DNA of 64,000 bases from an uncultured Propionivibrio sp. GTDB lineage: Bacteria; Pseudomonadota; Gammaproteobacteria; Burkholderiales; Rhodocyclaceae. Of this stretch, positions 1-64,000 are shown in pieces (position 1 is the first letter of the stretch; every line of letters starts with the position of its first letter). Location: NCBI RefSeq assembly GCF_963666255.1, contig NZ_OY762655.1:124001-188000 (forward strand), in the 5' to 3' direction. The position numbers and the translations under genes were made by a program. The notes beneath the pieces were generated by a model. That model was not told the DNA's origin, made no database searches, and worked only from the letters and a program-made list of their open reading frames with translations.

Positions 1-1
1 G

Positions 2-274
2 ATTTTCGGCGCGATCCCCTTTACCGATGCCATGGTCGTGCGTTTTGTCGACGATGCCATGCGCTCGCGCGTCTCCGGCATGCGGCTCACCGTCGCGCTC
101 GGCGCCAGTTCGCTGGCGGTCTGGCTGATCGGGCCGGTCGTCAAGCAGGCGGGCTTCGGCGCGCTGATATGGGTGATGGTCGCGACGTCCTTCGTCACCT
201 TCATGGTGGTGAATACGCTGCCAAAGACGCCGGCGCCGAAGGCGGCCGAGGCTGCTCCCGCCCCGGGAAAATAG
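2..274 (+). CDS. MFS transporter, C-terminal fragment (cut by window edge)
   Basis: The reading frame is open from base 2 and ends at TAG 272-274, giving about 90 residues of a protein that begins outside the window. Two hydrophobic segments are visible (around LTVALGASSLAVWLIGPVV and GALIWVMVATSFVTFMVV), followed by a short Pro/Ala-rich cytoplasmic tail (TPAPKAAEAAPAPGK). The alternation of a basic loop (MRSRVSGMR) with membrane segments fits the last two helices of a major facilitator superfamily permease. The family call rests on pattern alone because the diagnostic N-terminal motifs are not present. Substrate cannot be inferred. Confidence 0.6.
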   Translation: MFGAIPFTDAMVVRFVDDAMRSRVSGMRLTVALGASSLAVWLIGPVVKQAGFGALIWVMVATSFVTFMVVNTLPKTPAPKAAEAAPAPGK

Positions 275-534
275 GCCGGGAGCGCCGGTCGTCGCGAGCG
301 CGGCGCGGCGCCGCCTCGGGTTTCGTCGCAGGTTTTTCGTGGGTTCGATGTTCCCGGTGATGGCCTTCAATTCCATTTTGATATATTCAAATAATTATTA
401 ATTCGTTCACGGCGTCTTCCTCTGGTTATAAGGTGTGGCCTTGACTGCAAGGCACGGACGGAAAGTCGTCGGGAAAACTCCGGATGTTTTATCGATCGGG
501 CCTCGCACAGCGTGTCCTGATGAGGTGATGAAAC

Positions 535-1743
535 ATGACGGAGTTGACTCGAACTTTGCCGCTCGCGGCGGCGCAAGGCGGTGTTCTTTCCCGCTGGCTG
601 ACGGCCTGGCGTGATGCCGGGAACCGGGGCGGAGACCGCTCGACGGCGCTGCCGCCATCGGTCGGAAATGCCGTGGCAGCGACCGCGGCGACGCAAGGGA
701 CGGACGCTGCAGCGGCGAGCCGCCTGTTTTCGCTGCGTGCGATCGGCAAGCGCTTCGATGGCGGCGTGCAGGCGCTTGATGACATCAGCCTCGACATCCG
801 CGAAGGCGAGATCTTCGGCATCATCGGGCGCAGCGGCGCCGGCAAGAGCACCTTGCTGCGCACGCTCAACCTGCTCGAGCGGCCGAGCGCCGGCACGATC
901 GAATTCGAAGGCCGCGATCTGCTGACGCTCGATGCCGCCGAACTGCGGCAGTTGCGCCGGCGCATCGGCATGATCTTTCAGCACTTCAACCTGTTGTCCT
1001 CGCGTACCGTCGCCGGCAACATCGCCTTGCCGCTCGAACTCGCCGGCGTTCCCGCCGCACGCATCGCGACGCGCGTTGACGAACTCCTCGATCTCGTCGG
1101 CCTGCGCGAACAGCGCGACCGTTATCCAAATCAGATCAGCGGCGGCCAAAAGCAGCGTGTCGGTATCGCCCGCGCGCTGGCGACCGAGCCGCGCGTGCTG
1201 CTGTGCGACGAGGCGACTTCGGCGCTCGATCCGGAAACGACCCAGTCGATTCTGGCGCTGCTGGCCGACATCAACCGCCGGCTCGGTCTGACGATCGTGC
1301 TGATCACGCACCAGATGCAGGTGATCAAGGCGATTGCGCATCGGGTCGCCGTTCTTGATGCAGGGCGCCTGGCAGAGCAGGGCAGCGTCGGCGACATCTT
1401 CACGGCGCCGACGCAGGAGATTACCCGCACCTTGCTGCGCGAAGTGATCGGCAATGACATTCCTGCCGGCGTTCGCGATCGCGCCGCGCGCCTGCTCGAA
1501 AGCGGCGAGGGGCGGATCTGGCGCCTGTCTTTCCGTGGCGAAAGCGTCGACCGGCCGGCGCTGACCGAGGCGGCCGAACGCTTCGGCCTCAAGATCAATC
1601 TGCTGCACGGCTATATCGACGACATCCAGGGCATGCCGTTCGGGTCGCTGGTCGTTGCTGCCGCCGGCGATGACGTTGTGCTCGATGCGGCGGCGGTATT
1701 TATCGAATCGCAAGACATCCGCATTGAGGAGGTGGTGTTATGA
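535..1743 (+). CDS. metN: Methionine ABC transporter, ATP-binding subunit MetN
   Basis: This is the ATPase of the D/L-methionine importer, powering MetI at the inner membrane. Walker A is GRSGAGKST (about residues 98-106), the signature is SGGQKQR, and Walker B is VLLCDEATSALD. A C-terminal NIL domain (about residues 325-402) is the allosteric methionine-binding domain of this family. The protein has 402 residues, with about 60 Ala-rich residues before the usual start of the domain (SRLFSLRAIGKRFD). The ATG at 535 is supported by GAGGTGAT at 521-528, so the extension is probably real. It overlaps metI by 4 nt (ATGA) and heads metN-metI-metQ. I see no recognisable SAM riboswitch in 275-534. 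Confidence 0.93.
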   Translation: MTELTRTLPLAAAQGGVLSRWLTAWRDAGNRGGDRSTALPPSVGNAVAATAATQGTDAAAASRLFSLRAIGKRFDGGVQALDDISLDIREGEIFGIIGRSGAGKSTLLRTLNLLERPSAGTIEFEGRDLLTLDAAELRQLRRRIGMIFQHFNLLSSRTVAGNIALPLELAGVPAARIATRVDELLDLVGLREQRDRYPNQISGGQKQRVGIARALATEPRVLLCDEATSALDPETTQSILALLADINRRLGLTIVLITHQMQVIKAIAHRVAVLDAGRLAEQGSVGDIFTAPTQEITRTLLREVIGNDIPAGVRDRAARLLESGEGRIWRLSFRGESVDRPALTEAAERFGLKINLLHGYIDDIQGMPFGSLVVAAAGDDVVLDAAAVFIESQDIRIEEVVL

Positions 1744-2393
1744 GTCCAGAATTATTGGCGTTGTTTCAGACCTCGCTGCTGGAGACGCTGTGGATGGTCG
1801 GCGTGTCAGGCGCGATCGGCACCGCGCTTGGTCTGCCGCTCGGTGTGCTGCTGGTCATCACCGATCAGTACGGCCTGCTGCAGAACCGGCCGCTCAACCG
1901 CGTGCTCGGCGTGCTTGCCAATGCCGTGCGCTCGACGCCCTTCATCATCCTGCTGGTGGCGGTGATTCCGCTGACGCGCTGGATCGTCGGTACCTCAATC
2001 GGCACCGGCGCGGCGATCGTGCCGCTGTCGATCGCGGCGATTCCCTTCGTCGCCCGTCTGGTCGAATCGGCGCTGCGCGAGGTTGATCGCGGCCTGGTCG
2101 AAGCCCTGCAGTCGATGGGTGCGACGCCCTGGCAGATCATTCGCACCGTGCTGATACCGGAAGCATTGCCGGGTATCGTCGCCGGTCTCACCATCACTCT
2201 CGTCAGCCTGATCGGCCACTCGGCGATGGCCGGCGCCGTCGGCGGCGGCGGGCTGGGCGATCTCGGCATCCGTTATGGCTATCAGCGCTTCCTGCCCGAA
2301 GTCATGGCGCTGGTCGTCGTCGTGCTGATCGGCCTCGTGCAGTTCATTCAATCCGTCGGTGACCGTTTCGCGCAGCGTCTCAGCCACCGCTGA
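1740..2393 (+). CDS. metI: Methionine ABC transporter permease MetI
   Basis: This 217-residue integral membrane permease forms the homodimeric channel of the methionine importer. It has about five hydrophobic segments and the conserved cytoplasmic EAA loop (about EALQSMGATPWQIIRTVLIP) that docks onto MetN, followed by a Gly-rich stretch (MAGAVGGGGLGDLGIRYGY) typical of MetI. Length matches the family (about 217). The ATG overlaps the metN stop codon by 4 nt, implying translational coupling. metQ follows after about 46 bp. Confidence 0.94.
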   Translation: MSPELLALFQTSLLETLWMVGVSGAIGTALGLPLGVLLVITDQYGLLQNRPLNRVLGVLANAVRSTPFIILLVAVIPLTRWIVGTSIGTGAAIVPLSIAAIPFVARLVESALREVDRGLVEALQSMGATPWQIIRTVLIPEALPGIVAGLTITLVSLIGHSAMAGAVGGGGLGDLGIRYGYQRFLPEVMALVVVVLIGLVQFIQSVGDRFAQRLSHR

Positions 2394-2439
2394 TCCGGTA
2401 CCGCCCATTTTTTCGCAGATGTTCAAAGGAGATATTCCC

Positions 2440-3240
2440 ATGCAGATCGCAAAACTCGTTCGAGGCCTGGTGGCCGCTCTGGCCCTGGTGTCCGTCGCCG
2501 CCCACGCGGCCCTTTCCGATGACAAACCCCTGAAGATCGGCGTTACGGCCGGCCCGCACGCGCAGATCTTCGAATTCGTCAAGAAGATCGCCGAGAAAGA
2601 CGGCCTGAAACTTCAGATCGTCGAGTTCTCCGACTATGTGCAGCCGAACGCGGCACTGGCGGCCGGCGATCTCGACGTGAATAGCTATCAGCATCAGCCG
2701 TATCTCGACAACGCCAACAAGGATCGTGGCTACAAGCTCGTCTCGATCGGCCAGACGATCATCTTCCCGATCGGCCTGTATTCGAAGAAGTTCAAGTCGC
2801 TCGACCAGATTCCGTCCGGCGCTCGTCTGGCCCTGCCGAACGATCCGACCAACGGCGGGCGCGTGCTTCTGCTGCTGCAGACCAAGGGGCTGATCAAGCT
2901 GAAGCCGGAAGCCGGTCTCAAGGCGACGCCGCTCGATGTGATCGAGAATCCGAAGAAACTCAAGTTCATTGAACTCGACGCCGCCCAGTTGCCGCGCGCA
3001 CTCGATGACGCCGACGTGGCGGCGGTCAATACCAATTATGCGATCCAGGCCGGGCTGGTGCCGTCGCGCGATGCCATCGCCATGGAAAGCCTCAAGTCGC
3101 CGTATGCGAACGTGATTGTCGTCCGTGCCGCCGACAAGGACAGCCCGGTGCTCAGGAAGCTGCTCAAGGCCTACCAGAATGACGAGGTCAAGCAGTTCAT
3201 CAAGAAGGAATTCAAGGATTCCGTTTTCCCGGCGTGGTAA
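2440..3240 (+). CDS. metQ: Methionine-binding periplasmic protein MetQ (NLPA family)
   Basis: This is the substrate-binding component of the methionine importer (NLPA family, 266 residues). The ATG at 2440 is chosen because AAAGGAGAT (2425-2432) precedes it and a signal peptide follows (MQIAKLVRGLVAALALVSVAAHA, cleavage about after residue 23). There is no lipobox cysteine, so it is predicted to be a soluble periplasmic protein, whereas many MetQ are lipoproteins. The mature part shows the usual family landmarks (PLKIGVTAGPHAQI, DLDVNSYQHQPYLD, NTNYAIQAGL). It is third in metNIQ, and the next gene starts 19 bp downstream. Confidence 0.93.
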   Translation: MQIAKLVRGLVAALALVSVAAHAALSDDKPLKIGVTAGPHAQIFEFVKKIAEKDGLKLQIVEFSDYVQPNAALAAGDLDVNSYQHQPYLDNANKDRGYKLVSIGQTIIFPIGLYSKKFKSLDQIPSGARLALPNDPTNGGRVLLLLQTKGLIKLKPEAGLKATPLDVIENPKKLKFIELDAAQLPRALDDADVAAVNTNYAIQAGLVPSRDAIAMESLKSPYANVIVVRAADKDSPVLRKLLKAYQNDEVKQFIKKEFKDSVFPAW

Positions 3241-3259
3241 ACGAAGGGTGAGCGCGGCG

Positions 3260-4354
3260 ATGAACGAAAGTGCGGGAATCCGGGTTCAGCCCGGGGCAGC
3301 TAATTACTTTTCCTACGAAGGCGTGCTCGGCGAGATTGAGCGCTTCTTTCCCGCCGAGCGGCTCCGGCAGGTCCTCTGGATCGGCGGTCGGCGTGCGCTG
3401 GAAGCCGCCGCCCCTTATCTGCCGGCTCTGTATCGCGATGAGGCGCGCTCGCTGCGCCGGGTATTGTCCGGTCATTGCAGCGAAAGCGTGGTGGCGGGCT
3501 ATGTTGCCGAGGGCGCGCAAGCCGATCTGGTGATCGGTGTCGGCGGCGGTTCGGTGCTGGATACGGCCAAGGCCGTGGCGCATCGCCTGCAACGGCCCTT
3601 CGTCGCCGTGCCGACGATCGCCGCCACCTGTGCGGCCTGGACGCCGTTATCGGTCTGGTATGACGATGACGGGCGTGCGCTCGGCTATGAACTCTTCCCG
3701 CTTGCCAGCCAGTTGGTGCTGGTCGAGCCGCGCATCCTGGCGGCGGCGCCGCCCGACTATCTGCGCGCCGGCATTGGCGATACCTTGGCCAAATGGTACG
3801 AAGCGCGCGTTCTCTGCGACGCCGAGAGCGCCTTGCCGCTGACCGCCAGCATCGGGCTGTCGGTGGCTGCGCAGATTCGCGACGTGCTGCTGGCCGATGG
3901 GGCATTGGCCGTGTCGGCCAATGCCGATGGTCTGGTTACGCCCGCGCTTGTTCGCGTTATCGATGCCGTGATCGCCGGTGGCGGCCTCGTCGGCGGGCTT
4001 GGCGAGCGCTTCACGCGGTTGGCCGCAGCCCATTCTATTCACAACGGCCTTACCGTGGTAGCCGGCACGGAGCGCTTCCTGCACGGTGCCAAGGTGGCCT
4101 ATGGCATTCTTGTTCAGTTGGCACTCGAGAAGCGGCAGGACGAGCTATTTAATTTGCATGGCGCGCTCGGCGCGCTCGGCTTGCCGCGTCGGCTTTCCGA
4201 TCTCGGTGTCGATCCACGCGATGAAAATGGCATCGCCGCGTTCGTTGCGCATACGCTGCGGGGGCAGGAATCGATTCATTTCCTTCCCGGGGTTGTCGAC
4301 GCAGAGCGCTTGCGCGCCGCATTGTTGACCGTTGAAGCGATGCCTCAGCGCTGA
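3260..4354 (+). CDS. Iron-containing alcohol dehydrogenase family protein (GldA/YbdH-like)
   Basis: This is a 364-residue NAD(P)-dependent dehydrogenase of the glycerol-dehydrogenase branch of the Fe-ADH superfamily. The nucleotide-binding GGGS lies at about 95-98 (VIGVGGGSVLDTAKA). Likely metal ligands are D174 (GIGDTLAKWYEA), H258 (AAHSIHNGL) and H275 (FLHGAKVAYG). The ATG at 3260 is 19 bp after metQ, so it is probably the last gene of the metNIQ operon. E. coli YbdH (HcxA), a 2-oxo/2-hydroxy acid dehydrogenase, belongs to this branch. With methionine uptake genes alongside, reduction of a 2-oxo acid such as 4-methylthio-2-oxobutanoate is plausible but unproven. True glycerol dehydrogenase is the alternative. 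Confidence 0.8.
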   Translation: MNESAGIRVQPGAANYFSYEGVLGEIERFFPAERLRQVLWIGGRRALEAAAPYLPALYRDEARSLRRVLSGHCSESVVAGYVAEGAQADLVIGVGGGSVLDTAKAVAHRLQRPFVAVPTIAATCAAWTPLSVWYDDDGRALGYELFPLASQLVLVEPRILAAAPPDYLRAGIGDTLAKWYEARVLCDAESALPLTASIGLSVAAQIRDVLLADGALAVSANADGLVTPALVRVIDAVIAGGGLVGGLGERFTRLAAAHSIHNGLTVVAGTERFLHGAKVAYGILVQLALEKRQDELFNLHGALGALGLPRRLSDLGVDPRDENGIAAFVAHTLRGQESIHFLPGVVDAERLRAALLTVEAMPQR

Positions 4355-4357
4355 GGC
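4342..4357. repeat. Perfect 16-bp palindrome over the stop codon
   Basis: GCCTCAGCGCTGAGGC is a perfect palindrome spanning the stop codon of the preceding dehydrogenase (TGA 4352-4354). It is followed 23 bp later by a second, longer palindrome. It may be part of a tandem-hairpin 3' end. Confidence 0.55.
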
Positions 4358-4380
4358 GGATGGCATAGCGTCGACTTTTT

Positions 4381-4410
4381 CTCGCTGCGGCCGACGTCGG
4401 CCGCAGCGAG
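4381..4410. terminator. Perfect 30-bp palindrome, probable transcript 3'-end hairpin
   Basis: The 30 bases from CTCGCTGCGGCCGAC (4381-4395) to GTCGGCCGCAGCGAG (4396-4410) form a perfect palindrome able to fold into a 13-bp stem with a 4-nt loop. It lies 27 bp after the last gene of the met operon. Five T residues precede it (4376-4380) and only a weak T-rich stretch follows. It is therefore either a Rho-independent terminator with a poor U-tract or a stabilising 3' hairpin. Confidence 0.55.
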
Positions 4411-5062
4411 CTGTTCTCCATTCCGGCAAATACAACAGCATGGTGCGTGCCTCCGCACGACGTTTCCTTTGCCGGCACGGTGCCGGTGGTGTTGGCGCTG
4501 CGGCATTGTCGGCATGACTAGCGAGTGGTTGTGCGGGCTTCCGTGCCGAGATGTCGATGCATCGGCACAGCCTTTCTCGACTGCGGCACAGAGCTGCGAT
4601 CAGTTGCGCATGTCGATCCGAATGTTGCGTCTATTCCAATGGCCTATTGAACGAGGGCGCGGGCTGTGAGCCCGGCGATGTGAATTGCCTGTGATGTCTG
4701 TGAAAAACAGGCGTATCCGATAGCCAGTATTCCGTGTGCATGGATGGCAGGCGAGCGCTTCTGCTCCGCCACGACTGATTTCATTTGATGGCGTCATCTA
4801 CATTTACGGTGGTCTTGTGTCAAGTAAAAATGGCACATTGCCTTGTTTCATCTCGGTGTATAACTCCGTGGTGTCCGGATTTCCGGATGCCTTTCTCCCG
4901 GGGCTGAATCAAAGAAAAACGCTGAAATCCCTGGTCGATGTCGTCGGGCGGCATGAGTGTCGACATGTTGCACATGTGGACGAAATGTCAGTTTCATGAT
5001 GACGGCTATGTGCGCTCGATGTGGCGCGATATCACGCGGTTTTTCCGAGATGGAGGGAGAGA
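4411..5062. other. Non-coding stretch upstream of the DASS transporter
   Basis: About 650 bp between the palindromes and the DASS gene. No reading frame here has a ribosome-binding site or a recognisable protein pattern. The part from about 4780 is more AT-rich and presumably carries the promoter of the transporter. A TGGCACATTGC string near 4830 resembles a sigma-54 site, but the GG-to-GC spacing is wrong. Confidence 0.5.
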
Positions 5063-6493
5063 ATGAACAAACCGGTATTGTGGAAGTTTATTGTGCCGCT
5101 GGCGATCGGTGTCGGCCTGTGTCTCATGCCCGTACCGCAAGGCTTGCAACCCGCGGCGTGGTTTTATTTTGCGGTGTTTGCGGCGGTGGTGACAGGCCTC
5201 GTTCTTGAGCCGATCCCGGCCGCCGCGATCGGTATTATCGGCGTGACGCTGTCGGCGGTCCTGCTGCTGGTCGATCCGAAGCCGGCAGGTTCGCTGCGCT
5301 GGGCGCTTTCTGGCTTCAGCAACAGCATTGTCTGGCTGATCTTCATCGCCTTCATGTTTGCCAAGGGGTACGAGAATACGGGGCTGGGGCGCCGGATCGG
5401 ACTGCATCTGGTCCGCTTGTTGGGGAAAGACACGCTCGGGCTTGGCTATGCGATCGCCTTGGCCGATCTCGTCATCGCCCCATTCACGCCATCGGTCACG
5501 GCGCGCAGCGGCGGCACCATCTACCCGATCATCAAGAACATCCCGCCGCTCTATGATTCCTATCCGGGCGAGTCGGGGCGCAAGATCGGTTCCTATCTGA
5601 TGTGGGTTGCGGTGTCCACGGCCTGCATTACGAGTTCGATGTTCCTGACGGCCTTGGCGCCGAATCTTCTCGCGATCGATCTGCTGGCCAAGGTGGCCAA
5701 GATCAATCTCAGTTGGATGGACTGGTTCCTCGGCGTCCTGCCGGTCGGCCTGATCCTGTTCCTGCTGAATCCCTATCTCAGCTACAAGATCTATCCGCCG
5801 CAGATTCGCACCAGCGACGATGTCCCGGCCTGGGCGTCGGCCGAACTCGCCAAGATGGGCCCCATGGGCCGCAAAGAAATCACCATGGCGGTGCTGGCGG
5901 TGCTCGCCCTGATCCTCTGGATCTTCGGCGCCGAGTTGTTCAAGCTTGATGCGACGGTGGTGGCGCTGATGGTGTTTTGCGCCATGATCCTGCTGCACGT
6001 GATCAGCTGGGATGACGTTGTCACCAATAAGGCCGCTTGGAACGTGCTGGTCTGGTTCGGTACGCTGGTGACGCTGGCCGATGGCCTGAAACTCGTCAAG
6101 TTTCTCGACTGGTTCGCTACATCGGCTGCCGGTGCGATGCAGGGGCTGCCGATCGCCGCCATTCTGTTGTCGCTGGTGGTGATCTTCTTCCTTGTGCATT
6201 ACATGTTCGCCAGCCTGACGGCACATACGACGGCGTTGCTGCCGGTATTCATGGCGGCAGCCATTGCCGTGCCTGGCATGCCGGTCAAGATTATCGCCAT
6301 GATGTTCTGTTTCAGCCTTGGCATCATGGGCGTGATCTCGCCTTATGCTGCCGGGCAGTCGCCGATCTTCTTCGGCAGTGGTTATCTGCCGAGCAAGGAT
6401 TTCTGGCGCCTGGGTCTCATCTTCGGCGCGATCTATCTTTGCGTGTTGCTTGGCGTCGGTTATCCGTATCTGACCATGATTGTCCGCGTCTGA
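5063..6493 (+). CDS. DASS-family anion:Na+ symporter (dicarboxylate/tricarboxylate)
   Basis: This 476-residue inner-membrane protein has about 12 hydrophobic segments. It belongs to the divalent anion:sodium symporter family (CitT, SodiT, plastid 2-oxoglutarate/malate translocator branch). Landmarks include PFTPSVTARSGGTIYPIIK and the second-half repeat YMFASLTAHTTALLPVF, which carry the Ser-Asn/Thr-type substrate-binding hairpins of the family, and the C-terminal GYLPSKDFWRLG. The ATG at 5063 is preceded by GGAGGGAGAG. Likely substrates are C4-dicarboxylates, 2-oxoglutarate or citrate, and the sequence does not decide which. It is monocistronic, followed by hairpins. Confidence 0.88.
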   Translation: MNKPVLWKFIVPLAIGVGLCLMPVPQGLQPAAWFYFAVFAAVVTGLVLEPIPAAAIGIIGVTLSAVLLLVDPKPAGSLRWALSGFSNSIVWLIFIAFMFAKGYENTGLGRRIGLHLVRLLGKDTLGLGYAIALADLVIAPFTPSVTARSGGTIYPIIKNIPPLYDSYPGESGRKIGSYLMWVAVSTACITSSMFLTALAPNLLAIDLLAKVAKINLSWMDWFLGVLPVGLILFLLNPYLSYKIYPPQIRTSDDVPAWASAELAKMGPMGRKEITMAVLAVLALILWIFGAELFKLDATVVALMVFCAMILLHVISWDDVVTNKAAWNVLVWFGTLVTLADGLKLVKFLDWFATSAAGAMQGLPIAAILLSLVVIFFLVHYMFASLTAHTTALLPVFMAAAIAVPGMPVKIIAMMFCFSLGIMGVISPYAAGQSPIFFGSGYLPSKDFWRLGLIFGAIYLCVLLGVGYPYLTMIVRV

Positions 6494-6580
6494 CCATCAT
6501 CCAGCCAATACTCGCAGGGTTTCCGGAGGGGGCGCCGCGAACAGGCGCCTCGTGAACGGTTGTGCGGCAACCGCCGCCTC

Positions 6581-6622
6581 GGGCGAAACAAACCGGACTT
6601 TCGGGGTGTCTCGCCCTTTTTT
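6581..6622 (+). terminator. Candidate terminator after the DASS transporter
   Basis: GGGCGA (6581-6586) pairs with TCGCCC (6611-6616) and a run of six T follows at once (6617-6622). The 24-nt apical part is only partly structured. A further perfect small hairpin, CGGTTG/CAACCG (6557-6573), precedes it. It lies about 90 bp after the transporter stop codon. Confidence 0.5.
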
Positions 6623-6900
6623 CACCGGTTGGCGGTATCAGGCATCATCGCAACCGCGATGCCGCCACGGAGGCGATGCGCTTTTACCGGATGCTTCGAT
6701 CCGGGAAGCGTGTCTGTTGCATCGATGCCGGTATATCCCGTGCCGGATCGCTCAATCAGCAGATTGACGCTCGTCGGGTGGCACGTGAGCGTCATATAAT
6801 CGACGGGCTTTCCGTCGCACGTCTGTTGGCCCCGCACCGTACATGCATCGAGACCAGATCGCTGGGCTCGTTGGGTGCTTCTTGTCGAGTGATTCCGTCC
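6623..6900. other. Intergenic region with small inverted repeats and a possible -10 box
   Basis: Together with the terminator this makes a 407-bp gap between genes. It contains a perfect small inverted repeat, CCGGAT/ATCCGG (6687-6692 and 6699-6704), and GACGCTC/GAGCGTC near 6767-6793 just before TATAAT at 6795-6800. The latter could be the -10 element of the MFS gene starting at 6901. No good -35 at 17 bp is visible. No coding capacity is credible here. Confidence 0.35.
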
Positions 6901-8319
6901 GTGTCTGAAAAAGCTACAGAGTCTTCCTGCGTCGATCATCCCGGAGTCGTGTGGCTCGTTGCCGGCGCCTATTTCATGGAATTTCTCGATGCGACGGTCA
7001 TTACGACCGCCTTGCCGGAAATGGCTCGAAGCTTTGGCGCGCAGACCGTCGAGATGTCGACCGGCATGAGCGCCTACATGCTCGCCATGGCAGTCTTCAT
7101 TCCCCTGAGCGGCTGGATTTCCGAACGTTTCGGTCCCCGACGCGTTTTTGGCGGGGCGGTCTTCGTGTTTACACTTGCTTCCGCGCTCTGCAGTCTCAGT
7201 ACCGGACTCTGGTTGTTCACCGGTGCCCGGATACTGCAGGGTATCGGCGGGGCGATGATGGTACCGGTCGGGCGTGTCGCGGTGCTCCGGGGAACGCCGA
7301 AGGAAGGCTTGATTCGCGCCATCGCCATGCTGACCTGGCCGGCGCTGACGGCACCGGTGCTGGGGCCGCCGCTGGGCGGCTTCATTACCGAGCATTGGGG
7401 CTGGCAGTGGATATTCTGGATCAATGTGCCGCTCGGGGTGATCGGTTTTGTCCTGGCCTTGCGCTGGATCGCCGCGTCGCAGGGTGAGGTGCGGCCGTTC
7501 GATTGGCCGGGCTTCCTGCTGTCGGGTGTTGGTTGTTCGGCACTGATGCTGGCCTGTGATCTGGCCAGCCACACGCCTTTCGTCCTGAGCGAGGTTGCCG
7601 GGCTGGGGGGGCTTGGGCTGGTCGCGACCGTCTGGGCAGTGCGGCACCTCCGTCGGACGCCGCACCCGCTCGTCGACCTGCAGGCGCTTTCGATTCCGAC
7701 CTTTGCCGTGGCGATGTGGGGCGGATCGATCTTCCGGATTGCGATCAACAGCGCCCCCTTCCTTCTGCCGCTGCTGTTTCAGCTCGTTTTCGGCTTTTCT
7801 CCGTCGATGTCGGGCATGCTGCTGCTGGCCTTGTTCGCCGGTAACCTGTGCATGAAGCCGGGAACGACCTGGGTGATGCAACGCTGGGGATTCCGGCGCG
7901 TGCTGATTGTCAACGGCTGGCTGGTGGTCCTCGGTTTCGTCGGTTGTGCACTGCTTGTGCCGGGGACGCCCAAGGCCGTGATCATGGCGGTGCTGTTTTT
8001 CGGCGGCCTGTGTCGCTCGATGCAGTTTACCTGCCTGAATACCCTGAGCTTTTGCGATATCGCCAAGGACCGGATGAATGGCGCCTCGACCTTGAGTAGC
8101 ATCTTCTTCCAGATGGGGATTGCGCTGGGGGTCGCCCTCGGCGCCGCGGCACTTCAGGCCAGTACGCTCCTCAACGGCGGCGCCGCCGGGTTGGGTCTCT
8201 TCAACTTTCAGGTCGCTTTTTTCGCGATGGCACTCTTTTCGGCCCTGGCGATCCTCGATTTCGTCCGGCTTCCACCTGATGCCGGGGCGCATGTAAGCGG
8301 GGCGAAAACGGGGCGCTAG
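6901..8319 (+). CDS. MFS transporter, DHA2 (EmrB/QacA-type)
   Basis: This 472-residue membrane protein of the 14-helix drug:H+ antiporter-2 group shows the family motifs: LDATVITTALPEMARSFG in helix 1, GWISERFGPRRVF (motif A), RILQGIGGAMMVPVGRVAV (motif B) and PALTAPVLGPPLGGFITEHW (motif C, typical of exporters). The frame is open much further upstream, but the product there is unlike any MFS N-terminus. The GTG at 6901 is chosen because it gives a normal short cytoplasmic N-terminus. An upstream GTG cannot be excluded. Export of a toxic or waste compound is likely; substrate unknown. Confidence 0.85.
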   Translation: MSEKATESSCVDHPGVVWLVAGAYFMEFLDATVITTALPEMARSFGAQTVEMSTGMSAYMLAMAVFIPLSGWISERFGPRRVFGGAVFVFTLASALCSLSTGLWLFTGARILQGIGGAMMVPVGRVAVLRGTPKEGLIRAIAMLTWPALTAPVLGPPLGGFITEHWGWQWIFWINVPLGVIGFVLALRWIAASQGEVRPFDWPGFLLSGVGCSALMLACDLASHTPFVLSEVAGLGGLGLVATVWAVRHLRRTPHPLVDLQALSIPTFAVAMWGGSIFRIAINSAPFLLPLLFQLVFGFSPSMSGMLLLALFAGNLCMKPGTTWVMQRWGFRRVLIVNGWLVVLGFVGCALLVPGTPKAVIMAVLFFGGLCRSMQFTCLNTLSFCDIAKDRMNGASTLSSIFFQMGIALGVALGAAALQASTLLNGGAAGLGLFNFQVAFFAMALFSALAILDFVRLPPDAGAHVSGAKTGR

Positions 8320-8427
8320 CACACCACGCGCGTCGATTGCTGCCGGCGCAGTGCTGTTCCCGATGCCCGCGCGGGAACGTTCGATCCTCGGCGAACCGGG
8401 GCCGGAACCTGCCATCAAAAAAATAAT

Positions 8428-8447
8428 TTGTCATGAGAACATGACAA
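8428..8447. promoter_or_regulatory. Perfect inverted repeat upstream of the chemoreceptor gene
   Basis: TTGTCATG-AGAA-CATGACAA is an 8+8 perfect inverted repeat with a 4-bp spacer. It lies 56 bp upstream of the chemoreceptor start codon, in the AT-rich part of a 183-bp intergenic region. The spacing resembles CRP/FNR-type sites (TTGAT-N4-ATCAA), but the half-sites differ. It is probably an operator; the cognate regulator is unknown. Confidence 0.5.
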
Positions 8448-8502
8448 TGGCAGAACGAAGTAGTAAGGTTCTCGCTCGGGAACAAGGCAAAAATCCGTTG
8501 GG

Positions 8503-10512
8503 ATGGCTATGATCGGCAATTGGTTTCGGAATCAGAAGATTTGGGTGCGTCTGGTCGTCACGATCTGGGCGATGCTGGTGCTCTTGCTCAGCAGCATGAT
8601 CGTATGGACCTATGTCGAACAGAAGGACAGCGCGGAAGCCCAGGCGAAGGAGTTCGCCGGCAGCGTGCATCAGATGACGCTGGCGTCGCTGACCGGCATG
8701 ATGATGACCGGGTCGATCGGGCAGCGTGCGCTCTATCTCGATCAGGTTCGCAATGCCGGCAGTATCGAGAAACTCGAGGTCTTCCGCAGCGAGCACGTCG
8801 TCGGCCAGTTCGGCCCCGGGGCCGCGGACGAGGTGGCGACCGAGGCTGAAGACAAGGAAGTGCTGGCAACGGGCAAGGCGTTTTTCCGTGTCGATGCCGA
8901 CAAGGGCTTCCTCAAGGCGACCATTCCTGCGCTGGCGTCGAAGAACTATCTGGGCAAGGATTGCCTGCTATGCCACCAGGTTCCGGAAGGTTCGGTGCTT
9001 GGTGCGGTCAGCATGAAGATCTCGCTCGAAAAGGTGAATCATCAGACCACGCGCTTTGTGTCGATGTTTGCCGGTCTGGCGGTGCTGTTGAGCATTCCCT
9101 TCCTTATCGTCGTCTTTCTCTTCGTCCGCCGTTTTGTCAGCCGTCCGCTGGCCAACGCGGTCGCTGTCGCCGAACGGGTGGCCGCCGGCCGTCTCGACAA
9201 TGACATTCATGTGGTCGCGCAGGACGAGCCCGGTGCTTTGCTGACCGCGCTGGAGCAGATGCAGGAGAAACTGCACGGCGTGCTTAAGGAAATCGGCGAT
9301 TGCGGTCGGAACATGGGGCAGTCGGCCTTCCAGGTGGCGATGATTTCGAATGAAATTGCCGATGTCAGCCGGCAGCAGGAGGGGCAGTCCGGCGAAGTGA
9401 CGAGCGTGATGCAGCAGGTTTACCGGATTTCGTCCGATGTGCAGGCCCAGGCGCTGGAAGCCCTGGCGCAGTCGGATCAGGTCGAGCGACTGGCGCGCGA
9501 CGGGATCGAGAATGTCCGCCAGAACATCCGTTCGATGGAGGAGACTTCCGATCATGTGAGCCGTGCGTCGACGCAAACGCAGGAACTCGAGGAATTCGCC
9601 CAATTGATCCACCGCATTGTCAATGTCATCAAGGAGATCGCCGAGCAGACCAATCTCCTGGCCCTGAACGCGGCGATCGAAGCGGCGCGAGCCGGCGAGG
9701 CCGGGCGCGGATTCGCCGTCGTCGCCGACGAGGTGAGGAAGCTTGCGGAGCGGACGACGCGTTCGGCTACCGAGGTCAATGACATCATCGGTCAGTTGTC
9801 GGGCAAGGTGACCCAGGTCGTGTCGACGATGGATGTCGTCGTCCAGAAAGTCGACGCGACCCAGCAGGAGGCGCGCAAGACCGCCGACGCCATGGCCGGG
9901 ATCGCTGGCACATCGGTCGAGACAGCCAAGGCCAACCGGACGATTTCGACCGTCAGCCAGGAGCAGGTGGCGCAGTTCGAAGTGCTGCGGACGACGCTCG
10001 ACACGTTGTTCGCCGTACTGCACGAGAGCGGTCTCAAGGTCAAGACGACGGCAACGATCGGCGAGGACTTGCGCGCGGTCACCGGACGGCTCAACGACAT
10101 CATGGCTGGCTTCACCTTCATTGGTGGCCTCGAGATCGAACCGGTCCAGCACGAGAAGCGCGATGTGCCGCGCGCCAGTAACAGCCTGCGCGTCAAGATC
10201 AGCCAGGAAGGCAGTACCTTCGAGTCGGTGGCGAGCGATTTTTCGCTGAAAGGCCTGCGGCTCAGGCTGACGCAACCGATTGCAGGGCCGGATCGCGTCG
10301 ACCTGGCTCTGTATCTCCCCCACGACGATCTGGCGGTTTATGAGACCCAGGCGCCGCTCAATGTCGAAGGCAAGATCGCGTGGCAGAGAAAGGTCGGGGA
10401 CAGCTTCCAGTGCGGCATTGAGTTCGGCGCGCTCGATGCTGCCCAGACGGCGTTGATGAAGCAGTGCTTCGAGTTCTATAACAAGAACCCCGAGTTTTCG
10501 GCGGTACGCTGA
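8503..10512 (+). CDS. Methyl-accepting chemotaxis protein with periplasmic CxxCH motif and C-terminal PilZ domain
   Basis: This is a 669-residue membrane chemoreceptor. Order of parts: TM1 (about 17-37); a periplasmic sensor (about 38-184) holding CLLCH at 154-158, the covalent c-type heme motif; TM2 (about 185-208); HAMP (about 208-262); and a methyl-accepting signalling domain whose conserved tip, [18 protein letters not shown] (381-398), binds CheA/CheW. After it comes a PilZ-like c-di-GMP-binding domain (about 550-660) with RDVPR (553-557) and the D-x-S-x-x-G pattern DFSLKG (579-584). A redox, gas or electron-acceptor signal read through heme is likely. PilZ would let c-di-GMP modulate chemotaxis. 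ATG 8503 and ATG 8509 are both possible starts. No che genes lie nearby. Confidence 0.9.
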
Positions 10513-10581
10513 CGAGCGTTTGCGGCGCGCCGCGCCGGCATGCCGGATGCGTTTTCCGGCTGCCGCAGGCACAATGACGTC

Positions 10582-10899
10582 ATGCTGTTTTTCGAAATTC
10601 TTGCCGAACGGAAGATTCGCGACGCGATCGCGAACGGCGACGCCGACAATCTGCCGGGCGCCGGAAAGCCGCTTGAACTGGTTGACGAGCCCTTCGTCAC
10701 GCCGGAGCAGCGCATGGTCAATCACATCCTGAAACGCGCAGGCATGGTGCCGTCGGAGGTTTCGATGCGGCAGGCGGTGGCGCGCTTGCGCGAGGAGATC
10801 CGCCGGTTGCCGGCGGATCAGGAGGCCGGCCAGGTCAAGCGTCGCGAACTCAGTTATCTTCTGGTCCAGCTCAGCGAGACGCGTTGTACCGTGGAGTGA
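10582..10899 (+). CDS. DnaJ-related DUF1992 family protein
   Basis: This small protein (105 residues) matches the DUF1992 family (DNAJC28-conserved domain, YhdN-like). The pattern is FFEILAERKIRDAIANGDADNLPGAGKPL, then a charged helix with VSMRQAVARLREEIRRL. These proteins are usually about 100-130 residues and have no established biochemical role. The ATG at 10582 starts directly at the conserved MLFFEILAE. An upstream ATG at 10540 would add 14 residues of atypical sequence. It follows the chemoreceptor by 69 bp and may be cotranscribed. Confidence 0.75.
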   Translation: MLFFEILAERKIRDAIANGDADNLPGAGKPLELVDEPFVTPEQRMVNHILKRAGMVPSEVSMRQAVARLREEIRRLPADQEAGQVKRRELSYLLVQLSETRCTVE

Positions 10900-11065
10900 A
10901 ATACGGAGGGCGCGCCGGTGCTTGATCCGGCGGCAGGGTCGTGTGCTAGGATGGGCCCGCACGCCGAGCGGTGTTGGCGGCGGTTGGCGAGTACCGGGAA
11001 GCGGAGCGGGATGGCGTAAATGTCATTCGCATTGTGAGTCGGGGCAGGCCACGGATGATTCGATC

Positions 11066-11509
11066 ATGCAATTCGTTGTTCGCTATTGGTCGTCCTTGCT
11101 TCCGCGCGACTTTGTCGATCGGCGTAACGCGCCGCGCTGGGTGGACTATTCGATTCATCCCGGCAGCAAGATCGGGTTGCATAACGCCTTGCTGGCGATG
11201 CACGATCGTTGCGAAATCATGGACGCGCACGGTTGCCGGTTCGAGTGCGCCGTGTTCGTCGTCGAGGGCGAGCGGTGCGAGCGGCTTTCCGACGAGGCGG
11301 CGGCGAGAATGTTTGCGTCCTTGCCGCGCGGCGATGTGAAGTGGCTGGATATCAGGGACTTCGTGTTGCCCACCCCCGTCGGCGAGGTCGCGCCGGAAGA
11401 GGCCGTTGCGCCGGAGTCGCCGGCGGAGCAGTTGCCCCTGTTTCCGCGCCTGTCCACGCCCTATGACGCGATTGACGATCCGCCGCGCCTGATCGATATC
11501 GATACCTGA
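11066..11509 (+). CDS. Hypothetical protein
   Basis: An open frame of 147 residues from ATG 11066 (MQFVVRYWSS) to TGA 11509. It is rich in acidic residues near the C-terminus, which includes the Pro/Glu-rich stretch PEEAVAPESPAEQLPLF. There is no signal peptide or membrane segment. The frame remains open upstream to about 10922, but that part is Gly/Arg-rich and atypical. Third-position GC is high, as in neighbouring real genes. I do not recognise a family. It may belong to a short regulatory or accessory protein of this lineage. Confidence 0.5.
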   Translation: MQFVVRYWSSLLPRDFVDRRNAPRWVDYSIHPGSKIGLHNALLAMHDRCEIMDAHGCRFECAVFVVEGERCERLSDEAAARMFASLPRGDVKWLDIRDFVLPTPVGEVAPEEAVAPESPAEQLPLFPRLSTPYDAIDDPPRLIDIDT

Positions 11510-11564
11510 AGGGGGTTCGGGGCGATGGACGAAGTGCAGTATCGCCAGGTGTCAGCGGCTATTT

Positions 11565-11580
11565 GCTAAAACGTGATAGC
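11565..11580. promoter_or_regulatory. Candidate LacI/Cra-type operator upstream of ribokinase
   Basis: GCTAAAACGTGATAGC is a 16-bp imperfect palindrome centred on CG, the hallmark of LacI-family operators. It resembles the Cra/FruR operator (GCTGAAACGTTTCAGC type; 12 of 16 positions match). It lies about 170 bp upstream of the ribokinase gene, whose operon ends with a Cra-like regulator. The match is inferred by eye. Confidence 0.4.
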
Positions 11581-11747
11581 CCTCGGATTCATAGGCAATC
11601 AAGGGGGCTAGACAAGCGTTGCCGATCAGGTTAAATTGCCCGTGCTGTGCACGATTTAGTGCTTGTCGTTCGCAATGAAGGTCCTGTTTTGGCAGGGTTA
11701 GCGATCCTTACCAAAACCGACCCTATAACAACAAATTCGGGAGTGGG

Positions 11748-12647
11748 ATGGCTATGGCCCGTGTGCTGGTCATCGGCAGCATCAATATGGACCTCGTGGT
11801 CCAGGCAGCGCGTTTTCCCGGACCGGGAGAAACCGTGCTCGGACAGTCGTTTTCGACGTTTCCGGGGGGCAAGGGCGCCAATCAGGCGGTGGCCGCCCGA
11901 CGACTCGGCGCCGAGGTGACGATGATCGGCTGCGTCGGCGACGATGCTTTTGGCACCCAACTGACCGAACAACTGGCGAACGAAGGTATCGATACCCGTT
12001 TCGTTTGTCGTGTGCCAGGCGTGTCGACCGGCGTCGCCACGATCACGCTGAGTGCTTCCGAGAATTCGATAGTCGTCGTTCCCGGCGCCAATCATGCGCT
12101 GACACTGGCGCAACTGAATGCGGCGGAAAGCGCTTTTGCCGATGCCGATGTCGTACTCTGCCAGCTGGAAATCCCGCTGCAGATCGTCGAGGCTGCGGCC
12201 GGTATGGCGGCCGCGCTGGGCAAGCCATTCCTGCTTAACCCGGCACCAGCGGTGGTGCTGCCCGATGCGCTTCTCGATCGCGTGACGCTGCTGACACCCA
12301 ACGAGCATGAGCTGGCGCTGGTTTATGCGGGTGATTCCGGCGACTGGAAAGCGACGCTTCGCGCCCGGCCTCAGCGCATCCTGATGACGCATGGCGCCGA
12401 GGGCGCATGGTTCGCCGATGGCGACGGGCAACTGCGCCATCAGCCCGCATTTCCCGTCGATGCGGTCGATACGACCGGTGCCGGCGATACGTTCAATGGT
12501 GCAATTGCAGCGTTCTGGGGATTGCCGATGGCTGAAATTGCCCGGCTCGCCTGTGCGGCGGGCGCCTTGTCGGTCACCCGTAGCGGCGCCCAGAGTGGCA
12601 TGCCGACGCGTGTGCAACTTGAGTCCTTTTTGTCAGAACGAAGTTAA
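11748..12647 (+). CDS. rbsK: Ribokinase / PfkB-family sugar kinase
   Basis: A 299-residue carbohydrate kinase that phosphorylates ribose (to ribose-5-phosphate) or a related sugar using ATP. PfkB signatures: NMDLVV near the N-terminus, PGGKGANQAVA (about 39-49) for sugar binding, and DTTGAGDTF (241-249) with catalytic Asp247. Length is as expected for ribokinase. The start at ATG 11748 follows GGGAGTGGG; ATG 11754 is equally possible. It precedes a TRAP transporter by 79 bp and probably acts on the sugar that system imports. Ribose specificity is not proven, and deoxyribose or another pentose kinase is possible. Confidence 0.82.
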   Translation: MAMARVLVIGSINMDLVVQAARFPGPGETVLGQSFSTFPGGKGANQAVAARRLGAEVTMIGCVGDDAFGTQLTEQLANEGIDTRFVCRVPGVSTGVATITLSASENSIVVVPGANHALTLAQLNAAESAFADADVVLCQLEIPLQIVEAAAGMAAALGKPFLLNPAPAVVLPDALLDRVTLLTPNEHELALVYAGDSGDWKATLRARPQRILMTHGAEGAWFADGDGQLRHQPAFPVDAVDTTGAGDTFNGAIAAFWGLPMAEIARLACAAGALSVTRSGAQSGMPTRVQLESFLSERS

Positions 12648-12726
12648 ATAAAAGCAAGCAGCAACGAGGTCCGGGGCGGTTCATCGCCCATATTCATTAA
12701 AACGTCACCGAAGGAGAGGTTAAATC

Positions 12727-13737
12727 ATGACAAGCACGCTTCGCCGCACGACATTCAAGGCGCTGGCCCTGGCCGCCGCACTCGGTCTCGGTTTCGCCGC
12801 GCCGTACGCCATGGCGCAAAACAAGACGGTCATCCGCATCTCGACCGCCGCCGTTCCCGAAGACTGGCATGCCAAGATGTGGACGGTGTTCAAGGACTCG
12901 CTGGAGAAATCAGCGCCCGGCGAATTTGAGGTTCAGATCCACCTGAACGCCACGCTGTTCAAGCAGGGTACCGAGCCGGCGGCGATGGCGCGCGGCAATC
13001 TCGAAATGGCGCCGATTTCGGCCCAGGATATCTCGAAGATTGTGCCCGAGTTTTCGATCTTTACGGCCGGCTACATCATCCGTGATCCGGATCACCAGCA
13101 GAAGGTGTTCAACGGCCCGATCGGCCAGGAAGTTTTCAAGCCCGTCGTCCAGAAGATGGAAGTGACGCCGCTCGCGACGGCCTACCTCGGCACGCGCCAG
13201 GTCATGCTGCGCGAAGACAAGAATGTGATGGTCCCGGCCGACCTCAAGGGCGTCAAGTTGCGCATGCCGGCCAGCAAGGAATGGTTGTTCCTCGGTGAAG
13301 CGCTCGGGGCGACGCCGACGCCGCTGGCCTTCGGCGAAGTCTATCTCGCGCTCAAGACCGGCACCATCGACGGCCAGGAAAACCCGCTGCCGAGCGCCCG
13401 CGCTGCCAAGTTCTATGAGCCGAGCAAAACCGTGGTGCTGACCAGCCACCTCGTCGACGCGATCTTCCTCGCCTATTCGACCAAGGCCTTCAATGCGCTG
13501 AAGCCGGACCAGCAGAAGAAGGTGGTCGAGGCCGCGCAAGCCGCCGCCAAGTACAACAATGAAAATCGCATCAAGGACGAAAAGGAAATCGTCGATTTCT
13601 TCAAGGCGCAGGGTCTGAAGGTTGTTACGCCGAACGTCGCCGAGTTCCGCAAGACGGTGCAGGAAAAGTACCAGAAGTCGGAAATGGCCGCGACCTGGCC
13701 GAAGGGTCTCCTGGAGCGTATCAATGCGGTTCGCTGA
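12727..13737 (+). CDS. dctP: TRAP transporter solute-binding protein DctP
   Basis: This is the periplasmic solute-binding protein of a TRAP (tripartite ATP-independent periplasmic) transporter, 336 residues. A signal peptide (residues 1-30, ending APYAMA before QNK) is followed by the DctP fold. The family signature is visible: LKGVKLRMPASKEW, with the arginine that binds the substrate carboxylate, then TPTPLAFGEVYLALKTGTIDGQENP. The ATG is preceded by AAGGAGAGG (12711-12719). It overlaps dctQ by 14 nt. Substrate is an organic or sugar acid, or possibly a sugar given the upstream ribokinase. Confidence 0.9.
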   Translation: MTSTLRRTTFKALALAAALGLGFAAPYAMAQNKTVIRISTAAVPEDWHAKMWTVFKDSLEKSAPGEFEVQIHLNATLFKQGTEPAAMARGNLEMAPISAQDISKIVPEFSIFTAGYIIRDPDHQQKVFNGPIGQEVFKPVVQKMEVTPLATAYLGTRQVMLREDKNVMVPADLKGVKLRMPASKEWLFLGEALGATPTPLAFGEVYLALKTGTIDGQENPLPSARAAKFYEPSKTVVLTSHLVDAIFLAYSTKAFNALKPDQQKKVVEAAQAAAKYNNENRIKDEKEIVDFFKAQGLKVVTPNVAEFRKTVQEKYQKSEMAATWPKGLLERINAVR

Positions 13738-14209
13738 TTTTGGCAAACTGGGTAAGAAAGCCGCCGACGCTGTCGGCGGCTTTTTGTACCTGGCCCTGTT
13801 CGGGGTGTTCATCGTCCAGGTGATCGCCCGTTTCTTCTTCAACAAGCCGTTGCCATGGAGCGACGAGCTGGTCGTCATCCTCTACATCTGGGTGATCCTC
13901 TGGGCGGCCGCCTTCATGGTGCCCGAGCGCGAACATGTGGTTTTCGATCTCGTTTACCACATGGCGTCGCCGAAGCTGAAGCATGTCATGAGCATTGCGG
14001 CACATGTCATGGTCGGTGGTCTGGCGGCATGGGGGCTGCCGGCATCGTGGAGCTACATCCGTTTCATGGAACGTGAAGGGACGCCGGTGCTCGGATGGCC
14101 GTTCATGTGGGTATTCCTGCCCTTTGCTTTGTTTTTGGTTTCGTTGGTCTGCAGGGCAATCTGGGCGATTGCGACGCACCTGCGAGCGATTGCCGAGGTG
14201 AATAAATGA
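13724..14209 (+). CDS. dctQ: TRAP transporter small permease DctQ
   Basis: The small membrane subunit (161 residues, four helices) of the TRAP system; it joins DctM to form the QM permease. PWSDELVVILYIWVILWAA (about helix 2) is the typical DctQ motif. ATG 13724 lies inside the end of dctP (14-nt overlap), and its stop overlaps the dctM start by 4 nt. Unusually, codons about 12-21 contain a perfect GC-rich hairpin followed by five T, described separately. Confidence 0.9.
   Translation: MRFADFGKLGKKAADAVGGFLYLALFGVFIVQVIARFFFNKPLPWSDELVVILYIWVILWAAAFMVPEREHVVFDLVYHMASPKLKHVMSIAAHVMVGGLAAWGLPASWSYIRFMEREGTPVLGWPFMWVFLPFALFLVSLVCRAIWAIATHLRAIAEVNK
13757..13785 (+). terminator. Terminator-like hairpin inside dctQ
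   Basis: GCCGCCGAC (13760-13768) and GTCGGCGGC (13772-13780) form a perfect 9-bp stem with a 3-nt loop, followed by TTTTTG (13781-13786). The stem can be extended by three A-T pairs. It begins 22 bp after the dctP stop codon and lies wholly within the 5' coding part of dctQ. It has the form of an intrinsic terminator or attenuator that would lower dctQM relative to dctP. Confidence 0.6.
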
Positions 14210-15504
14210 CAAGCGCGCTTTTGGCCCTGATTGCAGTGATTGTGGCCGGCTTTATTTTGCGGGCCCCGATCGGGTTTTCGATGATTGTCAGCGGCGTCGC
14301 CTATCTCGCCGTCAAGGGGCATGATGTCGGCCTCGTCGCCGACCAGATCCTCAACGGTCTCTATAACAGCTATGTGCTGCTGGCGGTGCCGCTCTTCATC
14401 CTTGCCGCCAACCTGATGAATGCCGGCACGGTCAGCGATCGTCTCTTCGATTTCTGCCGCATTCTGGTCGGCCGCTTGCCAGGCGGCCTGGCGCAGGTCG
14501 ACATCCTGGTCAGCGTCATCTTTTCCGGCATGAGCGGCAGCGCCATCGCCGACGCCGCCGGTCCGGGTCTCGTCAGCATCAAGCAGATGCTGAAAAAGCC
14601 GGAATACTCGCCAGGCTTTGCCGGTGCCGTCGTGGTCGCCAGCGCGACCATCGGGCCGATCATTCCGCCATCGATTCCGCTGGTGATCTATGGTCTGGTG
14701 TCGGGCGCTTCGGTCGGCGCTTTGTTCCTTGGTGGCGTACTCCCCGGTCTGCTCATGGCGGTGGTGCTGATGATCGCGACGCACATCATCGCGACGCGGC
14801 GCAACATGCCGCGCGATGAACCGGTGCCGCTGTCCGAATGGCCGAACATCCTCTTCCGCGGAGCCTTGCCGCTGTCATTGCCGGTGGTGTTGCTGACCGG
14901 TATCTACACCGGCATCTTCACCCCGACCGAGGCGGCTGCCGTGGCGGCGCTGCACGCGCTGATCCTCGCCTGTATCGTCTATCGCGCCTTGTCGTGGCGG
15001 CAGTTCTTCGATGTCATCCTCGAGTCGACGCGTTCAAGCGCGGTCATCACCATGATCATCGCCGGCGCCTACATGATGAACTACGCGTTTACGGCAGAAG
15101 GTGTGCCGCAGATGCTGGCGGCATGGGTCTTCGACATGCATCTCGGCAAGGTCGGATTCCTGCTGCTGTCGAACCTGCTGTTCCTGGCGCTCGGTTGCTT
15201 CATGGATATCGCCGTGATCCTGCTCGTCTTCGTGCCGATCCTGTTGCCGATCGCCAAGATGCTGGGCATTGATCTCGTCCACTTCGGCGTCGTCGTCGTC
15301 CTCAACATGATGATTGGTCTGATCCATCCGCCCTTCGGCATGTTGCTGTTCGTCACCAATGCGCTGACCGGCATCCCGATCAAGGACATGATGAAGGAGG
15401 GCTGGTTGTTCCTCGTCATGTTGCTCATCCTGTTACTGACCGTGACCTTGGTGCCCGAGATCATCCTCTGGCTGCCGAAGTCGATGGGGTACGTCACACA
15501 ATAG
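14206..15504 (+). CDS. dctM: TRAP transporter large permease DctM
   Basis: The large permease subunit (432 residues, about 12 hydrophobic segments) that couples solute entry to the Na+ gradient. Motifs: FSGMSGSAIADAAGPGLVSI, ASATIGPIIPPSIPLVIYG and FTPTEAAAVAALHAL, all characteristic of DctM. ATG overlaps the dctQ stop by 4 nt. The Cra-like regulator gene starts 16 bp after its stop codon, so kinase, transporter and regulator probably form one operon. Confidence 0.93.
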   Translation: MTSALLALIAVIVAGFILRAPIGFSMIVSGVAYLAVKGHDVGLVADQILNGLYNSYVLLAVPLFILAANLMNAGTVSDRLFDFCRILVGRLPGGLAQVDILVSVIFSGMSGSAIADAAGPGLVSIKQMLKKPEYSPGFAGAVVVASATIGPIIPPSIPLVIYGLVSGASVGALFLGGVLPGLLMAVVLMIATHIIATRRNMPRDEPVPLSEWPNILFRGALPLSLPVVLLTGIYTGIFTPTEAAAVAALHALILACIVYRALSWRQFFDVILESTRSSAVITMIIAGAYMMNYAFTAEGVPQMLAAWVFDMHLGKVGFLLLSNLLFLALGCFMDIAVILLVFVPILLPIAKMLGIDLVHFGVVVVLNMMIGLIHPPFGMLLFVTNALTGIPIKDMMKEGWLFLVMLLILLLTVTLVPEIILWLPKSMGYVTQ

Positions 15505-15520
15505 CGTCATCAGGCCGCCC

Positions 15521-16534
15521 ATGAGCACCTATACCCGCCTCACTATCGACGACATCGCCCGCATGGCGGGCGTGTCGCGCACTACCGCGAGCATGGTGCT
15601 CAACGGGCGCGCCGGGCAGTACCGCATTTCGGCGGCGACGCAGGAGCGCGTCCTGGCGACGGCGCGGGACAACAACTTCCAGCCGTCGCACTCGGCGCGC
15701 ACCCTGCGCATCGGGTCGAGCAACACGCTCGGCCTGGTGGTGCCGGAGTTGACCAACTTCGCGCACGCCAGCCTGGCGCAGGCGATGGAGCCGATTTGTC
15801 ATCAGGCCGGCTACCAGTTGCTGGTCGTGACCAGCAACGACGATCCCGTGCAGGAGAAAGCCGGAATCGAGCATTTGATCGCGCGACAGGTCGATGGCCT
15901 CGTCATCGTGCCGTGCGCTATCGCGGCCGACGTCTATCGCAAGTGGGCCACGCGCTTGCCGCTTTTCCTTGTCGATCGTCGTCTTGACGATCCGGCGCTG
16001 CCGTATGTGGTCTCGGACGCCGAGGCCGCAGTGACCGAACTCGTTGGCGATACGCTGGGTTCGCCGGACGACGAAATCTACTATTTCGGCGGTCAGCCCG
16101 ATTTTTCACCGAGTATCGACCGTCTCAAGGGATTTCGCGCGGCCCTGGCGCGCCAGGGCATCGTGCCGCGGCCGGAGTGGATCCGGGCGCGCGACTATCG
16201 CCGCAGCACCGGCTACGAGTTCATGCGGACGTGCTATCACGAGTTGGGTCGCTATCCGCGTTTCCTGTTCACCGGGTCGATCACCCTGCTTGAAGGTGCG
16301 CTCGCCTTCATCAGCGAGCACAACCATTTCGACATCGCGCCGCAACGGTTGGTGACATTCGACGATCATAATCTCCTCGACTGTCTGCCTTTGCGCGTCG
16401 ATTCGATCGAGCAGGACAGTCATGCGCTCGCGGCGGCGAGTCTTGAGCGTCTGTTCGCGATGATCGGCGGCGAACCGGTGCCGGCGTCGGTCACGATTCC
16501 GGCGAAATTGCATCGTCGTATCCGGGACGCCTGA
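15521..16534 (+). CDS. LacI-family regulator, Cra/FruR-like
   Basis: A 337-residue regulator with an N-terminal helix-turn-helix ([20 protein letters not shown], about residues 10-29) and a periplasmic-binding-protein-like effector domain. The HTH and linker closely resemble E. coli Cra ([20 protein letters not shown]), and the effector domain shows the same order of motifs (GLVIPxL..., IEHLxxRQVDxxIV, DNxLLDxL). Its effector is therefore probably a sugar phosphate. It is the last gene after dctM (16 bp gap), suggesting local control of rbsK-dctPQM. A candidate operator lies at 11565-11580. Confidence 0.85.
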   Translation: [337 protein letters not shown]

Positions 16535-16765
16535 GCTGCGATCGACGCAGCGAACAAGGTCCGTTCCGGGCGCGCCGTTACGCTGGCCCGGTGCTAGAAT
16601 TCATGGGCGGTTGCGAGCATCACCACAGGTTTTCGCCCGGCATCGAAGCACGCGCGTCGAATGGCGGGCGCGGTGCCCCGGCAGGGGCCTCCGTGTCGGT
16701 GAATTCGGTGTTTGTCCGCGTCGTTGGCGGTCTCCGGTCTAAACAGAATAACGAAGGTCCGTTCC

Positions 16766-17794
16766 GTGAATCAGACGAAGCGCTCGGTCACCATCAAGGA
16801 TGTTGCGGCACAGGCGGGAACGTCGGTGGCCACCGTGTCCTATGTCCTCAGCAACCGTAACCGCTACGTCCGGCCGGAACTGCGCGAGCGCGTGCTCAAG
16901 GCCGCTGCCGACATCGGCTACGTCAAGAATGCTGCGGCCGGCAGCATCCGGGGGCACCAGCGTGGCATCCTGGCCGTCGTCGTTGCCCAGTTCGGCAATA
17001 CCTTTTTCACCCGTATGTGCGTCGATATCGTCGCCATCGCCCGCGAGGCCGGCTTCGTCGTCACCTTGTGCAACAGCGACGAGGATCCTGCGCAGGAACG
17101 CACGATCATCGAACGCCTGATTTCCCAGCGCATTGACGGATGCATATTGAGTCCGGCGCTGTCGCGCGAGGAAAATACCGAACTGCTGCGCCGCCATCGT
17201 ATCCCGTATGTCATTCTCGAGCGCTCGTTTCCGGGATCGCAGACGCGCCATCATTTCGTCGGACACGACAATTTCCAGTCCGGTTATCTCGCCACACGGC
17301 AACTGCTCGACGCCGGCCACCGGCGCATCGCCTATTCCGGCTGGGACTCGCCGATTCCCAACGTCCGCGACCGCATCGACGGATATCGCATGGCGCTGCG
17401 CGAATTCGGGATTCCCGTTTCGAACGAGTGCGTCCTCGTCGACGAGTTGAACGAGGCAGGCGGGCAGCGCATGGCAGCGAAACTGCTCGATGCGCGTATC
17501 GGCGCCGTCGTTTTCGGACACCACGATACGGCGCGGGGATCGCTCCTGTATTTCCAGGACCAGCGGGTGCGCTGGCCGGACGATATTTCCGTCGTGATGA
17601 TCGGCACACCCGACTGGATTGGCGTGCTGCGTCCGCGCATCACCTGCATCCAGCGGCCGGAACATCCGATGGGTGAAGCCGCGGCCAGGCTGTTGCTCAA
17701 ATGCCTGCGGGATGTCGATGCACCGGTCGAGGAGATCGTGCTCGACAGTGTCGTCCTCGCCGGCGATTCGGTCAGGCGGATCGCCGCCGCCTGA
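16766..17794 (+). CDS. LacI-family transcriptional regulator
   Basis: A 342-residue LacI/GalR regulator: HTH VTIKDVAAQAGTSVATVSYVLSN at about 8-30, hinge region, then a sugar-binding-protein-like effector domain. GTG 16766 is selected because AAGG at 16754-16757 is correctly spaced and MNQTKRSVTIKDVA is a normal LacI N-terminus. The gene converges on the leftward sugar operon (17822-24594), so it is the best candidate to bind the palindrome at 24676-24689 in that operon's promoter region. Effector unknown. Confidence 0.88.
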   Translation: MNQTKRSVTIKDVAAQAGTSVATVSYVLSNRNRYVRPELRERVLKAAADIGYVKNAAAGSIRGHQRGILAVVVAQFGNTFFTRMCVDIVAIAREAGFVVTLCNSDEDPAQERTIIERLISQRIDGCILSPALSREENTELLRRHRIPYVILERSFPGSQTRHHFVGHDNFQSGYLATRQLLDAGHRRIAYSGWDSPIPNVRDRIDGYRMALREFGIPVSNECVLVDELNEAGGQRMAAKLLDARIGAVVFGHHDTARGSLLYFQDQRVRWPDDISVVMIGTPDWIGVLRPRITCIQRPEHPMGEAAARLLLKCLRDVDAPVEEIVLDSVVLAGDSVRRIAAA

Positions 17795-17821
17795 TTCACG
17801 CCAGCTGAGCGTTTCCGGCGA

Positions 17822-18610
17822 TCACCGGCCGGCGGATTCCGGCCACAGTGCCGCCGAGGCGGCGTCCAGATACAGCGTGCAGTCGTCATGCCGTCTCAGG
17901 ATGCTCGCCGGGCAGTTTTCCTCGATCGGGCCACACAGCATTGACCGGATCGCGGCAGCCTTGCGCTCGCCGGGGACGACGCAGATCAGCGATTCGCCGC
18001 GCATCAACGCGGGAACGGTGAGCGTCATGGCGCGTTCGGGCACGGCTGCGAGCGTGGCGAAGGCGCCATCGTTCACCTGTTGAAGTCGGCAGGCGAGGTC
18101 AAGTTGCACTTCCTTGACCAGGCGATTGTCATTGAAATCGGCGACCGGCGGGTCGTTGAAGGCGATGTGGCCGTTCTCGCCGACGCCGAGACAGACGATG
18201 TCGATCGGCGCGCTGGCGAGCATGTTGGCATAACGCGCCATTTCGTCGGCGATCGGCAGTCCGGACTGATCGAGGAGATGCGCGGCCTTCAGCGGGACAT
18301 GGTCGAAGAGCGCCATGCGCAGGAATTGGGAGAAGCGTTGCGGGGCGCCGGCCGGCAGGCCGATGTATTCGTCCATGTGGAAGGCTTCCACCGCGTCCCA
18401 GCGCAACGCGGGCGTCGCGCGCAGGTGCGCGAGCAGTTCGTTCTGTGACGGCGCTGCCGCAAAAATCCCCCGGCATAGTCCCTTGCGCGAGAGTGCCGCC
18501 TCGATGCGCTGGCAGGCGGCGCGCGCGGCCGCCGCGCCGAGGGCGTCGCGATCGGCATAAACCTCGACGCGCAGACTATCGATGCGCGCGGTCTGGATCG
18601 GCTTATTCAT
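17822..18610 (-). CDS. NagB-like sugar-phosphate isomerase/deaminase with altered active site
   Basis: A 262-residue member of the glucosamine-6-phosphate deaminase / 6-phosphogluconolactonase superfamily. FHMDEYIGLP keeps the catalytic Asp of E. coli NagB (Asp72). GVGENGHIAFNDPP keeps His143, but the Asp141 position is Asn and the Glu148 position is Asp. The Gly-rich phosphate loop of NagB (GLPTGGTP) is replaced by FAAAPSQNE. It is therefore a distinct subfamily, and classical deamination of glucosamine-6-phosphate should not be assumed. It is last in the leftward operon, 18 bp after the isomerase gene. Confidence 0.75.
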   Translation of the reverse strand: MNKPIQTARIDSLRVEVYADRDALGAAAARAACQRIEAALSRKGLCRGIFAAAPSQNELLAHLRATPALRWDAVEAFHMDEYIGLPAGAPQRFSQFLRMALFDHVPLKAAHLLDQSGLPIADEMARYANMLASAPIDIVCLGVGENGHIAFNDPPVADFNDNRLVKEVQLDLACRLQQVNDGAFATLAAVPERAMTLTVPALMRGESLICVVPGERKAAAIRSMLCGPIEENCPASILRRHDDCTLYLDAASAALWPESAGR

Positions 18611-18628
18611 GTCTGATTCCGTTCCGGC

Positions 18629-19522
18629 TTATGCTTTTGCGTTGCTTCGGGCGCGTTCGAGCAGTCGCTCGAAGCGTTTGCCATAGTCGACGTAATTGTC
18701 GAAGCGGGCGCGTTCGGAGGCGGAGACGTGGGCGTCATGGAAGACCACCGCCATATGCGGCTCGATGCTGAAGTCACCGTCATAGCCGGTGCGCAGGAGA
18801 TCCTCGACGATCGATGCGACCTGGCAGACGCCTTCGTCGGGGAAGAAGTAGGTCTCCTTGCCGGTGTGCGGATCGCGGACGCCGTCCTTGATGTGCACAT
18901 GGACGATATGGTCGCGCAGGTGGCGGTAGCTTTCCTGGATGTCCTGGTTGGGATAGGGGAAGGGCTTGCGGAAGTCCGGTGTGATGCCGGGATTGCCGGT
19001 GTCGAACACCAGTTTCAGGCCCGGTACCGCGTCGAGCATTTCGAGCGAATGCTCCCAGCTCATGCCGCCGAAATTCATGCAGTTCTCATGAACCGGGGTG
19101 ATACCGGCGGCGAGGAAACGCGCGCAAATTTCGCGCAGGCGGCGGAAGCGCTCCTCCTTGTGCTGATCAGCAAGGGCGCGGCCGCTTTCATCCAGGCGGA
19201 TCGCATAACTCATGATGCGCACGAAGGGCACGTCGAGGACCTGCATGCGCCGGATGGCGCGATCGACGGTGGCCAGGGTGTCGGCGAAGGGTTCGTCGAG
19301 TTTCTTGCTCCAGTTCGCGATCGTCGAACCGAAGCAGTTGATGCGGATGCCGGCTTGATCGAGCTTCTTGCAGACGGCATCGAACCTGTCTTCCGGCAGG
19401 TCGTGGATGTTGGTGCCGTCGATGCTTCTCGCTTCGATATGACGCCATCCCAGCGCCAGCGTAGCTTCGATCTGGCCGTCGATTCCGTTCGCCGCTTCGT
19501 CGGCAAAGCCGCTGAGTCGCAT
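18629..19522 (-). CDS. Sugar phosphate isomerase/epimerase (AP-endonuclease-2/xylose-isomerase-like TIM barrel)
   Basis: A 297-residue TIM-barrel protein of the sugar isomerase/epimerase family. Metal ligands appear in the usual order: Glu in VHENCMNFGG, Asp in LVFDTGNPG, His in VHVHIKDG, Glu in SIEPHMA. Such enzymes isomerise or epimerise ketoses, inosose or 3-keto-sugars using a divalent metal. It begins 3 bp after the Gfo/Idh dehydrogenase gene and is thus co-translated with it. That dehydrogenase-isomerase pairing is typical of inositol- or keto-sugar-type pathways. Confidence 0.85.
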   Translation of the reverse strand: MRLSGFADEAANGIDGQIEATLALGWRHIEARSIDGTNIHDLPEDRFDAVCKKLDQAGIRINCFGSTIANWSKKLDEPFADTLATVDRAIRRMQVLDVPFVRIMSYAIRLDESGRALADQHKEERFRRLREICARFLAAGITPVHENCMNFGGMSWEHSLEMLDAVPGLKLVFDTGNPGITPDFRKPFPYPNQDIQESYRHLRDHIVHVHIKDGVRDPHTGKETYFFPDEGVCQVASIVEDLLRTGYDGDFSIEPHMAVVFHDAHVSASERARFDNYVDYGKRFERLLERARSNAKA

Positions 19523-19525
19523 CGC

Positions 19526-20578
19526 TTACTCCTTGAAGATATAGGGGCGGCCGCTTTGCATCGATGCATAGATGCCGCAAATCAGTTCGACCGGGGTCTT
19601 CGCTTCGGCGCCGTCGACGGCCAGAGGCGTGCCGGACAGGATGGCTCGTGTCATGTCTTCGATCTGCAAACGATGCCCTTCGGTGCTGATCGCCTTGGGA
19701 TCGCTGGCGCCGCTGCCCAGCGTGCGTCCGCCGATCTGCGCCAGGATGGCAGCGTCGCCCGGATCGGTGTCGGCGAAGCGCCAGTCGATGATGGCGTCGC
19801 CCTCGATGATGGCGGTGCCGCGTTCGCCGGAAACCTCGATGCGCAGGGGAAAGCCCGGCGCGCAGGAGGTACTGGCTTCGATGACGCCGAGCGCGCCGTT
19901 CTGGTAGCGGAGGACCGCGCAGGCGGTGTCCTCGACCTCGATGCCGGTGTGGGTTCGCGTCGCCGTGTAGCCGAAGACCTGTTCCGGTTTGCCGCCGAAA
20001 TGCAGCATCAGGTCGATGGTGTGGATCGACTGGTTCATCAGGCAGCCGCCGCCGTCGAGATCCCAGGTGCCGCGCCAGGCGCCGGAATCGTAGTATTCCT
20101 GGCTGCGCCACCACTTGATGCGGCCGCTGACGAGCAGGAGCTTGCCGAAGCGACCCGCCTCGAGCGCTTTCCGGACGGTGATCGCCCCGTGGCCGAAGCG
20201 GTACTGGAAGACCGGCGCAAGTATGACGCCGGCCTGCCGACAGGCGTCGATGATCGCCTGCGATTTTTCCGGCGTCACATCGAGCGGTTTCTCGCAGAGA
20301 ATGTGCTTTCCGGCGCGCGCCGCTGGCACCGCAACGGGCTCGTGCAGACCGGTGGGTGTGGCGATCGTTACCGCATCGATCGGCGCCTGCGCGAGAAAGG
20401 TGTCGAGATCGGTGTAGGGCGCGATGTCGTATTTGTCGGCGAATGCTTTTGTCCTTGCCGGGTTCGATCCGCAGACGGCGACGAGTTCGGCCTGTGGCAC
20501 GGCGCGGATGGCTTCGGCATGGTAGTTGGCGATCATGCCGGCGCCGATGATGCCAAATCTGACTTTGCGTGCTTGCAT
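19526..20578 (-). CDS. Gfo/Idh/MocA-family NAD(P)-dependent dehydrogenase
   Basis: A 350-residue two-domain oxidoreductase. The Rossmann motif FGIIGAGMIANYH opens the protein, followed by the family signature CEKPLDVTPE with catalytic Lys, and the substrate-domain helix GGGCLMNQSIHTIDLM with the conserved His-x-x-Asp. It oxidises or reduces a hydroxyl of a sugar, inositol or sugar acid. ATG 20578 is supported by GGAGGAAAC just upstream on the minus strand. It lies 14 bp downstream of tctA and 3 bp from the next isomerase. Confidence 0.9.
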   Translation of the reverse strand: MQARKVRFGIIGAGMIANYHAEAIRAVPQAELVAVCGSNPARTKAFADKYDIAPYTDLDTFLAQAPIDAVTIATPTGLHEPVAVPAARAGKHILCEKPLDVTPEKSQAIIDACRQAGVILAPVFQYRFGHGAITVRKALEAGRFGKLLLVSGRIKWWRSQEYYDSGAWRGTWDLDGGGCLMNQSIHTIDLMLHFGGKPEQVFGYTATRTHTGIEVEDTACAVLRYQNGALGVIEASTSCAPGFPLRIEVSGERGTAIIEGDAIIDWRFADTDPGDAAILAQIGGRTLGSGASDPKAISTEGHRLQIEDMTRAILSGTPLAVDGAEAKTPVELICGIYASMQSGRPYIFKE

Positions 20579-20592
20579 CGAGGTTTCCTCCG

Positions 20593-22119
20593 CTAGCGGG
20601 CGCCAGTCGTCCGCAGGCCGCGAATCCGGCGCATGACGCCGTCCTTGATCCGTTGGCCGGCGCGGGTCGACCAGATCACCGAAATGATCAACGTGACGCA
20701 CAGCACCATCGAGACCGGCCGGGTGAAGAAGGGCGAAGGATCGCCGCCGGTGATCATCAGGCCGCGCCGCAGATTGTCCTCGGCCATCGGGCCGAGGATG
20801 AAGCCGAGCACCAGCGGGGCGACCGGGTAGTCGAGTTCGTTCATGACCACGCCGATCAGCCCGAAGGCGAACAGCACGTAGATGTCGAAGAGCCGGCCGG
20901 AGAGGGCATAGGCGCCGGTGACGCAGATGATGAAGACCGTTGGCATCAGTACGTAACGCGGGATCAGCAGGATCTTGACCATCTGGCGCGTCCAGGCGAG
21001 GCTCAGGATGAAGACGGCGAGCGTCGATACCATCGAGATGGCGATGATCTGGCCGACGACTTCGGGCTGCTCGGCGACGAGCAATGGGCCGGGGCGCAGG
21101 TTGTGGATCGTCATCGCGGCCAAGAGTACGGCTGCCGGGGCGCTACCCGGGATGGCGAGCGTGAGGGTGGGGATGATGTCGCCGCCGATGCAGGCGTTGT
21201 CGCCGGCTTCCGCGGCGACGAAGCCTTCGACGGAGCCGTGTCCGAACAATTCCGGTGTCTTGCTGCTCTTCTTGGCGGTGAAGTATGACAGCCACGACGC
21301 CGTATCGCTGCCGACGCCGGGGATAATGCCAATGACAATGCCGATCAGGGCCGAGCGCAAGATGACCCATTTGTGCTGCAAGACTTCGAACAGGCGCGGG
21401 ACAACGCGTCCGACCTCGGTCTGGATCTGGATGTGCTGCTTCTTGCGCAGCGAGTCGAGCACCTCGGGAATGCCGTAGGCGCCGATCAGCACCGGGATCA
21501 GCGCGAAGCCGCCGGACAGGGCGCTGAGGTGGAAGGTGAAGCGGTCGACGGCGTGGATGTTGTCGTCGCCGACGGTCATCAGGACCAGTCCGAGGAAGCC
21601 GGAAATCCATCCCTTGATCGGGTCCTTCGGCGCGCAGAGACTGCCGGCGATGATGACGCCGAACACGGCCAGCCAGAAAAATTCGTAGGTGCCGAAGCTG
21701 AGTGCCGCGGTGCCGATCAATGGCGTGAAGAGGGCGAGGCAGATGAAGCCAAGCAGGGTGCCGATGGTTGATGCGGTGACCGACATTCCGATGGCCTGCG
21801 CGGCCTTTCCCTGTTTCGCCAGGGGATAGCCGTCGAGGCAGACGGCGGCTTGTGCCGGTGTCCCGGGAATGTTGACGAGAATCGCCGAGCGGCTACCACC
21901 GGTTACCGATCCGACATAGGCGCCGAGGATCACGGCGATGGCCTTGTCCGGTGCGAGCGAGAAGGTGAGGCCGGTGAGCAGGCTGAGCGCGGTCGTCGTC
22001 GTCAATCCGGGCATCATGCCGAAGATGATGCCGGCCTGGGCGCCGACGAAGATATAGGCGATCGTCACCGGATCGAGGAGCAGTTTCCACATGCCCGACA
22101 GGATGCTCAGGATATCCAT
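20593..22119 (-). CDS. tctA: Tripartite tricarboxylate transporter, large permease TctA
   Basis: A 508-residue membrane protein with about 12 hydrophobic segments. The family signature GMMPGLTTTTALSLLTG occurs near the N-terminus and its repeat GIIPGVGSDTASWLSYF mid-protein. It forms the secondary-transport channel with TctB, using solute delivered by TctC. Gene order tctC-tctB-tctA on the minus strand is canonical. The substrate is likely the sugar acid or related carboxylate processed by the neighbouring dehydrogenase and isomerases. Confidence 0.93.
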   Translation of the reverse strand: MDILSILSGMWKLLLDPVTIAYIFVGAQAGIIFGMMPGLTTTTALSLLTGLTFSLAPDKAIAVILGAYVGSVTGGSRSAILVNIPGTPAQAAVCLDGYPLAKQGKAAQAIGMSVTASTIGTLLGFICLALFTPLIGTAALSFGTYEFFWLAVFGVIIAGSLCAPKDPIKGWISGFLGLVLMTVGDDNIHAVDRFTFHLSALSGGFALIPVLIGAYGIPEVLDSLRKKQHIQIQTEVGRVVPRLFEVLQHKWVILRSALIGIVIGIIPGVGSDTASWLSYFTAKKSSKTPELFGHGSVEGFVAAEAGDNACIGGDIIPTLTLAIPGSAPAAVLLAAMTIHNLRPGPLLVAEQPEVVGQIIAISMVSTLAVFILSLAWTRQMVKILLIPRYVLMPTVFIICVTGAYALSGRLFDIYVLFAFGLIGVVMNELDYPVAPLVLGFILGPMAEDNLRRGLMITGGDPSPFFTRPVSMVLCVTLIISVIWSTRAGQRIKDGVMRRIRGLRTTGAR

Positions 22120-22129
22120 GCTGTTCTCA

Positions 22130-22672
22130 TTACGGGAAGACGATGCCGAAGATCCTGCTGATCAAATGCAGGAAGACGACGATGAAAATTGCCGCGATCA
22201 CCGAGGCGCGGATGGCCTTGGGCCAGGGATCGCTGCGGAAGACGAGGCCGAAGACGAGGATCGAACCCGGTGCCAGCACATAGAAACTGAGCTTGCCGAG
22301 GAGGAAGATCAGGACGCCGATCATCGCGACGCCGCCAAGGAAACGTCCCATCCCCCAGCGGCGGGCGCTGTCGGCGATGTTCAGCGGTTCAACGGCGGCC
22401 GGATTGGCGCGCCATTCGAAGATGCCGCGAACGGCGACGAAAACGGCGCACAGGCCGAGGCAAACGGCCATGGCGAGCGGGAAGATGTTCGGCGCCGTGT
22501 ACCACTCCCAGGCCGGATCCTTGAACGGCATTCTCAGCGCCTGGAAGATGAATGCGGCGGCGACGGACATCAGCAGCAGCGCGCCGATCACCTCCCGGCG
22601 CGGCCGCCGCGTCGTTTCATCCGGCGGCAGGAGGACCGGATCCTCCTGCGCTTTCAGCGATTCGTCCGTCAT
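22130..22672 (-). CDS. tctB: Tripartite tricarboxylate transporter, small permease TctB
   Basis: A 180-residue TctB-family protein with four hydrophobic segments (starting VIGALLLMSVAAAFIFQALRM) and a conserved short DPAWEWYTAPNIFPLAMA stretch after helix 1. It is located between tctC (6 bp) and tctA (10 bp), in the order expected for the system. The first 30 residues are hydrophilic and presumably cytoplasmic. Confidence 0.9.
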   Translation of the reverse strand: MTDESLKAQEDPVLLPPDETTRRPRREVIGALLLMSVAAAFIFQALRMPFKDPAWEWYTAPNIFPLAMAVCLGLCAVFVAVRGIFEWRANPAAVEPLNIADSARRWGMGRFLGGVAMIGVLIFLLGKLSFYVLAPGSILVFGLVFRSDPWPKAIRASVIAAIFIVVFLHLISRIFGIVFP

Positions 22673-22678
22673 GCCCGT

Positions 22679-23689
22679 TCAGCGTGCGATCTTGAAGTCG
22701 GCCGGCGACTTGGCGGCGGTGCCGGAATCGAACAGGATCCAGGCTTCCTTGCTCGCCAGGCGTTCCGTGAGTTCCTTGGCGTCCTTGCCGTAGATGGCGA
22801 TCGGCATGGCGCCCTTGGTCTTCGCGTAGTCCTTGACCGCTTGCGACGCTGCTCCCTTGACGAAGGCATCGTCATAGGCGGCGACGACGTCCTTGGGCAG
22901 GTCGGCCGGGGCGATGATGCCGAAGTACGAGCCGTAATCCGGGAAGTTCGGGATGAACTTCTGCAAGGACGGAATCTCGCCGTAGCCGTCGATGGCCAGC
23001 GGCTGCTTCGACGACACCGCCAGCGCACGCAGCTTGCCGCTGCGCAGCAGTTCGGCGACTTCGACCGACAACTGCATGACGACTTCCGCCTCGCCGGAAG
23101 CGACCGCCATCACCGCTGGCACGCCGCCGGCATAGGGCACATGCCGGTAGGTGACGCCAGCCGCGGCCTTGAAGAGTTCGGCGGCGAAATAGCCCGAGCT
23201 GCCGACCCCGGCCGACGCCAGGACGGTGGCATTGGGCTTCGACTTCATCAGCGCGACGAGATCATCGATCGACTTGATCGGCGAGTCGGCTTTGACGCAG
23301 ACGACGTTCGGCGTGAAGATCGGCAGGTAGTAGATCCAGTCGCGGTGAGTCTGTTCGAGCTTTCCGAGAATGGGATAGCTGCCGACGCTGACGGTGGCGT
23401 TGGCGGTGAGGGTGTAGCCGTCGTGCGGCTTGTCCCAGACTTCCTTGGTGCCGATGGCGCCGGCGCCGCCCGGCGTATTGACGACGACCATGCGCTGCCC
23501 GAGCGACTGTTCCATGACGCCGGCGGTCATCCGGGCGACGGTGTCGGATGCACCGCCGGCAGGCCAGGGGACGACGACCGAGATGGTCTTCGTCGGCTTC
23601 CATTTCTCCTGGGCGATGCTGGTGAGCGGGATGATGCTCAGGGCCGAAATTGCAACAACCGATGCTAGCAGAATCTGTCTTCCTTTCAT
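22679..23689 (-). CDS. tctC: Tripartite tricarboxylate transporter, solute-binding protein TctC (Bug family)
   Basis: A 336-residue periplasmic Bug/TctC receptor. The start ATG at 23689 is selected because GGAGGAG lies directly upstream and a signal peptide follows (MKGRQILLASVVAISALSII..., cleavage near SIAQ-EK). Family motifs: VVVPWPAGGASDTVAR and VVVNTPGGAGAIGT, which build the carboxylate-binding site. It is the first transporter gene after the leading isomerase gene, separated by 80 bp. Confidence 0.92.
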   Translation of the reverse strand: MKGRQILLASVVAISALSIIPLTSIAQEKWKPTKTISVVVPWPAGGASDTVARMTAGVMEQSLGQRMVVVNTPGGAGAIGTKEVWDKPHDGYTLTANATVSVGSYPILGKLEQTHRDWIYYLPIFTPNVVCVKADSPIKSIDDLVALMKSKPNATVLASAGVGSSGYFAAELFKAAAGVTYRHVPYAGGVPAVMAVASGEAEVVMQLSVEVAELLRSGKLRALAVSSKQPLAIDGYGEIPSLQKFIPNFPDYGSYFGIIAPADLPKDVVAAYDDAFVKGAASQAVKDYAKTKGAMPIAIYGKDAKELTERLASKEAWILFDSGTAAKSPADFKIAR

Positions 23690-23769
23690 GTCGAACTCCT
23701 CCACTTGATCAAGATTGCAGATGGCCGAACTGCGCCGGTTCAGTCTCCCGCCCCGGACAGGGCAAGAAA

Positions 23770-24594
23770 TCACTTCGTCATCGCTTCGACTTCATTCAGG
23801 TATGCCATTGTTTGCTGCAGGATCTTCAACGGGTTTTCGGGCACCGAAAAAATTTCCAGCGACACCCAGGCAGCATAGTTGCGCCGCCGCAATGTCGCGA
23901 AAGCCGGGTGGTAGCTCGTGTCACCGCAGGAGGGGGCGTTGCCCTTGGGGTCGTTGAGATGCACGTGGCGGATCATGTCGAGGTGCCGGTCAATCAGCGT
24001 TTCGTACGGCGATGACTCGTCGGCGCAGTTGTGAAAGTCGAACATGCCGGAGACGCCCGGGTTATTGATGTGGCGGACGATGGCGTCGACTTCGCTCATC
24101 AGATTGACGACGTCGGTCTGGTCCGACGAGAGGGCTTCGAGGAGGATGGCCGACTGCCGTTCGGCTGCATAGGGCGCGATCGCCGCCAGTTCGTCTGTCA
24201 GGATGCCGATTGTTCCGGCGTGCGTCTGGCCGGGCGGCGTGCCGCGCTGTTTCGGCGAGCCAAGGATCAGGTTGCCGCCCCCCAGTTCGGCGGCGGCGTC
24301 AAGCAGGCGGCGCAGATGATCCCAGGATTTTTGTCGGAGCGCCTTGTCAGCGGTGGTGATGTGCAGCCCGTCGGGCTTGGCCAGCAACCAGTGGAAACCG
24401 GCGAAGCGCAATCCGGACGCTTGCAAGGCGGCTTTCGTTTCCGCGATACCGAGTTTGATCGTCGATGCCGTGAAATCGCCGAAAATGGTGAAGGGCGCCA
24501 GTTCCAGCCCATGAAAACCGCATTGCGCGGTCAGCGCCGCGGCGTCGCGCAGCGGCATGTGTCCAAACAGCTCATTGCAGACGGCAAGTCGCAC
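23770..24594 (-). CDS. Sugar phosphate isomerase/epimerase (xylose-isomerase-like TIM barrel)
   Basis: A 274-residue TIM-barrel isomerase/epimerase. Predicted metal ligands are Glu in ILLEALSSDQTD, Asp in MFDFHNC, His in RHVHLND and Glu in VSLEIFS. The start is taken as GTG 24594 because GGGAGGAC is well spaced upstream on the minus strand and RLAVCNELFG is a typical first beta strand. An ATG at 24648 would add 18 atypical residues. It leads the seven-gene leftward operon; the second isomerase at 18629 differs in sequence, so two isomerisation or epimerisation steps are implied. Confidence 0.82.
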   Translation of the reverse strand: MRLAVCNELFGHMPLRDAAALTAQCGFHGLELAPFTIFGDFTASTIKLGIAETKAALQASGLRFAGFHWLLAKPDGLHITTADKALRQKSWDHLRRLLDAAAELGGGNLILGSPKQRGTPPGQTHAGTIGILTDELAAIAPYAAERQSAILLEALSSDQTDVVNLMSEVDAIVRHINNPGVSGMFDFHNCADESSPYETLIDRHLDMIRHVHLNDPKGNAPSCGDTSYHPAFATLRRRNYAAWVSLEIFSVPENPLKILQQTMAYLNEVEAMTK

Positions 24595-24675
24595 TTCGGC
24601 GTCCTCCCAATCAATAATCGCGTTCGCTGAACGACCGCGTGGGGACATGCGGGCAAGGGACGGAAACAGGCAATG

Positions 24676-24689
24676 TGTAATCGATTACA
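24676..24689. promoter_or_regulatory. LacI-family operator-like palindrome
   Basis: TGTAATCGATTACA is a perfect 14-bp palindrome with the central CG step typical of LacI/GalR operators. It is 82 bp upstream of the leftward operon's GTG start and in the gap separating that operon from the divergent enolase-superfamily remnant. It is probably the binding site of the LacI regulator encoded at 16766-17794. Confidence 0.65.
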
Positions 24690-25222
24690 TGTTTACTACA
24701 ATAGCGCAAGAAAGTTTGCTTGGGCAAGCGATTCTTGCCGTGCAGCGTGTCATGATGACGACGTATCGGCGTTTCGGAATGCAGCCGATGCAGCGGTTCG
24801 GTGCTTCAAACGGTCGGACGATCGATCCGGAGGGACGCCGATGCTTCGATGTGTCGGAGCGAGAGACTGGTCTTGTCAGGATAGATGGATGGTGCGTGTC
24901 GGACATGCTCTTGAATTGTTCTCGACAGTCGCCGTGCCGGTGCCTCCCTGGAGGCGGGGTTGCGGTTCGACGATATCAAGACCTTTTTCGGTCCGATACC
25001 ACAGGCGGATTTTCTATCGATGTCGAAACGATACGGCCTTGACGTGTCCGTAGTCCGCCGGCATTGAGGCTTGCTTGCAACGAGATGGTCGGTGCAGATG
25101 GAGTCCTTCCTGAAATCGCGCTTGGCCAATACCTGAGAGTCCAGCGGGGAAATGTTAATACCTTGGACGTGATACGGGGGCAATCTAAAAAGTCCCCGAC
25201 AGAATGATTTGGAGAGTTATTC
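24690..25222. other. Divergent intergenic region
   Basis: With the palindrome this makes a 628-bp gap between the leftward operon and the truncated rightward gene. It must hold promoters in both directions. A short codon-like stretch at about 24960-25067 (LRFDDIKTFFGPIPQ..., ending at TGA) lacks a start codon or ribosome-binding site and is not assigned. No known RNA motif is seen. Confidence 0.4.
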
Positions 25223-25384
25223 GTGTCAGTGCAGAACATCAAGCGCATCGAAGCGCGACTTTACAAGGTTCCTTTGGCCGAGGTCCTGTCCGATGCCAAA
25301 CATGGCGATCACAGCCATTTTGAATTGGTCACGGTCATTGTCACCTTGCAGGACGGACAGCAGGGATCCGTCCCAGGCATTTAG
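25223..25384 (+). pseudogene. Truncated enolase-superfamily (mandelate racemase/muconate lactonizing) gene, 5' fragment
   Basis: GTG 25223 follows GGAGAG (25211-25216) and encodes 45 residues that read as the N-terminal strand of a sugar-acid dehydratase-type enolase: IKRIEARLYKVPLAEVL, SDAKHGDHSHFELV and TVIVTLQDG. After LQDG the sequence becomes unrelated and stops at TAG 25384. None of the catalytic barrel domain remains here, and no continuation is found anywhere before tRNA-Pro. The break coincides with the start of the mobile segment (hipA-like gene and IS). It would have been transcribed divergently from the tct/dehydrogenase operon and probably belonged to the same pathway. Confidence 0.72.
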
Positions 25385-25441
25385 CTAACAAAGAATCGCC
25401 GGGTGATGAAGCCTAGCACTGCAGGCAAGCCGACCGTTAAG

Positions 25442-25453
25442 TGAGGTACCCCA
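25442..25453 (+). repeat. Solitary IS-end-like sequence
   Basis: TGAGGTACCCCA matches 10 of 12 bases of the terminal repeat TGAGGTGCCCCC of the IS at 27159-28405, in the same orientation as its left end. It lies in a 204-bp stretch with no gene, 58 bp after the truncated enolase-superfamily frame. It may be the remnant of a related element that mediated the deletion. Confidence 0.35.
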
Positions 25454-25588
25454 ATTGATTGAGTTCGGTCTTAGAAGTGCCCGAACCTGGTAATTCGGCG
25501 CTTATGGGCGTTGAACTGGCGGTATTGTGTATTGTGTGACGCGGGCAGAAGGAAGGTGAATCGCCCCGGGTGACACAGCGCGTGAGGA

Positions 25589-26932
25589 TTATCCCAATCG
25601 TTCAATCATTGAAGCAGCAGCAGTGATGTGGTTGCCAAGTGACGCGATGCACGGTCCAAATCGTTGGCTAAAACCAGCAGAATCCAACAATTGATGCTGG
25701 AAGTCATTTGCCAGCGTAAGCGCTCGTCGCCATGTGTCGTTAGGCACATGGGCTGCGATTGTTGCGGCGGGCAACGTGTCGGGCAAGCCACCGCCACTTC
25801 GCGGTTGAAAGGCCATTGGTGTCATGTCGTAAGCGGGCGCAACCTCATACGGCCGCCCGTGATCGGCAACAAATGAGAGATTGCCGGAATGCATGTCGCT
25901 ATTGCCAATCAACGTTCCGAAGGCCCACAGCAGGTTGATAGTCTCAATAGCATTCTTGCGAATGACTTTCTGATTTGCCAGTTGTTGTGCAATCAACGGC
26001 CATCCGCCTCGTCCTTGCCCGACAAATTCCGCATCGAGGGCTGCCAATGAAAATACGGCGCGCCGACCTAAAGTGCCGATCCGATCAAAGCGTTCGACCT
26101 CCAGAAATCTCTGGTGATTGCTGTCAATAATCCGGGTTGTGGCGGCCGGGATGTTTCCCGTCCTGAGCGTCTCCAGTGCCAGATGCTCTGCCAGCAGCAG
26201 GTCGCGCCATCGTTCGCTGACGGGGCTTTCCTCCGGTTCGCTGAATTTCACCAGTACATGGCGTGGGCCGTTGGGTGTCATGGCATACGCGGTGAACTTC
26301 GGTTGTTCCCCGCCCGCGGAAGAACCGGGCAAGTCTCCTTGTGCCGCTTCCCGAGCCATTCGGGGATATATCTCGATCTTCTGATCCGCTTCGATGGGGG
26401 CGGGGCTCGGATGTACCAGGAAATGTTCTCGCGCACGTTCGCCCAACAACAAGTTGCCAACCACATCATGGCCGTGTGCGAGCAAAGCCTTCAGCGTATG
26501 AGTGCTGGTCCAGTCCGACAGTCGTTCTGGCAGTGCCAGTTCAGACGCGTGGCGGCGGACATACGCACGGCCAAGATAACCTTGCGGACGCATATCGCTT
26601 AGCCACCATGGTAAATCGTCGCTATGCCGAGTCGTACCGTCGATTTCTTGCATGACAAAACCGTCTGGACGAACAACTGTCAATGTGCCGATTAGGTAAA
26701 TCCGGCCTTCAGGATCGACTCGGTAAATGGGAATGTCCGGCAAACCTCGGGCGGGGTCACGCAGTGCGTACTGAATAGATCGTGCGGCACCGATTCTCAC
26801 GATTTCATCACCGAGTTCGCTCAGCGCTCGTGAGACAGTCGGCTGGCTGGTTCCGAGAGCCTCAGCCAACTGGCGTGCAGAGGTAGGGCCTGTGCCCAGG
26901 TGCAAACGAATCGGTGTCGAGTAATCGGACAT
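25589..26932 (-). CDS. HipA-family Ser/Thr kinase with N-terminal HTH (YjjJ/HipH-like orphan toxin)
   Basis: A 447-residue protein. An N-terminal winged-helix/HTH (ARQLAEALGTSQPTVSRALSEL, about 19-40) is fused to a HipA-like kinase: G-loop-like SSAGGEQPK (204-212), catalytic NSDMHSGN (344-351) and the metal-binding AYDM (367-370). This is the architecture of E. coli YjjJ (HipH), a HipA relative that carries its own DNA-binding domain in place of a HipB partner. No hipB gene is present on either side. Base composition is lower in GC than neighbouring operons and it is flanked by an IS, suggesting horizontal acquisition. Substrate unknown. Confidence 0.85.
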   Translation of the reverse strand: MSDYSTPIRLHLGTGPTSARQLAEALGTSQPTVSRALSELGDEIVRIGAARSIQYALRDPARGLPDIPIYRVDPEGRIYLIGTLTVVRPDGFVMQEIDGTTRHSDDLPWWLSDMRPQGYLGRAYVRRHASELALPERLSDWTSTHTLKALLAHGHDVVGNLLLGERAREHFLVHPSPAPIEADQKIEIYPRMAREAAQGDLPGSSAGGEQPKFTAYAMTPNGPRHVLVKFSEPEESPVSERWRDLLLAEHLALETLRTGNIPAATTRIIDSNHQRFLEVERFDRIGTLGRRAVFSLAALDAEFVGQGRGGWPLIAQQLANQKVIRKNAIETINLLWAFGTLIGNSDMHSGNLSFVADHGRPYEVAPAYDMTPMAFQPRSGGGLPDTLPAATIAAHVPNDTWRRALTLANDFQHQLLDSAGFSQRFGPCIASLGNHITAAASMIERLG

Positions 26933-26941
26933 CTTTGTGAA

Positions 26942-26970
26942 TTGTTCTATGAATAGATATGTGAATAGTA
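26942..26970. promoter_or_regulatory. Direct repeats near the hipA-like start, possible autoregulatory site
   Basis: TATGAATAG (26948-26956) and TATGTGAATAG (26958-26968) are tandem near-repeats 16-36 bp upstream of the start codon, in an AT-rich patch. Because the protein carries its own HTH, they could be its autoregulatory operator. This is an inference from position and repetition only. Confidence 0.3.
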
Positions 26971-27216
26971 TTGTTGTGGTTGATTATAGTCCATATTTGG
27001 ATTTTTGGTTCCAATAGAATCGTCGGTAGGGTAAGCCCTTCGCTACCGATAATATGGTGGCGGTTTTCGCTAAGAAGGCTGAGCGTTCCGAAGCGTGCTG
27101 GTGAGCGATTCGATCCATTAGGAGACCTCCTCGTTTTCCTGGCATATCCGCTTGATAATGAGGTGCCCCCGGGAATAGAGCCAAGGGCGTTCTAGTAAAA
27201 GTCCTCGTGTTGCATC

Positions 27217-28083
27217 CTAAAGACGCTCTTTTTCGGTCGGCAATGCCGACGTAATTTCCCGGTGTTTTGCTGCAAACTCTGCCGGCGTTTGATACCCCAA
27301 CGTGCTATGAGGTCGGCATTGGTTGTAGTCCTGACGCCATGCTGCGATCAGAATACGGGCTTCGGCCAAGGTCGTAAACCAATGGTCGTTGAGACACTCA
27401 TCCCGGAAGCGCCCGTTGAAACTCTCGATGAAGGCGTTCTGAGTTGGTTTCCCCGCCTGAATCATCTTGAGTTGGATACCGTGTTTGTAAGCCCATTGGT
27501 CGAGGGCCTTGCCCGTAAATTCCGGCCCTTGGTCGGTGCGTATCGCCTTGGGATAGCCTCGAAATCTGGCTGCCTGATCGAGAACCCGCGTGACATACTG
27601 CCCTGAGATACCGAAGTCAGCCACCAGATCGATCGCTTCTTTGCTGAAATCATCGACGATAGTCAGCACCTTGATCCGCCGGCCATTGGCCAATGCATCG
27701 CTGACAAAATCCATCGACCAGACCTGGTTCAATTCCAGCGACGACTCAAGTGTTTGCCGCTCGACTGCGACACCGTGCCGCCGCTTACGCCGCCGCACCG
27801 CAAGGCCGGCCTCGCGGTAAAGCCGGTAGATGCGTTTGTGGTTCGCTAAGACGCCTTCCCGCCGAACCAATGCATGCAGGCGACGATAGCCAAAGCGCCT
27901 GCGCTCTCCAGCAAGCGCAATCAGCCTTGCCTGCAATTGCCTATTCGCGGGCTGAGCCTTCGATTCGTAGTGCAGCACCGTGCGTGACAGACCCACCAGC
28001 TGGCAGGCCCGGCGCTCAGAAATCTTTGTGTCATTCTGCATTGTCCGGACCGCCTCACGCTTTTGCTGGGGGCTCAGCGTTTT
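27217..28083 (-). CDS. IS3-family transposase OrfB (DDE integrase domain)
   Basis: The catalytic part of the transposase, about 288 residues, expressed as an OrfAB fusion by -1 slippage at CGAAAAC near 28080-28086. DDE residues: Asp in WSMDFVSDAL, Asp in IRTDQGPEF and Glu in AFIESFNGRFRDECLN. An HTH_21-like region (RRFGYRRLHALVRREG) precedes the rve domain. The frame is intact, so the element may still be active. The frame is open up to 28221, but sequence upstream of the slip site overlaps orfA. Confidence 0.88.
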   Translation of the reverse strand, partial: KTLSPQQKREAVRTMQNDTKISERRACQLVGLSRTVLHYESKAQPANRQLQARLIALAGERRRFGYRRLHALVRREGVLANHKRIYRLYREAGLAVRRRKRRHGVAVERQTLESSLELNQVWSMDFVSDALANGRRIKVLTIVDDFSKEAIDLVADFGISGQYVTRVLDQAARFRGYPKAIRTDQGPEFTGKALDQWAYKHGIQLKMIQAGKPTQNAFIESFNGRFRDECLNDHWFTTLAEARILIAAWRQDYNQCRPHSTLGYQTPAEFAAKHREITSALPTEKERL

Positions 28084-28343
28084 CGGCCGAGAACTGACCG
28101 TAGTGCCTCGGCATCCAGAATAGATTCCGCCAGTAACCGCTTTAGCCGGGCATTCTCCGATTCCAATTCCCTCAGGCGCTTGGCGTCGGGGACCGTCATC
28201 CCTCCGAACTTGGCGCGCCACGTGTAGAACGATGCGTCACTGAATCCATGCTGACGACACAATTCCTTCACCGGCACGCCAGCTTCCGCCTGCTTTAAAA
28301 ATCCGATGATCTGCTCTTCTGAAAACCGCTTCTTCAAGTCCAT
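28074..28343 (-). CDS. IS3-family transposase OrfA (HTH protein)
   Basis: An 89-residue HTH_Tnp_1 protein: MDLKKRFSEEQIIGFLKQAE, CRQHGFSDASFYTWRAKFGG, followed by a leucine-zipper helix (LRELESENARLKRLLAESIL). This is the standard DNA-binding first frame of IS3 elements, closest to the IS407-like group by motif. It ends at TGA 28074, just after the slip site used to make the OrfAB transposase. Confidence 0.9.
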   Translation of the reverse strand: MDLKKRFSEEQIIGFLKQAEAGVPVKELCRQHGFSDASFYTWRAKFGGMTVPDAKRLRELESENARLKRLLAESILDAEALRSVLGRKR

Positions 28344-28508
28344 TCTCCTTCTCGAAAACGGACTTTACTAAATTACCCTTGGCACTGTTTAGCGGGGGCA
28401 CCTCAGAACTTCCTTGAGAGTTATTCAGTCTGCCGGGTATTTGGTAGGAAAAATTTCTGTCCCCACGCTGTCCCCAAAGCGTGACCAATACAGACAACCG
28501 TAGACGCA

Positions 28509-28541
28509 AAAGCCAGCAGTCTCTCGATTGCTGGCTTTGCG
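28509..28541 (-). terminator. Terminator downstream of tRNA-Pro
   Basis: AAAGCCAGCA (28509-28518) and TGCTGGCTTT (28529-28538) form a 10-bp stem with a 10-nt loop, with outer CGC/GCG pairing. Read on the minus strand it is followed by TTTTGCG. It lies about 75 bp beyond the tRNA-Pro 3' end and probably ends the merR/tRNA-Pro transcript. Confidence 0.6.
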
Positions 28542-28564
28542 TTTAATCTACTGATTTGTATCTG

Positions 28565-28614
28565 TTTTTCCTGTTTTGTGTGGTCTGGAGTGGTTTACTC
28601 CAGAACAGGAAAAA
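28565..28614. repeat. Nested inverted repeat abutting the tRNA-Pro 3' end
   Basis: An outer 11-bp inverted repeat, TTTTTCCTGTT (28565-28575) and AACAGGAAAAA (28604-28614), encloses a perfect inner hairpin CTGGAGT (28585-28591) / ACTCCAG (28597-28603). It ends exactly where the encoded CCA of tRNA-Pro begins. It could be a tRNA 3'-processing/termination structure or an attachment-site arm of a lost integrative element. Confidence 0.45.
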
Positions 28615-28692
<78 letters not shown>

Positions 28693-28729
28693 CAGCCTTC
28701 GATTATAACTGATTTTCGGCGTTTGTGGC

Positions 28730-29092
28730 TTAGATTCGGAGCATTTCGGCAATGCTCAGCAACTCGGCCCGGATCTTTTCCGGCGTGAAGGCTTCCTGCC
28801 GTTGTGGCGTCTTGCCTTCATCGAGCCGGTTGCGTGCACCGCTGATCGTAAATCCCTGGTTGTAGAGAAGTTCTCTGATGCGGCGGACGAGAAGTACTTC
28901 ATGGTGCTGGTAATAGCGACGATTGCCTCTGCGCTTTACCGGCCGGAGTTGCGTGAATTCCTGTTCCCAATAGCGAAGAACATGCGGCTTGACGCCGCAT
29001 AGTTCACTCACTTCACCGATGGTGAAGTAGCGCTTGGCAGGAATCGGAGGTAGCGGTTCCTTGCCAATGTCCTTAGGACTGCTGGCTTCCAT
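28730..29092 (-). CDS. MerR-family transcriptional regulator
   Basis: A 120-residue MerR-type protein: [29 protein letters not shown] is the winged-helix start, followed by [19 protein letters not shown] and a short dimerisation helix. There is no C-terminal effector or cysteine metal-binding domain. It is the short form regularly found after ihfA in beta- and gammaproteobacteria. It overlaps ihfA by 20 nt on the same strand. Its targets are not known; no metal-resistance genes are nearby. Confidence 0.9.
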
Positions 29093-29378
29093 CGTAGGAT
29101 TGCTCCACTTCGCCCTTCAGTTTTTGGCTGGCATGGAAGGTAACCACGCGCCGCGCCGTAATCGGAATTTCTTCCCCAGTCTTCGGATTGCGCCCGGGGC
29201 GTTGCGGCTTGTCACGGAGTTGGAAGTTGCCGAATCCCGAGAGCTTCACGCCGTCGCCACGTTCCAGCGCGTTGCGGATTTCCTCGAAAAAGGCTTCTAC
29301 CATGTCTTTGGCCTCACGTTTGTTGAGGCCGACTTTTTCAAACAACAAGTCTGCGAGTTCTGCCTTGGTCAGCGTCAT
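29073..29378 (-). CDS. ihfA: Integration host factor subunit alpha
   Basis: A 101-residue DNA-bending HU/IHF-fold protein. It has the beta-arm region [30 protein letters not shown], with the intercalating Pro in the arm, and begins [25 protein letters not shown] as in IHF-alpha. It follows pheT by 15 bp, the position conserved in proteobacteria, where it is cotranscribed with pheST. Together with IHF-beta (not in this window) it organises recombination, sigma-54 promoters and replication origins. Confidence 0.96.
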
Positions 29379-29393
29379 TTTGGTTTTTCCCTG

Positions 29394-31769
29394 TCAGACG
29401 CGAAGCTGTGCCGCAAAATTGTTTTGCAGGCTGGTGATCAGCTGCTGCATGGCGACATCGATTTCCGCGTCTTGCAAAGTCCTTTGAGTATCTTGCATAA
29501 CTATGCGAAAAGCAAGACTTTTTTTGCCCTGTTCAACCCCTTTTCCGGTATAAACGTCGAAGAGTCGGATGTCTTGAATGAGCGATGGCAACTTGTCAGC
29601 GAGACCATCGATAATCTGCCGATATTCGAGTTTTTGATCAACCACGATGGCGAGATCGCGGATGACCGGCGGCAATTTCGAGACTTCACTGAATTTCGGC
29701 AGTCGCGATTGCGTCAGGACGTCGAGTTCGAGTTCGAACACGACCGGCGCGAGCGGCAGTTCGTACTTTTGCTGCCATTGCGGGTGCAGTTCGCCGATGT
29801 GGCCAACAACGCGACCATCGACGATGATCTGCGCGCAGCGGCCCGGATGCATCGCGGGGTGCGTCGCTTTTTCAAAGCGTGCGGTCTTCGGCGCAAGCAG
29901 CAGTTCGACTTCGCCCTTGAGGTCGAAAAAGTCGACATTGCGTGACGGCGTTCCCCATTGCTCGGGTTGCGCTGTGCCGTAGGCGAGCCCCGCGAGCTTC
30001 AGCGGTTGGCGGAATCCGGTCACCGGGCCGCCGTTTGCGTCACGATAGAAACAGCGGCCGGTTTCGAAGACGCGGATCCGGTTCTGCTTGCGCTTCAGGT
30101 TGGTCGTTACGTTGGCGACCAGACCGCCGATCAGCGTCGAACGCATGACGCTCATCTGGCTGGCGATCGGATTGGCCAGACGGATCGGTGCCGCATTGGC
30201 AGCGAAGTCCGCTTCCCACGATTCTTCGATGAAGGCGTAATTGACGACTTCCTGGAAGCCGCGATCGGCCAGAATCTGGCGCACGCGGAAGAGCGGCCGG
30301 CTGTCTTCTGTCTGCGGCAACATTGCCAGCGCGGCCTGCGGGGCAGGGGCGGGAATGTTGTCATAGCCGTGCAGTCGGGCGATTTCCTCGATCAGGTCGA
30401 CCTCGATCTCGATGTCGAATCGATAGGACGGCGGCGTGACAATGAAGTCGGCGCCATCGCGCGTGAAGGGCAGGCCGAGACGCGCGAAGAGCGCGGCGAT
30501 CTCGGTGTCGGAGAAGGCGACGCCAAGTACCTTGGTCGCGCGCGAGGGGCGCAGTCGCACCGGCGTGCGGGCCGGCAGCGTGGCTGCTGTCTCGCACACG
30601 GGGCCGGCCTGGCCTCCGCAGATATCGAGGATCAGCCGAGATGCGCGTTCCAGTGCACTACGGGCGGTGCCGAAATCGACGCCGCGTTCGAAGCGGTGCG
30701 AAGCGTCCGAACCGAAACCATAGCGCCGAGCGCGGCCGGCAATCGCTTTGGGGGCGAAGAAGGCCGATTCGAGGAACATCTCGGTGGTGTCGAGCGTGAT
30801 GCCGCTGTCTTCGCCACCCATGATGCCCGCCATGGCAAGCGGGCGCTTGTCGTCGGCAATGAGCAGGACATCGTCCTGAAGTTCGAGGGTTTGCTCGTTG
30901 AGCAGAAGAATTTTTTCTTGCGGCGCCGCCATGCGCGCGTGAATCGCGCCTTCGAGCTTGGCGTTGTCGAACGCGTGCAACGGTTGGCCGAGTTCGAGCA
31001 TGACGTAGTTGGTGATGTCCACCAGTGCCGAGATCGAGCGGATACCCGAGCGCTCCAGGCAACGCTTCATCCATTCCGGCGTCGGCGCCTTGGCGTTGAC
31101 GCCGGCGATGACGCGGCCGCAATACAGCGGGCAGGCCTCGGGCGCATCGAGAACGATCGCGCGTTGCGTATCGATTGTTGCGGCAACCGCTTCAATTGCC
31201 GGTGCCGTCATCGGCGCACCGGTCAGCGCGGCGACCTCGCGGGCAATGCCCGTAAGTGAGAGGCAATCGGCGCGATTGGGGGTGAGCTTGAGCGTCAGCA
31301 GACGATCGTCGAGGTCGAGATAGCGGCGGATGTCTTCGCCGACCGGTGCATCGGTCGGCAATACGAGCAGTCCGGAGGCGTCTTCGGCAATCCCGAGTTC
31401 CTTGGCGGAGCAGAGCATGCCCGACGATTCGATGCCACGTACCTTGGCGATCTTGATCTTGAAGTCGCCCGGCAGATTGGCGCCCGGGAGTGCGCAGGGA
31501 ACCTTGATTCCGGCAGTGACATTGGGTGCGCCGCAGACGATTTGCGCCGGCGTGTCGCGTCCAATATCCACGCGACATACATTGAGTCGATCGGCATCGG
31601 GATGCTTGGTGACTTCGAGCACCTGCGCAACAATGACGTTGTCAAATTGGGGGGCGACGCTTTCCTCTTCCTCGACCTCGAGACCGGCCATGGTGAGGAG
31701 GTGCGTGAATTCGGTTCCGGTAAGTGCCGGATTGACGAAAGTGCGAAGCCAGGATTCTGAGAATTTCAT
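29394..31769 (-). CDS. pheT: Phenylalanyl-tRNA synthetase beta subunit
   Basis: The beta chain (791 residues) of the alpha2-beta2 phenylalanyl-tRNA synthetase. Parts: N-terminal MKFSESWLRTFVNPALT, a tRNA-binding OB fold (about 40-150), the B3/B4 editing domain, B5 and the C-terminal anticodon-binding FDX-ACB domain. The start is ATG 31769 (MKFSESWL), matching the family N-terminus; 22 further upstream residues in frame are not expected. It sits 10 bp after pheS. Confidence 0.96.
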   Translation of the reverse strand: MKFSESWLRTFVNPALTGTEFTHLLTMAGLEVEEEESVAPQFDNVIVAQVLEVTKHPDADRLNVCRVDIGRDTPAQIVCGAPNVTAGIKVPCALPGANLPGDFKIKIAKVRGIESSGMLCSAKELGIAEDASGLLVLPTDAPVGEDIRRYLDLDDRLLTLKLTPNRADCLSLTGIAREVAALTGAPMTAPAIEAVAATIDTQRAIVLDAPEACPLYCGRVIAGVNAKAPTPEWMKRCLERSGIRSISALVDITNYVMLELGQPLHAFDNAKLEGAIHARMAAPQEKILLLNEQTLELQDDVLLIADDKRPLAMAGIMGGEDSGITLDTTEMFLESAFFAPKAIAGRARRYGFGSDASHRFERGVDFGTARSALERASRLILDICGGQAGPVCETAATLPARTPVRLRPSRATKVLGVAFSDTEIAALFARLGLPFTRDGADFIVTPPSYRFDIEIEVDLIEEIARLHGYDNIPAPAPQAALAMLPQTEDSRPLFRVRQILADRGFQEVVNYAFIEESWEADFAANAAPIRLANPIASQMSVMRSTLIGGLVANVTTNLKRKQNRIRVFETGRCFYRDANGGPVTGFRQPLKLAGLAYGTAQPEQWGTPSRNVDFFDLKGEVELLLAPKTARFEKATHPAMHPGRCAQIIVDGRVVGHIGELHPQWQQKYELPLAPVVFELELDVLTQSRLPKFSEVSKLPPVIRDLAIVVDQKLEYRQIIDGLADKLPSLIQDIRLFDVYTGKGVEQGKKSLAFRIVMQDTQRTLQDAEIDVAMQQLITSLQNNFAAQLRV

Positions 31770-31779
31770 GGGCGTTCCA

Positions 31780-33253
<1,474 letters not shown>

Positions 33254-33265
33254 CTTTCTTCCTCC

Positions 33266-33463
33266 TTACGCGTAGGGCAGCATGGCGTGAACCATGGCCT
33301 TATCGGAGTCATGCACTCCGGTCATACCACGCAGCTGGCGCTTGCCTTTGGTGGTTTTCTTGGTCAGGATGTGGCGCTTGAACGCCTGGCCGCGCTTGAT
33401 GCGGCCGCTGGAACTGACCTTGAAGCGCTTTTTGGCGCCACTCTTGGTCTTCATCTTGGGCAT
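33266..33463 (-). CDS. rpmI: 50S ribosomal protein L35
   Basis: A 65-residue basic protein with the L35 sequence [34 protein letters not shown] at 33463 is preceded by GAGGAG on the minus strand. Lies 95 bp after infC and 12 bp before rplT. Confidence 0.97.
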
Positions 33464-33558
33464 TGAATGCTCCTCTTTTATCCATGGCGGCAGGTGTTTC
33501 CCGACGGGAATGCTTGTTAACCTGATGCCACTTGGGTGCTACAACTACAAACTGCTCG

Positions 33559-34080
33559 TTACTTCTTCTTTGTCGGCGCCAGAATCATCACCATCTGGCG
33601 GCCTTCCATCTTGGGCATCTGCTCGACCGTTGCATATTCCTGCAAATCGATCTTGATGCGTTCGATTTGCCGCATGCCGATTTCCTGGTGCGCCATTTCG
33701 CGACCGCGGAAACGCAGCGTCACTTTTACCTTGTCTTCGTCCTGCAAGAAACGCGTCATGTTGCGCAGCTTGATCTGGTAGTCGTTTTCGTCCGTACCCG
33801 GCCGAAGTTTGACTTCCTTGACCTGTATCTGTTTTTGCTTGAGCTTCTGCTCGTGCTGGCGCTTTTGCTCCTGATACTTGAATTTGCCGAAATCCATGAT
33901 CCGGCAAACTGGCGGTTGCGCCATCGGGGCAATTTCCACCAGATCAACGCCAGCTTCTTCCGCCAGATACAGCGCTTGCCGGACGCTCACGATTCCGAGC
34001 GCTTCACCCTCGATGCCGACCAGACGGATTTCGGGTGCGTTGATTTCCTCGTTGATGCGTTGCGTCTTTTGCAGTGCGAT
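33559..34080 (-). CDS. infC: Translation initiation factor IF-3 with AUC start codon
   Basis: IF-3, 173 residues. The N-terminal domain ([20 protein letters not shown]) and C-terminal domain ([21 protein letters not shown]...) are both intact. The only start giving a full-length factor is the non-AUG codon ATC at 34080-34078, preceded at 7 nt by a strong AAGGAG (34093-34088). A GTG at 33990 would remove 30 conserved residues. Rare AUU/AUC-type starts are a known infC feature through which IF-3 represses its own translation. thrS ends 27 bp upstream. Confidence 0.95.
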
Positions 34081-34106
34081 GGCTAAGCTCCTTGATCTGA
34101 CAAAAA

Positions 34107-36023
34107 TTAAGCCGTGCCACTTCGCGCGGCGACTTCGTTCTGAAGTCGCCCGATCAGCGCCTCGAGCGTCATCTGCCCAAGATCCTGACCGCCGCGTGTA
34201 CGCACGGCAACCATGTTTGCTGCCATTTCCTTGTCACCGATGACAAGCTGATACGGCAGTTTGTTCAAGCTATGTTCTCGTATTTTATAGGTAATTTTCT
34301 CGTTGCGCAAATCCGCTTCGGTTCTGAAACCTGCTTCACGTAGCGTTTTTGCAACATTTTCCGCGTATTGCGCCTGGTTTTCCGAGATGTTCAGGACTAC
34401 CGCCTGCGTCGGCGCCAGCCAGAGCGGCAGCGCGCCGGACCAGTTCTCAATGAGGATGCCGATGAAGCGTTCAAGCGAGCCGAGAATGGCGCGGTGCAGC
34501 ATGACGGGGGTATGGCGGGCGTTGTCCTCGCCGACGTATTCGGCGCCCAAGCGTTGCGGCATCGAGAAATCGACCTGGATCGTTCCGCACTGCCAGGAGC
34601 GTCCGATCGCATCCTTGATATGGAATTCGATCTTCGGGCCATAGAAAGCACCTTCGCCGGGGAGTTCTTCCCACGCGAGTCCGGAAGACTTCAGCGCTTC
34701 GCGCAGCCCGTCTTCGGCCTTGTCCCAGACGTCATCCGCGCCGACGCGCTTTTCCGGGCGCAGGGCCAACTTGACTGTGATGTCATTGAAGCCAAAATCG
34801 GCATAAACCTTGCGGACCAGCGCGTTGAAAGCGGTGACTTCCGACTGGATCTGGTCTTCGGTACAGAAAATGTGGCCGTCGTCCTGCGTGAAGCCGCGCA
34901 CCCGCATGATGCCGTGCAGCGCACCGGAGGGTTCGTTGCGGTGGCATGAGCCGAATTCGCCATAGCGCAGTGGCAGGTCGCGGTAGCTGCGCAGGCCGGT
35001 GTTGAAGATCTGGACATGGCCCGGACAGTTCATCGGCTTGATCGCGTAGTCGCGCTTTTCCGATTCCGTCGTGAACATGTTGTCCTTGTAGTTTGCCCAG
35101 TGGCCGGATTTTTCCCAGAGCGTGCGGTCAAGGATCTGCGGGCACTTCACTTCGAGGTAGCCGTTGTCCTGATAGACGCGGCGCATGTACTGCTCGATCT
35201 GCTGCCACATCGCCCAGCCCTTCGGGTGCCAGAACACCATGCCAGGGGCTTCGTCCTGCAGGTGGAAGAGGTCGAGGTGGCGGCCGAGCTTGCGGTGGTC
35301 GCGCTTTTCCGCTTCCTCGAGCATCGTCAGGTAGGCTTCCTGGTCTTCCTTCTTTGCCCAGGCAGTGCCGTAGATGCGCTGCAGTTGTTCGTTGCGGTGG
35401 TCGCCGCGCCAGTAGGCGCCGGCGACTTTCATCAGTTTGAAGACCTTGAGCTTGGCGGTCGACGGGACGTGCGGGCCGCGGCACAGATCGACGAAATCGC
35501 CTTCGCGGTACAGCGAAACGTCTTCGCCGGCGGGAATCGCGGCGATCAGTTCGGCTTTGTAATGTTCGCCAATCGATTTGAAGAATGCGGTGGCGTCATC
35601 GCGTTTCCAGACTTCGCGCGTGACCGGCAGGTCGCGCTTGGCGAGTTCTGCCATGCGCTTTTCGATGGCCAGAAGGTCTTCCGGTGTGAACGGGCGCTTG
35701 TAGGCGAAGTCGTAGTAGAAGCCGTTTTCGACGACCGGTCCGATCGTCACCTGGGCGTCAGGAAAGAGTTCCTTCACCGCATAGGCCAGCAAGTGCGCCG
35801 TCGAGTGCCGGATGATGTCGAGGCCTTCTTCGCTCTTGTCGGTGATGATCGCGACGTTGGTGTCGGTGTCGATGCGGTGGGAAGTGTCGACCAGCTTTCC
35901 GTCGACCTTGCCGGCGAGGGCGGCTTTGGCCAGGCCGGTGCCTATGCTTTGTGCGATTTCGGCAATCGTCACCGATTGCGCATATTCCCGTTGCGAACCA
36001 TCAGGCAGTGTAATGACCGGCAT
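34107..36023 (-). CDS. thrS: Threonyl-tRNA synthetase
   Basis: A 638-residue class II synthetase: N-terminal TGS domain ([16 protein letters not shown]), editing domain with [18 protein letters not shown], catalytic core ([19 protein letters not shown], motif 2) and C-terminal anticodon-binding domain. Zn ligands include the Cys of MNCPGH. It begins just 19 nt after a terminator-like hairpin that follows tRNA-Val, so it is probably transcribed from the tRNA promoter by read-through or from a promoter inside the tRNA. Confidence 0.97.
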
Positions 36024-36041
36024 GTTTCAACCCCAGAAATG

Positions 36042-36072
36042 AAAAAAGCCAGAGACGAGGCTCTGGCTTTTT
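36042..36072 (-). terminator. Terminator/attenuator between tRNA-Val and thrS
   Basis: AAAAAGCCAGAG (36043-36054) pairs perfectly with CTCTGGCTTTTT (36061-36072) around a 6-nt loop. On the minus strand it ends in a run of T. Five bases separate it from the tRNA-Val 3' end and 19 from the thrS start codon. Confidence 0.8.
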
Positions 36073-36077
36073 AAAAT

Positions 36078-36153
36078 TGGTAGGCGCGATTGGACTCGAA
36101 CCAACGACCCCCACCATGTCAAGGTGGTGCTCTAACCAGCTGAGCTACGCGCC
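36078..36153 (-). tRNA. tRNA-Val (anticodon GAC)
   Basis: A complete 76-nt cloverleaf: acceptor GGCGCGT, D-arm GCTC..GAGC, anticodon stem CCACC/GGTGG with loop TTGACAT (anticodon GAC), T-loop TTCGAGT and encoded ACCA. It is driven by the strong promoter at 36195-36222. Confidence 0.96.
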
Positions 36154-36194
36154 TTCTGTGTCGCCGAGCTGCTTGCGACGTCGAAGAAGCGCGC

Positions 36195-36222
36195 ATTATA
36201 CGTGCCTTTGGCGGCAAGTCAA
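36195..36222 (-). promoter_or_regulatory. Sigma-70 promoter for tRNA-Val (and probably thrS)
   Basis: On the minus strand TTGACT (-35, 36222-36217) and TATAAT (-10, 36200-36195) are separated by 16 bp and lie about 42 bp upstream of the tRNA 5' end. A GCGCGC discriminator follows the -10, as expected for a stringently controlled stable-RNA promoter. Confidence 0.85.
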
Positions 36223-36679
36223 CGCTTGTTGCGCGTTTTTTGTGTTTGCGCGCGGAAATGCGTTTGTCTTGGCTGGCAATTCAATTGTCTTTTCGACATT
36301 GAGACATGCTCAAGGCGTAACCGACGTGTGTTGGGCTGGAAAGGGCTCTTGTTCCGTTATTGCACAATATGATTTCGTATATTGAATTTTGAAATTATGA
36401 AAGTCGCGTTTTCATTTTGGAAAAAAATGCGCCTAATTAGTGCGTAAGTGATTAAATTTTGTATCGTGATATTTTCGACATTGGTTGGTATGTTCTTTTC
36501 TGGAATAAACATCTGCCGAATTGTCGTTTGTGGTTTGCCGTTCTTGCTTCGAAAATCGTTTTCGGGTCTATGATGGCAGGGCGGTTGTGCTTCACGGGCT
36601 GATGCTGTGGTAATACATTAGGAAATGGGTCGATTGACTGTTTTTCAGGCTTAGGCCGATGTGTTCTCAGGGGGACGTG
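36223..36679. other. AT-rich intergenic region upstream of the hydrogenase operon
   Basis: With the tRNA promoter this makes a 526-bp gap. It is markedly AT-richer than its surroundings from about 36236 to 36660 and presumably contains the hydrogenase operon promoter and regulator sites. I looked for FNR-type TTGAT-N4-ATCAA and NtrC-type elements and saw none. No reading frame is credible. Confidence 0.5.
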
Positions 36680-38689
36680 GTGAGTACTTCTATATATGGC
36701 ATTTGGGATGGGAAGGTGCACGATTTCCGAAACTCACCGCAGGGCACGCCGCCCCCGGTTCTCGAAGGTTTGGAAACTTTTGCGCCGCATAACCCGACGA
36801 AGGCGTTCATCGCTGACCGGGGATTCCTGGTGTTCGATCGCGAAACCAGTCTGGTCGAAGCTTTTCGCGCCTATATGGCACAGGCGGCGAAAGAGTCCTG
36901 CGGGCGCTGTACGCCGTGTCGGGTCGGTACCCAGCGGATGCGCGACCTGCTGCGTGAAGTTGCCGCCAATCAGGCCGATCCGGGCGTACTCGACGACATT
37001 GCCGAGTTGGCGCGCCAGGTGACCGACACCTCGCTCTGCGGTATGGGCCAGTCCTGTGCGCGCAGCCTGCTTGATGCAATCGAGCATTTTCGCGAAGAAT
37101 TCAAACCGCTGACGCCGGCTCAGGCGGTCTTTCAACACAGTTTCGTCTATACGACGGCGCCCTGTGTCGAGGCCTGTCCGTCGAAAATCGATGTGCCCAA
37201 GTATATTGACGGGGTCAAGGGCGGCAAGTTCGACTATGCGCTTGGGGTGATTCTCGACAAGTATCCGATGGCGGCCACCTGCGGACGTGTCTGCGTGCGT
37301 TTCTGCGAATCGGCGTGCCGCCGCCAGGAGGCGGAGGGCCCGGTCGGCATCCGTATGCTGAAGCGTTATGCGGCGGACCAGGCGATTCTCAATAATCGCC
37401 TGCATTTCCAGCCGAGTCCGGTGCAACATGACAAGCGCGTCGCCATCATTGGCGCCGGGCCGGCCGGCATCACCTGTGCGTATAAACTGCTGCTCGGCGG
37501 CATCAAGGTCGACGTGTTCGATGCGCAGCGCGCGGCCGGCGGCATGGCCTCGGTCGGCATTCCCAGCTACCGCCTGCCCAAGGACGTGCTCAAGGCCGAG
37601 AGCGAGGACATCATCCGCCAGTTGGGCGGAAACTTCTTCTACAGCAAGGTCCTCGGTGAGAACTTCACTGTCGATGAACTGCTTGGCAAAGGCTACGATG
37701 CGGTGTTCCTCGCCTACGGGGCCAGTCAGGGGACGCGCTTCGGTATCAAGAACGAGTATCCGGGATTGAACCGCTACATCACTGGCGTCGATTTCCTGCT
37801 CAAGGTCCATCAGCGCGTCGAGCATGACGTGCCGTTCGAGGTCAAAGGCGATGTCGTTGTCGTCGGTGGCGGCAACGTCGCCATGGACTGTGTGCGCTCG
37901 GCCTTGCGCCTGGGGGCCAAGTCGGTCCATCTCGTCTATCGGCGGACCGAAGAGGATATGCCGGCAGAGCGCGAGGAGGTGATCGCCGCGCAGCATGAGG
38001 GCGTCATCTTCCACTTCCTGACAACGCCTACTGGCCTGATGGTCGAAAACAATACCGTGACCGCGCTGGAAATGGTCGAGATGCAGACCAGGGGGCGCGA
38101 CGAGAAAGGACGCTGGAATATAGAGCCGGTTCCCGATTCGATGTATACGATGTCCTGCGATCTCGTCATCGCGGCGATCGGCCAGCAGGTCGAGCGCAAC
38201 GTGGTGAAGCCCGGCGAGGGTATCGAACTCGATCGCTGGAACTGCATCGTCGTCAATCCCGATACGCTCGAGACGACGCGCAAGGGGGTGTTCGCCGGCG
38301 GCGACTGTGTGCTCGGTCCCTTGACCCTGGTGCACGCGCTGGATCAGGGCGAACGGGCGGCGGCGAGCATTCGCGATTTCCTGCTGAGCGGCGATGTTTA
38401 TGTACGCCCCGAACGGAGAATCCAGAATCTGCTGGCGAAAAACAAGCTGCTGGCCGACGAATGCCTCGACGTCCAACCGCCGCACAAGGACCGCGCGGTC
38501 ATGCCGGAGCTCGATGCGACCGAGCGCGTCAAGGGGTTTGATGAGGTTGACCAGGTCATTTCCAAACAGAGTGCCTACGAGGAAGCGAGTCGGTGTTTGC
38601 GGTGTTACCGGCTCTATTCGGTAGTGACCGAGAAGCATTTGCCTCGCGAACCGTCGATTTCCATTAACGAAACCGTCTGCGCGGAGTGA
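36680..38689 (+). CDS. NuoF/GltD-like Fe-S flavoprotein, hydrogenase partner subunit
   Basis: A 669-residue fusion. Residues about 50-145 are the C-terminal [4Fe-4S] part of NuoF/HydB (ESCGRCTPCRVGTQRM with Cys 74, 77, 80, and Cys120 in SLCGMGQSC), without the NuoF FMN/NADH domain. From about 155 it is a GltD/NfnB-type subunit: Cys 162, 166, 201, 205, 209 and 213 for two clusters, FAD motif GAGPAG (258-263), and pyridine-nucleotide motif GGGNVA (396-401) with RRTEEDMPAE. It presumably exchanges electrons between NAD(P)H and the [FeFe] hydrogenase encoded 4 bp downstream. The start is GTG 36680 (AGGGGG upstream) or ATG 36659. Confidence 0.85.
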   Translation: MSTSIYGIWDGKVHDFRNSPQGTPPPVLEGLETFAPHNPTKAFIADRGFLVFDRETSLVEAFRAYMAQAAKESCGRCTPCRVGTQRMRDLLREVAANQADPGVLDDIAELARQVTDTSLCGMGQSCARSLLDAIEHFREEFKPLTPAQAVFQHSFVYTTAPCVEACPSKIDVPKYIDGVKGGKFDYALGVILDKYPMAATCGRVCVRFCESACRRQEAEGPVGIRMLKRYAADQAILNNRLHFQPSPVQHDKRVAIIGAGPAGITCAYKLLLGGIKVDVFDAQRAAGGMASVGIPSYRLPKDVLKAESEDIIRQLGGNFFYSKVLGENFTVDELLGKGYDAVFLAYGASQGTRFGIKNEYPGLNRYITGVDFLLKVHQRVEHDVPFEVKGDVVVVGGGNVAMDCVRSALRLGAKSVHLVYRRTEEDMPAEREEVIAAQHEGVIFHFLTTPTGLMVENNTVTALEMVEMQTRGRDEKGRWNIEPVPDSMYTMSCDLVIAAIGQQVERNVVKPGEGIELDRWNCIVVNPDTLETTRKGVFAGGDCVLGPLTLVHALDQGERAAASIRDFLLSGDVYVRPERRIQNLLAKNKLLADECLDVQPPHKDRAVMPELDATERVKGFDEVDQVISKQSAYEEASRCLRCYRLYSVVTEKHLPREPSISINETVCAE

Positions 38690-38693
38690 TCGA

Positions 38694-40493
38694 ATGAAAG
38701 CCTTTATCAATGGAAGAGAAGTCGCTTTCGAGGCCAATGAGACCATCCTCGATGTGGCGCGACGCAACGACATTTACATTCCGACGCTGTGCGAACTGAA
38801 TGACATTGACCACGCCCCGGGGACTTGCCGGGTCTGTCTGGTCGAGGTCGAGGCGGACGACGATACGGAACTCAAGCACCTGACAGCTTGTGATACTGCG
38901 ATGGGCGAAGGCTGGAAAGTCCGGACGCGCACGCCGAAGGTGCAGGAAATGCGCCAGCTCCAGATGGAAATGATCATGGCCGATCACCATCAGGACTGCG
39001 CCTCTTGCCCGCGGACCGGCAATTGCGAGTTGCTGCCGACAGCCAACGCCGTTGGCCTGAAGCAGGTGCGTTTCCACTATACCGAGGGGTGGGAGAACCT
39101 CGAACCGGACCACGGCAAGCAGCCGATCGTCTATGACCGCAGCCGCTGCATCCGCTGCCAGCGTTGCGTCGCCGTCTGCCGCAAGGTGCAGAACGTCGAT
39201 GCGCTCGAACTGACCGGTTGGGGCAATACCGCGGGCATACGGCTGAAAGGCGGCGCGGTCGATGTGTCGCCGTGTGTGAACTGTGGTCAGTGCGTGATGG
39301 TCTGCCCGACCGGCGCGCTGGCCGAACGCGACCAGACGCAGGACGTGCTCGATTATCTGGCCGATCCCGATATCGTGACCGTCTTCCAGACCGCGCCGGC
39401 CATCCGTGTCGGCTTCGGCGAGGAATTTGGCCTGCCGCCGGGGACCAACGTCGAAGGACAGATCATCGCGGCGATGCGCAAGATGGGTGCGGACATCATT
39501 CTCGACACCAACTTCGCTGCCGACGTCGTCATCATGGAAGAGGGCACGGAACTGCTCGGCAAGCTCGCCGAGAAGAAACGCCCGGTGTTCACCTCCTGCT
39601 GTCCGGCCTGGATCAACTTTGCCGAAAAACACTATCCCGATGTTCTTCCGCTGCTGTCGAGCACGCGTTCGCCGCAGCAGGTGATGGGCAAGGTGATCAA
39701 GACGTATCTGGCCGAAAAGCGCGGCATCGATCCGGCCAAGATGCGCGTCATCTCGATCATGCCGTGCACGGCGAAGAAGGGCGAGGCGGCGCGCGGCGAG
39801 CTGGCGACACACGGCGTGCCCGATGTCGATGTCGTGCTGACCATGCGCGAATTCGCACGGCTCCTGCGGCGCGAGGGAATCGATCTCAAACAGCTGGAAC
39901 CGTCTTTCTATGACGATCCGTTCATGAGCGAGTACTCCGGGGCCGGCGCGATCTTCGGGACGACCGGCGGCGTCATGGAAGCCGCCGTGCGGACGATGTA
40001 TTACGTCGTCAATGGCAAGGAGCTCGAACACATTGAAGTGTCGCAGTTGCGCGGCTTCGAGAACGTCCGTTCGGCCAACGTCAATCTCGGCGGGCAGTAC
40101 GGCGAGATCAAGGTGGCGATGTGTCACGGCCTCAAGGGAACGCGCGAGTTGGTCGAGGCGGTGCTGAGCGGCAAGGCTGATTTTGATTTCATCGAGATCA
40201 TGGCCTGTCCGGGCGGCTGCGTCGATGGCGGCGGAACGCTGCGGTCGAAGAAGGCGTATATTCCATATGCAATGAAGCGCCGCGAGACGATCTTCAACAT
40301 CGACCGCAAGACCAAGGTGCGGCAGTCGCACAACAACAGCCAGGTCAAGCGGCTGTATGCCGAGTATCTCGAGGCGCCGCATTCGGAGAAAGCGCATCAC
40401 ATGCTGCACACGAAGTACACACCTCGCCTCTGTGGCCTCGATGCCGATATCGATGCCGCCTGGAGCGAACTCAGCAGACAAGGCAGGAGTTGA
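38694..40493 (+). CDS. hydA: [FeFe] hydrogenase catalytic subunit HydA
   Basis: A 599-residue cytoplasmic iron-only hydrogenase. N-terminal [2Fe-2S] ferredoxin domain (TCRVCLVEVE), His-Cys3 cluster (HHQDCASCPRTGNC), two [4Fe-4S] clusters (CIRCQRCVAVC 152-162 and CVNCGQCVMVC 194-204), then the H-domain. H-cluster motifs: L1 TSCCPAW (300-306; Cys302 proton relay, Cys303), L2 MPCTAKK (Cys358), L3 ACPGGC (Cys505, Cys509). A C-terminal small-subunit-like domain follows (about 535-585). All H-cluster ligands are present, and there is no Tat signal. By partner type it fits the glutamate-synthase-linked class (HydDB group A2), an inference. Confidence 0.96.
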   Translation: MKAFINGREVAFEANETILDVARRNDIYIPTLCELNDIDHAPGTCRVCLVEVEADDDTELKHLTACDTAMGEGWKVRTRTPKVQEMRQLQMEMIMADHHQDCASCPRTGNCELLPTANAVGLKQVRFHYTEGWENLEPDHGKQPIVYDRSRCIRCQRCVAVCRKVQNVDALELTGWGNTAGIRLKGGAVDVSPCVNCGQCVMVCPTGALAERDQTQDVLDYLADPDIVTVFQTAPAIRVGFGEEFGLPPGTNVEGQIIAAMRKMGADIILDTNFAADVVIMEEGTELLGKLAEKKRPVFTSCCPAWINFAEKHYPDVLPLLSSTRSPQQVMGKVIKTYLAEKRGIDPAKMRVISIMPCTAKKGEAARGELATHGVPDVDVVLTMREFARLLRREGIDLKQLEPSFYDDPFMSEYSGAGAIFGTTGGVMEAAVRTMYYVVNGKELEHIEVSQLRGFENVRSANVNLGGQYGEIKVAMCHGLKGTRELVEAVLSGKADFDFIEIMACPGGCVDGGGTLRSKKAYIPYAMKRRETIFNIDRKTKVRQSHNNSQVKRLYAEYLEAPHSEKAHHMLHTKYTPRLCGLDADIDAAWSELSRQGRS

Positions 40494-40494
40494 T

Positions 40495-41904
40495 ATGAAG
40501 GGGTTCCCGGCTCGGGATTGGTTGGTGGCAAGTGAAGTCGGGAATCTGCTTCAAACTGCCAAGTGCGACGAAGGGAAGATTCGCGAGGTGCTGGCAAAGG
40601 CCCGCGAACTCAAGGGGCTCGATGCTTCCGATGTTGCGGCGCTATGCCAGATCGGTTCGCCCGATCTGGCGGAGGCCTTGTTCGATACGGCGCGAACGGT
40701 CAAGGAACAGATTTATGGCCATCGCATGGTCCTGTTCGCGCCGCTGTATATTTCCAACGTTTGCGGTAACGATTGCACCTACTGCGCCTTCCGGTCGACC
40801 AACAAGGGGCTGGCGCGGACGGCGCTCGATATGGACGGCATCCGCCGCGAGACGCTCGAACTGGTGCGCCAGGGGCACAAGCGCCTGTTGATGGTGGCCG
40901 GCGAGGGCTATTCGGCCGCCAATGGCGGGTTCAACTATGTGCTTGATGCGATTCGTGCCGTTTATGACGTGACCGAGAAACACGGCCACATCCGCCGGCT
41001 CAACGTCAATCTGGCACCCTTGACGGTCGACGAGTTCAAGCTGCTCAAGGACGCCTCGATCGGCACCTACCAGCTCTTCCAGGAAACCTATCACCGCGAG
41101 ACGTATGCTGCGGTGCATCTGTCCGGCAAGAAGCGCGATTTCGACTGGCGCGTGACCGCCTTCGACCGGGCCATGCAGGCCGGGATCGACGACGTCGGCA
41201 TGGGCGTGCTGTTCGGCCTGCACGATTGGCGTTTCGAGATCCTCAGCATGATGCAGCACATCCAGCATCTCGAAGATGTCTTCGGCGTCGGCTGTCATAC
41301 GATCAGCGTGCCGCGCATGGAACCGGCCGACGGTTCCGATCTTTCGATGGCGCCGCCGGCGGCGGTCAGCGATGCCGATTTCAAGAAGATCATCGCCATC
41401 CTGCGCCTTGCCGTTCCCTATACCGGCATCATCCTGTCGACGCGCGAGTCGACGGAAATCCGACGCGAGTGTTATGCGCTTGGTGTGTCGCAGATTTCGG
41501 CCGGTAGCCGTACCAATCCGGGAGGGTACAGCGAGGGCGAGGATGCGAATGCGCATGCGGCCGGGCAGTTTCAGCTCGGCGACCATCGTTCGCTGGAAGA
41601 GGTTATCGCCGACCTGGCAGAATCGGGTTTTATCCCGTCGTTCTGTACGGCTTGCTATCGGCTCGGGCGCACCGGCCAGGATTTCATGGACCTTGCCAAG
41701 CCGGGACTCATCAAGCTGAAATGCGATCCGAATGCCGTGACGACCTTTCAGGAATATTTGATCGATTACGCGAAAGAAGAGACGCGCTGTGCCGGTGAGG
41801 CAGCGATCGACTGCGAACTCGACAAGATGGGGACGAAAGCGCGACGCAATGCCGAGAAGATGCTGTCGCACATCAAGGCCGGCAAGCGGGACGTTTTCTG
41901 CTGA
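40495..41904 (+). CDS. hydG: [FeFe] hydrogenase maturase HydG (radical-SAM tyrosine lyase)
   Basis: A 469-residue radical SAM enzyme that cleaves tyrosine to supply CO and CN for the diiron site. SAM cluster motif CGNDCTYC (Cys 90, 94, 97). The C-terminal auxiliary cluster has CTACYRLGRTG with C-x2-C-x22-C spacing exactly as in HydG, distinguishing it from ThiH. ATG 40495 follows AGGAG (40485-40489) and lies 1 bp after hydA. Confidence 0.96.
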   Translation: MKGFPARDWLVASEVGNLLQTAKCDEGKIREVLAKARELKGLDASDVAALCQIGSPDLAEALFDTARTVKEQIYGHRMVLFAPLYISNVCGNDCTYCAFRSTNKGLARTALDMDGIRRETLELVRQGHKRLLMVAGEGYSAANGGFNYVLDAIRAVYDVTEKHGHIRRLNVNLAPLTVDEFKLLKDASIGTYQLFQETYHRETYAAVHLSGKKRDFDWRVTAFDRAMQAGIDDVGMGVLFGLHDWRFEILSMMQHIQHLEDVFGVGCHTISVPRMEPADGSDLSMAPPAAVSDADFKKIIAILRLAVPYTGIILSTRESTEIRRECYALGVSQISAGSRTNPGGYSEGEDANAHAAGQFQLGDHRSLEEVIADLAESGFIPSFCTACYRLGRTGQDFMDLAKPGLIKLKCDPNAVTTFQEYLIDYAKEETRCAGEAAIDCELDKMGTKARRNAEKMLSHIKAGKRDVFC

Positions 41905-41920
41905 GAACAGGGGGGCGAGC

Positions 41921-43327
41921 ATGCGGACGGAAACCGATTCGCTGGGGCCGTTCGAACTGCCTCAGGATGCGCTGTACGGCATTCATACGGCCCGGGCGCG
42001 CGAGAATTTTTGTCTGAGCGGACAGCCTTGTCATCCGGGGCTGATCCGTGCCGTCGCGCTCGTTAAACTCGCCTGCGCCCGCACCAATGCGGCGCTCGGC
42101 TATCTCGATGCCGAAGTGGCGCAGGCGATTGCCCAGGCCGCGAACGAACTGGCTGACGGCCAACACCGCGAGGCGGTGATCGTCGACGCGCTGCAGGGCG
42201 GCGCCGGCACGTCGCTGAACATGAACGTCAACGAGGTGATCGCCAACCGCGCCGAGGAACTGCTGGGCGGACGGCGCGGCACCTACGCCCGCGTGCATCC
42301 GCTGCATCACGTGAATCTGCACCAGTCGACCAATGACGTCTTTCCGACGGCATTGAAGATTGCGGCGATCGACGGACTGAAGCGGCTGGAGCCGGCAATC
42401 GCGGCCTTGCAGACGGCCTTCCAGTCGAAGGAAGGCGAGTTCGCCGCGATCCTCAAGGTTGGCCGCACGCAGTTGCAGGATGCCTGCCCGATGACGCTCG
42501 GCGCCGAGTGTTCGGCCTGGGCCGAAGCCTTCGGCCGCGACCGTTGGCGCGTGTTCAAGTGCGAGGAACGCATCCGTGTGGTCAATCTCGGCGGCACGGC
42601 AATCGGCACCGGACTGACGGCGCCGCGCGACTACATCTTCCGGGCGACCGAGACGCTGCGCGAGGTGACGCGAATGAATCTCGCCCGCGCCGAGAATCTC
42701 GTCGATGCGACGCAGAATGCCGATGCGTTCGTCGAGGTCTCGGGCATACTCAAGGCGCATGCCGTCAATCTCTTCAAGATTTCTTCCGACCTGCGCCTGC
42801 TGGCGTCCGGGCCCCATGCCGGCTTCGGCGAACTGCGCCTGCCGGCGATGCAGGTCGGATCGAGCGTCATGCCGGGCAAAGTCAATCCGGTGATTTGCGA
42901 GGCCGTCGGGCAGGCGGCGCTGCAGGTGATCGCGCAGGATTCGGCGGTGACCGCCGCCGCGCAGTCCGGGCAGCTCGAACTCAATGCATTTTTGCCGCTC
43001 GTGGCGCATGCCTTGCTCGGCAACCTGAGCCTGCTCGAACGCGCCAACACGCTGTTCAGCGAGCGTTGTGTCGTCGGCATGACGGCCGATGCGGCTCGAT
43101 GCGGCGAGTTGTTAGAACACTCGCATGCGCAGGTGACGGCGCTGGTGCCGGCGCTGGGCTACGATCTTGCTGCTGATGTCGCCAAGGAAGCGCAGCGTTC
43201 GGGTCAGACCATCCGTGCCGTTGTCCTTGCCCGCGGCCTGCTCGGTGAGCCGGTGCTCGATCGTCTGCTTTCGGTCGATGCGATGACGGCGCTGGGCTAT
43301 CCGCCGAATCAGAAACTGAAGGATTGA
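41921..43327 (+). CDS. aspA: Aspartate ammonia-lyase-like enzyme of the hydrogenase operon
   Basis: A 468-residue fumarase/aspartase superfamily protein. GTSLNMNVNEVIANRA (96-111) and the catalytic flexible loop GSSVMPGKVNP (313-323) are intact. Aspartase converts L-aspartate to fumarate and ammonium. It is embedded between hydG and hydF (16 and 2 bp gaps), an arrangement known from other hyd operons, where local ammonium for the azadithiolate bridge of the H-cluster has been proposed. Fumarase activity cannot be excluded by eye. Confidence 0.88.
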   Translation: MRTETDSLGPFELPQDALYGIHTARARENFCLSGQPCHPGLIRAVALVKLACARTNAALGYLDAEVAQAIAQAANELADGQHREAVIVDALQGGAGTSLNMNVNEVIANRAEELLGGRRGTYARVHPLHHVNLHQSTNDVFPTALKIAAIDGLKRLEPAIAALQTAFQSKEGEFAAILKVGRTQLQDACPMTLGAECSAWAEAFGRDRWRVFKCEERIRVVNLGGTAIGTGLTAPRDYIFRATETLREVTRMNLARAENLVDATQNADAFVEVSGILKAHAVNLFKISSDLRLLASGPHAGFGELRLPAMQVGSSVMPGKVNPVICEAVGQAALQVIAQDSAVTAAAQSGQLELNAFLPLVAHALLGNLSLLERANTLFSERCVVGMTADAARCGELLEHSHAQVTALVPALGYDLAADVAKEAQRSGQTIRAVVLARGLLGEPVLDRLLSVDAMTALGYPPNQKLKD

Positions 43328-43329
43328 AC

Positions 43330-44571
43330 ATGCTGGAAACCCCCAAGGGACTGCGTTTGCATATCGGTATTTTTGGCCGTCGCAACAGCGGCAAGTCGAC
43401 GCTGATGAACGCGCTGATCGGCCAATCGGTGTCGATCGTTTCCGACCAGCCCGGCACGACGACCGACCCGGTCGAGAAGACCTTCGAGCTGGCACCGCTC
43501 GGGCCCGTCGTCTTCATCGATACGGCCGGGCTCGATGACGAAGGCGATCTCGGGGCATTGCGTATCGAGAAGACGCGCCAGGTGCTGGAACGCGTCGATG
43601 TCGCGCTGATTGTAGTCGATGCCGGTGGAATGACCGCGACCGAACGCGATTTGATGGCGACGCTACGCGCCGCCAATACGCCCTTTGCCGTCGTCTTCAA
43701 CAAGAGCGATTTGGGCGAGCCGCCGGCCGAACAACTGGCGCAACTCGCCGCCGATGCGATCGAGACCGTTTCGATCTCGGCGGCCACCGGGCTCGGCATC
43801 GACCGGGTCAAGGAGGCGCTGTTCCGGCAAGCGCCGGAGAGTAGCATCGAGGACCCGCGCCTGGTCGGCGATCTCATCGGTCCCGGCGATCTCGTCGTGC
43901 TCGTCGTGCCGATCGATCTCGGCGCCCCGAAAGGTCGGCTGATCCTGCCGCAGGTTCAGACGATGCGCGACATTCTCGACAGCGATGCCGTCGGCCTGAT
44001 GGTCAAGGAGCGCGAATTGGCGGCGGCGCTGGCGCGCATGAGCGACAAGCCACGGCTCGTCGTCTGCGATTCGCAGGTCGTAAATAAGGTCTCGGCCGAT
44101 ACGCCGCCCGACATCCGCATGACGACGTTCTCGATCCTGATGGCGCGCTTCAAGGGCGACATGATCGGCCTGGCCGAAGGCGCCGGCGCCATCTCGCGCC
44201 TCAAGCCGGGCGACAAGGTGCTGATTGCCGAGGCCTGTTCGCACCACGCGCTCGCCGATGACATAGGTCGCGTCAAAATTCCGCGCTGGTTACGTCAATA
44301 TGCCGGCGGCAACCTCGACATCGAGGTGCGGTCTGGCAAGGATTTCCCCGAGGACCTGAGTTCGTATGCGCTGATCGTGCAATGCGGTGGCTGCACGGTG
44401 ACGCGCAAGCAGATCCTCGTGCGGCAATATCGCGCGGCGCAACAGGGCGTGCCGATGACCAATTACGGCATGGCGATCTCGGTTTCGCAGGGCGTCATCG
44501 AACGCGCGCTTGAGTGTTTTCCTGCCGCTCAGGATGCGTATCGCCGCGGCATGGCCGGGAACGCCCGATGA
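43330..44571 (+). CDS. hydF: [FeFe] hydrogenase maturation GTPase HydF
   Basis: A 413-residue scaffold GTPase on which the [2Fe] subcluster is assembled. G1 GRRNSGKS (16-23), G3 DTAG (64-67), G4 NKSD (124-127). The C-terminal cluster domain has C-x-H (Cys303, His305) and CGGC (Cys352, Cys355). The usual HCxxC is QCxxC here (Gln351), so one candidate fourth ligand is replaced. ATG 43330 with AAGGA upstream; it overlaps hydE by 4 nt. Confidence 0.95.
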   Translation: MLETPKGLRLHIGIFGRRNSGKSTLMNALIGQSVSIVSDQPGTTTDPVEKTFELAPLGPVVFIDTAGLDDEGDLGALRIEKTRQVLERVDVALIVVDAGGMTATERDLMATLRAANTPFAVVFNKSDLGEPPAEQLAQLAADAIETVSISAATGLGIDRVKEALFRQAPESSIEDPRLVGDLIGPGDLVVLVVPIDLGAPKGRLILPQVQTMRDILDSDAVGLMVKERELAAALARMSDKPRLVVCDSQVVNKVSADTPPDIRMTTFSILMARFKGDMIGLAEGAGAISRLKPGDKVLIAEACSHHALADDIGRVKIPRWLRQYAGGNLDIEVRSGKDFPEDLSSYALIVQCGGCTVTRKQILVRQYRAAQQGVPMTNYGMAISVSQGVIERALECFPAAQDAYRRGMAGNAR

Positions 44572-45704
44572 CGACGGCAACGCTCCAGTTCGTGCGCAGG
44601 ACGGTGGCGACCGCGCCCGGTGTCGAGGCGCAGGCGATGGCGGCGCGGCTGCAGGCGGGGGTTCCCGATCGTGACACCTTGCGCCGCATCCTGGCGACGG
44701 ACATCGCCGACGAAGTCGAAGTAATCCGGCAGGCGGCCGAACGGGCCTTGCTCACGCATTGCGGCGATACGGTGCGGCTGCGCGGGCTGATCGAGTTTTC
44801 CAATCGCTGTACGCTCGATTGCTATTACTGTGGCATCCGGCGCAGCAACCGGGCGCCGACGCGCTATACGCTCGCCCTCGACGAGATCGTCGAGACGGCG
44901 CGCTGGTGTGGCGAACAGGGCTATGGTTCGGTCGTGCTGCAGTCGGGTGAGCGGCGCGATGACAAGTTCACGGCTTTCGTCGCCGAGGCGGTGCGCGCGA
45001 TCAAGGCAGCGACGCGTTCTGACGCGCTGCGCGACGGCGTCGGCATTACGCTGTGTGTGGGCGAGCAATCGCCGGAAACCTATGCCGAATGGTTCGAGGC
45101 CGGTGCCCACCGCTATCTCCTGCGCATGGAGACGTCGTCACCGCGATTGTTCGCGGCGCTGCATCCGGCTGAACAGCGTTACGCCTCGCGCGTCGATTGT
45201 CTGAAAACACTGAAGGCCATCGGTTACCGCGTCGGAACGGGTGTCATGATCGGACTGCCGGAGCAGACGATCGACGATCTGGTCGATGATCTTTTCTTCT
45301 TCCGTGACATCGGCGCCGACATGATCGGCATGGGGCCGTACATCCCGCACGAGCAGACGCCGATGCACGCGGCATCGGTGCGCGATGTGCCGGCGCGCAT
45401 GACGCTTGCGTTGCGCATGATTGCCGCGACGCGCCTGTTGTTGCCGTCGATCAACATCGCTGCGACGACGGCCTTGCAGACGCTGGCGCCGGACGGACGC
45501 GAGCAGGGCTTGCGCCATGGTGCCAACGTCATCATGCCGCAGGCGACGCCGCTGCATGTGCGGCGCGAATACACGCTTTATGACGGAAAACCCTGTCTCG
45601 ACGATAGTGCCGGACAATGTGCAGCCTGTCTGGAAGGGCGGATTAACTCTGTCGGGCGGCGTATTCTGCGCGACCAGTGGGGCGACGCGGCGCGGCGTCG
45701 CTGA
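44568..45704 (+). CDS. hydE: [FeFe] hydrogenase maturase HydE (radical SAM)
   Basis: A 378-residue radical SAM/BATS-domain protein acting on the HydG product during H-cluster assembly. SAM cluster motif CTLDCYYC (Cys 81, 85, 88). Family stretches SVVLQSGER and LRMETSSPRLF are present. ATG overlaps the hydF stop by 4 nt. It completes the set HydE, HydF, HydG needed for active HydA, and is the last gene of the hydrogenase operon; the amidase gene begins 39 bp later. Confidence 0.95.
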   Translation: MTTATLQFVRRTVATAPGVEAQAMAARLQAGVPDRDTLRRILATDIADEVEVIRQAAERALLTHCGDTVRLRGLIEFSNRCTLDCYYCGIRRSNRAPTRYTLALDEIVETARWCGEQGYGSVVLQSGERRDDKFTAFVAEAVRAIKAATRSDALRDGVGITLCVGEQSPETYAEWFEAGAHRYLLRMETSSPRLFAALHPAEQRYASRVDCLKTLKAIGYRVGTGVMIGLPEQTIDDLVDDLFFFRDIGADMIGMGPYIPHEQTPMHAASVRDVPARMTLALRMIAATRLLLPSINIAATTALQTLAPDGREQGLRHGANVIMPQATPLHVRREYTLYDGKPCLDDSAGQCAACLEGRINSVGRRILRDQWGDAARRR

Positions 45705-45743
45705 GCCTTGCCCTTTGAGCAGAACGAAGATGGAGAAAACCTG

Positions 45744-47024
45744 ATGACGATGTTCACGCCGATGAGCGCGCGGCAGATTGTCGAACGCATTGCCCAGCGG
45801 ACCATGACGGTCGAGTCGGTCGTGCGCGCCTGTCTGGAGCGCGTTGCCGAACGTGAGGCGACGGTGGGCGCCTGGACCTTTCTGAATGCCGATGCGGTCC
45901 TCGCCGAGGCGCGACGGCTCGATGCTGCCGGCATTGGCGGTGCCTTGGCGGGCGTGCCGCTGGGCGTCAAGGACCTCATCGATACCGTCGAGTATCCGAC
46001 GGCCTATGGTTCGCCCATCTATGCCGGTCACCGTCCGGCCTGGGATGCTGCCTGTGTGGCACGTGCGCGCGCTGCCGGCGCGCTGGTGCTGGGCAAGACG
46101 GTGACAACGGAGTTCGCCACCTATTTTCCGGGAAAGACCGCGAATCCCCATGATCCCCGTGCGACGCCGGGCGGGTCATCGAGCGGTTCCGCGGCGGCGG
46201 TTGCCGATGGCATGGTGCCGCTTGCCTATGGAACGCAGACGGCCGCGTCGGTGATCCGGCCTGCCGCCTATTGTGGCGTGGTCGGCTTCAAGCCGAGTTT
46301 CGGAAGAATTTCTCGGGCCGGGGTGAAATCCTTGGCGGAATCGCTCGACACGATCGGCGTGTTCGCTCGCGACGTCGCCGACGCAGCGCTGTTTTCCGGC
46401 GTTCTGACCGGGCGTGCCCCGTCGATTCCCGTCGCGACGGGGCTGCCGCGCATCCTGCTCTGTCCGACGCCGGCGGCCGATCGGGCTGATGCGGCGGCGC
46501 TGGCGACGCTCGACGCGGCTGCCGCCCTGCTTGCGCGGAAAGGTGCGAACGTCGTCGAGCGGCCGCTGCCCGAACCTTTTGGAGGCCTATATGCCGCCCA
46601 GACCGAGATCATGGCGGTCGAAGCGGCCGTGGCCTTGTCCCATGAGGTTGCGTGTCATGCGACGCAGTTGAGCGCGCCGCTCCGTCAACTGATCGCTTCG
46701 GCGGATTCGGTAGCGCCGGAACGCTATGACGCAGACCTGCAATTGGCTCAGCGCTGCCGGGGGGCGTTCGATACCTTCCTCGGTGATGCCGATGTGCTGA
46801 TGACCCTCTCGGCGCTTGGCGAAGCCCCCGAAGGGCTTACGGCGACCGGCGATCCGATCTGCGGACGCTTATGGACACTGCTCGGGGTTCCCTGTCTGCA
46901 TCTGCCGTTTGGCGTCGGTCCGCGTGGCCTGCCGCTGGGTGTGCAACTGGTGGCGCGTTATGGGGAGGACGAGCGTCTGCTGGCTGTCGGCGAGGCTTTG
47001 TCCGGCGTTCTTCGCCGTGTATGA
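45744..47024 (+). CDS. Amidase (amidase-signature family)
   Basis: A 426-residue amidase-signature hydrolase. The Ser-cisSer-Lys triad is recognisable: Lys in GVPLGVKDLID, cis-Ser in PGGSSSGSAAAVAD, and nucleophile Ser in GTQTAASVIRPA (the common form is GTDTGGSIRxPA, so this region is divergent). ATG 45744 follows GGAG. Despite its short gap after hydE, its downstream context is a purine-type transporter receptor. Cleavage of an amide in purine or ureide breakdown (AtzE-like) is plausible, not proven. Confidence 0.85.
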   Translation: MTMFTPMSARQIVERIAQRTMTVESVVRACLERVAEREATVGAWTFLNADAVLAEARRLDAAGIGGALAGVPLGVKDLIDTVEYPTAYGSPIYAGHRPAWDAACVARARAAGALVLGKTVTTEFATYFPGKTANPHDPRATPGGSSSGSAAAVADGMVPLAYGTQTAASVIRPAAYCGVVGFKPSFGRISRAGVKSLAESLDTIGVFARDVADAALFSGVLTGRAPSIPVATGLPRILLCPTPAADRADAAALATLDAAAALLARKGANVVERPLPEPFGGLYAAQTEIMAVEAAVALSHEVACHATQLSAPLRQLIASADSVAPERYDADLQLAQRCRGAFDTFLGDADVLMTLSALGEAPEGLTATGDPICGRLWTLLGVPCLHLPFGVGPRGLPLGVQLVARYGEDERLLAVGEALSGVLRRV

Positions 47025-47136
47025 CACGATTTTCCGTGGTGCGTGGCGGATGATGTAAACCGAGGTGTACAAGCGCGTCAAACTTCCGGACAATGCGGTT
47101 TTGTTCTTCCCCTTTCGCATACGAGGAGTTTCGAGC

Positions 47137-48213
47137 ATGGCGCTTTCACGTCTAAAAACACTGATGACGGCGTTTGCCGCCGTTTCCTGTTTTTCCCTGG
47201 CTCACGCCGCCGAGCCTTTGAAGGCCGGTTTTGTCTATATCGGCCCGACCGGTGATCATGGCTGGACGTATTCGCACGACGTCGGCCGGAAAATGCTTGA
47301 AACGGAGTCGGCTGGCAAGGTGAAGACCACCTTCGTCGAGAACGTGCCGGAGACGGCCGATGCCGAGCGCGTGTTCCGCGATCTTGCCCAGAAGGGGCAC
47401 AAGGTCGTGTTCGGAACGTCCTTCGGCTACATGAACCAGATGGTCAAGGTTGCCAAGGCTTTCCCGAATACCGTCTTCATGCACGCCACCGGCTACAAGA
47501 CCGCGCCGAATCTCGGCGTCTATGACGTTCGCACCTATGAAGGCTCCTACATGCTCGGCGTCGTTGCCGGCAAGATGAGCAAGGGCAACAAGCTCGGCAT
47601 CGTCGCGTCGATCCCGATTCCGGAAGTCATCCGCAATATCAACGCCTTCACGCTCGGCGCGCGCAGCGTCAACCCGTCGGCGACGACCCGCGTCATCTGG
47701 GTGAACGCCTGGTTCGATCCGGGCAAGGAACGCGAAGCGGCGTTGGCGCTGATCTCGCAGGGCTGTGATGTGCTGATGCAGAACACCGATTCGCCGGCGG
47801 TGGTCCAGACCGCGCAAGAGAAGGGCGTCATGGCCTTCGGCTGGGATTCGGACATGACCAAGTTCGGTGGCAAGGCGCATCTGGCTGCGTCGATCCTCAA
47901 CTGGGGCGTGATCTACAAGAAGACGGCGGCAGAAGTTCAAGCCGGGACCTGGAAAACTGGCGATCTCTGGTGGGGCGTCAAGGAAGGCGCGGTCAATATC
48001 GACAACTTTGGCGCGGCGGTTCCCGCCGATGTGAAGAAGGTGGCCGAGGAGCGTCGTGACGGTATCAAGGCCGGCAAGCTGCATCCCTTCACTGGACCGC
48101 TCAAGGATCAGTCTGGCAAGGAATTCCTGGCTGCCGGCAAGGTCTATACCGACGCCGAGTTGAAGAAAATGAATTTCTACGTCGAAGGTGTCGAGGGCAG
48201 CATTCCTAAGTAA
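47137..48213 (+). CDS. BMP-family ABC transporter substrate-binding protein
   Basis: A 358-residue basic-membrane-protein (BMP/PnrA) receptor. ATG 47137 follows GAGGAG and starts a signal peptide (about 24 residues, ending SLAHA-AEP). Motifs: GFVYIGPTGDHGWTYSHD, VVFGTSFGYMNQM and EGSYMLGVVAGKMSK. Such proteins bind nucleosides or purine bases. Its permeases and ATPase are encoded on the opposite strand at 50284-53817. Confidence 0.92.
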   Translation: MALSRLKTLMTAFAAVSCFSLAHAAEPLKAGFVYIGPTGDHGWTYSHDVGRKMLETESAGKVKTTFVENVPETADAERVFRDLAQKGHKVVFGTSFGYMNQMVKVAKAFPNTVFMHATGYKTAPNLGVYDVRTYEGSYMLGVVAGKMSKGNKLGIVASIPIPEVIRNINAFTLGARSVNPSATTRVIWVNAWFDPGKEREAALALISQGCDVLMQNTDSPAVVQTAQEKGVMAFGWDSDMTKFGGKAHLAASILNWGVIYKKTAAEVQAGTWKTGDLWWGVKEGAVNIDNFGAAVPADVKKVAEERRDGIKAGKLHPFTGPLKDQSGKEFLAAGKVYTDAELKKMNFYVEGVEGSIPK

Positions 48214-48226
48214 GTCGTAGCGAAGC

Positions 48227-48257
48227 GACGCGGCCTTCGGGCCGCGTCTTGCGTTTA
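48227..48257 (+). terminator. Terminator after the BMP gene
   Basis: GACGCGGCC-TTCG-GGCCGCGTC is a perfect 9-bp stem with a stable UUCG-type tetraloop (48227-48248), followed by the T-rich TTGCGTTT. It starts 13 bp after the stop codon. Confidence 0.75.
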
Positions 48258-48332
48258 CAGCATCTCAACACTCCCTTCCGGCGCCGACCGGCATATAATT
48301 CGCACCTTTCATCTTTGCCTCTGAGGATCTTC

Positions 48333-48845
48333 ATGGAAGCTTCGTTCGTCAGCCCGTATCGGGACGATATCGTCATTTCCTGGCCGGAACTGCATCGCGA
48401 CACCCGTGTCTTGTGCCACGCGTTGATGGACAAGGGCCCGTTCAAGGGCATCATCGCCATCGCCCGCGGCGGTCTGATTCCAGCGGCGCTGGTGGCGCGC
48501 GAACTGGAGATTCGCCTGATCGACACGATCTGCGCGTCGAGTTACGAGGAGAGTTCGCAAGACAGCGACGGCGCGCAAATCAAGCGCTCAGATGTGAAAA
48601 TCCTCAAGGGCATCGAGCACGACGGCGAGGGCTATTTGCTGATCGACGACCTCGTCGATACCGGCAATACCGCGCGCGTCATCCGCAAGTTGCTGCCCAA
48701 GGCCTATTTCGCCACGCTCTATGCCAAACCGATGGGGCGCGAAGTCGTCAATCTCTGCGTCAAGGAGTTCAGCCAGGACAAGTGGATTTATTTCCCCTGG
48801 GACATCGACTACAAGTTCGTTCCGCCGCTCAAGAAGAACAAGTAG
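48333..48845 (+). CDS. gpt: Xanthine(-guanine) phosphoribosyltransferase
   Basis: A 170-residue purine phosphoribosyltransferase. The PRPP loop is LLIDDLVDTGNTA (102-114) and GIIAIARGGLIPAALVAREL carries the pyrophosphate loop. It converts xanthine or guanine plus PRPP to XMP or GMP. Closest by pattern to the Gpt-like group of Betaproteobacteria. ATG 48333 follows GAGGA. Its place between the BMP receptor and the deaminase supports purine salvage. Confidence 0.87.
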   Translation: MEASFVSPYRDDIVISWPELHRDTRVLCHALMDKGPFKGIIAIARGGLIPAALVARELEIRLIDTICASSYEESSQDSDGAQIKRSDVKILKGIEHDGEGYLLIDDLVDTGNTARVIRKLLPKAYFATLYAKPMGREVVNLCVKEFSQDKWIYFPWDIDYKFVPPLKKNK

Positions 48846-48885
48846 TCCTGCGGTACATTCGCCCGGCGCAGCTCGGGTTTCAAGG

Positions 48886-48913
48886 AAAAACCGGTCATGC
48901 GACCGGTTTTTTT
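48886..48913. terminator. Bidirectional terminator between gpt and the deaminase gene
   Basis: AAAAACCGGTC-ATGC-GACCGGTTTTTTT forms a 10-bp stem with a tetraloop. T runs on both strands let it end the convergent transcripts of gpt and the leftward purine operon. It overlaps the deaminase stop codon (48912-48914). Confidence 0.85.
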
Positions 48914-50270
48914 ATCGGGCGTTGAGAAGCTCGACAGCGAGGCGGTTGTGGTGCTCGATCAGCACGGGCAAGTCGACGGAGAGCAGGGCGCCGTCACCGA
49001 CGATGCGGCGGCCGTTGATGATCGAATGCCGAACGCTTGGCGGCGTGCAGAAGAGCAGGGCGGCAACCGGGTCGTGCACGGCGGCGCCGGTCAGGTCAAG
49101 ACCGTCGAGGCCGAAGGCAACGATGTCAGCGCTCATGCCCGGCGCCAATGCGCCGATGTCATCACGGCCGAGCACCTTGGCGCCACCCAGTGTCGCGATT
49201 TCAAGTGCCTGTCGCGCGCTCATCGCCGCCGGGCCGAAACCGACACGGGCGAGCAGCATGGCCTGCCGGGTTTCGGCGAGCAGATGGCCGGAATCGTTCG
49301 AGGCGCTGCCGTCGACGGCGATGCCGACCGGAACGCCCGCGGCGCGCATCGCCGGAATCGGGGCGATCCCCGAGGCCAGGCGCATGTTTGAGCACGGGCA
49401 GTGGGCGACGCCGGTACCGGTACGGGCGAAGAGGGCAATGCCCTCTGCATCGAGCTTGACGCAGTGTGCGTGCCAGACATCCGGGCCGACCCAGCCGAGC
49501 GACTCCGCGTATTGTGCCGGCGTCATGGCGAATTTCTCGCGGCTGTAGGCGATGTCGTTGTCGTTTTCGGCAAGGTGCGTGTGGAGCGAGACGCCGAAGG
49601 TACGCGCCAGCTGTGCCGCCTCGCGCATCAGGTCGCGGCTGACCGAGAAGGGCGAGCAGGGCGCCACGACGATGCGCTGCATGGCGTGGCGTGCCGGGTT
49701 GTGCCAGGTTTCGATCAGGCGCTGTGTGTCCTTGAGAATGGCCGCCTCGTCCTCGACGAGCCGATCCGGCGGCAGTCCGCCGGCACTTTCGCCGACGCTC
49801 ATGCTGCCGCGCGCCGCGTGAAAGCGCATGCCGATGCCGGCGGCGGCCTCGATCGAGTCGTCGAGCCGGGCGCCGTTCGGATAAAGATAGAGGTGATCGC
49901 TGCTGGTCGTGCAACCAGACAGGATCAGTTCGGCCATCGCCGTTTGCGTCGATACCCGGATCATTTCCGGCGTGATGCCGGCCCAGATCGGATACAGGCG
50001 GCGCAGCCAGGCGAAGAGTTCGGCGTCCTGCGCACCGGGGATCGCGCGCGTCAGGCTCTGGTACATGTGATGGTGCGTGTTGACGAGTCCCGGCATGGCC
50101 ACGCAACCGGCGAGCGAGACGACTTCGTCGGCGCCGGGCGGCAGGCTGTCGCTCGGGCCGACGGCTTCGATCACGCCGTCACGGATGAAGACGCCGCCGT
50201 CGGGTATTTCCCGGCGTTCGGCATCCATGGTGACGAGAACGTCGGCATTCTTGAGAAGGAGCGTGGTCAT
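48912..50270 (-). CDS. 8-oxoguanine deaminase-like amidohydrolase
   Basis: A 452-residue zinc amidohydrolase (AtzB/TrzA-like branch). Metal and catalytic residues: NTHHHMYQ (His66, His68), HTHLAEN, HAHCVKLD and AVDGSASND. The substitution pattern and length match 8-oxoguanine deaminases, which form urate from 8-oxoguanine, a family often annotated as hydroxydechloroatrazine hydrolase. It is last in a leftward operon with a BMP-type transporter, 13 bp after a permease gene. Precise substrate is inferred. Confidence 0.82.
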   Translation of the reverse strand: MTTLLLKNADVLVTMDAERREIPDGGVFIRDGVIEAVGPSDSLPPGADEVVSLAGCVAMPGLVNTHHHMYQSLTRAIPGAQDAELFAWLRRLYPIWAGITPEMIRVSTQTAMAELILSGCTTSSDHLYLYPNGARLDDSIEAAAGIGMRFHAARGSMSVGESAGGLPPDRLVEDEAAILKDTQRLIETWHNPARHAMQRIVVAPCSPFSVSRDLMREAAQLARTFGVSLHTHLAENDNDIAYSREKFAMTPAQYAESLGWVGPDVWHAHCVKLDAEGIALFARTGTGVAHCPCSNMRLASGIAPIPAMRAAGVPVGIAVDGSASNDSGHLLAETRQAMLLARVGFGPAAMSARQALEIATLGGAKVLGRDDIGALAPGMSADIVAFGLDGLDLTGAAVHDPVAALLFCTPPSVRHSIINGRRIVGDGALLSVDLPVLIEHHNRLAVELLNAR

Positions 50271-50283
50271 GGGCGGCGGGCGG

Positions 50284-51204
50284 TCAGGGCAGGAAAGGCT
50301 TGCCGAGCGAGGCCGGCAGGTTGTTCTGGAGGACGCGGCGATCGCGCGAGATGATTACCAGCACGATGATCGTCGCGACGTAGGGAAGGGCCGCAAGAAA
50401 CTGCACCGGAACGACGATGCCGAGCCCTTGCGCGTGAAACTGCAGGATGGTGACGGCGCCGAAGAGATAAGCGCCGAGCATCAGCCGAGCCGGTTTCCAA
50501 GACGCGAAGACCACCAGCGCGACGGCGATCCAGCCGCGTCCGGCGCTCATGTTCTGCACCCACAGCGGCGTATAGACGGTCGAGAGATAGGCGCCGGCGA
50601 TGCCGGACATGGCGCCGCCGAAGGCGACGGCAGCGAAGCGGATGCTGATGACCGGGTAGCCGATCGCATGGGCGGCTTCGGGCGATTCGCCGATCGCCTT
50701 GAGCAGCAGACCGAGGCGGGTCTTGGCGAGTGTCCAGGCGATGGCGGCGAAGGTCAGCAACGAAAGGTAAACGACGGCGTCCTGCTTGAAGACGATCGGG
50801 CCGACTACCGGGATGTCCGAGAGCAGCGGGATGATGATCGGCTTGAGCCCGGGCAAGCTGTAGCTGATGTAATGCTGGCCGATGAAGGCGGAGAGCCCGA
50901 TGCCGAAAATCGTCAGCGCCAGCCCGCAGGCGGCCTGGTTGGCGGCGAGCGAGAGCGCGAAGAAAGCGAAGACCAGCGCGATGCCGGCACCGGCGAGCGC
51001 GCCGGCGGGGATGCCGATGGCGGCACCGGCACCGGTTTCGGCTGCGGCGGCGAAACCGGCGATGGCGCCGACCAGCATCATGCCCTCGACACCGAGATTG
51101 ATGACACCGGTTCGCTCGGTGACGAGTTCGCCGAGGCCGGCGAAGATCAGCGGGACGGCGGCGCCGAAGGTGCCAGCGAGGATGGGAATGAGATGTTCGA
51201 TCAT
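50284..51204 (-). CDS. ABC transporter permease, BMP/nucleoside type (second permease)
   Basis: A 306-residue permease of the BPD_transp_2 family with about 9-10 hydrophobic segments. LVTERTGVINLGVEGMMLVGA is the landmark of the BMP-dependent purine-nucleoside type (YufQ/NupQ). It pairs with the permease at 51222-52286, 17 bp upstream, to form the heterodimeric channel. Confidence 0.9.
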   Translation of the reverse strand: MIEHLIPILAGTFGAAVPLIFAGLGELVTERTGVINLGVEGMMLVGAIAGFAAAAETGAGAAIGIPAGALAGAGIALVFAFFALSLAANQAACGLALTIFGIGLSAFIGQHYISYSLPGLKPIIIPLLSDIPVVGPIVFKQDAVVYLSLLTFAAIAWTLAKTRLGLLLKAIGESPEAAHAIGYPVISIRFAAVAFGGAMSGIAGAYLSTVYTPLWVQNMSAGRGWIAVALVVFASWKPARLMLGAYLFGAVTILQFHAQGLGIVVPVQFLAALPYVATIIVLVIISRDRRVLQNNLPASLGKPFLP

Positions 51205-51221
51205 GGCCAGTGAAAGGGAGA

Positions 51222-52286
51222 TCAGGCGATCCGGCGGCGCAGCCGGTTGTCGATGAAGACGTCGGAGCCGAGCAGGAAAAACAGCAGCATGCCCTGGAAG
51301 ATGCCGGTGATCGCCGCCGGCGTTTGCAGCGCCACCTGGGCGGCCTCACCGCCGAGATAGATGAGCGCCATCAGGAAACCGGCGAGGACGATGCCAAGTG
51401 CATGAAGGCGGCCGAGGTAGGCGACGATGATCGCGGCGAAGCCGTAACCGGGCGAAATATTCAGGTTCAGCTGTCCGACCGGGCCGGCGATCTCGCCGAC
51501 GCCGGCGATGCCGGCGGTCATGCCGGAGAGAACGAGCGTCAGCCAGACGGCGCGCTTCGACGAAAAACCGGCGTACAAGGATGCTGCCGGTGCGTGGCCG
51601 CCGACTTCGATCTGGAAATGCAGGAAGCTACGCGCGTTGAACATCCAGAAGGCGAGGACCGCGAACAGGGTGATGAAGACCGAGGTGTTGACGCGTGATC
51701 CCTCGAGCAGAATGCTGAACAGCGCGCTGTCGCTGAACATGATCGATTGCGGGAAATTCATGCCTTCCGGGTCACGCCAGGGGCCGTTGACCATGTAGGC
51801 CAGCAGGTGGTTGGCGACATAGGAGAGCATCAGCGTCGTCAGCGTTTCCTCGGCGTTGAAGCGCGTCTTGAGCAGCGCCGGGATGGCGCCCCAGAGCGCG
51901 CCGCCGAGGGCGCCGGCGACGACCATGGCCGGGACGATCCAGCTCGCGTCGCTGCCTTCCATGGCGATTGCGACGCCGCCGCCGGCGAGCGCGCCGACGA
52001 TCAACTGCCCTTCGGCACCGATGTTGTAGATGCGCGCCTTGAAGCCGAGCGCCAAGCCTTGGGCGATGAGGATCAGCGGGCAGGCCTTGATCAGCAGTTC
52101 GCTCCAGCCGTAGCTGCTTTCCAGCGGTTGGATGAAGAAGACATGGAAGGATTCGAGCGGATCCTTGCCGAGTGCAAGGAAGAGCAGCGAACCGACGATC
52201 AGCGTGGCGACGACGGCGATCAGCGGCGCCGTCCAGCGCATGACGCGCGAGGGATAGGGACGGGGTTCAAGCAGATGCATGATCAA
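51222..52286 (-). CDS. ABC transporter permease, BMP/nucleoside type (first permease)
   Basis: A 354-residue permease (YufP/NupP-like). The landmark GFKARIYNIGAEGQLIVGALAG lies around residue 85. It overlaps the ATPase gene by 20 nt. The start could be either ATG 52286 or ATG 52280 (MIMHLLEP). Confidence 0.9.
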   Translation of the reverse strand: MIMHLLEPRPYPSRVMRWTAPLIAVVATLIVGSLLFLALGKDPLESFHVFFIQPLESSYGWSELLIKACPLILIAQGLALGFKARIYNIGAEGQLIVGALAGGGVAIAMEGSDASWIVPAMVVAGALGGALWGAIPALLKTRFNAEETLTTLMLSYVANHLLAYMVNGPWRDPEGMNFPQSIMFSDSALFSILLEGSRVNTSVFITLFAVLAFWMFNARSFLHFQIEVGGHAPAASLYAGFSSKRAVWLTLVLSGMTAGIAGVGEIAGPVGQLNLNISPGYGFAAIIVAYLGRLHALGIVLAGFLMALIYLGGEAAQVALQTPAAITGIFQGMLLFFLLGSDVFIDNRLRRRIA

Positions 52287-53817
52287 ATTCGGCGTGCACG
52301 GTCAGGGGTGTTTTGGGAAAGAGTCCGGCCATTTGCAGGCCGACCGATTCGGCGTTGAGGCTGGTTTTCGGTTGCGCCGGCGACAGCCGTCCCTGGGCGA
52401 GGACGGCGATGCTGTCGCAGATTTCAAAGAGTTCTTCGAGTTCTTCCGAAACGACGAGGATCGCAACGCCGGTACGCGAAAGGTCGAGTAGCGCCTGACG
52501 CAGTACTGCGGCCGCGCCGACATCGACGCCCCAGGTGGGCTGGGCGACGATCATGACCTTGGGTTTGAGCATGATCTCGCGACCGACAATGAATTTTTGC
52601 AGGTTGCCGCCGGAAAGCGCTCGGGCGTTGGTGCCGGCGCCGCCGCCGCGGACGTCAAAGCGCGCGACGCATTCTTCGGCATAATCGCGCGCCTTGCCGT
52701 AGCGGACGAGTCCCCAGTGTTTCATGCCATGGCGGTGCGCCGTGAGCAGGGCATTGCGACTCAGGCTCAGCGGCGGTACGGTGCCGCGGCCGAGGCGTTC
52801 TTCGGGAACGTAGACGAGGCCTTTGGCGCGGCGGTTGCCGGCGTTGAGATGGCCGATCGGCTTGCCGTCGAGTCGGACCGCGTCCTTATGGACTGGATGC
52901 TCGCCGGAAATCGCAGCCATCAGTTCCGCTTGGCCGTTGCCCGAGATGCCAGCGATGCCGAGGATTTCGCCGCTATGCACGGTCAGAGAGACGTCATGCA
53001 GCGAGGAGCCGAACGGGCCGGCGGAGGTCAGGTTCAGGTGTTGTACCGTCAGCATGGGACGGCGTTCGCCGAGATAGGGGGGCGCTTCGCAGACCGGCAG
53101 TTCGCGTCCGATCATCATGCGCGCCAGGCTGGCCGGTGATTCTTCGCGCGGATTGGCGGTGCCGGTGACGCGGCCGTTGCGCAGAATCGTGGCGCGATCG
53201 CAGAGCGCTTGAATCTCGTGCAGCTTGTGGCTGATATAGAGGATCGAGACGCCTTCGGCGGCGAGTTGGCGCAGCGTGTCGAAAAGCTTTTCGACGGCTT
53301 GCGGCGTCAGTACCGAAGTGGGTTCGTCGAGAATCAGCAGCGTCGGATTCTGCAGCAGGCAACGGACGATTTCGACGCGTTGGCGTTCGCCGACCGACAG
53401 GCTATGCACGCGGCGATCCGGGTCGAGCGGCAGTCCGTAGCGTTCGGAAATCTGTTTGACGCGCTGCGACAACGCCGCCAGGTCGAAAGGTTCGTCGAGC
53501 ACCAGTGCGATGTTTTCGGCGACCGTCAACGTTTCGAACAGCGAAAAATGCTGGAAGACCATGCCGATGCCGAGGCGCCGGGCCTGGGCCGGATTGGTGA
53601 TCGCGATGTCCTCGCCGTTCATCCGGATCGTTCCGGCGTCGGCCTTGACGGCGCCGTAGATGATTTTCATCAGGGTGCTTTTGCCGGCACCGTTTTCGCC
53701 GAGAATGGCGTGGATTTCACCGGGCATGACCGACAGGCTGACGTCCGCGTTGGCGACGATTGTCGGGTAACGTTTGGTGATGTTAAGCAGTTCCAGGCGA
53801 GGGACGGAGGTGCTCAT
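52267..53817 (-). CDS. ABC transporter ATP-binding protein, two ABC domains, BMP/nucleoside type
   Basis: A 516-residue fused double ATPase (YufO/NupO or RbsA-like). First domain: Walker A GENGAGKSTL and signature LSVGERQR. Second domain: the diverged GISGNGQAEL and LSGGNLQK. The second Walker A lacks the canonical GKS/T, as is usual for this class. It is first in the leftward operon, 46 bp downstream of tRNA-Ser on the same strand, and no clear ribosome-binding site precedes its ATG. Confidence 0.93.
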   Translation of the reverse strand: MSTSVPRLELLNITKRYPTIVANADVSLSVMPGEIHAILGENGAGKSTLMKIIYGAVKADAGTIRMNGEDIAITNPAQARRLGIGMVFQHFSLFETLTVAENIALVLDEPFDLAALSQRVKQISERYGLPLDPDRRVHSLSVGERQRVEIVRCLLQNPTLLILDEPTSVLTPQAVEKLFDTLRQLAAEGVSILYISHKLHEIQALCDRATILRNGRVTGTANPREESPASLARMMIGRELPVCEAPPYLGERRPMLTVQHLNLTSAGPFGSSLHDVSLTVHSGEILGIAGISGNGQAELMAAISGEHPVHKDAVRLDGKPIGHLNAGNRRAKGLVYVPEERLGRGTVPPLSLSRNALLTAHRHGMKHWGLVRYGKARDYAEECVARFDVRGGGAGTNARALSGGNLQKFIVGREIMLKPKVMIVAQPTWGVDVGAAAVLRQALLDLSRTGVAILVVSEELEELFEICDSIAVLAQGRLSPAQPKTSLNAESVGLQMAGLFPKTPLTVHAEFDHASA

Positions 53818-53863
53818 GCGTGCGTATCACAAGGCGTTGTGGCTGAGGGATGCAATGGTGTTT

Positions 53864-53954
53864 TGGCGGAAGCGGTGAGATTCGAACTCACGAGGGGCGC
53901 AAACCCCTGCCGGTTTTCAAGACCGGTGCATTTAACCACTCTGCCACGCTTCCC
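53864..53954 (-). tRNA. tRNA-Ser (anticodon TGA)
   Basis: A 91-nt class II tRNA on the minus strand: acceptor GGAAGCG/CGCTTCC, anticodon stem CCGGT/ACCGG with loop CTTGAAA (anticodon TGA), a long variable arm (AGGGGTTTGCGCCCCT), T-loop TTCGAAT and encoded CCA. A TATGAT -10-like element lies about 40 bp upstream (53992-53997). Confidence 0.95.
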
Positions 53955-54089
53955 GTGTGGTCCGTGCGCGCCCCGTCTGGGCGAGGCGCGCATCATACCA
54001 CGTTACACGCAGTTACCCGATGTTTTGAAACTATTGATAGTCTGGTAGAGTCCTAGTTCCACAACGTTTTCTCCACGGAGGATGAATCG

Positions 54090-54782
54090 ATGCAACAGCC
54101 CTATCATTTGACACAACAAGGCACTCAGGTCGATACGCTGCAGCAGAACCGAGTGCTGCGTAATACCTATCTGCTTCTTGCGCTGTCGATGGTGCCAACG
54201 GTTCTCGGGGCGTTGATCGGCGTGCAGATGCGCTTCTCGTTCTTTGCCGGCAGTCCGTTCATTTCCTTCATCGTGTTCCTCGGCATCGCCTTCGCCTTCA
54301 TGTGGGGGATCGAGCGGACCAAGCACAGCGCAACCGGCGTCGTCCTGCTGCTCGGCTTCACCTTCTTCATGGGGTTGATGCTGTCGCGCATCCTGCAGGT
54401 CGCGCTCGGCTTCTCCAACGGCGGCAGCCTGATCGCAACGGCGGCAGGCGGTACCGGGGCGATCTTCTTCGCTCTGGCGGGCGTCGCGACGGTGAGCAAG
54501 AAGGACTTCAGCTTCATGGGCAAGTTCCTCTTCATCGGCATGATCGTTGTTCTGCTGGCCTCGCTGGCGAACATCTTCTTCATGATTCCGGCCCTGTCGC
54601 TGACGATCTCGGCGCTGGTCGTGATGATTTTCTCCGCTTACATCCTGTTCGATATCAGCCGGATCGTGAACGGCGGCGAGGATAACTACATCACGGCGAC
54701 GCTGGCGGTGTATCTCGACATCTACAACGTCTTCGTCAGCCTGCTCAATCTCCTGATGGCGTTCAGCGGCGATCGCGACTGA
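54090..54782 (+). CDS. Bax inhibitor-1 / YccA family membrane protein
   Basis: A 230-residue protein with seven hydrophobic segments. The family's C-terminal signature is visible: FSAYILFDISRIVNGGEDNYITATLAVYLDIYNVF, with the paired Asp residues of the pH-sensing site. Proteobacterial relatives (YccA) bind and inhibit the FtsH protease, while others act as calcium leak channels. The gene stands alone between tRNA-Ser and a bidirectional terminator. Confidence 0.92.
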   Translation: MQQPYHLTQQGTQVDTLQQNRVLRNTYLLLALSMVPTVLGALIGVQMRFSFFAGSPFISFIVFLGIAFAFMWGIERTKHSATGVVLLLGFTFFMGLMLSRILQVALGFSNGGSLIATAAGGTGAIFFALAGVATVSKKDFSFMGKFLFIGMIVVLLASLANIFFMIPALSLTISALVVMIFSAYILFDISRIVNGGEDNYITATLAVYLDIYNVFVSLLNLLMAFSGDRD

Positions 54783-54801
54783 GTCGGAAGAATCGTTCTC
54801 C

Positions 54802-54829
54802 AAAAAGGGCGGCTGCGGCCGCCCTTTTT
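54802..54829. terminator. Bidirectional terminator between the Bax-inhibitor and ArnD-like genes
   Basis: AAAAAGGGCGGC (54802-54813) and GCCGCCCTTTTT (54818-54829) form a perfect 12-bp stem with a TGCG loop. A/T runs on both sides serve the two convergent genes. Confidence 0.88.
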
Positions 54830-54836
54830 CTTGCCG

Positions 54837-55718
54837 TCATTCGCCGAGCGGGTAGGCCGGGCCTTGCACCATGCGCAGGCCCCTGCGACCGGGAATCTCC
54901 GCCCATTCGACGACATGTCGCGGCAGCAGTGCGACGGCCGTGTCGGCACGAAGTTCGCGCAGCGGCACGAGAGCGACGCCTGCGTCTTTCCAGTCGGCGA
55001 TCTGCTTTTCGAACTCGGTGAGAAAGCGGATGCCTTCGATTTCGGCGCGCAGTGTGAATACATGGTCGCCGGGAATGGCGAGCGACAGTTTTAGAATGCG
55101 TTCGTAGGCGTCGGCGGTGCTCAGCGCCGGGTCGAGTGCCAGTACTTCGTCGATGGTCGGCAGCGTGGTCGGAAGCTGCGGACACGCGACGATTTCCCCG
55201 TCGATGACCGGGATGAAAGGGTGGCTTCCGCGCGTGTCGCTGGCGTAACTGTAACCAAGCCGCTGGGTCAGGCGCAGTGCATGACGCTGGCTTTTCCAGC
55301 CGGGGGCGGCGAAGGCGGTGGGCCTTTCCGAGAATATTTCGGCGAAGCGTTTTTCCGCACGGGATATTTCAGCGTCGATCCACACCGTGGCCGCTTTGTC
55401 GATACCGGTTTCCCAGGCGACGCGGTCGCGCGCGTGCAGGGCGACCTCGTGGCCTTCTGACTGAATCCGGCGCAGGATGTCGGGCGTGCGCCGGCCGATG
55501 TCGGTCGACGGCAACAGGCGGCCGCGCAGGCGCGTGGCGAGCGAATAGAAACGCTTGAGCGATTCGGCGCCTTTCTGGCGTCCGGCGCGATCCGGTCCGA
55601 GAGTGAAAAAGAAGGTGCCCTTGGTTTGATGGCGGGCCAGTAATTGGGCGAGCGCCGGCGTGCCGATGCGCGTTCCGGTCAGGGTGTCGACGTCGATTTT
55701 CAGTGCGATGCGTTTCAT
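54837..55718 (-). CDS. ArnD-like polysaccharide deacetylase (deformylase)
   Basis: A 293-residue NodB-fold hydrolase resembling ArnD, which removes the formyl group from undecaprenyl-phospho-L-Ara4FN. Shared landmarks: RIALKIDVDTLTGTRIG (metal Asp), HEVALHARDRVAWE (metal His), AAPGWKSQ, ASDTRGSHPFIPV and LPTTLPTIDEVL. The rest of the arn operon is absent from the window. A role in lipid A or polyprenyl-sugar modification is therefore inferred from family only. Confidence 0.8.
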   Translation of the reverse strand: MKRIALKIDVDTLTGTRIGTPALAQLLARHQTKGTFFFTLGPDRAGRQKGAESLKRFYSLATRLRGRLLPSTDIGRRTPDILRRIQSEGHEVALHARDRVAWETGIDKAATVWIDAEISRAEKRFAEIFSERPTAFAAPGWKSQRHALRLTQRLGYSYASDTRGSHPFIPVIDGEIVACPQLPTTLPTIDEVLALDPALSTADAYERILKLSLAIPGDHVFTLRAEIEGIRFLTEFEKQIADWKDAGVALVPLRELRADTAVALLPRHVVEWAEIPGRRGLRMVQGPAYPLGE

Positions 55719-55748
55719 TGCGTGGAAGTGGGGTGGGGCTCTGGCGGT

Positions 55749-56132
55749 TCAGTCAAAGAGCAGCACTGCCGCAACGCTGCGGCCCTCGCAGCTCAGCAGG
55801 TTATAGGTACGGCAGGCGGCGTGGATGTCCATGACGTCCAGCACCTTGCCGGCAAGGGCGAGCGGCCGCATCAATTCGGCGGGTGGGAAACGCAGCTGCC
55901 GGCCGGTGCCGAAAAGAATGACTTCAGCATTAAGCGGCGCCAGCATCTCCATGTCTTCGATCGTCAGCGATGCGAATCTGTTTTGTGTCCAGGCCGGAAT
56001 CAGCCGGTCTTTCATGACAATGATGTTGATGTCGTGACGGATCGCGTTGACGCAGACGTGGGTGTCTCCGTACGCCGTGAACGTGTAGGGCGGATTGTTG
56101 CCGTCGGGCGGAAGCGTCATAAATTGCGGCAT
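55749..56132 (-). CDS. Mth938-like domain protein (DUF498/NDUFAF3 family)
   Basis: A 127-residue single-domain protein. EVILFGTGRQLRFPPAEL and VMDIHAACRTYNLLSCEGRSVAAVLL match the family; the eukaryotic member NDUFAF3 is a complex I assembly factor. Bacterial function is not established. It ends 30 bp upstream of the ArnD-like gene on the same strand. Confidence 0.85.
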   Translation of the reverse strand: MPQFMTLPPDGNNPPYTFTAYGDTHVCVNAIRHDINIIVMKDRLIPAWTQNRFASLTIEDMEMLAPLNAEVILFGTGRQLRFPPAELMRPLALAGKVLDVMDIHAACRTYNLLSCEGRSVAAVLLFD

Positions 56133-56264
56133 GCGGTCATTAGAAGTAGGATTATAACTTTTCGGCGGATCTTATCGATGCCCGTCTTCCGGGATTACGT
56201 CTCCGGTTTCTGGCGGGCTTGAAACGGCGGCGTACGCGACGCGGGCGCTGCGAAGGGAAAGTGT

Positions 56265-57497
56265 ATGAAACCGGTATTGAAATCGCACAAGCTGGCCAAC
56301 GTCTGTTATGACATTCGCGGACCCGTGCTCCAGGAAGCGAAGCGGATGGAGGACGAAGGTCACAAGATCATCAAGCTCAACATCGGCAATCTCGGCGCCT
56401 TTGGCTTCGATTCGCCGGAAGAGATCCAGCTCGACATGATCCGCAATCTGCAGAACGCGGCAGGTTATTCGGATTCAAAGGGCATTTTCGCGGCGCGCAA
56501 AGCCGTGATGCACTACACCCAGCAGAAGCAGATCAAGGGCGTCACGCTCGAAGACATCTATATCGGCAACGGCGTTTCCGAACTGATCGTCATGTCGATG
56601 AATGCGTTGCTCAATGCTGGCGACGAGGTGTTGGTACCGGCCCCCGATTACCCGCTGTGGACGGCGGCGGTGAGCCTGTCGGGCGGGACGCCGCGCCATT
56701 ATCTGTGCGACGAGAGCAACGGCTGGCTGCCGGATGTCGACGACATCCGTGCGAAGATCACGCCGAATACGCGCGCTATCGTCGTCATCAACCCGAACAA
56801 CCCGACTGGAGCAGTGTACCCGGACGATCTGCTACTCGAGATCGTGGCTGTCGCGCGTGAGCACGGATTGATTATTTATGCCGACGAGGTTTATGACAAG
56901 GTCTTGTACGACGGTGTGCAGCATACGGCGCTCGCTTCTCTGTCCGAAGATGTTCTGACAATCAGCTTCAACGGCTTGTCGAAGAATTACCGCTCGTGCG
57001 GCTATCGGGCCGGCTGGATGGTGGTCTCCGGCGACAAGCGCCCGGCGCGCGACTATATCGAGGGACTCGATATGCTCGCTTCGATGCGCTTGTGCGCCAA
57101 CGTGCCGGGACAATACGGGATTCAGACGGCACTCGGCGGCTATCAGAGCATCAACGACCTGGTGTTGCCGGGCGGGCGTCTGTACCGCCAGCGCGAGGTC
57201 GCGCATGATCTGATTACGTCGATTCCTGGCGTTTCCTGCGTCAAGCCGAAAGCGACGCTGTACATGTTCCCGCGTCTCGATCCGAAGGTCTATCCGATTA
57301 CGGACGATCAGTTATTCATCAAGGAACTTTTGCAGCAGGAGCGTGTTCTTCTGGTGCAGGGCACTGGCTTCAACTGGCCGCAGCCGGATCACTTCCGCCT
57401 GGTTTTCCTGCCCTATGAGGACGACCTGCGCGAAGCGATCGCGCGCATTGCTCGTTTCCTCGAGGGGTATCGCAAACGTTACGGGACGGGAGCCTGA
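56265..57497 (+). CDS. alaA: Alanine transaminase AlaA (PLP aminotransferase)
   Basis: A 410-residue fold-type I aminotransferase producing alanine from pyruvate and glutamate. VVINPNNPTGAVYP, YADEVYDKVLY and the PLP-lysine region SFNGLSKNYRSCGYRAGW are present. The N-terminus MKPVLKSHKLANVCYDIRGPVLQEA is characteristic of AlaA. It is followed at 2 bp by a GNAT gene and then hom, an order common in Betaproteobacteria. Confidence 0.93.
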   Translation: MKPVLKSHKLANVCYDIRGPVLQEAKRMEDEGHKIIKLNIGNLGAFGFDSPEEIQLDMIRNLQNAAGYSDSKGIFAARKAVMHYTQQKQIKGVTLEDIYIGNGVSELIVMSMNALLNAGDEVLVPAPDYPLWTAAVSLSGGTPRHYLCDESNGWLPDVDDIRAKITPNTRAIVVINPNNPTGAVYPDDLLLEIVAVAREHGLIIYADEVYDKVLYDGVQHTALASLSEDVLTISFNGLSKNYRSCGYRAGWMVVSGDKRPARDYIEGLDMLASMRLCANVPGQYGIQTALGGYQSINDLVLPGGRLYRQREVAHDLITSIPGVSCVKPKATLYMFPRLDPKVYPITDDQLFIKELLQQERVLLVQGTGFNWPQPDHFRLVFLPYEDDLREAIARIARFLEGYRKRYGTGA

Positions 57498-57499
57498 CG

Positions 57500-57940
57500 A
57501 TGCAGGCAGTGGCCGTGACCGACGATGCCGGTGCGGTCCTGTCGGCCGGGTGGCTCGCCAGGGCGGAGGCAGTACATCGCCAGTTGCGGCCGGCTCTTCC
57601 GGACGATTATTGCGCCCGCATGACGGCGATCTTCGCCAATGGCGGACGCATGGCGGTGGTGGTCGATGGCGAGGCAGTGCTCGCCGTGTCGATCTGGCGG
57701 ATGATCGAAAATACCAGCGAGGGACGGCGGCTGTATGTCGACGACCTCGTCAGCGACGATGCGCATCGCTCACAAGGCGTTGGCAAGTGTTTGCTCGGTT
57801 GGTTGGAACAGAAGGCGGTGTCTTTGGGGTGCGATGCCCTGGCGCTGGATTCCGGCGTGCAACGGGCGGGCGCCCATCGATTTTATTTTCGCGAGGGAAT
57901 GCATATTCCCGCATTTTGTTTTAGGAAGGCATTGAAATGA
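57500..57940 (+). CDS. GNAT-family N-acetyltransferase
   Basis: A 146-residue GNAT protein. Motif A is visible as LYVDDLVSDDAHRSQGVGKCLLGWLEQKA (acetyl-CoA pyrophosphate loop), followed by CDALALDSGVQRAGAHRFYFREG (motif B). It lies between alaA (2 bp) and hom (4-nt ATGA overlap) and is thus cotranscribed with amino-acid genes. The acceptor substrate is unknown. Confidence 0.87.
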   Translation: MQAVAVTDDAGAVLSAGWLARAEAVHRQLRPALPDDYCARMTAIFANGGRMAVVVDGEAVLAVSIWRMIENTSEGRRLYVDDLVSDDAHRSQGVGKCLLGWLEQKAVSLGCDALALDSGVQRAGAHRFYFREGMHIPAFCFRKALK

Positions 57941-59247
57941 AGGCAATGAGCGTCGGTCTGTTGGGCATTGGTACCGTCGGTGGCGGCACCTATTCCGTTC
58001 TCAAGCGCAATAGCGAAGAAATTACGCGGCGGGCCGGGCGACCGATCGAGATTACGGTGGTTGCCGACAAGAATCTCGAGTTGGCGCGACAGGTGACGGG
58101 CGGTTCGTGTCGCCTTACCGACGATGCCTTTTCGGTGGTGACGGATCCGGATGTTGATATCGTCATTGAATTGATCGGCGGTTACGGTATCGCCCGCGAA
58201 CTCGTGCTCAAGGCGATCGAAAACGGCAAGCATGTGGTGACGGCCAACAAGGCGCTGCTCGCCAAGCATGGCAACGAGATTTTCGATGCGGCGCAGAAGA
58301 AGGGCGTGATGGTCGCGTTCGAGGCCGCCGTTGCCGGCGGTATCCCGATCATCAAGGCTTTGCGCGAGGGCCTGACGGCCAACCGCATCGAATGGATCGC
58401 CGGCATCATCAATGGCACGACCAATTTCATCCTGACCGAAATGCGCGAAAAAGGCCTGCCGTTCGACGTCGTGCTCAAGGAGGCGCAGCGGCTCGGGTAT
58501 GCCGAAGCCGATCCGACCTTCGATGTCGAAGGGATCGACGCGGCGCACAAGCTGTCGATCATGAGCGCCATCGCTTTCGGTAATCGGGTCAGCTTCGATC
58601 AGGCCTCGGTCGAGGGGATCACCAAGCTCGAAGCCGTCGACATCAAGTATGCCGAGCAACTGGGCTACCGGATCAAGCTGCTCGGGATCACCAAGCGGAT
58701 GCCGGAAGGGGTGGAGTTGCGTGTGCATCCGACGCTGATTCCATCGAAGCGTCTAATCGCCAACGTCGAAGGCGCGATGAATGCCGTGCTCGCCAAGGGC
58801 GATGCGGTGGGCGCGACACTCTATTATGGTAAGGGTGCCGGTGCCGAGCCGACCGCGTCGGCGGTCATCGCCGATCTCGTCGATGTTACGCGCATGCATA
58901 CTTCCGATCCGGAGAACCGGGTACCGCATCTGGCGTTTCAGCCCGATGCTGTGGTCGATCTGCCGATTCTGCCGTTGTCCGAAGTCGTCACCAGCTATTA
59001 CCTGCGTTTGCGCGTTGAAGACAAGCCGGGCGTGCTGGCCGACATCACCCGCATCCTCGCCGATCAGCAGATTTCGATCGACGCGATGTTCCAGCGGGAA
59101 CCGGCGGAAGGCGAAGACCAGGCTGATATCATCATGCTGACGCACCAGACGAAGGAAAAGAACATCGATGCGGCGATCTCCCGCATCAATGCCTTGTCCG
59201 TCGTGACCGGCAAGACGATCCGGCTGCGCATGGAAGAGCTGCTTTAA
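57937..59247 (+). CDS. hom: Homoserine dehydrogenase
   Basis: A 436-residue enzyme reducing aspartate semialdehyde to homoserine. Rossmann motif VGLLGIGTVGGGTYSVL, the family signature AGGIPIIKALREGLTANRI, catalytic Lys in GYAEADPTFDVEGIDAAHK, and a C-terminal ACT domain (YYLRLRVEDKPGVLADITRIL) for threonine feedback control. It is translationally coupled to the GNAT gene. Confidence 0.96.
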   Translation: MKAMSVGLLGIGTVGGGTYSVLKRNSEEITRRAGRPIEITVVADKNLELARQVTGGSCRLTDDAFSVVTDPDVDIVIELIGGYGIARELVLKAIENGKHVVTANKALLAKHGNEIFDAAQKKGVMVAFEAAVAGGIPIIKALREGLTANRIEWIAGIINGTTNFILTEMREKGLPFDVVLKEAQRLGYAEADPTFDVEGIDAAHKLSIMSAIAFGNRVSFDQASVEGITKLEAVDIKYAEQLGYRIKLLGITKRMPEGVELRVHPTLIPSKRLIANVEGAMNAVLAKGDAVGATLYYGKGAGAEPTASAVIADLVDVTRMHTSDPENRVPHLAFQPDAVVDLPILPLSEVVTSYYLRLRVEDKPGVLADITRILADQQISIDAMFQREPAEGEDQADIIMLTHQTKEKNIDAAISRINALSVVTGKTIRLRMEELL

Positions 59248-59296
59248 CAACGGCGTCGATCGCCTGTCCGGCGCGGCGGAGAGAGGATATCGGGAT

Positions 59297-59812
59297 ATGA
59301 GGACACTGATTCGCGTGGCAGGTATTGTCGCCGTGCTGTCCCTGGCGGCGTGCGAGAGCACGCCCAACCACCTGCTGACCTATGCCGCCGCCGGGACGGA
59401 AATCCAGGCGGAACGACTGGTTGGCCAGATGTTCGGTGAGGATGTCTGGCCCTTGCCTTATCAGGGGCGGCAAGGCGCGATCAATATTTCCGAGCCGTTG
59501 GCACGCATGCAGGCGCGTTTCCCGGCCCTACAACGTCATTTTGAACTCGGCGAGATCGGTCTCACGGACGACGGCAGAATCGCCGTTCGTGACGTGGAGC
59601 ATGTTTCGCCGGAAGTGTTTCAGCTTGTCCGCGAAGAAAATGATGATCGGGACGTGTTCTATTACGGCATGTGTATCGCCGTCGGGCATGGCAATAATTC
59701 GCTTGTCTTCTGGTTGCCCTATGTTCGCTCGACCTTTGGCAAGGCTTGGCAGAATAAGTCGCCGGCCGGATGGTGGCGGATCAGCAGCAAGGGCGATTGG
59801 TTTAAAAAATAA
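59297..59812 (+). CDS. Putative lipoprotein, function unknown
   Basis: A 171-residue protein with a lipoprotein signal (MRTLIRVAGIVAVLSLAAC, lipobox LAAC with Cys19). The mature part is mixed alpha/beta with no motif I recognise (for example GRQGAINISEPLARM and VFYYGMCIAVGHGNNSL). It lies 49 bp after hom and before a diguanylate cyclase gene. A dense run of A/T follows its stop. Confidence 0.7.
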   Translation: MRTLIRVAGIVAVLSLAACESTPNHLLTYAAAGTEIQAERLVGQMFGEDVWPLPYQGRQGAINISEPLARMQARFPALQRHFELGEIGLTDDGRIAVRDVEHVSPEVFQLVREENDDRDVFYYGMCIAVGHGNNSLVFWLPYVRSTFGKAWQNKSPAGWWRISSKGDWFKK

Positions 59813-59925
59813 TAAAAACAAGTTGTTATTTTAGTTTCCTAAAAATTGGTTCAAGTTTCTCTGTTTTGCTCCGTTACTGGTATTTCGGGGACCATTCCCG
59901 ATGCGCTGACCACGGAGTGAGAAGC

Positions 59926-60651
59926 ATGAACCGCAGTACGCCGCAAATCTTCCTGTCGAATCGACTGGCTTCGCGCCGTCTTCACCGTCGTCCGGTGCTC
60001 ATGGCTTCGTCGTATTTGCCGCCTGCTGTCGCGCACTCTTCTCCGCGTGCGCCCCGTATCCTGACCGGCTTGCCTGAAAGTGTCGTGCGCGATGCGGGCA
60101 TGCTGGAGTTGTTGGCGGCGGAGATGCGGATCGCTGAATTGGAAAAGGCCCTGGAAGAAGCGCGCGAGGCAGCGTTGGTCGATCCGCTCACCGGCGCGTT
60201 GAATCGGCGCGGCTTCGAACAGGCCTGCGAACGCGAAATGGCGAGGGTCGCTCGCTTTGGGACTCGGTTTTGCGTCGTCGAGATCGATCTCGACGATTTC
60301 AAGCGGCTCAACGATTCTCTGGGGCATGCGGTCGGTGACCGTGCGCTGAAACATCTGGTCAGTCGCCTCCAGCGCTCCTTGCGGCCTTCTGACGTCGTCG
60401 CGCGCTTTGGCGGCGAGGAATTCGTCGTGATGTTGCCGGATACCGGCATCGACGCGGCGCTCGGCGTCGTTCGCCGCTTCCTGCAGGAGTTCTCCGCGTC
60501 GACTATTCCCGGCACCTCGCAGCGCATGAGCTTCAGCGCTGGCGTGGCAATGACCTGCGGCAATGAAGATCTCGACGACGTGATTCAGCGTGCGGATCAG
60601 GCGATGTATGTCGCCAAAGGTCAGGGCAAGCGCTGCGTCGTCGCGGCGTAA
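59926..60651 (+). CDS. Diguanylate cyclase (GGDEF domain)
   Basis: A 241-residue protein. After a non-conserved, Arg/Pro-rich N-terminus (1-75) and a short coiled coil (about 78-100) comes a complete GGDEF domain: DPLTGALNRRGFEQ, DLDDFKRLNDSLGH, active site RFGGEEFVVML, and an inhibitory I-site RPSD five residues before GGEEF. It makes c-di-GMP and should be product-inhibited. No membrane segment or sensory domain is evident. It sits between hom and thrC, and its product could be read by the PilZ chemoreceptor at 8503, though distance makes that only a possibility. Confidence 0.88.
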   Translation: MNRSTPQIFLSNRLASRRLHRRPVLMASSYLPPAVAHSSPRAPRILTGLPESVVRDAGMLELLAAEMRIAELEKALEEAREAALVDPLTGALNRRGFEQACEREMARVARFGTRFCVVEIDLDDFKRLNDSLGHAVGDRALKHLVSRLQRSLRPSDVVARFGGEEFVVMLPDTGIDAALGVVRRFLQEFSASTIPGTSQRMSFSAGVAMTCGNEDLDDVIQRADQAMYVAKGQGKRCVVAA

Positions 60652-60766
60652 GGGATTTTTCGCAAGATCCGCACGCTGCTCGGCCTGGAATCGTTGCAAA
60701 TGGCGGCTGATCGGGCCGGCGTGGTAGACTTGCGCGTTCAGAAAACCAAGCCGATCTTCGACCACC

Positions 60767-62206
60767 ATGCGTTATATCTCGACTCGCGACGATTCGTCGA
60801 CGCCCGCCCGTAAAACTTTCACCGATATTTTGCTGGGCGGATTGGCGCCAGATGGCGGTCTGTATCTGCCGGAATCATATCCGCAGATTACGCGTGCCGA
60901 ACTGGATGCCTGGCGAGGCCTCTCGTATGCGGAACTGGCCTTCGCCGTTATTTCGAAATTCGTGGACGACATCCCTGCAGACGATCTCAAGGCGCTGATC
61001 GACAAGACCTATACGGCGGCGGTCTATTGCAATGGCCGCAATCCCGAGCAGGCCGCCGAGATCACGCCGGTACGCTGGCTGGAGCCGGGGCTCGGGCTGC
61101 TTGAATTGTCCAACGGGCCGACGCTGGCGTTCAAGGATATGGCGATGCAGTTGCTCGGCAACCTGTTCGAGTATGTTCTGGAAAAGCGCGGAGAAACCAT
61201 CAACATCCTCGGTGCGACCTCGGGTGATACCGGGTCGGCGGCCGAATACGCAATGCGCGGCAAGCGTGGTATCCGTGTCTTCATGCTCTCGCCGCACAAC
61301 CGGATGAGCGCTTTCCAGCGTGCGCAGATGTTTTCGCTGCAGGATGCCAATATCTTCAACATCGCCGTGCGCGGCATGTTCGACGACGCGCAGGACATCG
61401 TCAAGGCGGTCTCGAATGATCATGACTTCAAGTCGCGCTACAAGATCGGTGCGGTCAATTCGATCAACTGGGCGCGCGTGCTGGCGCAGACCGTCTATTA
61501 CGTGCGTGCTTACCTGGCCGGTACCCGTTCCAATGACGAGCAGATTGTCCTGTCGGTGCCCTCTGGCAATTTCGGCAATATCTGCGCCGGCCACATCGCG
61601 CGCATGATGGGCGTGCCGATCGCCCGCCTGGTGCTGGCGACCAACGAGAACGACGTGCTCGACGAGTTTTTCCGGACCGGCGTCTATCGCCCGCGTGGCA
61701 CGGCGGAAACGATGGTGACGTCGAGTCCGTCGATGGATATTTCGAAAGCATCGAACTTCGAGCGTTTTGTCTTCGATCTCGTCGGGCGCGATCCGAAGGT
61801 GGTGCGCGAACTATGGGCGAGCGTCGACGCCGGTGGCAGTTTCGATCTTTCCGGCACGCCGTATTTTGCCAAGTTGCCGAGCTTCGGCTTCGCGTCGGGC
61901 AAGAGCTGCCATGCCGATCGCCTGGCGACGATCCGGCGCATTCATGCGCAATACGGCATCATGGTCGATACGCATACGGCCGACGGTCTCAAGGTGGCGG
62001 CCGAGCACCGTTTGCCGGGAATCGCCACGCTGGCGCTGGAGACGGCCTTGCCGGCCAAGTTCGAGGAAACGATTGTCGAGGCGCTCGGCACGACGCCGGC
62101 GCGGCCGGCGTCGATGGTCGGCATCGAGAATTTGCCGCAGCGTGTCGAGGTCATGGACGTCGACGTCGAGGCGGTCAAGCGCTACGTCGAGCGCCACTGC
62201 AACTGA
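60767..62206 (+). CDS. thrC: Threonine synthase
   Basis: A 479-residue PLP enzyme converting O-phosphohomoserine to threonine. It has MRYISTRD at the N-terminus, the PLP lysine region NGPTLAFKDMAMQ and the phosphate loop GATSGDTGSAAEYA. It is the long proteobacterial/yeast form. It follows hom on the same strand but is separated from it by the lipoprotein and cyclase genes. Confidence 0.96.
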   Translation: MRYISTRDDSSTPARKTFTDILLGGLAPDGGLYLPESYPQITRAELDAWRGLSYAELAFAVISKFVDDIPADDLKALIDKTYTAAVYCNGRNPEQAAEITPVRWLEPGLGLLELSNGPTLAFKDMAMQLLGNLFEYVLEKRGETINILGATSGDTGSAAEYAMRGKRGIRVFMLSPHNRMSAFQRAQMFSLQDANIFNIAVRGMFDDAQDIVKAVSNDHDFKSRYKIGAVNSINWARVLAQTVYYVRAYLAGTRSNDEQIVLSVPSGNFGNICAGHIARMMGVPIARLVLATNENDVLDEFFRTGVYRPRGTAETMVTSSPSMDISKASNFERFVFDLVGRDPKVVRELWASVDAGGSFDLSGTPYFAKLPSFGFASGKSCHADRLATIRRIHAQYGIMVDTHTADGLKVAAEHRLPGIATLALETALPAKFEETIVEALGTTPARPASMVGIENLPQRVEVMDVDVEAVKRYVERHCN

Positions 62207-62215
62207 GCGTTGCTA

Positions 62216-62240
62216 CGGCCGGCGATCCTTACGCCGGCCG
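62216..62240. terminator. Hairpin between convergent thrC and nadC
   Basis: CGGCCGGCG (62216-62224) pairs with CGCCGGCCG (62232-62240) over a 7-nt loop. It lies 10 bp after the thrC stop and 14 bp from the nadC stop, but has no T run on either side, so it may act as a Rho-dependent end or 3' stabiliser. Confidence 0.45.
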
Positions 62241-62253
62241 ATATTCCCTCGCT

Positions 62254-63123
62254 TTATTGAAAGCGCATCGAGAGATCGAGCGCGCGTACATCCTTGGTCA
62301 GGCCGCCGATCGAGATGCGGTTGACGCCGGTCTCGGCGATGCCGCGCACCGTATCGAGGCTGACATTGCCCGATGCTTCGAGAATCGCCCTTCCGTTGGT
62401 CAGGGCGACGGCCTGGCGCATCAGGTCGTTGTTCATGTTGTCGAGCAGGACCATCCTGGCACCGGCGGCGAGGGCCTGTTCGAGTTCGTCTAGGTTTTCC
62501 ACTTCAACCTGGATGAACTTGCAGCGGTCACCGTTGGCCGCCGCAATGCGTTGGGCTTCGGCCATGGCGGCGGCGATGCTGCCAGCCGCATGGATGTGGT
62601 TTTCCTTGATCAGGATCGCGTCATAGAGCCCGAGGCGGTGATTACCGCCACCGCCGCACTTGACTGCGAATTTCTGCGCCAGACGCAGCCCCGGCAGAGT
62701 CTTGCGCGTGTCGACGATCTCGGCCGCGGTACCGGCAACGATGTCGGCATATTGTCTTGCCTTGGTGGCGACGCCCGACAGCATCTGGAGGAAATTGAGC
62801 CCGGTGCGCTCACCCGTCAGGAGCGCGCGCGCCGGTCCGTCGAGTTCGCAAAGCAGTTGGTTCGGAACGACCCGGTCGCCGTCGGTCGCTTTCCAGCGTA
62901 TCTGGATGCTCGGGTCGAGTTTGCGAAAACAGCAATCGAACCAGGCCGTACCGCAGAGCACGGCATTCTCCCGTGCAATGACCTTGGCATGGGCAACGGT
63001 GCCGGCAGGAACCAGTTGCGCGGTGAGATCGCCGCCGGCGACGTCCTCGGCCAGCGCGGCCGCGACGTTGCGTTCGATTTCGGCGTCGAGAAGGAGGGTC
63101 GGAACGGCGGCGGTGTCAGTCAT
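62254..63123 (-). CDS. nadC: Quinolinate phosphoribosyltransferase (nicotinate-nucleotide pyrophosphorylase)
   Basis: A 289-residue NAD-synthesis enzyme forming nicotinate mononucleotide from quinolinate and PRPP. Motifs: [39 protein letters not shown] (PRPP/quinolinate site), [12 protein letters not shown] and [13 protein letters not shown]. It starts 2 bp after the lpxH stop, so the two are cotranscribed leftward. Confidence 0.96.
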
Positions 63124-63125
63124 GA

Positions 63126-63899
63126 TCAGTGCTCGCTCTCGCTGGAAGATAGGGGTGGGAGTTGAATGGGGCAGCGGCGGAAGTCCCGGCCGTCATAGGC
63201 GAGGAATTCTCCTTGTGTTTCGGTCCAGTCGGCGAGCACCCAGCGCGCGACTGTACGCGTGTCGATCCGGTGCGTGTGCGTTGCCGGTTGGTGGGTGTGG
63301 CCATGGATAAAGGCGAGGCAGCCGTGTTCGCGCAGGAAGGCGTCGGTCGCGTCGGGGTTGAGATCGCCCGAATAGCGGCCTTGTGCGTTCTTTTCCTTCT
63401 TGGCGAATTCGCTTTGCTGTCTGAGGGCCGCTGCGGTGGCCTTGCGTTCGGCCAGCGGCCGCGCAAGCGCTGCAGCGCGAAAAGCGGGATGGCGAACCTT
63501 GGCGCGAAAGGCCTGATACTCGATATCGTCGGTGCATAGCGCATCGCCATGCGACAGTGCGATGGTGCCGCCGTCGATCGTCAGCAGGAAGGGGTCGGGA
63601 AGCAGGCGGGCACCGCAACGTTCGGCGAAGTCGTCACCCAGCATGAAGTCGCGGTTGCCATGCATGACGGCAATCTTGACGCCGGCATCGCTGGCTCGGC
63701 GCAAGGCAGCGGCGATGCTGCGTTCCAGCGATGCGTCCGCGTCGTCGAGACAGTCGTCGCCGGGCCAGGCTTCGAACAGGTCGCCGAGGATGAACAACTG
63801 CGCCGCATTGCGTGCGTCATGGTCGAGATAATGAAGAAAACGCCGGGCGATGCCCGGCGTATCTGAAGAAAGATGAAGGTCCGATATGAAGTGGATCAC
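63126..63899 (-). CDS. lpxH: UDP-2,3-diacylglucosamine diphosphatase LpxH
   Basis: A 257-residue calcineurin-like phosphoesterase that makes lipid X in lipid A synthesis. Metal motifs: ISDLHLSSD (D-x-H), [23 protein letters not shown] and, further on, [14 protein letters not shown] 63899 gives [10 protein letters not shown], the usual start. Partner of ppiB (upstream, 21 bp) and nadC (downstream). Confidence 0.95.
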
Positions 63900-63920
63900 G
63901 GGACTCTCTTGGAGTAGCGG

Positions 63921-64000
63921 TCAGCAGACCTCAGCACGTTCGATGATCACGTCTTCTTTCGGGACGTCCTGGTGGAAGCCGGCATTGCCCGTGGCGACGC
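63921..64000 (-). CDS. ppiB: Peptidyl-prolyl cis-trans isomerase (cyclophilin), C-terminal fragment
   Basis: A frame entering from the right edge encodes about 25 residues ending FHQDVPKEDVIIERAEVC and TGA (63923-63921). This matches the end of PpiB-type cyclophilins (…HxDVPxEDVVIExAE…). ppiB preceding lpxH is a common proteobacterial order. The fragment is too short for more. Confidence 0.7.
   Translation of the reverse strand, partial: VATGNAGFHQDVPKEDVIIERAEVC

Follow-up and report, generated by a model that had tools for sequence, protein, structure and literature searches.

A complete hyd operon in Propionivibrio

How is an [FeFe]-hydrogenase supplied with electrons when its operon encodes neither HydB nor HydC? 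The question is raised by a 64-kb stretch of Propionivibrio DNA (the window) that carries a hyd operon at positions 36680–45704 of the plus strand, in which a Pfam search found neither a HydB with its FMN/NADH domain nor the thioredoxin-like [2Fe-2S] subunit HydC. We propose that the product of the first two genes is probably a soluble [FeFe]-hydrogenase that depends on NADPH and does not bifurcate, and that the other four genes serve its maturation; judged from its sequence, the operon would most likely make H2 from NADPH.

The operon consists of six ORFs, all present, intact and in the order first stated: a NuoF(Fe-S)/GltD fusion, HydA, HydG, AspA, HydF and HydE. Junction spacing ranges from −4 to +16 bp, with 4 bp between the fusion and HydA, 1 bp between HydA and HydG, 16 bp between HydG and AspA, 2 bp between AspA and HydF, and a 4-bp overlap of HydF and HydE. 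The initial annotation had described a complete, tightly spaced operon with no HydB/HydC partner in a betaproteobacterial host, and each of these points holds. The host, a Propionivibrio, is related to an anaerobe that ferments dicarboxylates; the locus shares 91% nucleotide identity with P. dicarboxylicus DSM 5885, and this named strain, a near relative, has the same operon.

Scans of the flanking DNA gave no usable site. The best upstream match to the FNR box consensus agreed at 7 of 10 positions, and 14 relatives matched it at 6 to 8 positions with no site in common. Two promoter-like sites were found upstream, both on the minus strand, and the terminator scan returned five terminator-like sites (against 1.4 in shuffles), none of them usable.

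HydA and the maturation genes

HydA (38694–40493, plus strand; 599 amino acids) retains all of its H-cluster ligand motifs (TSCCPAW, MPCTAKKGE and MACPGGCVDGGG) and has, at its N-terminus, ligand motifs for four accessory clusters: one [2Fe-2S], one His-ligated [4Fe-4S] and two [4Fe-4S]. It exceeded the cut-off of the subfamily model TIGR02512 (499 versus 406 bits), and we classify it as a group A [FeFe]-hydrogenase catalytic subunit of the M3 type. Its best score was to the NADH-dependent group A6 model, at 698 bits below the cut-off of 765 bits, compared with 517 bits for the clostridial ferredoxin hydrogenase model, also below cut-off. No sensory domain was found by Pfam, and on these domains and scores we rejected a sensory or ferredoxin-only hydrogenase, a placement that the initial annotation had named as refuting its reading.

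All four remaining genes also lie on the plus strand. The radical SAM maturases HydG (40495–41904; 469 amino acids) and HydE (44568–45704; 378 amino acids) contain CX3CX2C and CX2CX22C, and CX3CX2C, respectively, while the GTPase scaffold maturase HydF (43330–44571; 413 amino acids) contains a P-loop and CxH...QCxxC. Each of the three exceeds its NCBIfam equivalog cut-off (HydG, TIGR03955; HydE, TIGR03956; HydF, TIGR03918). The earlier claim of intact H-cluster ligands and three intact maturases stands. AspA (41921–43327; 468 amino acids) bears the motif GSSVMPGKVNP; we take all of these motifs, those of HydA included, to be known signatures of the respective proteins. AspA scored above the aspartate ammonia-lyase subfamily model NF008909 (621 versus 510 bits) but below the equivalog TIGR00839 (502 versus 681 bits), and below the cut-offs of fumarase models as well; we name it at subfamily level. 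The presence of AspA in hyd operons, providing ammonia for an H-cluster ligand, is already published (PMC11736057).

A proposed SfrB-like partner for HydA

Like the initial annotation, we read the fusion (36680–38689, plus strand; 669 amino acids) from a GTG at 36680 with AGGGGG close upstream; an in-frame ATG at 36659 would give 676 amino acids. Pfam assigned to it a NuoF-type [4Fe-4S] domain (PF10589, NADH_4Fe-4S), Fer4_20 (PF14691) and an FAD/NAD(P)H domain (Pyr_redox_2, PF07992), and found no FMN/NADH domain (PF01512). The earlier label ‘NuoF/GltD fusion’ was therefore correct for the GltD part and overstated for NuoF, which is represented by PF10589 only. SfrB carries a NuoF Fe-S domain, and the architecture that we take to define SfrB (NuoF Fe-S domain, Fer4_20 and GltD-type FAD/NADPH domain) was found in the fusion by both Pfam and fold search. 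We propose this SfrB-like protein as the NADPH-oxidising partner of HydA. With the fusion as query, the genome contained one other NuoF-type Fe-S match, which by eye lies near NuoE- and NuoD-like genes.

The predicted structure of the fusion (mean pLDDT 87.4) best matched StnC (8oh5_C) and the NfnABC chains 9bov_A, 9n5u_A and 9n5v_A, followed by NADP(H)-bound NfnL (5jca_L; E 7.2e-38). Among solved structures, the bifurcating transhydrogenases Stn and NfnABC (8oh5, 9bov, 9n5u) come nearest to the GltD part in fold, a likeness that extends to a C-terminal stretch ending in two cysteines. They differ from the present pair in adding a full NuoF-type subunit (and, in Stn, a NuoE-type subunit too) and in having no H-cluster.

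Cysteines C74, C77, C80 and C120 were invariant in 17/17 aligned fusions, as were the GltD-type cysteines C162, C166, C205, C209, C213, C639 and C642; C201 was nearly invariant. The fusions of L037 and L042 were not included in the alignment, nor were L047, because of N runs, and the fusion of L044, whose stretch held one stop; L063 is missing from the second alignment alone. A YRR motif (arginines 421–422 of the 669-amino-acid form), which aligns with the YRR of 5jca_L (NADP(H)-bound NfnI), was likewise invariant in all 17. Because other GltD relatives share YRR, it supports NADPH without proving it. The nucleotide would bind the GltD/NfnL-type domain, and NADPH is favoured since the FMN/NADH domain is missing; the initial annotation had left NAD versus NADP open while implying the NuoF site. 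Thermococcus Fdh3B, modelled on NfnI, strongly prefers NADP+, and two adjacent arginines are said to stabilise the 2'-phosphate of NADP(H) (PMC8965080). That arginine pair may correspond to the one in YRR.

Conservation of the pair

[FeFe]-hydrogenases are uncommon in this lineage, as had been claimed: HydA was detected in 20/395 genomes of the same family (E ≤ 1e-60), and at E ≤ 1e-80 in 5/274 genomes of the class sample and 4/398 of the phylum sample, own genome included each time. The class and phylum surveys returned no HydA or fusion at least 50% identical outside the own genome. In each of the 17 family genomes with a HydA of 60% identity or more (own genome counted), the fusion immediately precedes HydA; the count takes in G245, which is in pieces around N runs. 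Apparent insertions at the G245 locus (L047) were rejected as assembly gaps, being N runs between repeated short stretches; the locus also holds one unrelated tandem repeat. HydF was found in 15 of the 20 HydA-positive family genomes, with none detectable in the other five, and in none of five HydA-negative genomes of the same genus. In the Propionivibrio genomes G324, G390 and G301, the operon has no aspA. G395 has the fusion alone, at 36% identity; the 15 kb examined there yielded no match to HydA.

In the HydA tree, the studied enzyme falls in a Rhodocyclaceae-type clade of 16 rows (support 100/100). The Collinsella enzyme (L063), whose pair is the only one of the same architecture from a named organism that could be placed, falls in another clade. 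With an unresolved backbone and long branches (L067, L062, L053 and L066), the tree does not place this clade among the HydDB classes. L047 was left out of the tree (N runs), 6 of 15 matched plasmid records were used (L063–L068), and L026–L029, being the same genomes as L032, L036, L035 and L038, were not counted twice.

Proposed function and alternatives

From adjacency and module homology, we infer that HydA contacts the fusion. NADPH would donate a hydride to the FAD bound by the GltD/NfnL-type domain, and electrons would then pass through the GltD-type [4Fe-4S] clusters to the N-terminal NuoF-type (N3-like) [4Fe-4S] domain of the same chain. From there they would cross to HydA, whose NuoG-like [2Fe-2S]/[4Fe-4S] chain would carry them to the H-cluster, where protons would be reversibly reduced to H2. 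HydG, HydE and HydF would build the 2Fe subsite, and AspA may provide ammonium for its bridging dithiomethylamine ligand as well as fumarate that the cell could use in fermentation. The predicted pair agrees with the soluble H2:NAD(P) enzyme that had been expected from the outset.

The hydrogenase would most likely act as an electron valve venting excess reductant. NADPH could be fed by NfnAB and by a 2-oxoacid oxidoreductase linked to GltD-type subunits (POR–GltD): the host genome has genes resembling NfnA and NfnB next to each other, and a POR together with a GltD-type gene. In two other Propionivibrio genomes, the same POR–GltD set immediately precedes the operon. For an NADPH potential of −370 mV, we computed an equilibrium H2 pressure of ~3 kPa; H2 evolution is therefore feasible at low ambient H2.

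That feasibility, together with POR–GltD and NfnAB-like genes that suggest reductant disposal (though compatible with NADPH supply), weighs against the same enzyme running in reverse, oxidising H2 in syntrophic or H2-rich settings to yield NADPH for biosynthesis. We consider this direction unlikely, although hydrogenases can run either way, HydDB proposes for group A2 that the oxidation of H2 drives NAD reduction (PMC5037454) and the Pelobacter authors predict both directions (PMC3543383). The initial annotation had named both roles, fermentative sink and H2 oxidation, as candidates.

NADH could replace NADPH as the partner, as in Syntrophus HydAB; non-bifurcating NADH-dependent [FeFe]-hydrogenases exist (PMC7311640), and it is the A6 model that HydA matches best. 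Such enzymes, however, use an FMN-bearing NuoF-type beta subunit, whereas PF01512 is absent here, the A6 score is under its cut-off and YRR is conserved, making this quite improbable.

A bifurcating HydABC (group A3) resembles the operon in its M3-type HydA with a NuoG-like cluster chain, but was rejected because the FMN domain of HydB and HydC are both missing from the operon. There is a slim chance that the NfnL-type FAD of the fusion bifurcates alone, NADPH and reduced ferredoxin being confurcated to H2, or H2 bifurcated to both, without the HydB FMN site. A sister gene set in another Propionivibrio genome (G345, L048), in which a bifurcating-type HydB is joined in one chain with a GltD module of this kind, could be an intermediate toward such an enzyme; if true, electron-bifurcating [FeFe]-hydrogenases would have evolved by a second route, through a self-bifurcating fusion.

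It is very improbable that the fusion is, or serves, a glutamate synthase through which H2 feeds ammonium assimilation directly, as its GltD homology and the aspartate ammonia-lyase in the operon might suggest: we rejected a glutamate synthase subunit since the genome has a separate large-subunit gene (gltB, C2:1472811–1473983) and GltD-like gene (C2:1475118–1476494), and the extra NuoF Fe-S domain suits a NuoG-type partner such as HydA.

Relation to known systems and implications

The proposed NADPH-dependent HydA–SfrB-like pair has precedents. Pelobacter carbinolicus HndD1 (Pcar_2502) and the SfrB-like Pcar_2503, likened to our pair by description, were predicted in 2012 to be an NADPH hydrogenase, with Nfn likewise proposed as NADPH feeder; aspA there also lies between hydG and hydF, but these genes belong to the hndD2 cluster and not to HndD1 (PMC3543383). 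HydDB [FeFe] group A2, ‘glutamate synthase-linked (putative)’ with its role given as undetermined, likewise joins a group A HydA to a GltD-domain neighbour (PMC5037454). Its rule places GltD immediately downstream, whereas here the fusion is immediately upstream and HydG downstream; the rule, which is CDD-based, also calls for a neighbour without a NuoF domain (PMC5037454). By Pfam, PF10589 is present in the fusion and PF01512 absent. GltD-linked (A2) enzymes have been reported from rumen and gut bacteria, and the authors still describe their function as unresolved or as needing study (PMC6776011, PMC12578642).

In the composite hydrogenase ACL20074 of Desulfitobacterium hafniense, SfrB-like and HydA-like modules with a presumed NADP(H) function are joined, unlike here, in a single polypeptide, of a strain described as having no maturation enzymes (PMC9888536). 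By architecture, Geobacter SfrAB and Moorella SfrB2/SfrA2/FdhF3 are similar in that a GltD-type NADPH subunit serves a larger redox partner, which there is a formate dehydrogenase-type protein and not an H-cluster domain (PMC13040438, PMC7483475); the beta subunit of the Moorella NADPH–formate dehydrogenase is SfrB2, of 76 kDa (PMC13040438).

The Pelobacter pair, group A2 and the Desulfitobacterium chain show that the arrangement, whose partner the initial annotation had called atypical and whose role undescribed, has already been described from genomes; the present operon is a further case. Among the papers searched, none reported a laboratory assay of any HydA–SfrB pair or named Propionivibrio, FeFe and hydrogenase together.

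What distinguishes the SfrB-linked enzyme here is that its operon is complete and self-contained and that no other hydrogenase was detected in its genome, in which we found one HydA and no [NiFe] large subunit. With a relative available in DSM 5885, cofactor and direction should therefore be settleable for at least the Propionivibrio lineage. If the enzyme is NADPH-coupled, H2 could be released without ferredoxin at pressures on the order of kPa, against tens of Pa computed for NADH.

The operon and its genomic setting

The six genes at 36680–45704 on the plus strand form a real, intact and coherent operon. The first (36680–38689, GTG start at 36680; intact, domains by Pfam) encodes an SfrB-like protein, in which a NuoF-type [4Fe-4S] domain is fused to a GltD/NfnL-type module. 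It is followed by hydA (38694–40493), hydG (40495–41904), aspA (41921–43327), hydF (43330–44571) and hydE (44568–45704), all intact with the expected motifs present, and the successive junctions measure 4, 1, 16, 2 and −4 bp. AspA scored above the aspartate ammonia-lyase subfamily model and below the stricter equivalog model. Divergent thrS (34107–36023; named from its own sequence) lies upstream, with a minus-strand tRNA-Val (gac) gene (36078–36154) between it and the operon, while an amidase gene follows downstream on the operon strand.

The whole-genome record comprises 3,993,109 bases in 4 contigs, with a completeness of 98.33%. The best named match was Propionivibrio dicarboxylicus DSM 5885, whose operon is likewise flanked by thrS and an amidase gene and whose fusion is 97% identical; as nucleotide identity was 91.3% across 18.7 kb, the window probably derives from a sister species.

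Within the family, 20 of 395 genomes have a HydA match (E ≤ 1e-60, own genome included), 15 of them in the genus, and five same-genus genomes were listed without a match in that search. At E ≤ 1e-80, matches were found in 5/274 class-sample and 4/398 phylum-sample genomes (own included in each), none of which, besides our own, was marked as the same order or family.

Conservation of the cluster and its maturases

The fusion gene lies directly upstream of hydA in all 17 family genomes with a HydA at least 60% identical to that of the window (own included; in one, G245, both genes are interrupted by N runs). The order hydG-aspA-hydF-hydE is kept in eight of these (the window and loci L032, L033, L034, L037, L039, L045 and L047), and HydB-linked operons at two more distant family loci (L050 and L052) keep it as well. 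aspA is absent from the cluster in three (L035, L036 and L038), and no full maturase gene was present within the stretch examined in six (L040–L044 and L046; the L042 contig stops just past hydA).

A position of aspA beside hydF is known, and in vitro AspA together with aspartate has been reported to provide the dithiomethylamine ligand with its nitrogen (PMC11736057). Three Propionivibrio genomes (G324, G390 and G301) have clusters that lack aspA and are otherwise complete, which shows that a location of aspA inside the operon is dispensable; other lyase-family matches occur in these genomes at 43–49% identity. The two GCV_H matches in the window’s genome are relevant here, since H-protein is described as taking part in building the bridging ligand of the H-cluster (PMC11736057).

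HydF was not found (E ≤ 1e-60) in five of the 20 HydA-positive genomes (G195, G235, G290, G365 and G382). The HydA proteins of G195, G235 and G365 (loci L042, L044 and L043) fall in one clade and have intact H-cluster motifs. Either the maturases are absent from these assemblies, or they have diverged, or HydA is unmatured; these five genomes count against the main reading of the operon.

The fusion as a predicted NADPH-linked subunit

Pfam searches of the fusion identified the NuoF iron-sulfur domain (PF10589), Fer4_20 (PF14691) and Pyr_redox_2 (PF07992) and did not find the FMN/NADH domain (PF01512), so that a single flavin (FAD) and a single nucleotide site are expected per chain. By sequence and by predicted fold (AlphaFold2, mean pLDDT 87.4), the solved structures closest to the fusion are StnC (8oh5), the NfnABC A subunits (9bov and 9n5u) and NfnL/NfnI (4ylf and 5jca), with glutamate synthase small subunits ranking behind them. 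The C-terminal stretch of the fusion, ending in RCLRC, aligns to the N-terminal RCLQC stretch of NfnL, placing at the end of the fusion the ligands that stand at the start of NfnL; in StnC and NfnABC these ligands are also C-terminal.

Across 17 aligned fusions a YRR motif is invariant, as are four cysteines of the NuoF type and seven of the GltD type. For Thermococcus Fdh3B, which was modelled on NfnI, two adjacent arginines are said to stabilise the 2′-phosphate of NADP(H), and the preference for NADP+ is strong (PMC8965080). If this pair is taken to be that of YRR, the parallel and the invariance of the motif would favour, but do not prove, NADPH as the nucleotide predicted for the fusion by homology.

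HydA lineages and precedents

In a 36-row tree, the window’s HydA and 15 family relatives form one clade (support 100/100), whose stem measures 0.93 changes per column. HydA of Collinsella (L063) groups with that of locus L049 in a different clade (100/100), in a tree whose backbone is unresolved; as placed here, SfrB-type partners accompany at least two well-separated HydA lineages, with no number of recruitments implied. The variable position of TSC[C/S]P, in the L1 motif, is Cys in 16/16 rows of the window’s clade, and Ser in 7/10 HydB-linked rows and in L048. The last residue of the MEEGTELLGK stretch in the window’s HydA (38694–40493) is Lys in 6/16 clade rows, the window included, His in 3/16 and Arg in 7/16. 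All pattern-matching rows outside the clade have Arg, as does CpI, in which this residue belongs to the proton path.

Among subunits of this type the named one is SfrB of Geobacter, which also carries a NuoF Fe-S domain. In the NADPH-dependent formate dehydrogenase of Moorella, the 76-kDa protein SfrB2 serves as beta subunit (PMC13040438). In Pelobacter carbinolicus, hydrogenase HndD1 was matched by the authors with an SfrB-like NADPH subunit, with Nfn proposed as the NADPH source (PMC3543383), and in Desulfitobacterium SfrB-like and HydA-like modules occur within a single chain (PMC9888536). The HydDB definition of group A2 asks for a GltD-type protein without NuoF downstream of HydA and lists the group as of ‘undetermined role’ (PMC5037454), and later work still regards it as functionally unresolved (PMC6776011, PMC12578642). 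In a plasmid collection, one of five records matching the fusion (E ≤ 1e-60) covered at least 80% of it, that of Collinsella aerofaciens, with the match directly upstream of hydA as in the window. Given these cases, the arrangement of HydA with an SfrB/GltD-type partner is already known. The openly licensed papers searched yielded no measured activity of such an enzyme and no account of Propionivibrio together with an [FeFe]-hydrogenase.

Another family of the phylum has a fusion built from the same domains at 35% identity (G395, L054:5876-7846, minus strand); no HydA match lay in the 15-kb stretch examined, and the fusion’s neighbours resemble metal ABC transporter genes by eye.

A second hydrogenase set was met in another Propionivibrio genome (G345, L048:7515-12920, minus strand), with a HydC-like subunit, a 1045-aa chain and HydA. 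In the chain, a HydB part that carries the FMN/NADH domain and is most similar to the HydB subunits of bifurcating enzymes is fused with a GltD/NfnL module; this single polypeptide would hold two flavin/nucleotide sites. No record in the plasmid collection covers 80% of it (131 partial matches). The HydB part has a 57.5% match, near the gut-anaerobe values for this part, in a 27-kb record whose label is that of a Klebsiella pneumoniae plasmid (NZ_CP061968.1:3971-5566) and which is possibly a misassigned contig.

Metabolic setting

The window’s genome contains one HydA (PF02906), and a search for the [NiFe] large subunit (PF00374) found none, with control matches in 5/14 genomes. Also present are a gene for the large subunit of glutamate synthase, which has a GltD-like gene to itself, and adjoining NfnA-like (NF004862) and NfnB-like (TIGR01316) genes, both above cut-off. 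In two relatives the hydrogenase operon is directly preceded by the genes for POR alpha, beta and gamma and for a GltD-type subunit (L028:60-4131 and L029:5273-9761). The window’s genome has the same POR-GltD set apart from the operon (contig C2, ~737–742 kb; beta subunit 89% identical to that of L029). This setting makes it plausible that electrons would pass from pyruvate or ferredoxin through NADPH to H2. The computed equilibrium H2 pressure is 67 Pa at −320 mV, the NAD potential, against ~3.3 kPa at −370 mV. The latter is the value given for NADPH in anaerobes (PMC6288185).

As predicted from its genes, the operon most likely encodes an [FeFe]-hydrogenase that is soluble, non-bifurcating and linked to NADPH, together with the set of proteins that mature it. 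As far as we found, enzymes of this kind are known only from genomes; because this one is the sole hydrogenase detected in its genome and the genome is related to that of a named strain, it makes the GltD/SfrB-linked kind testable.
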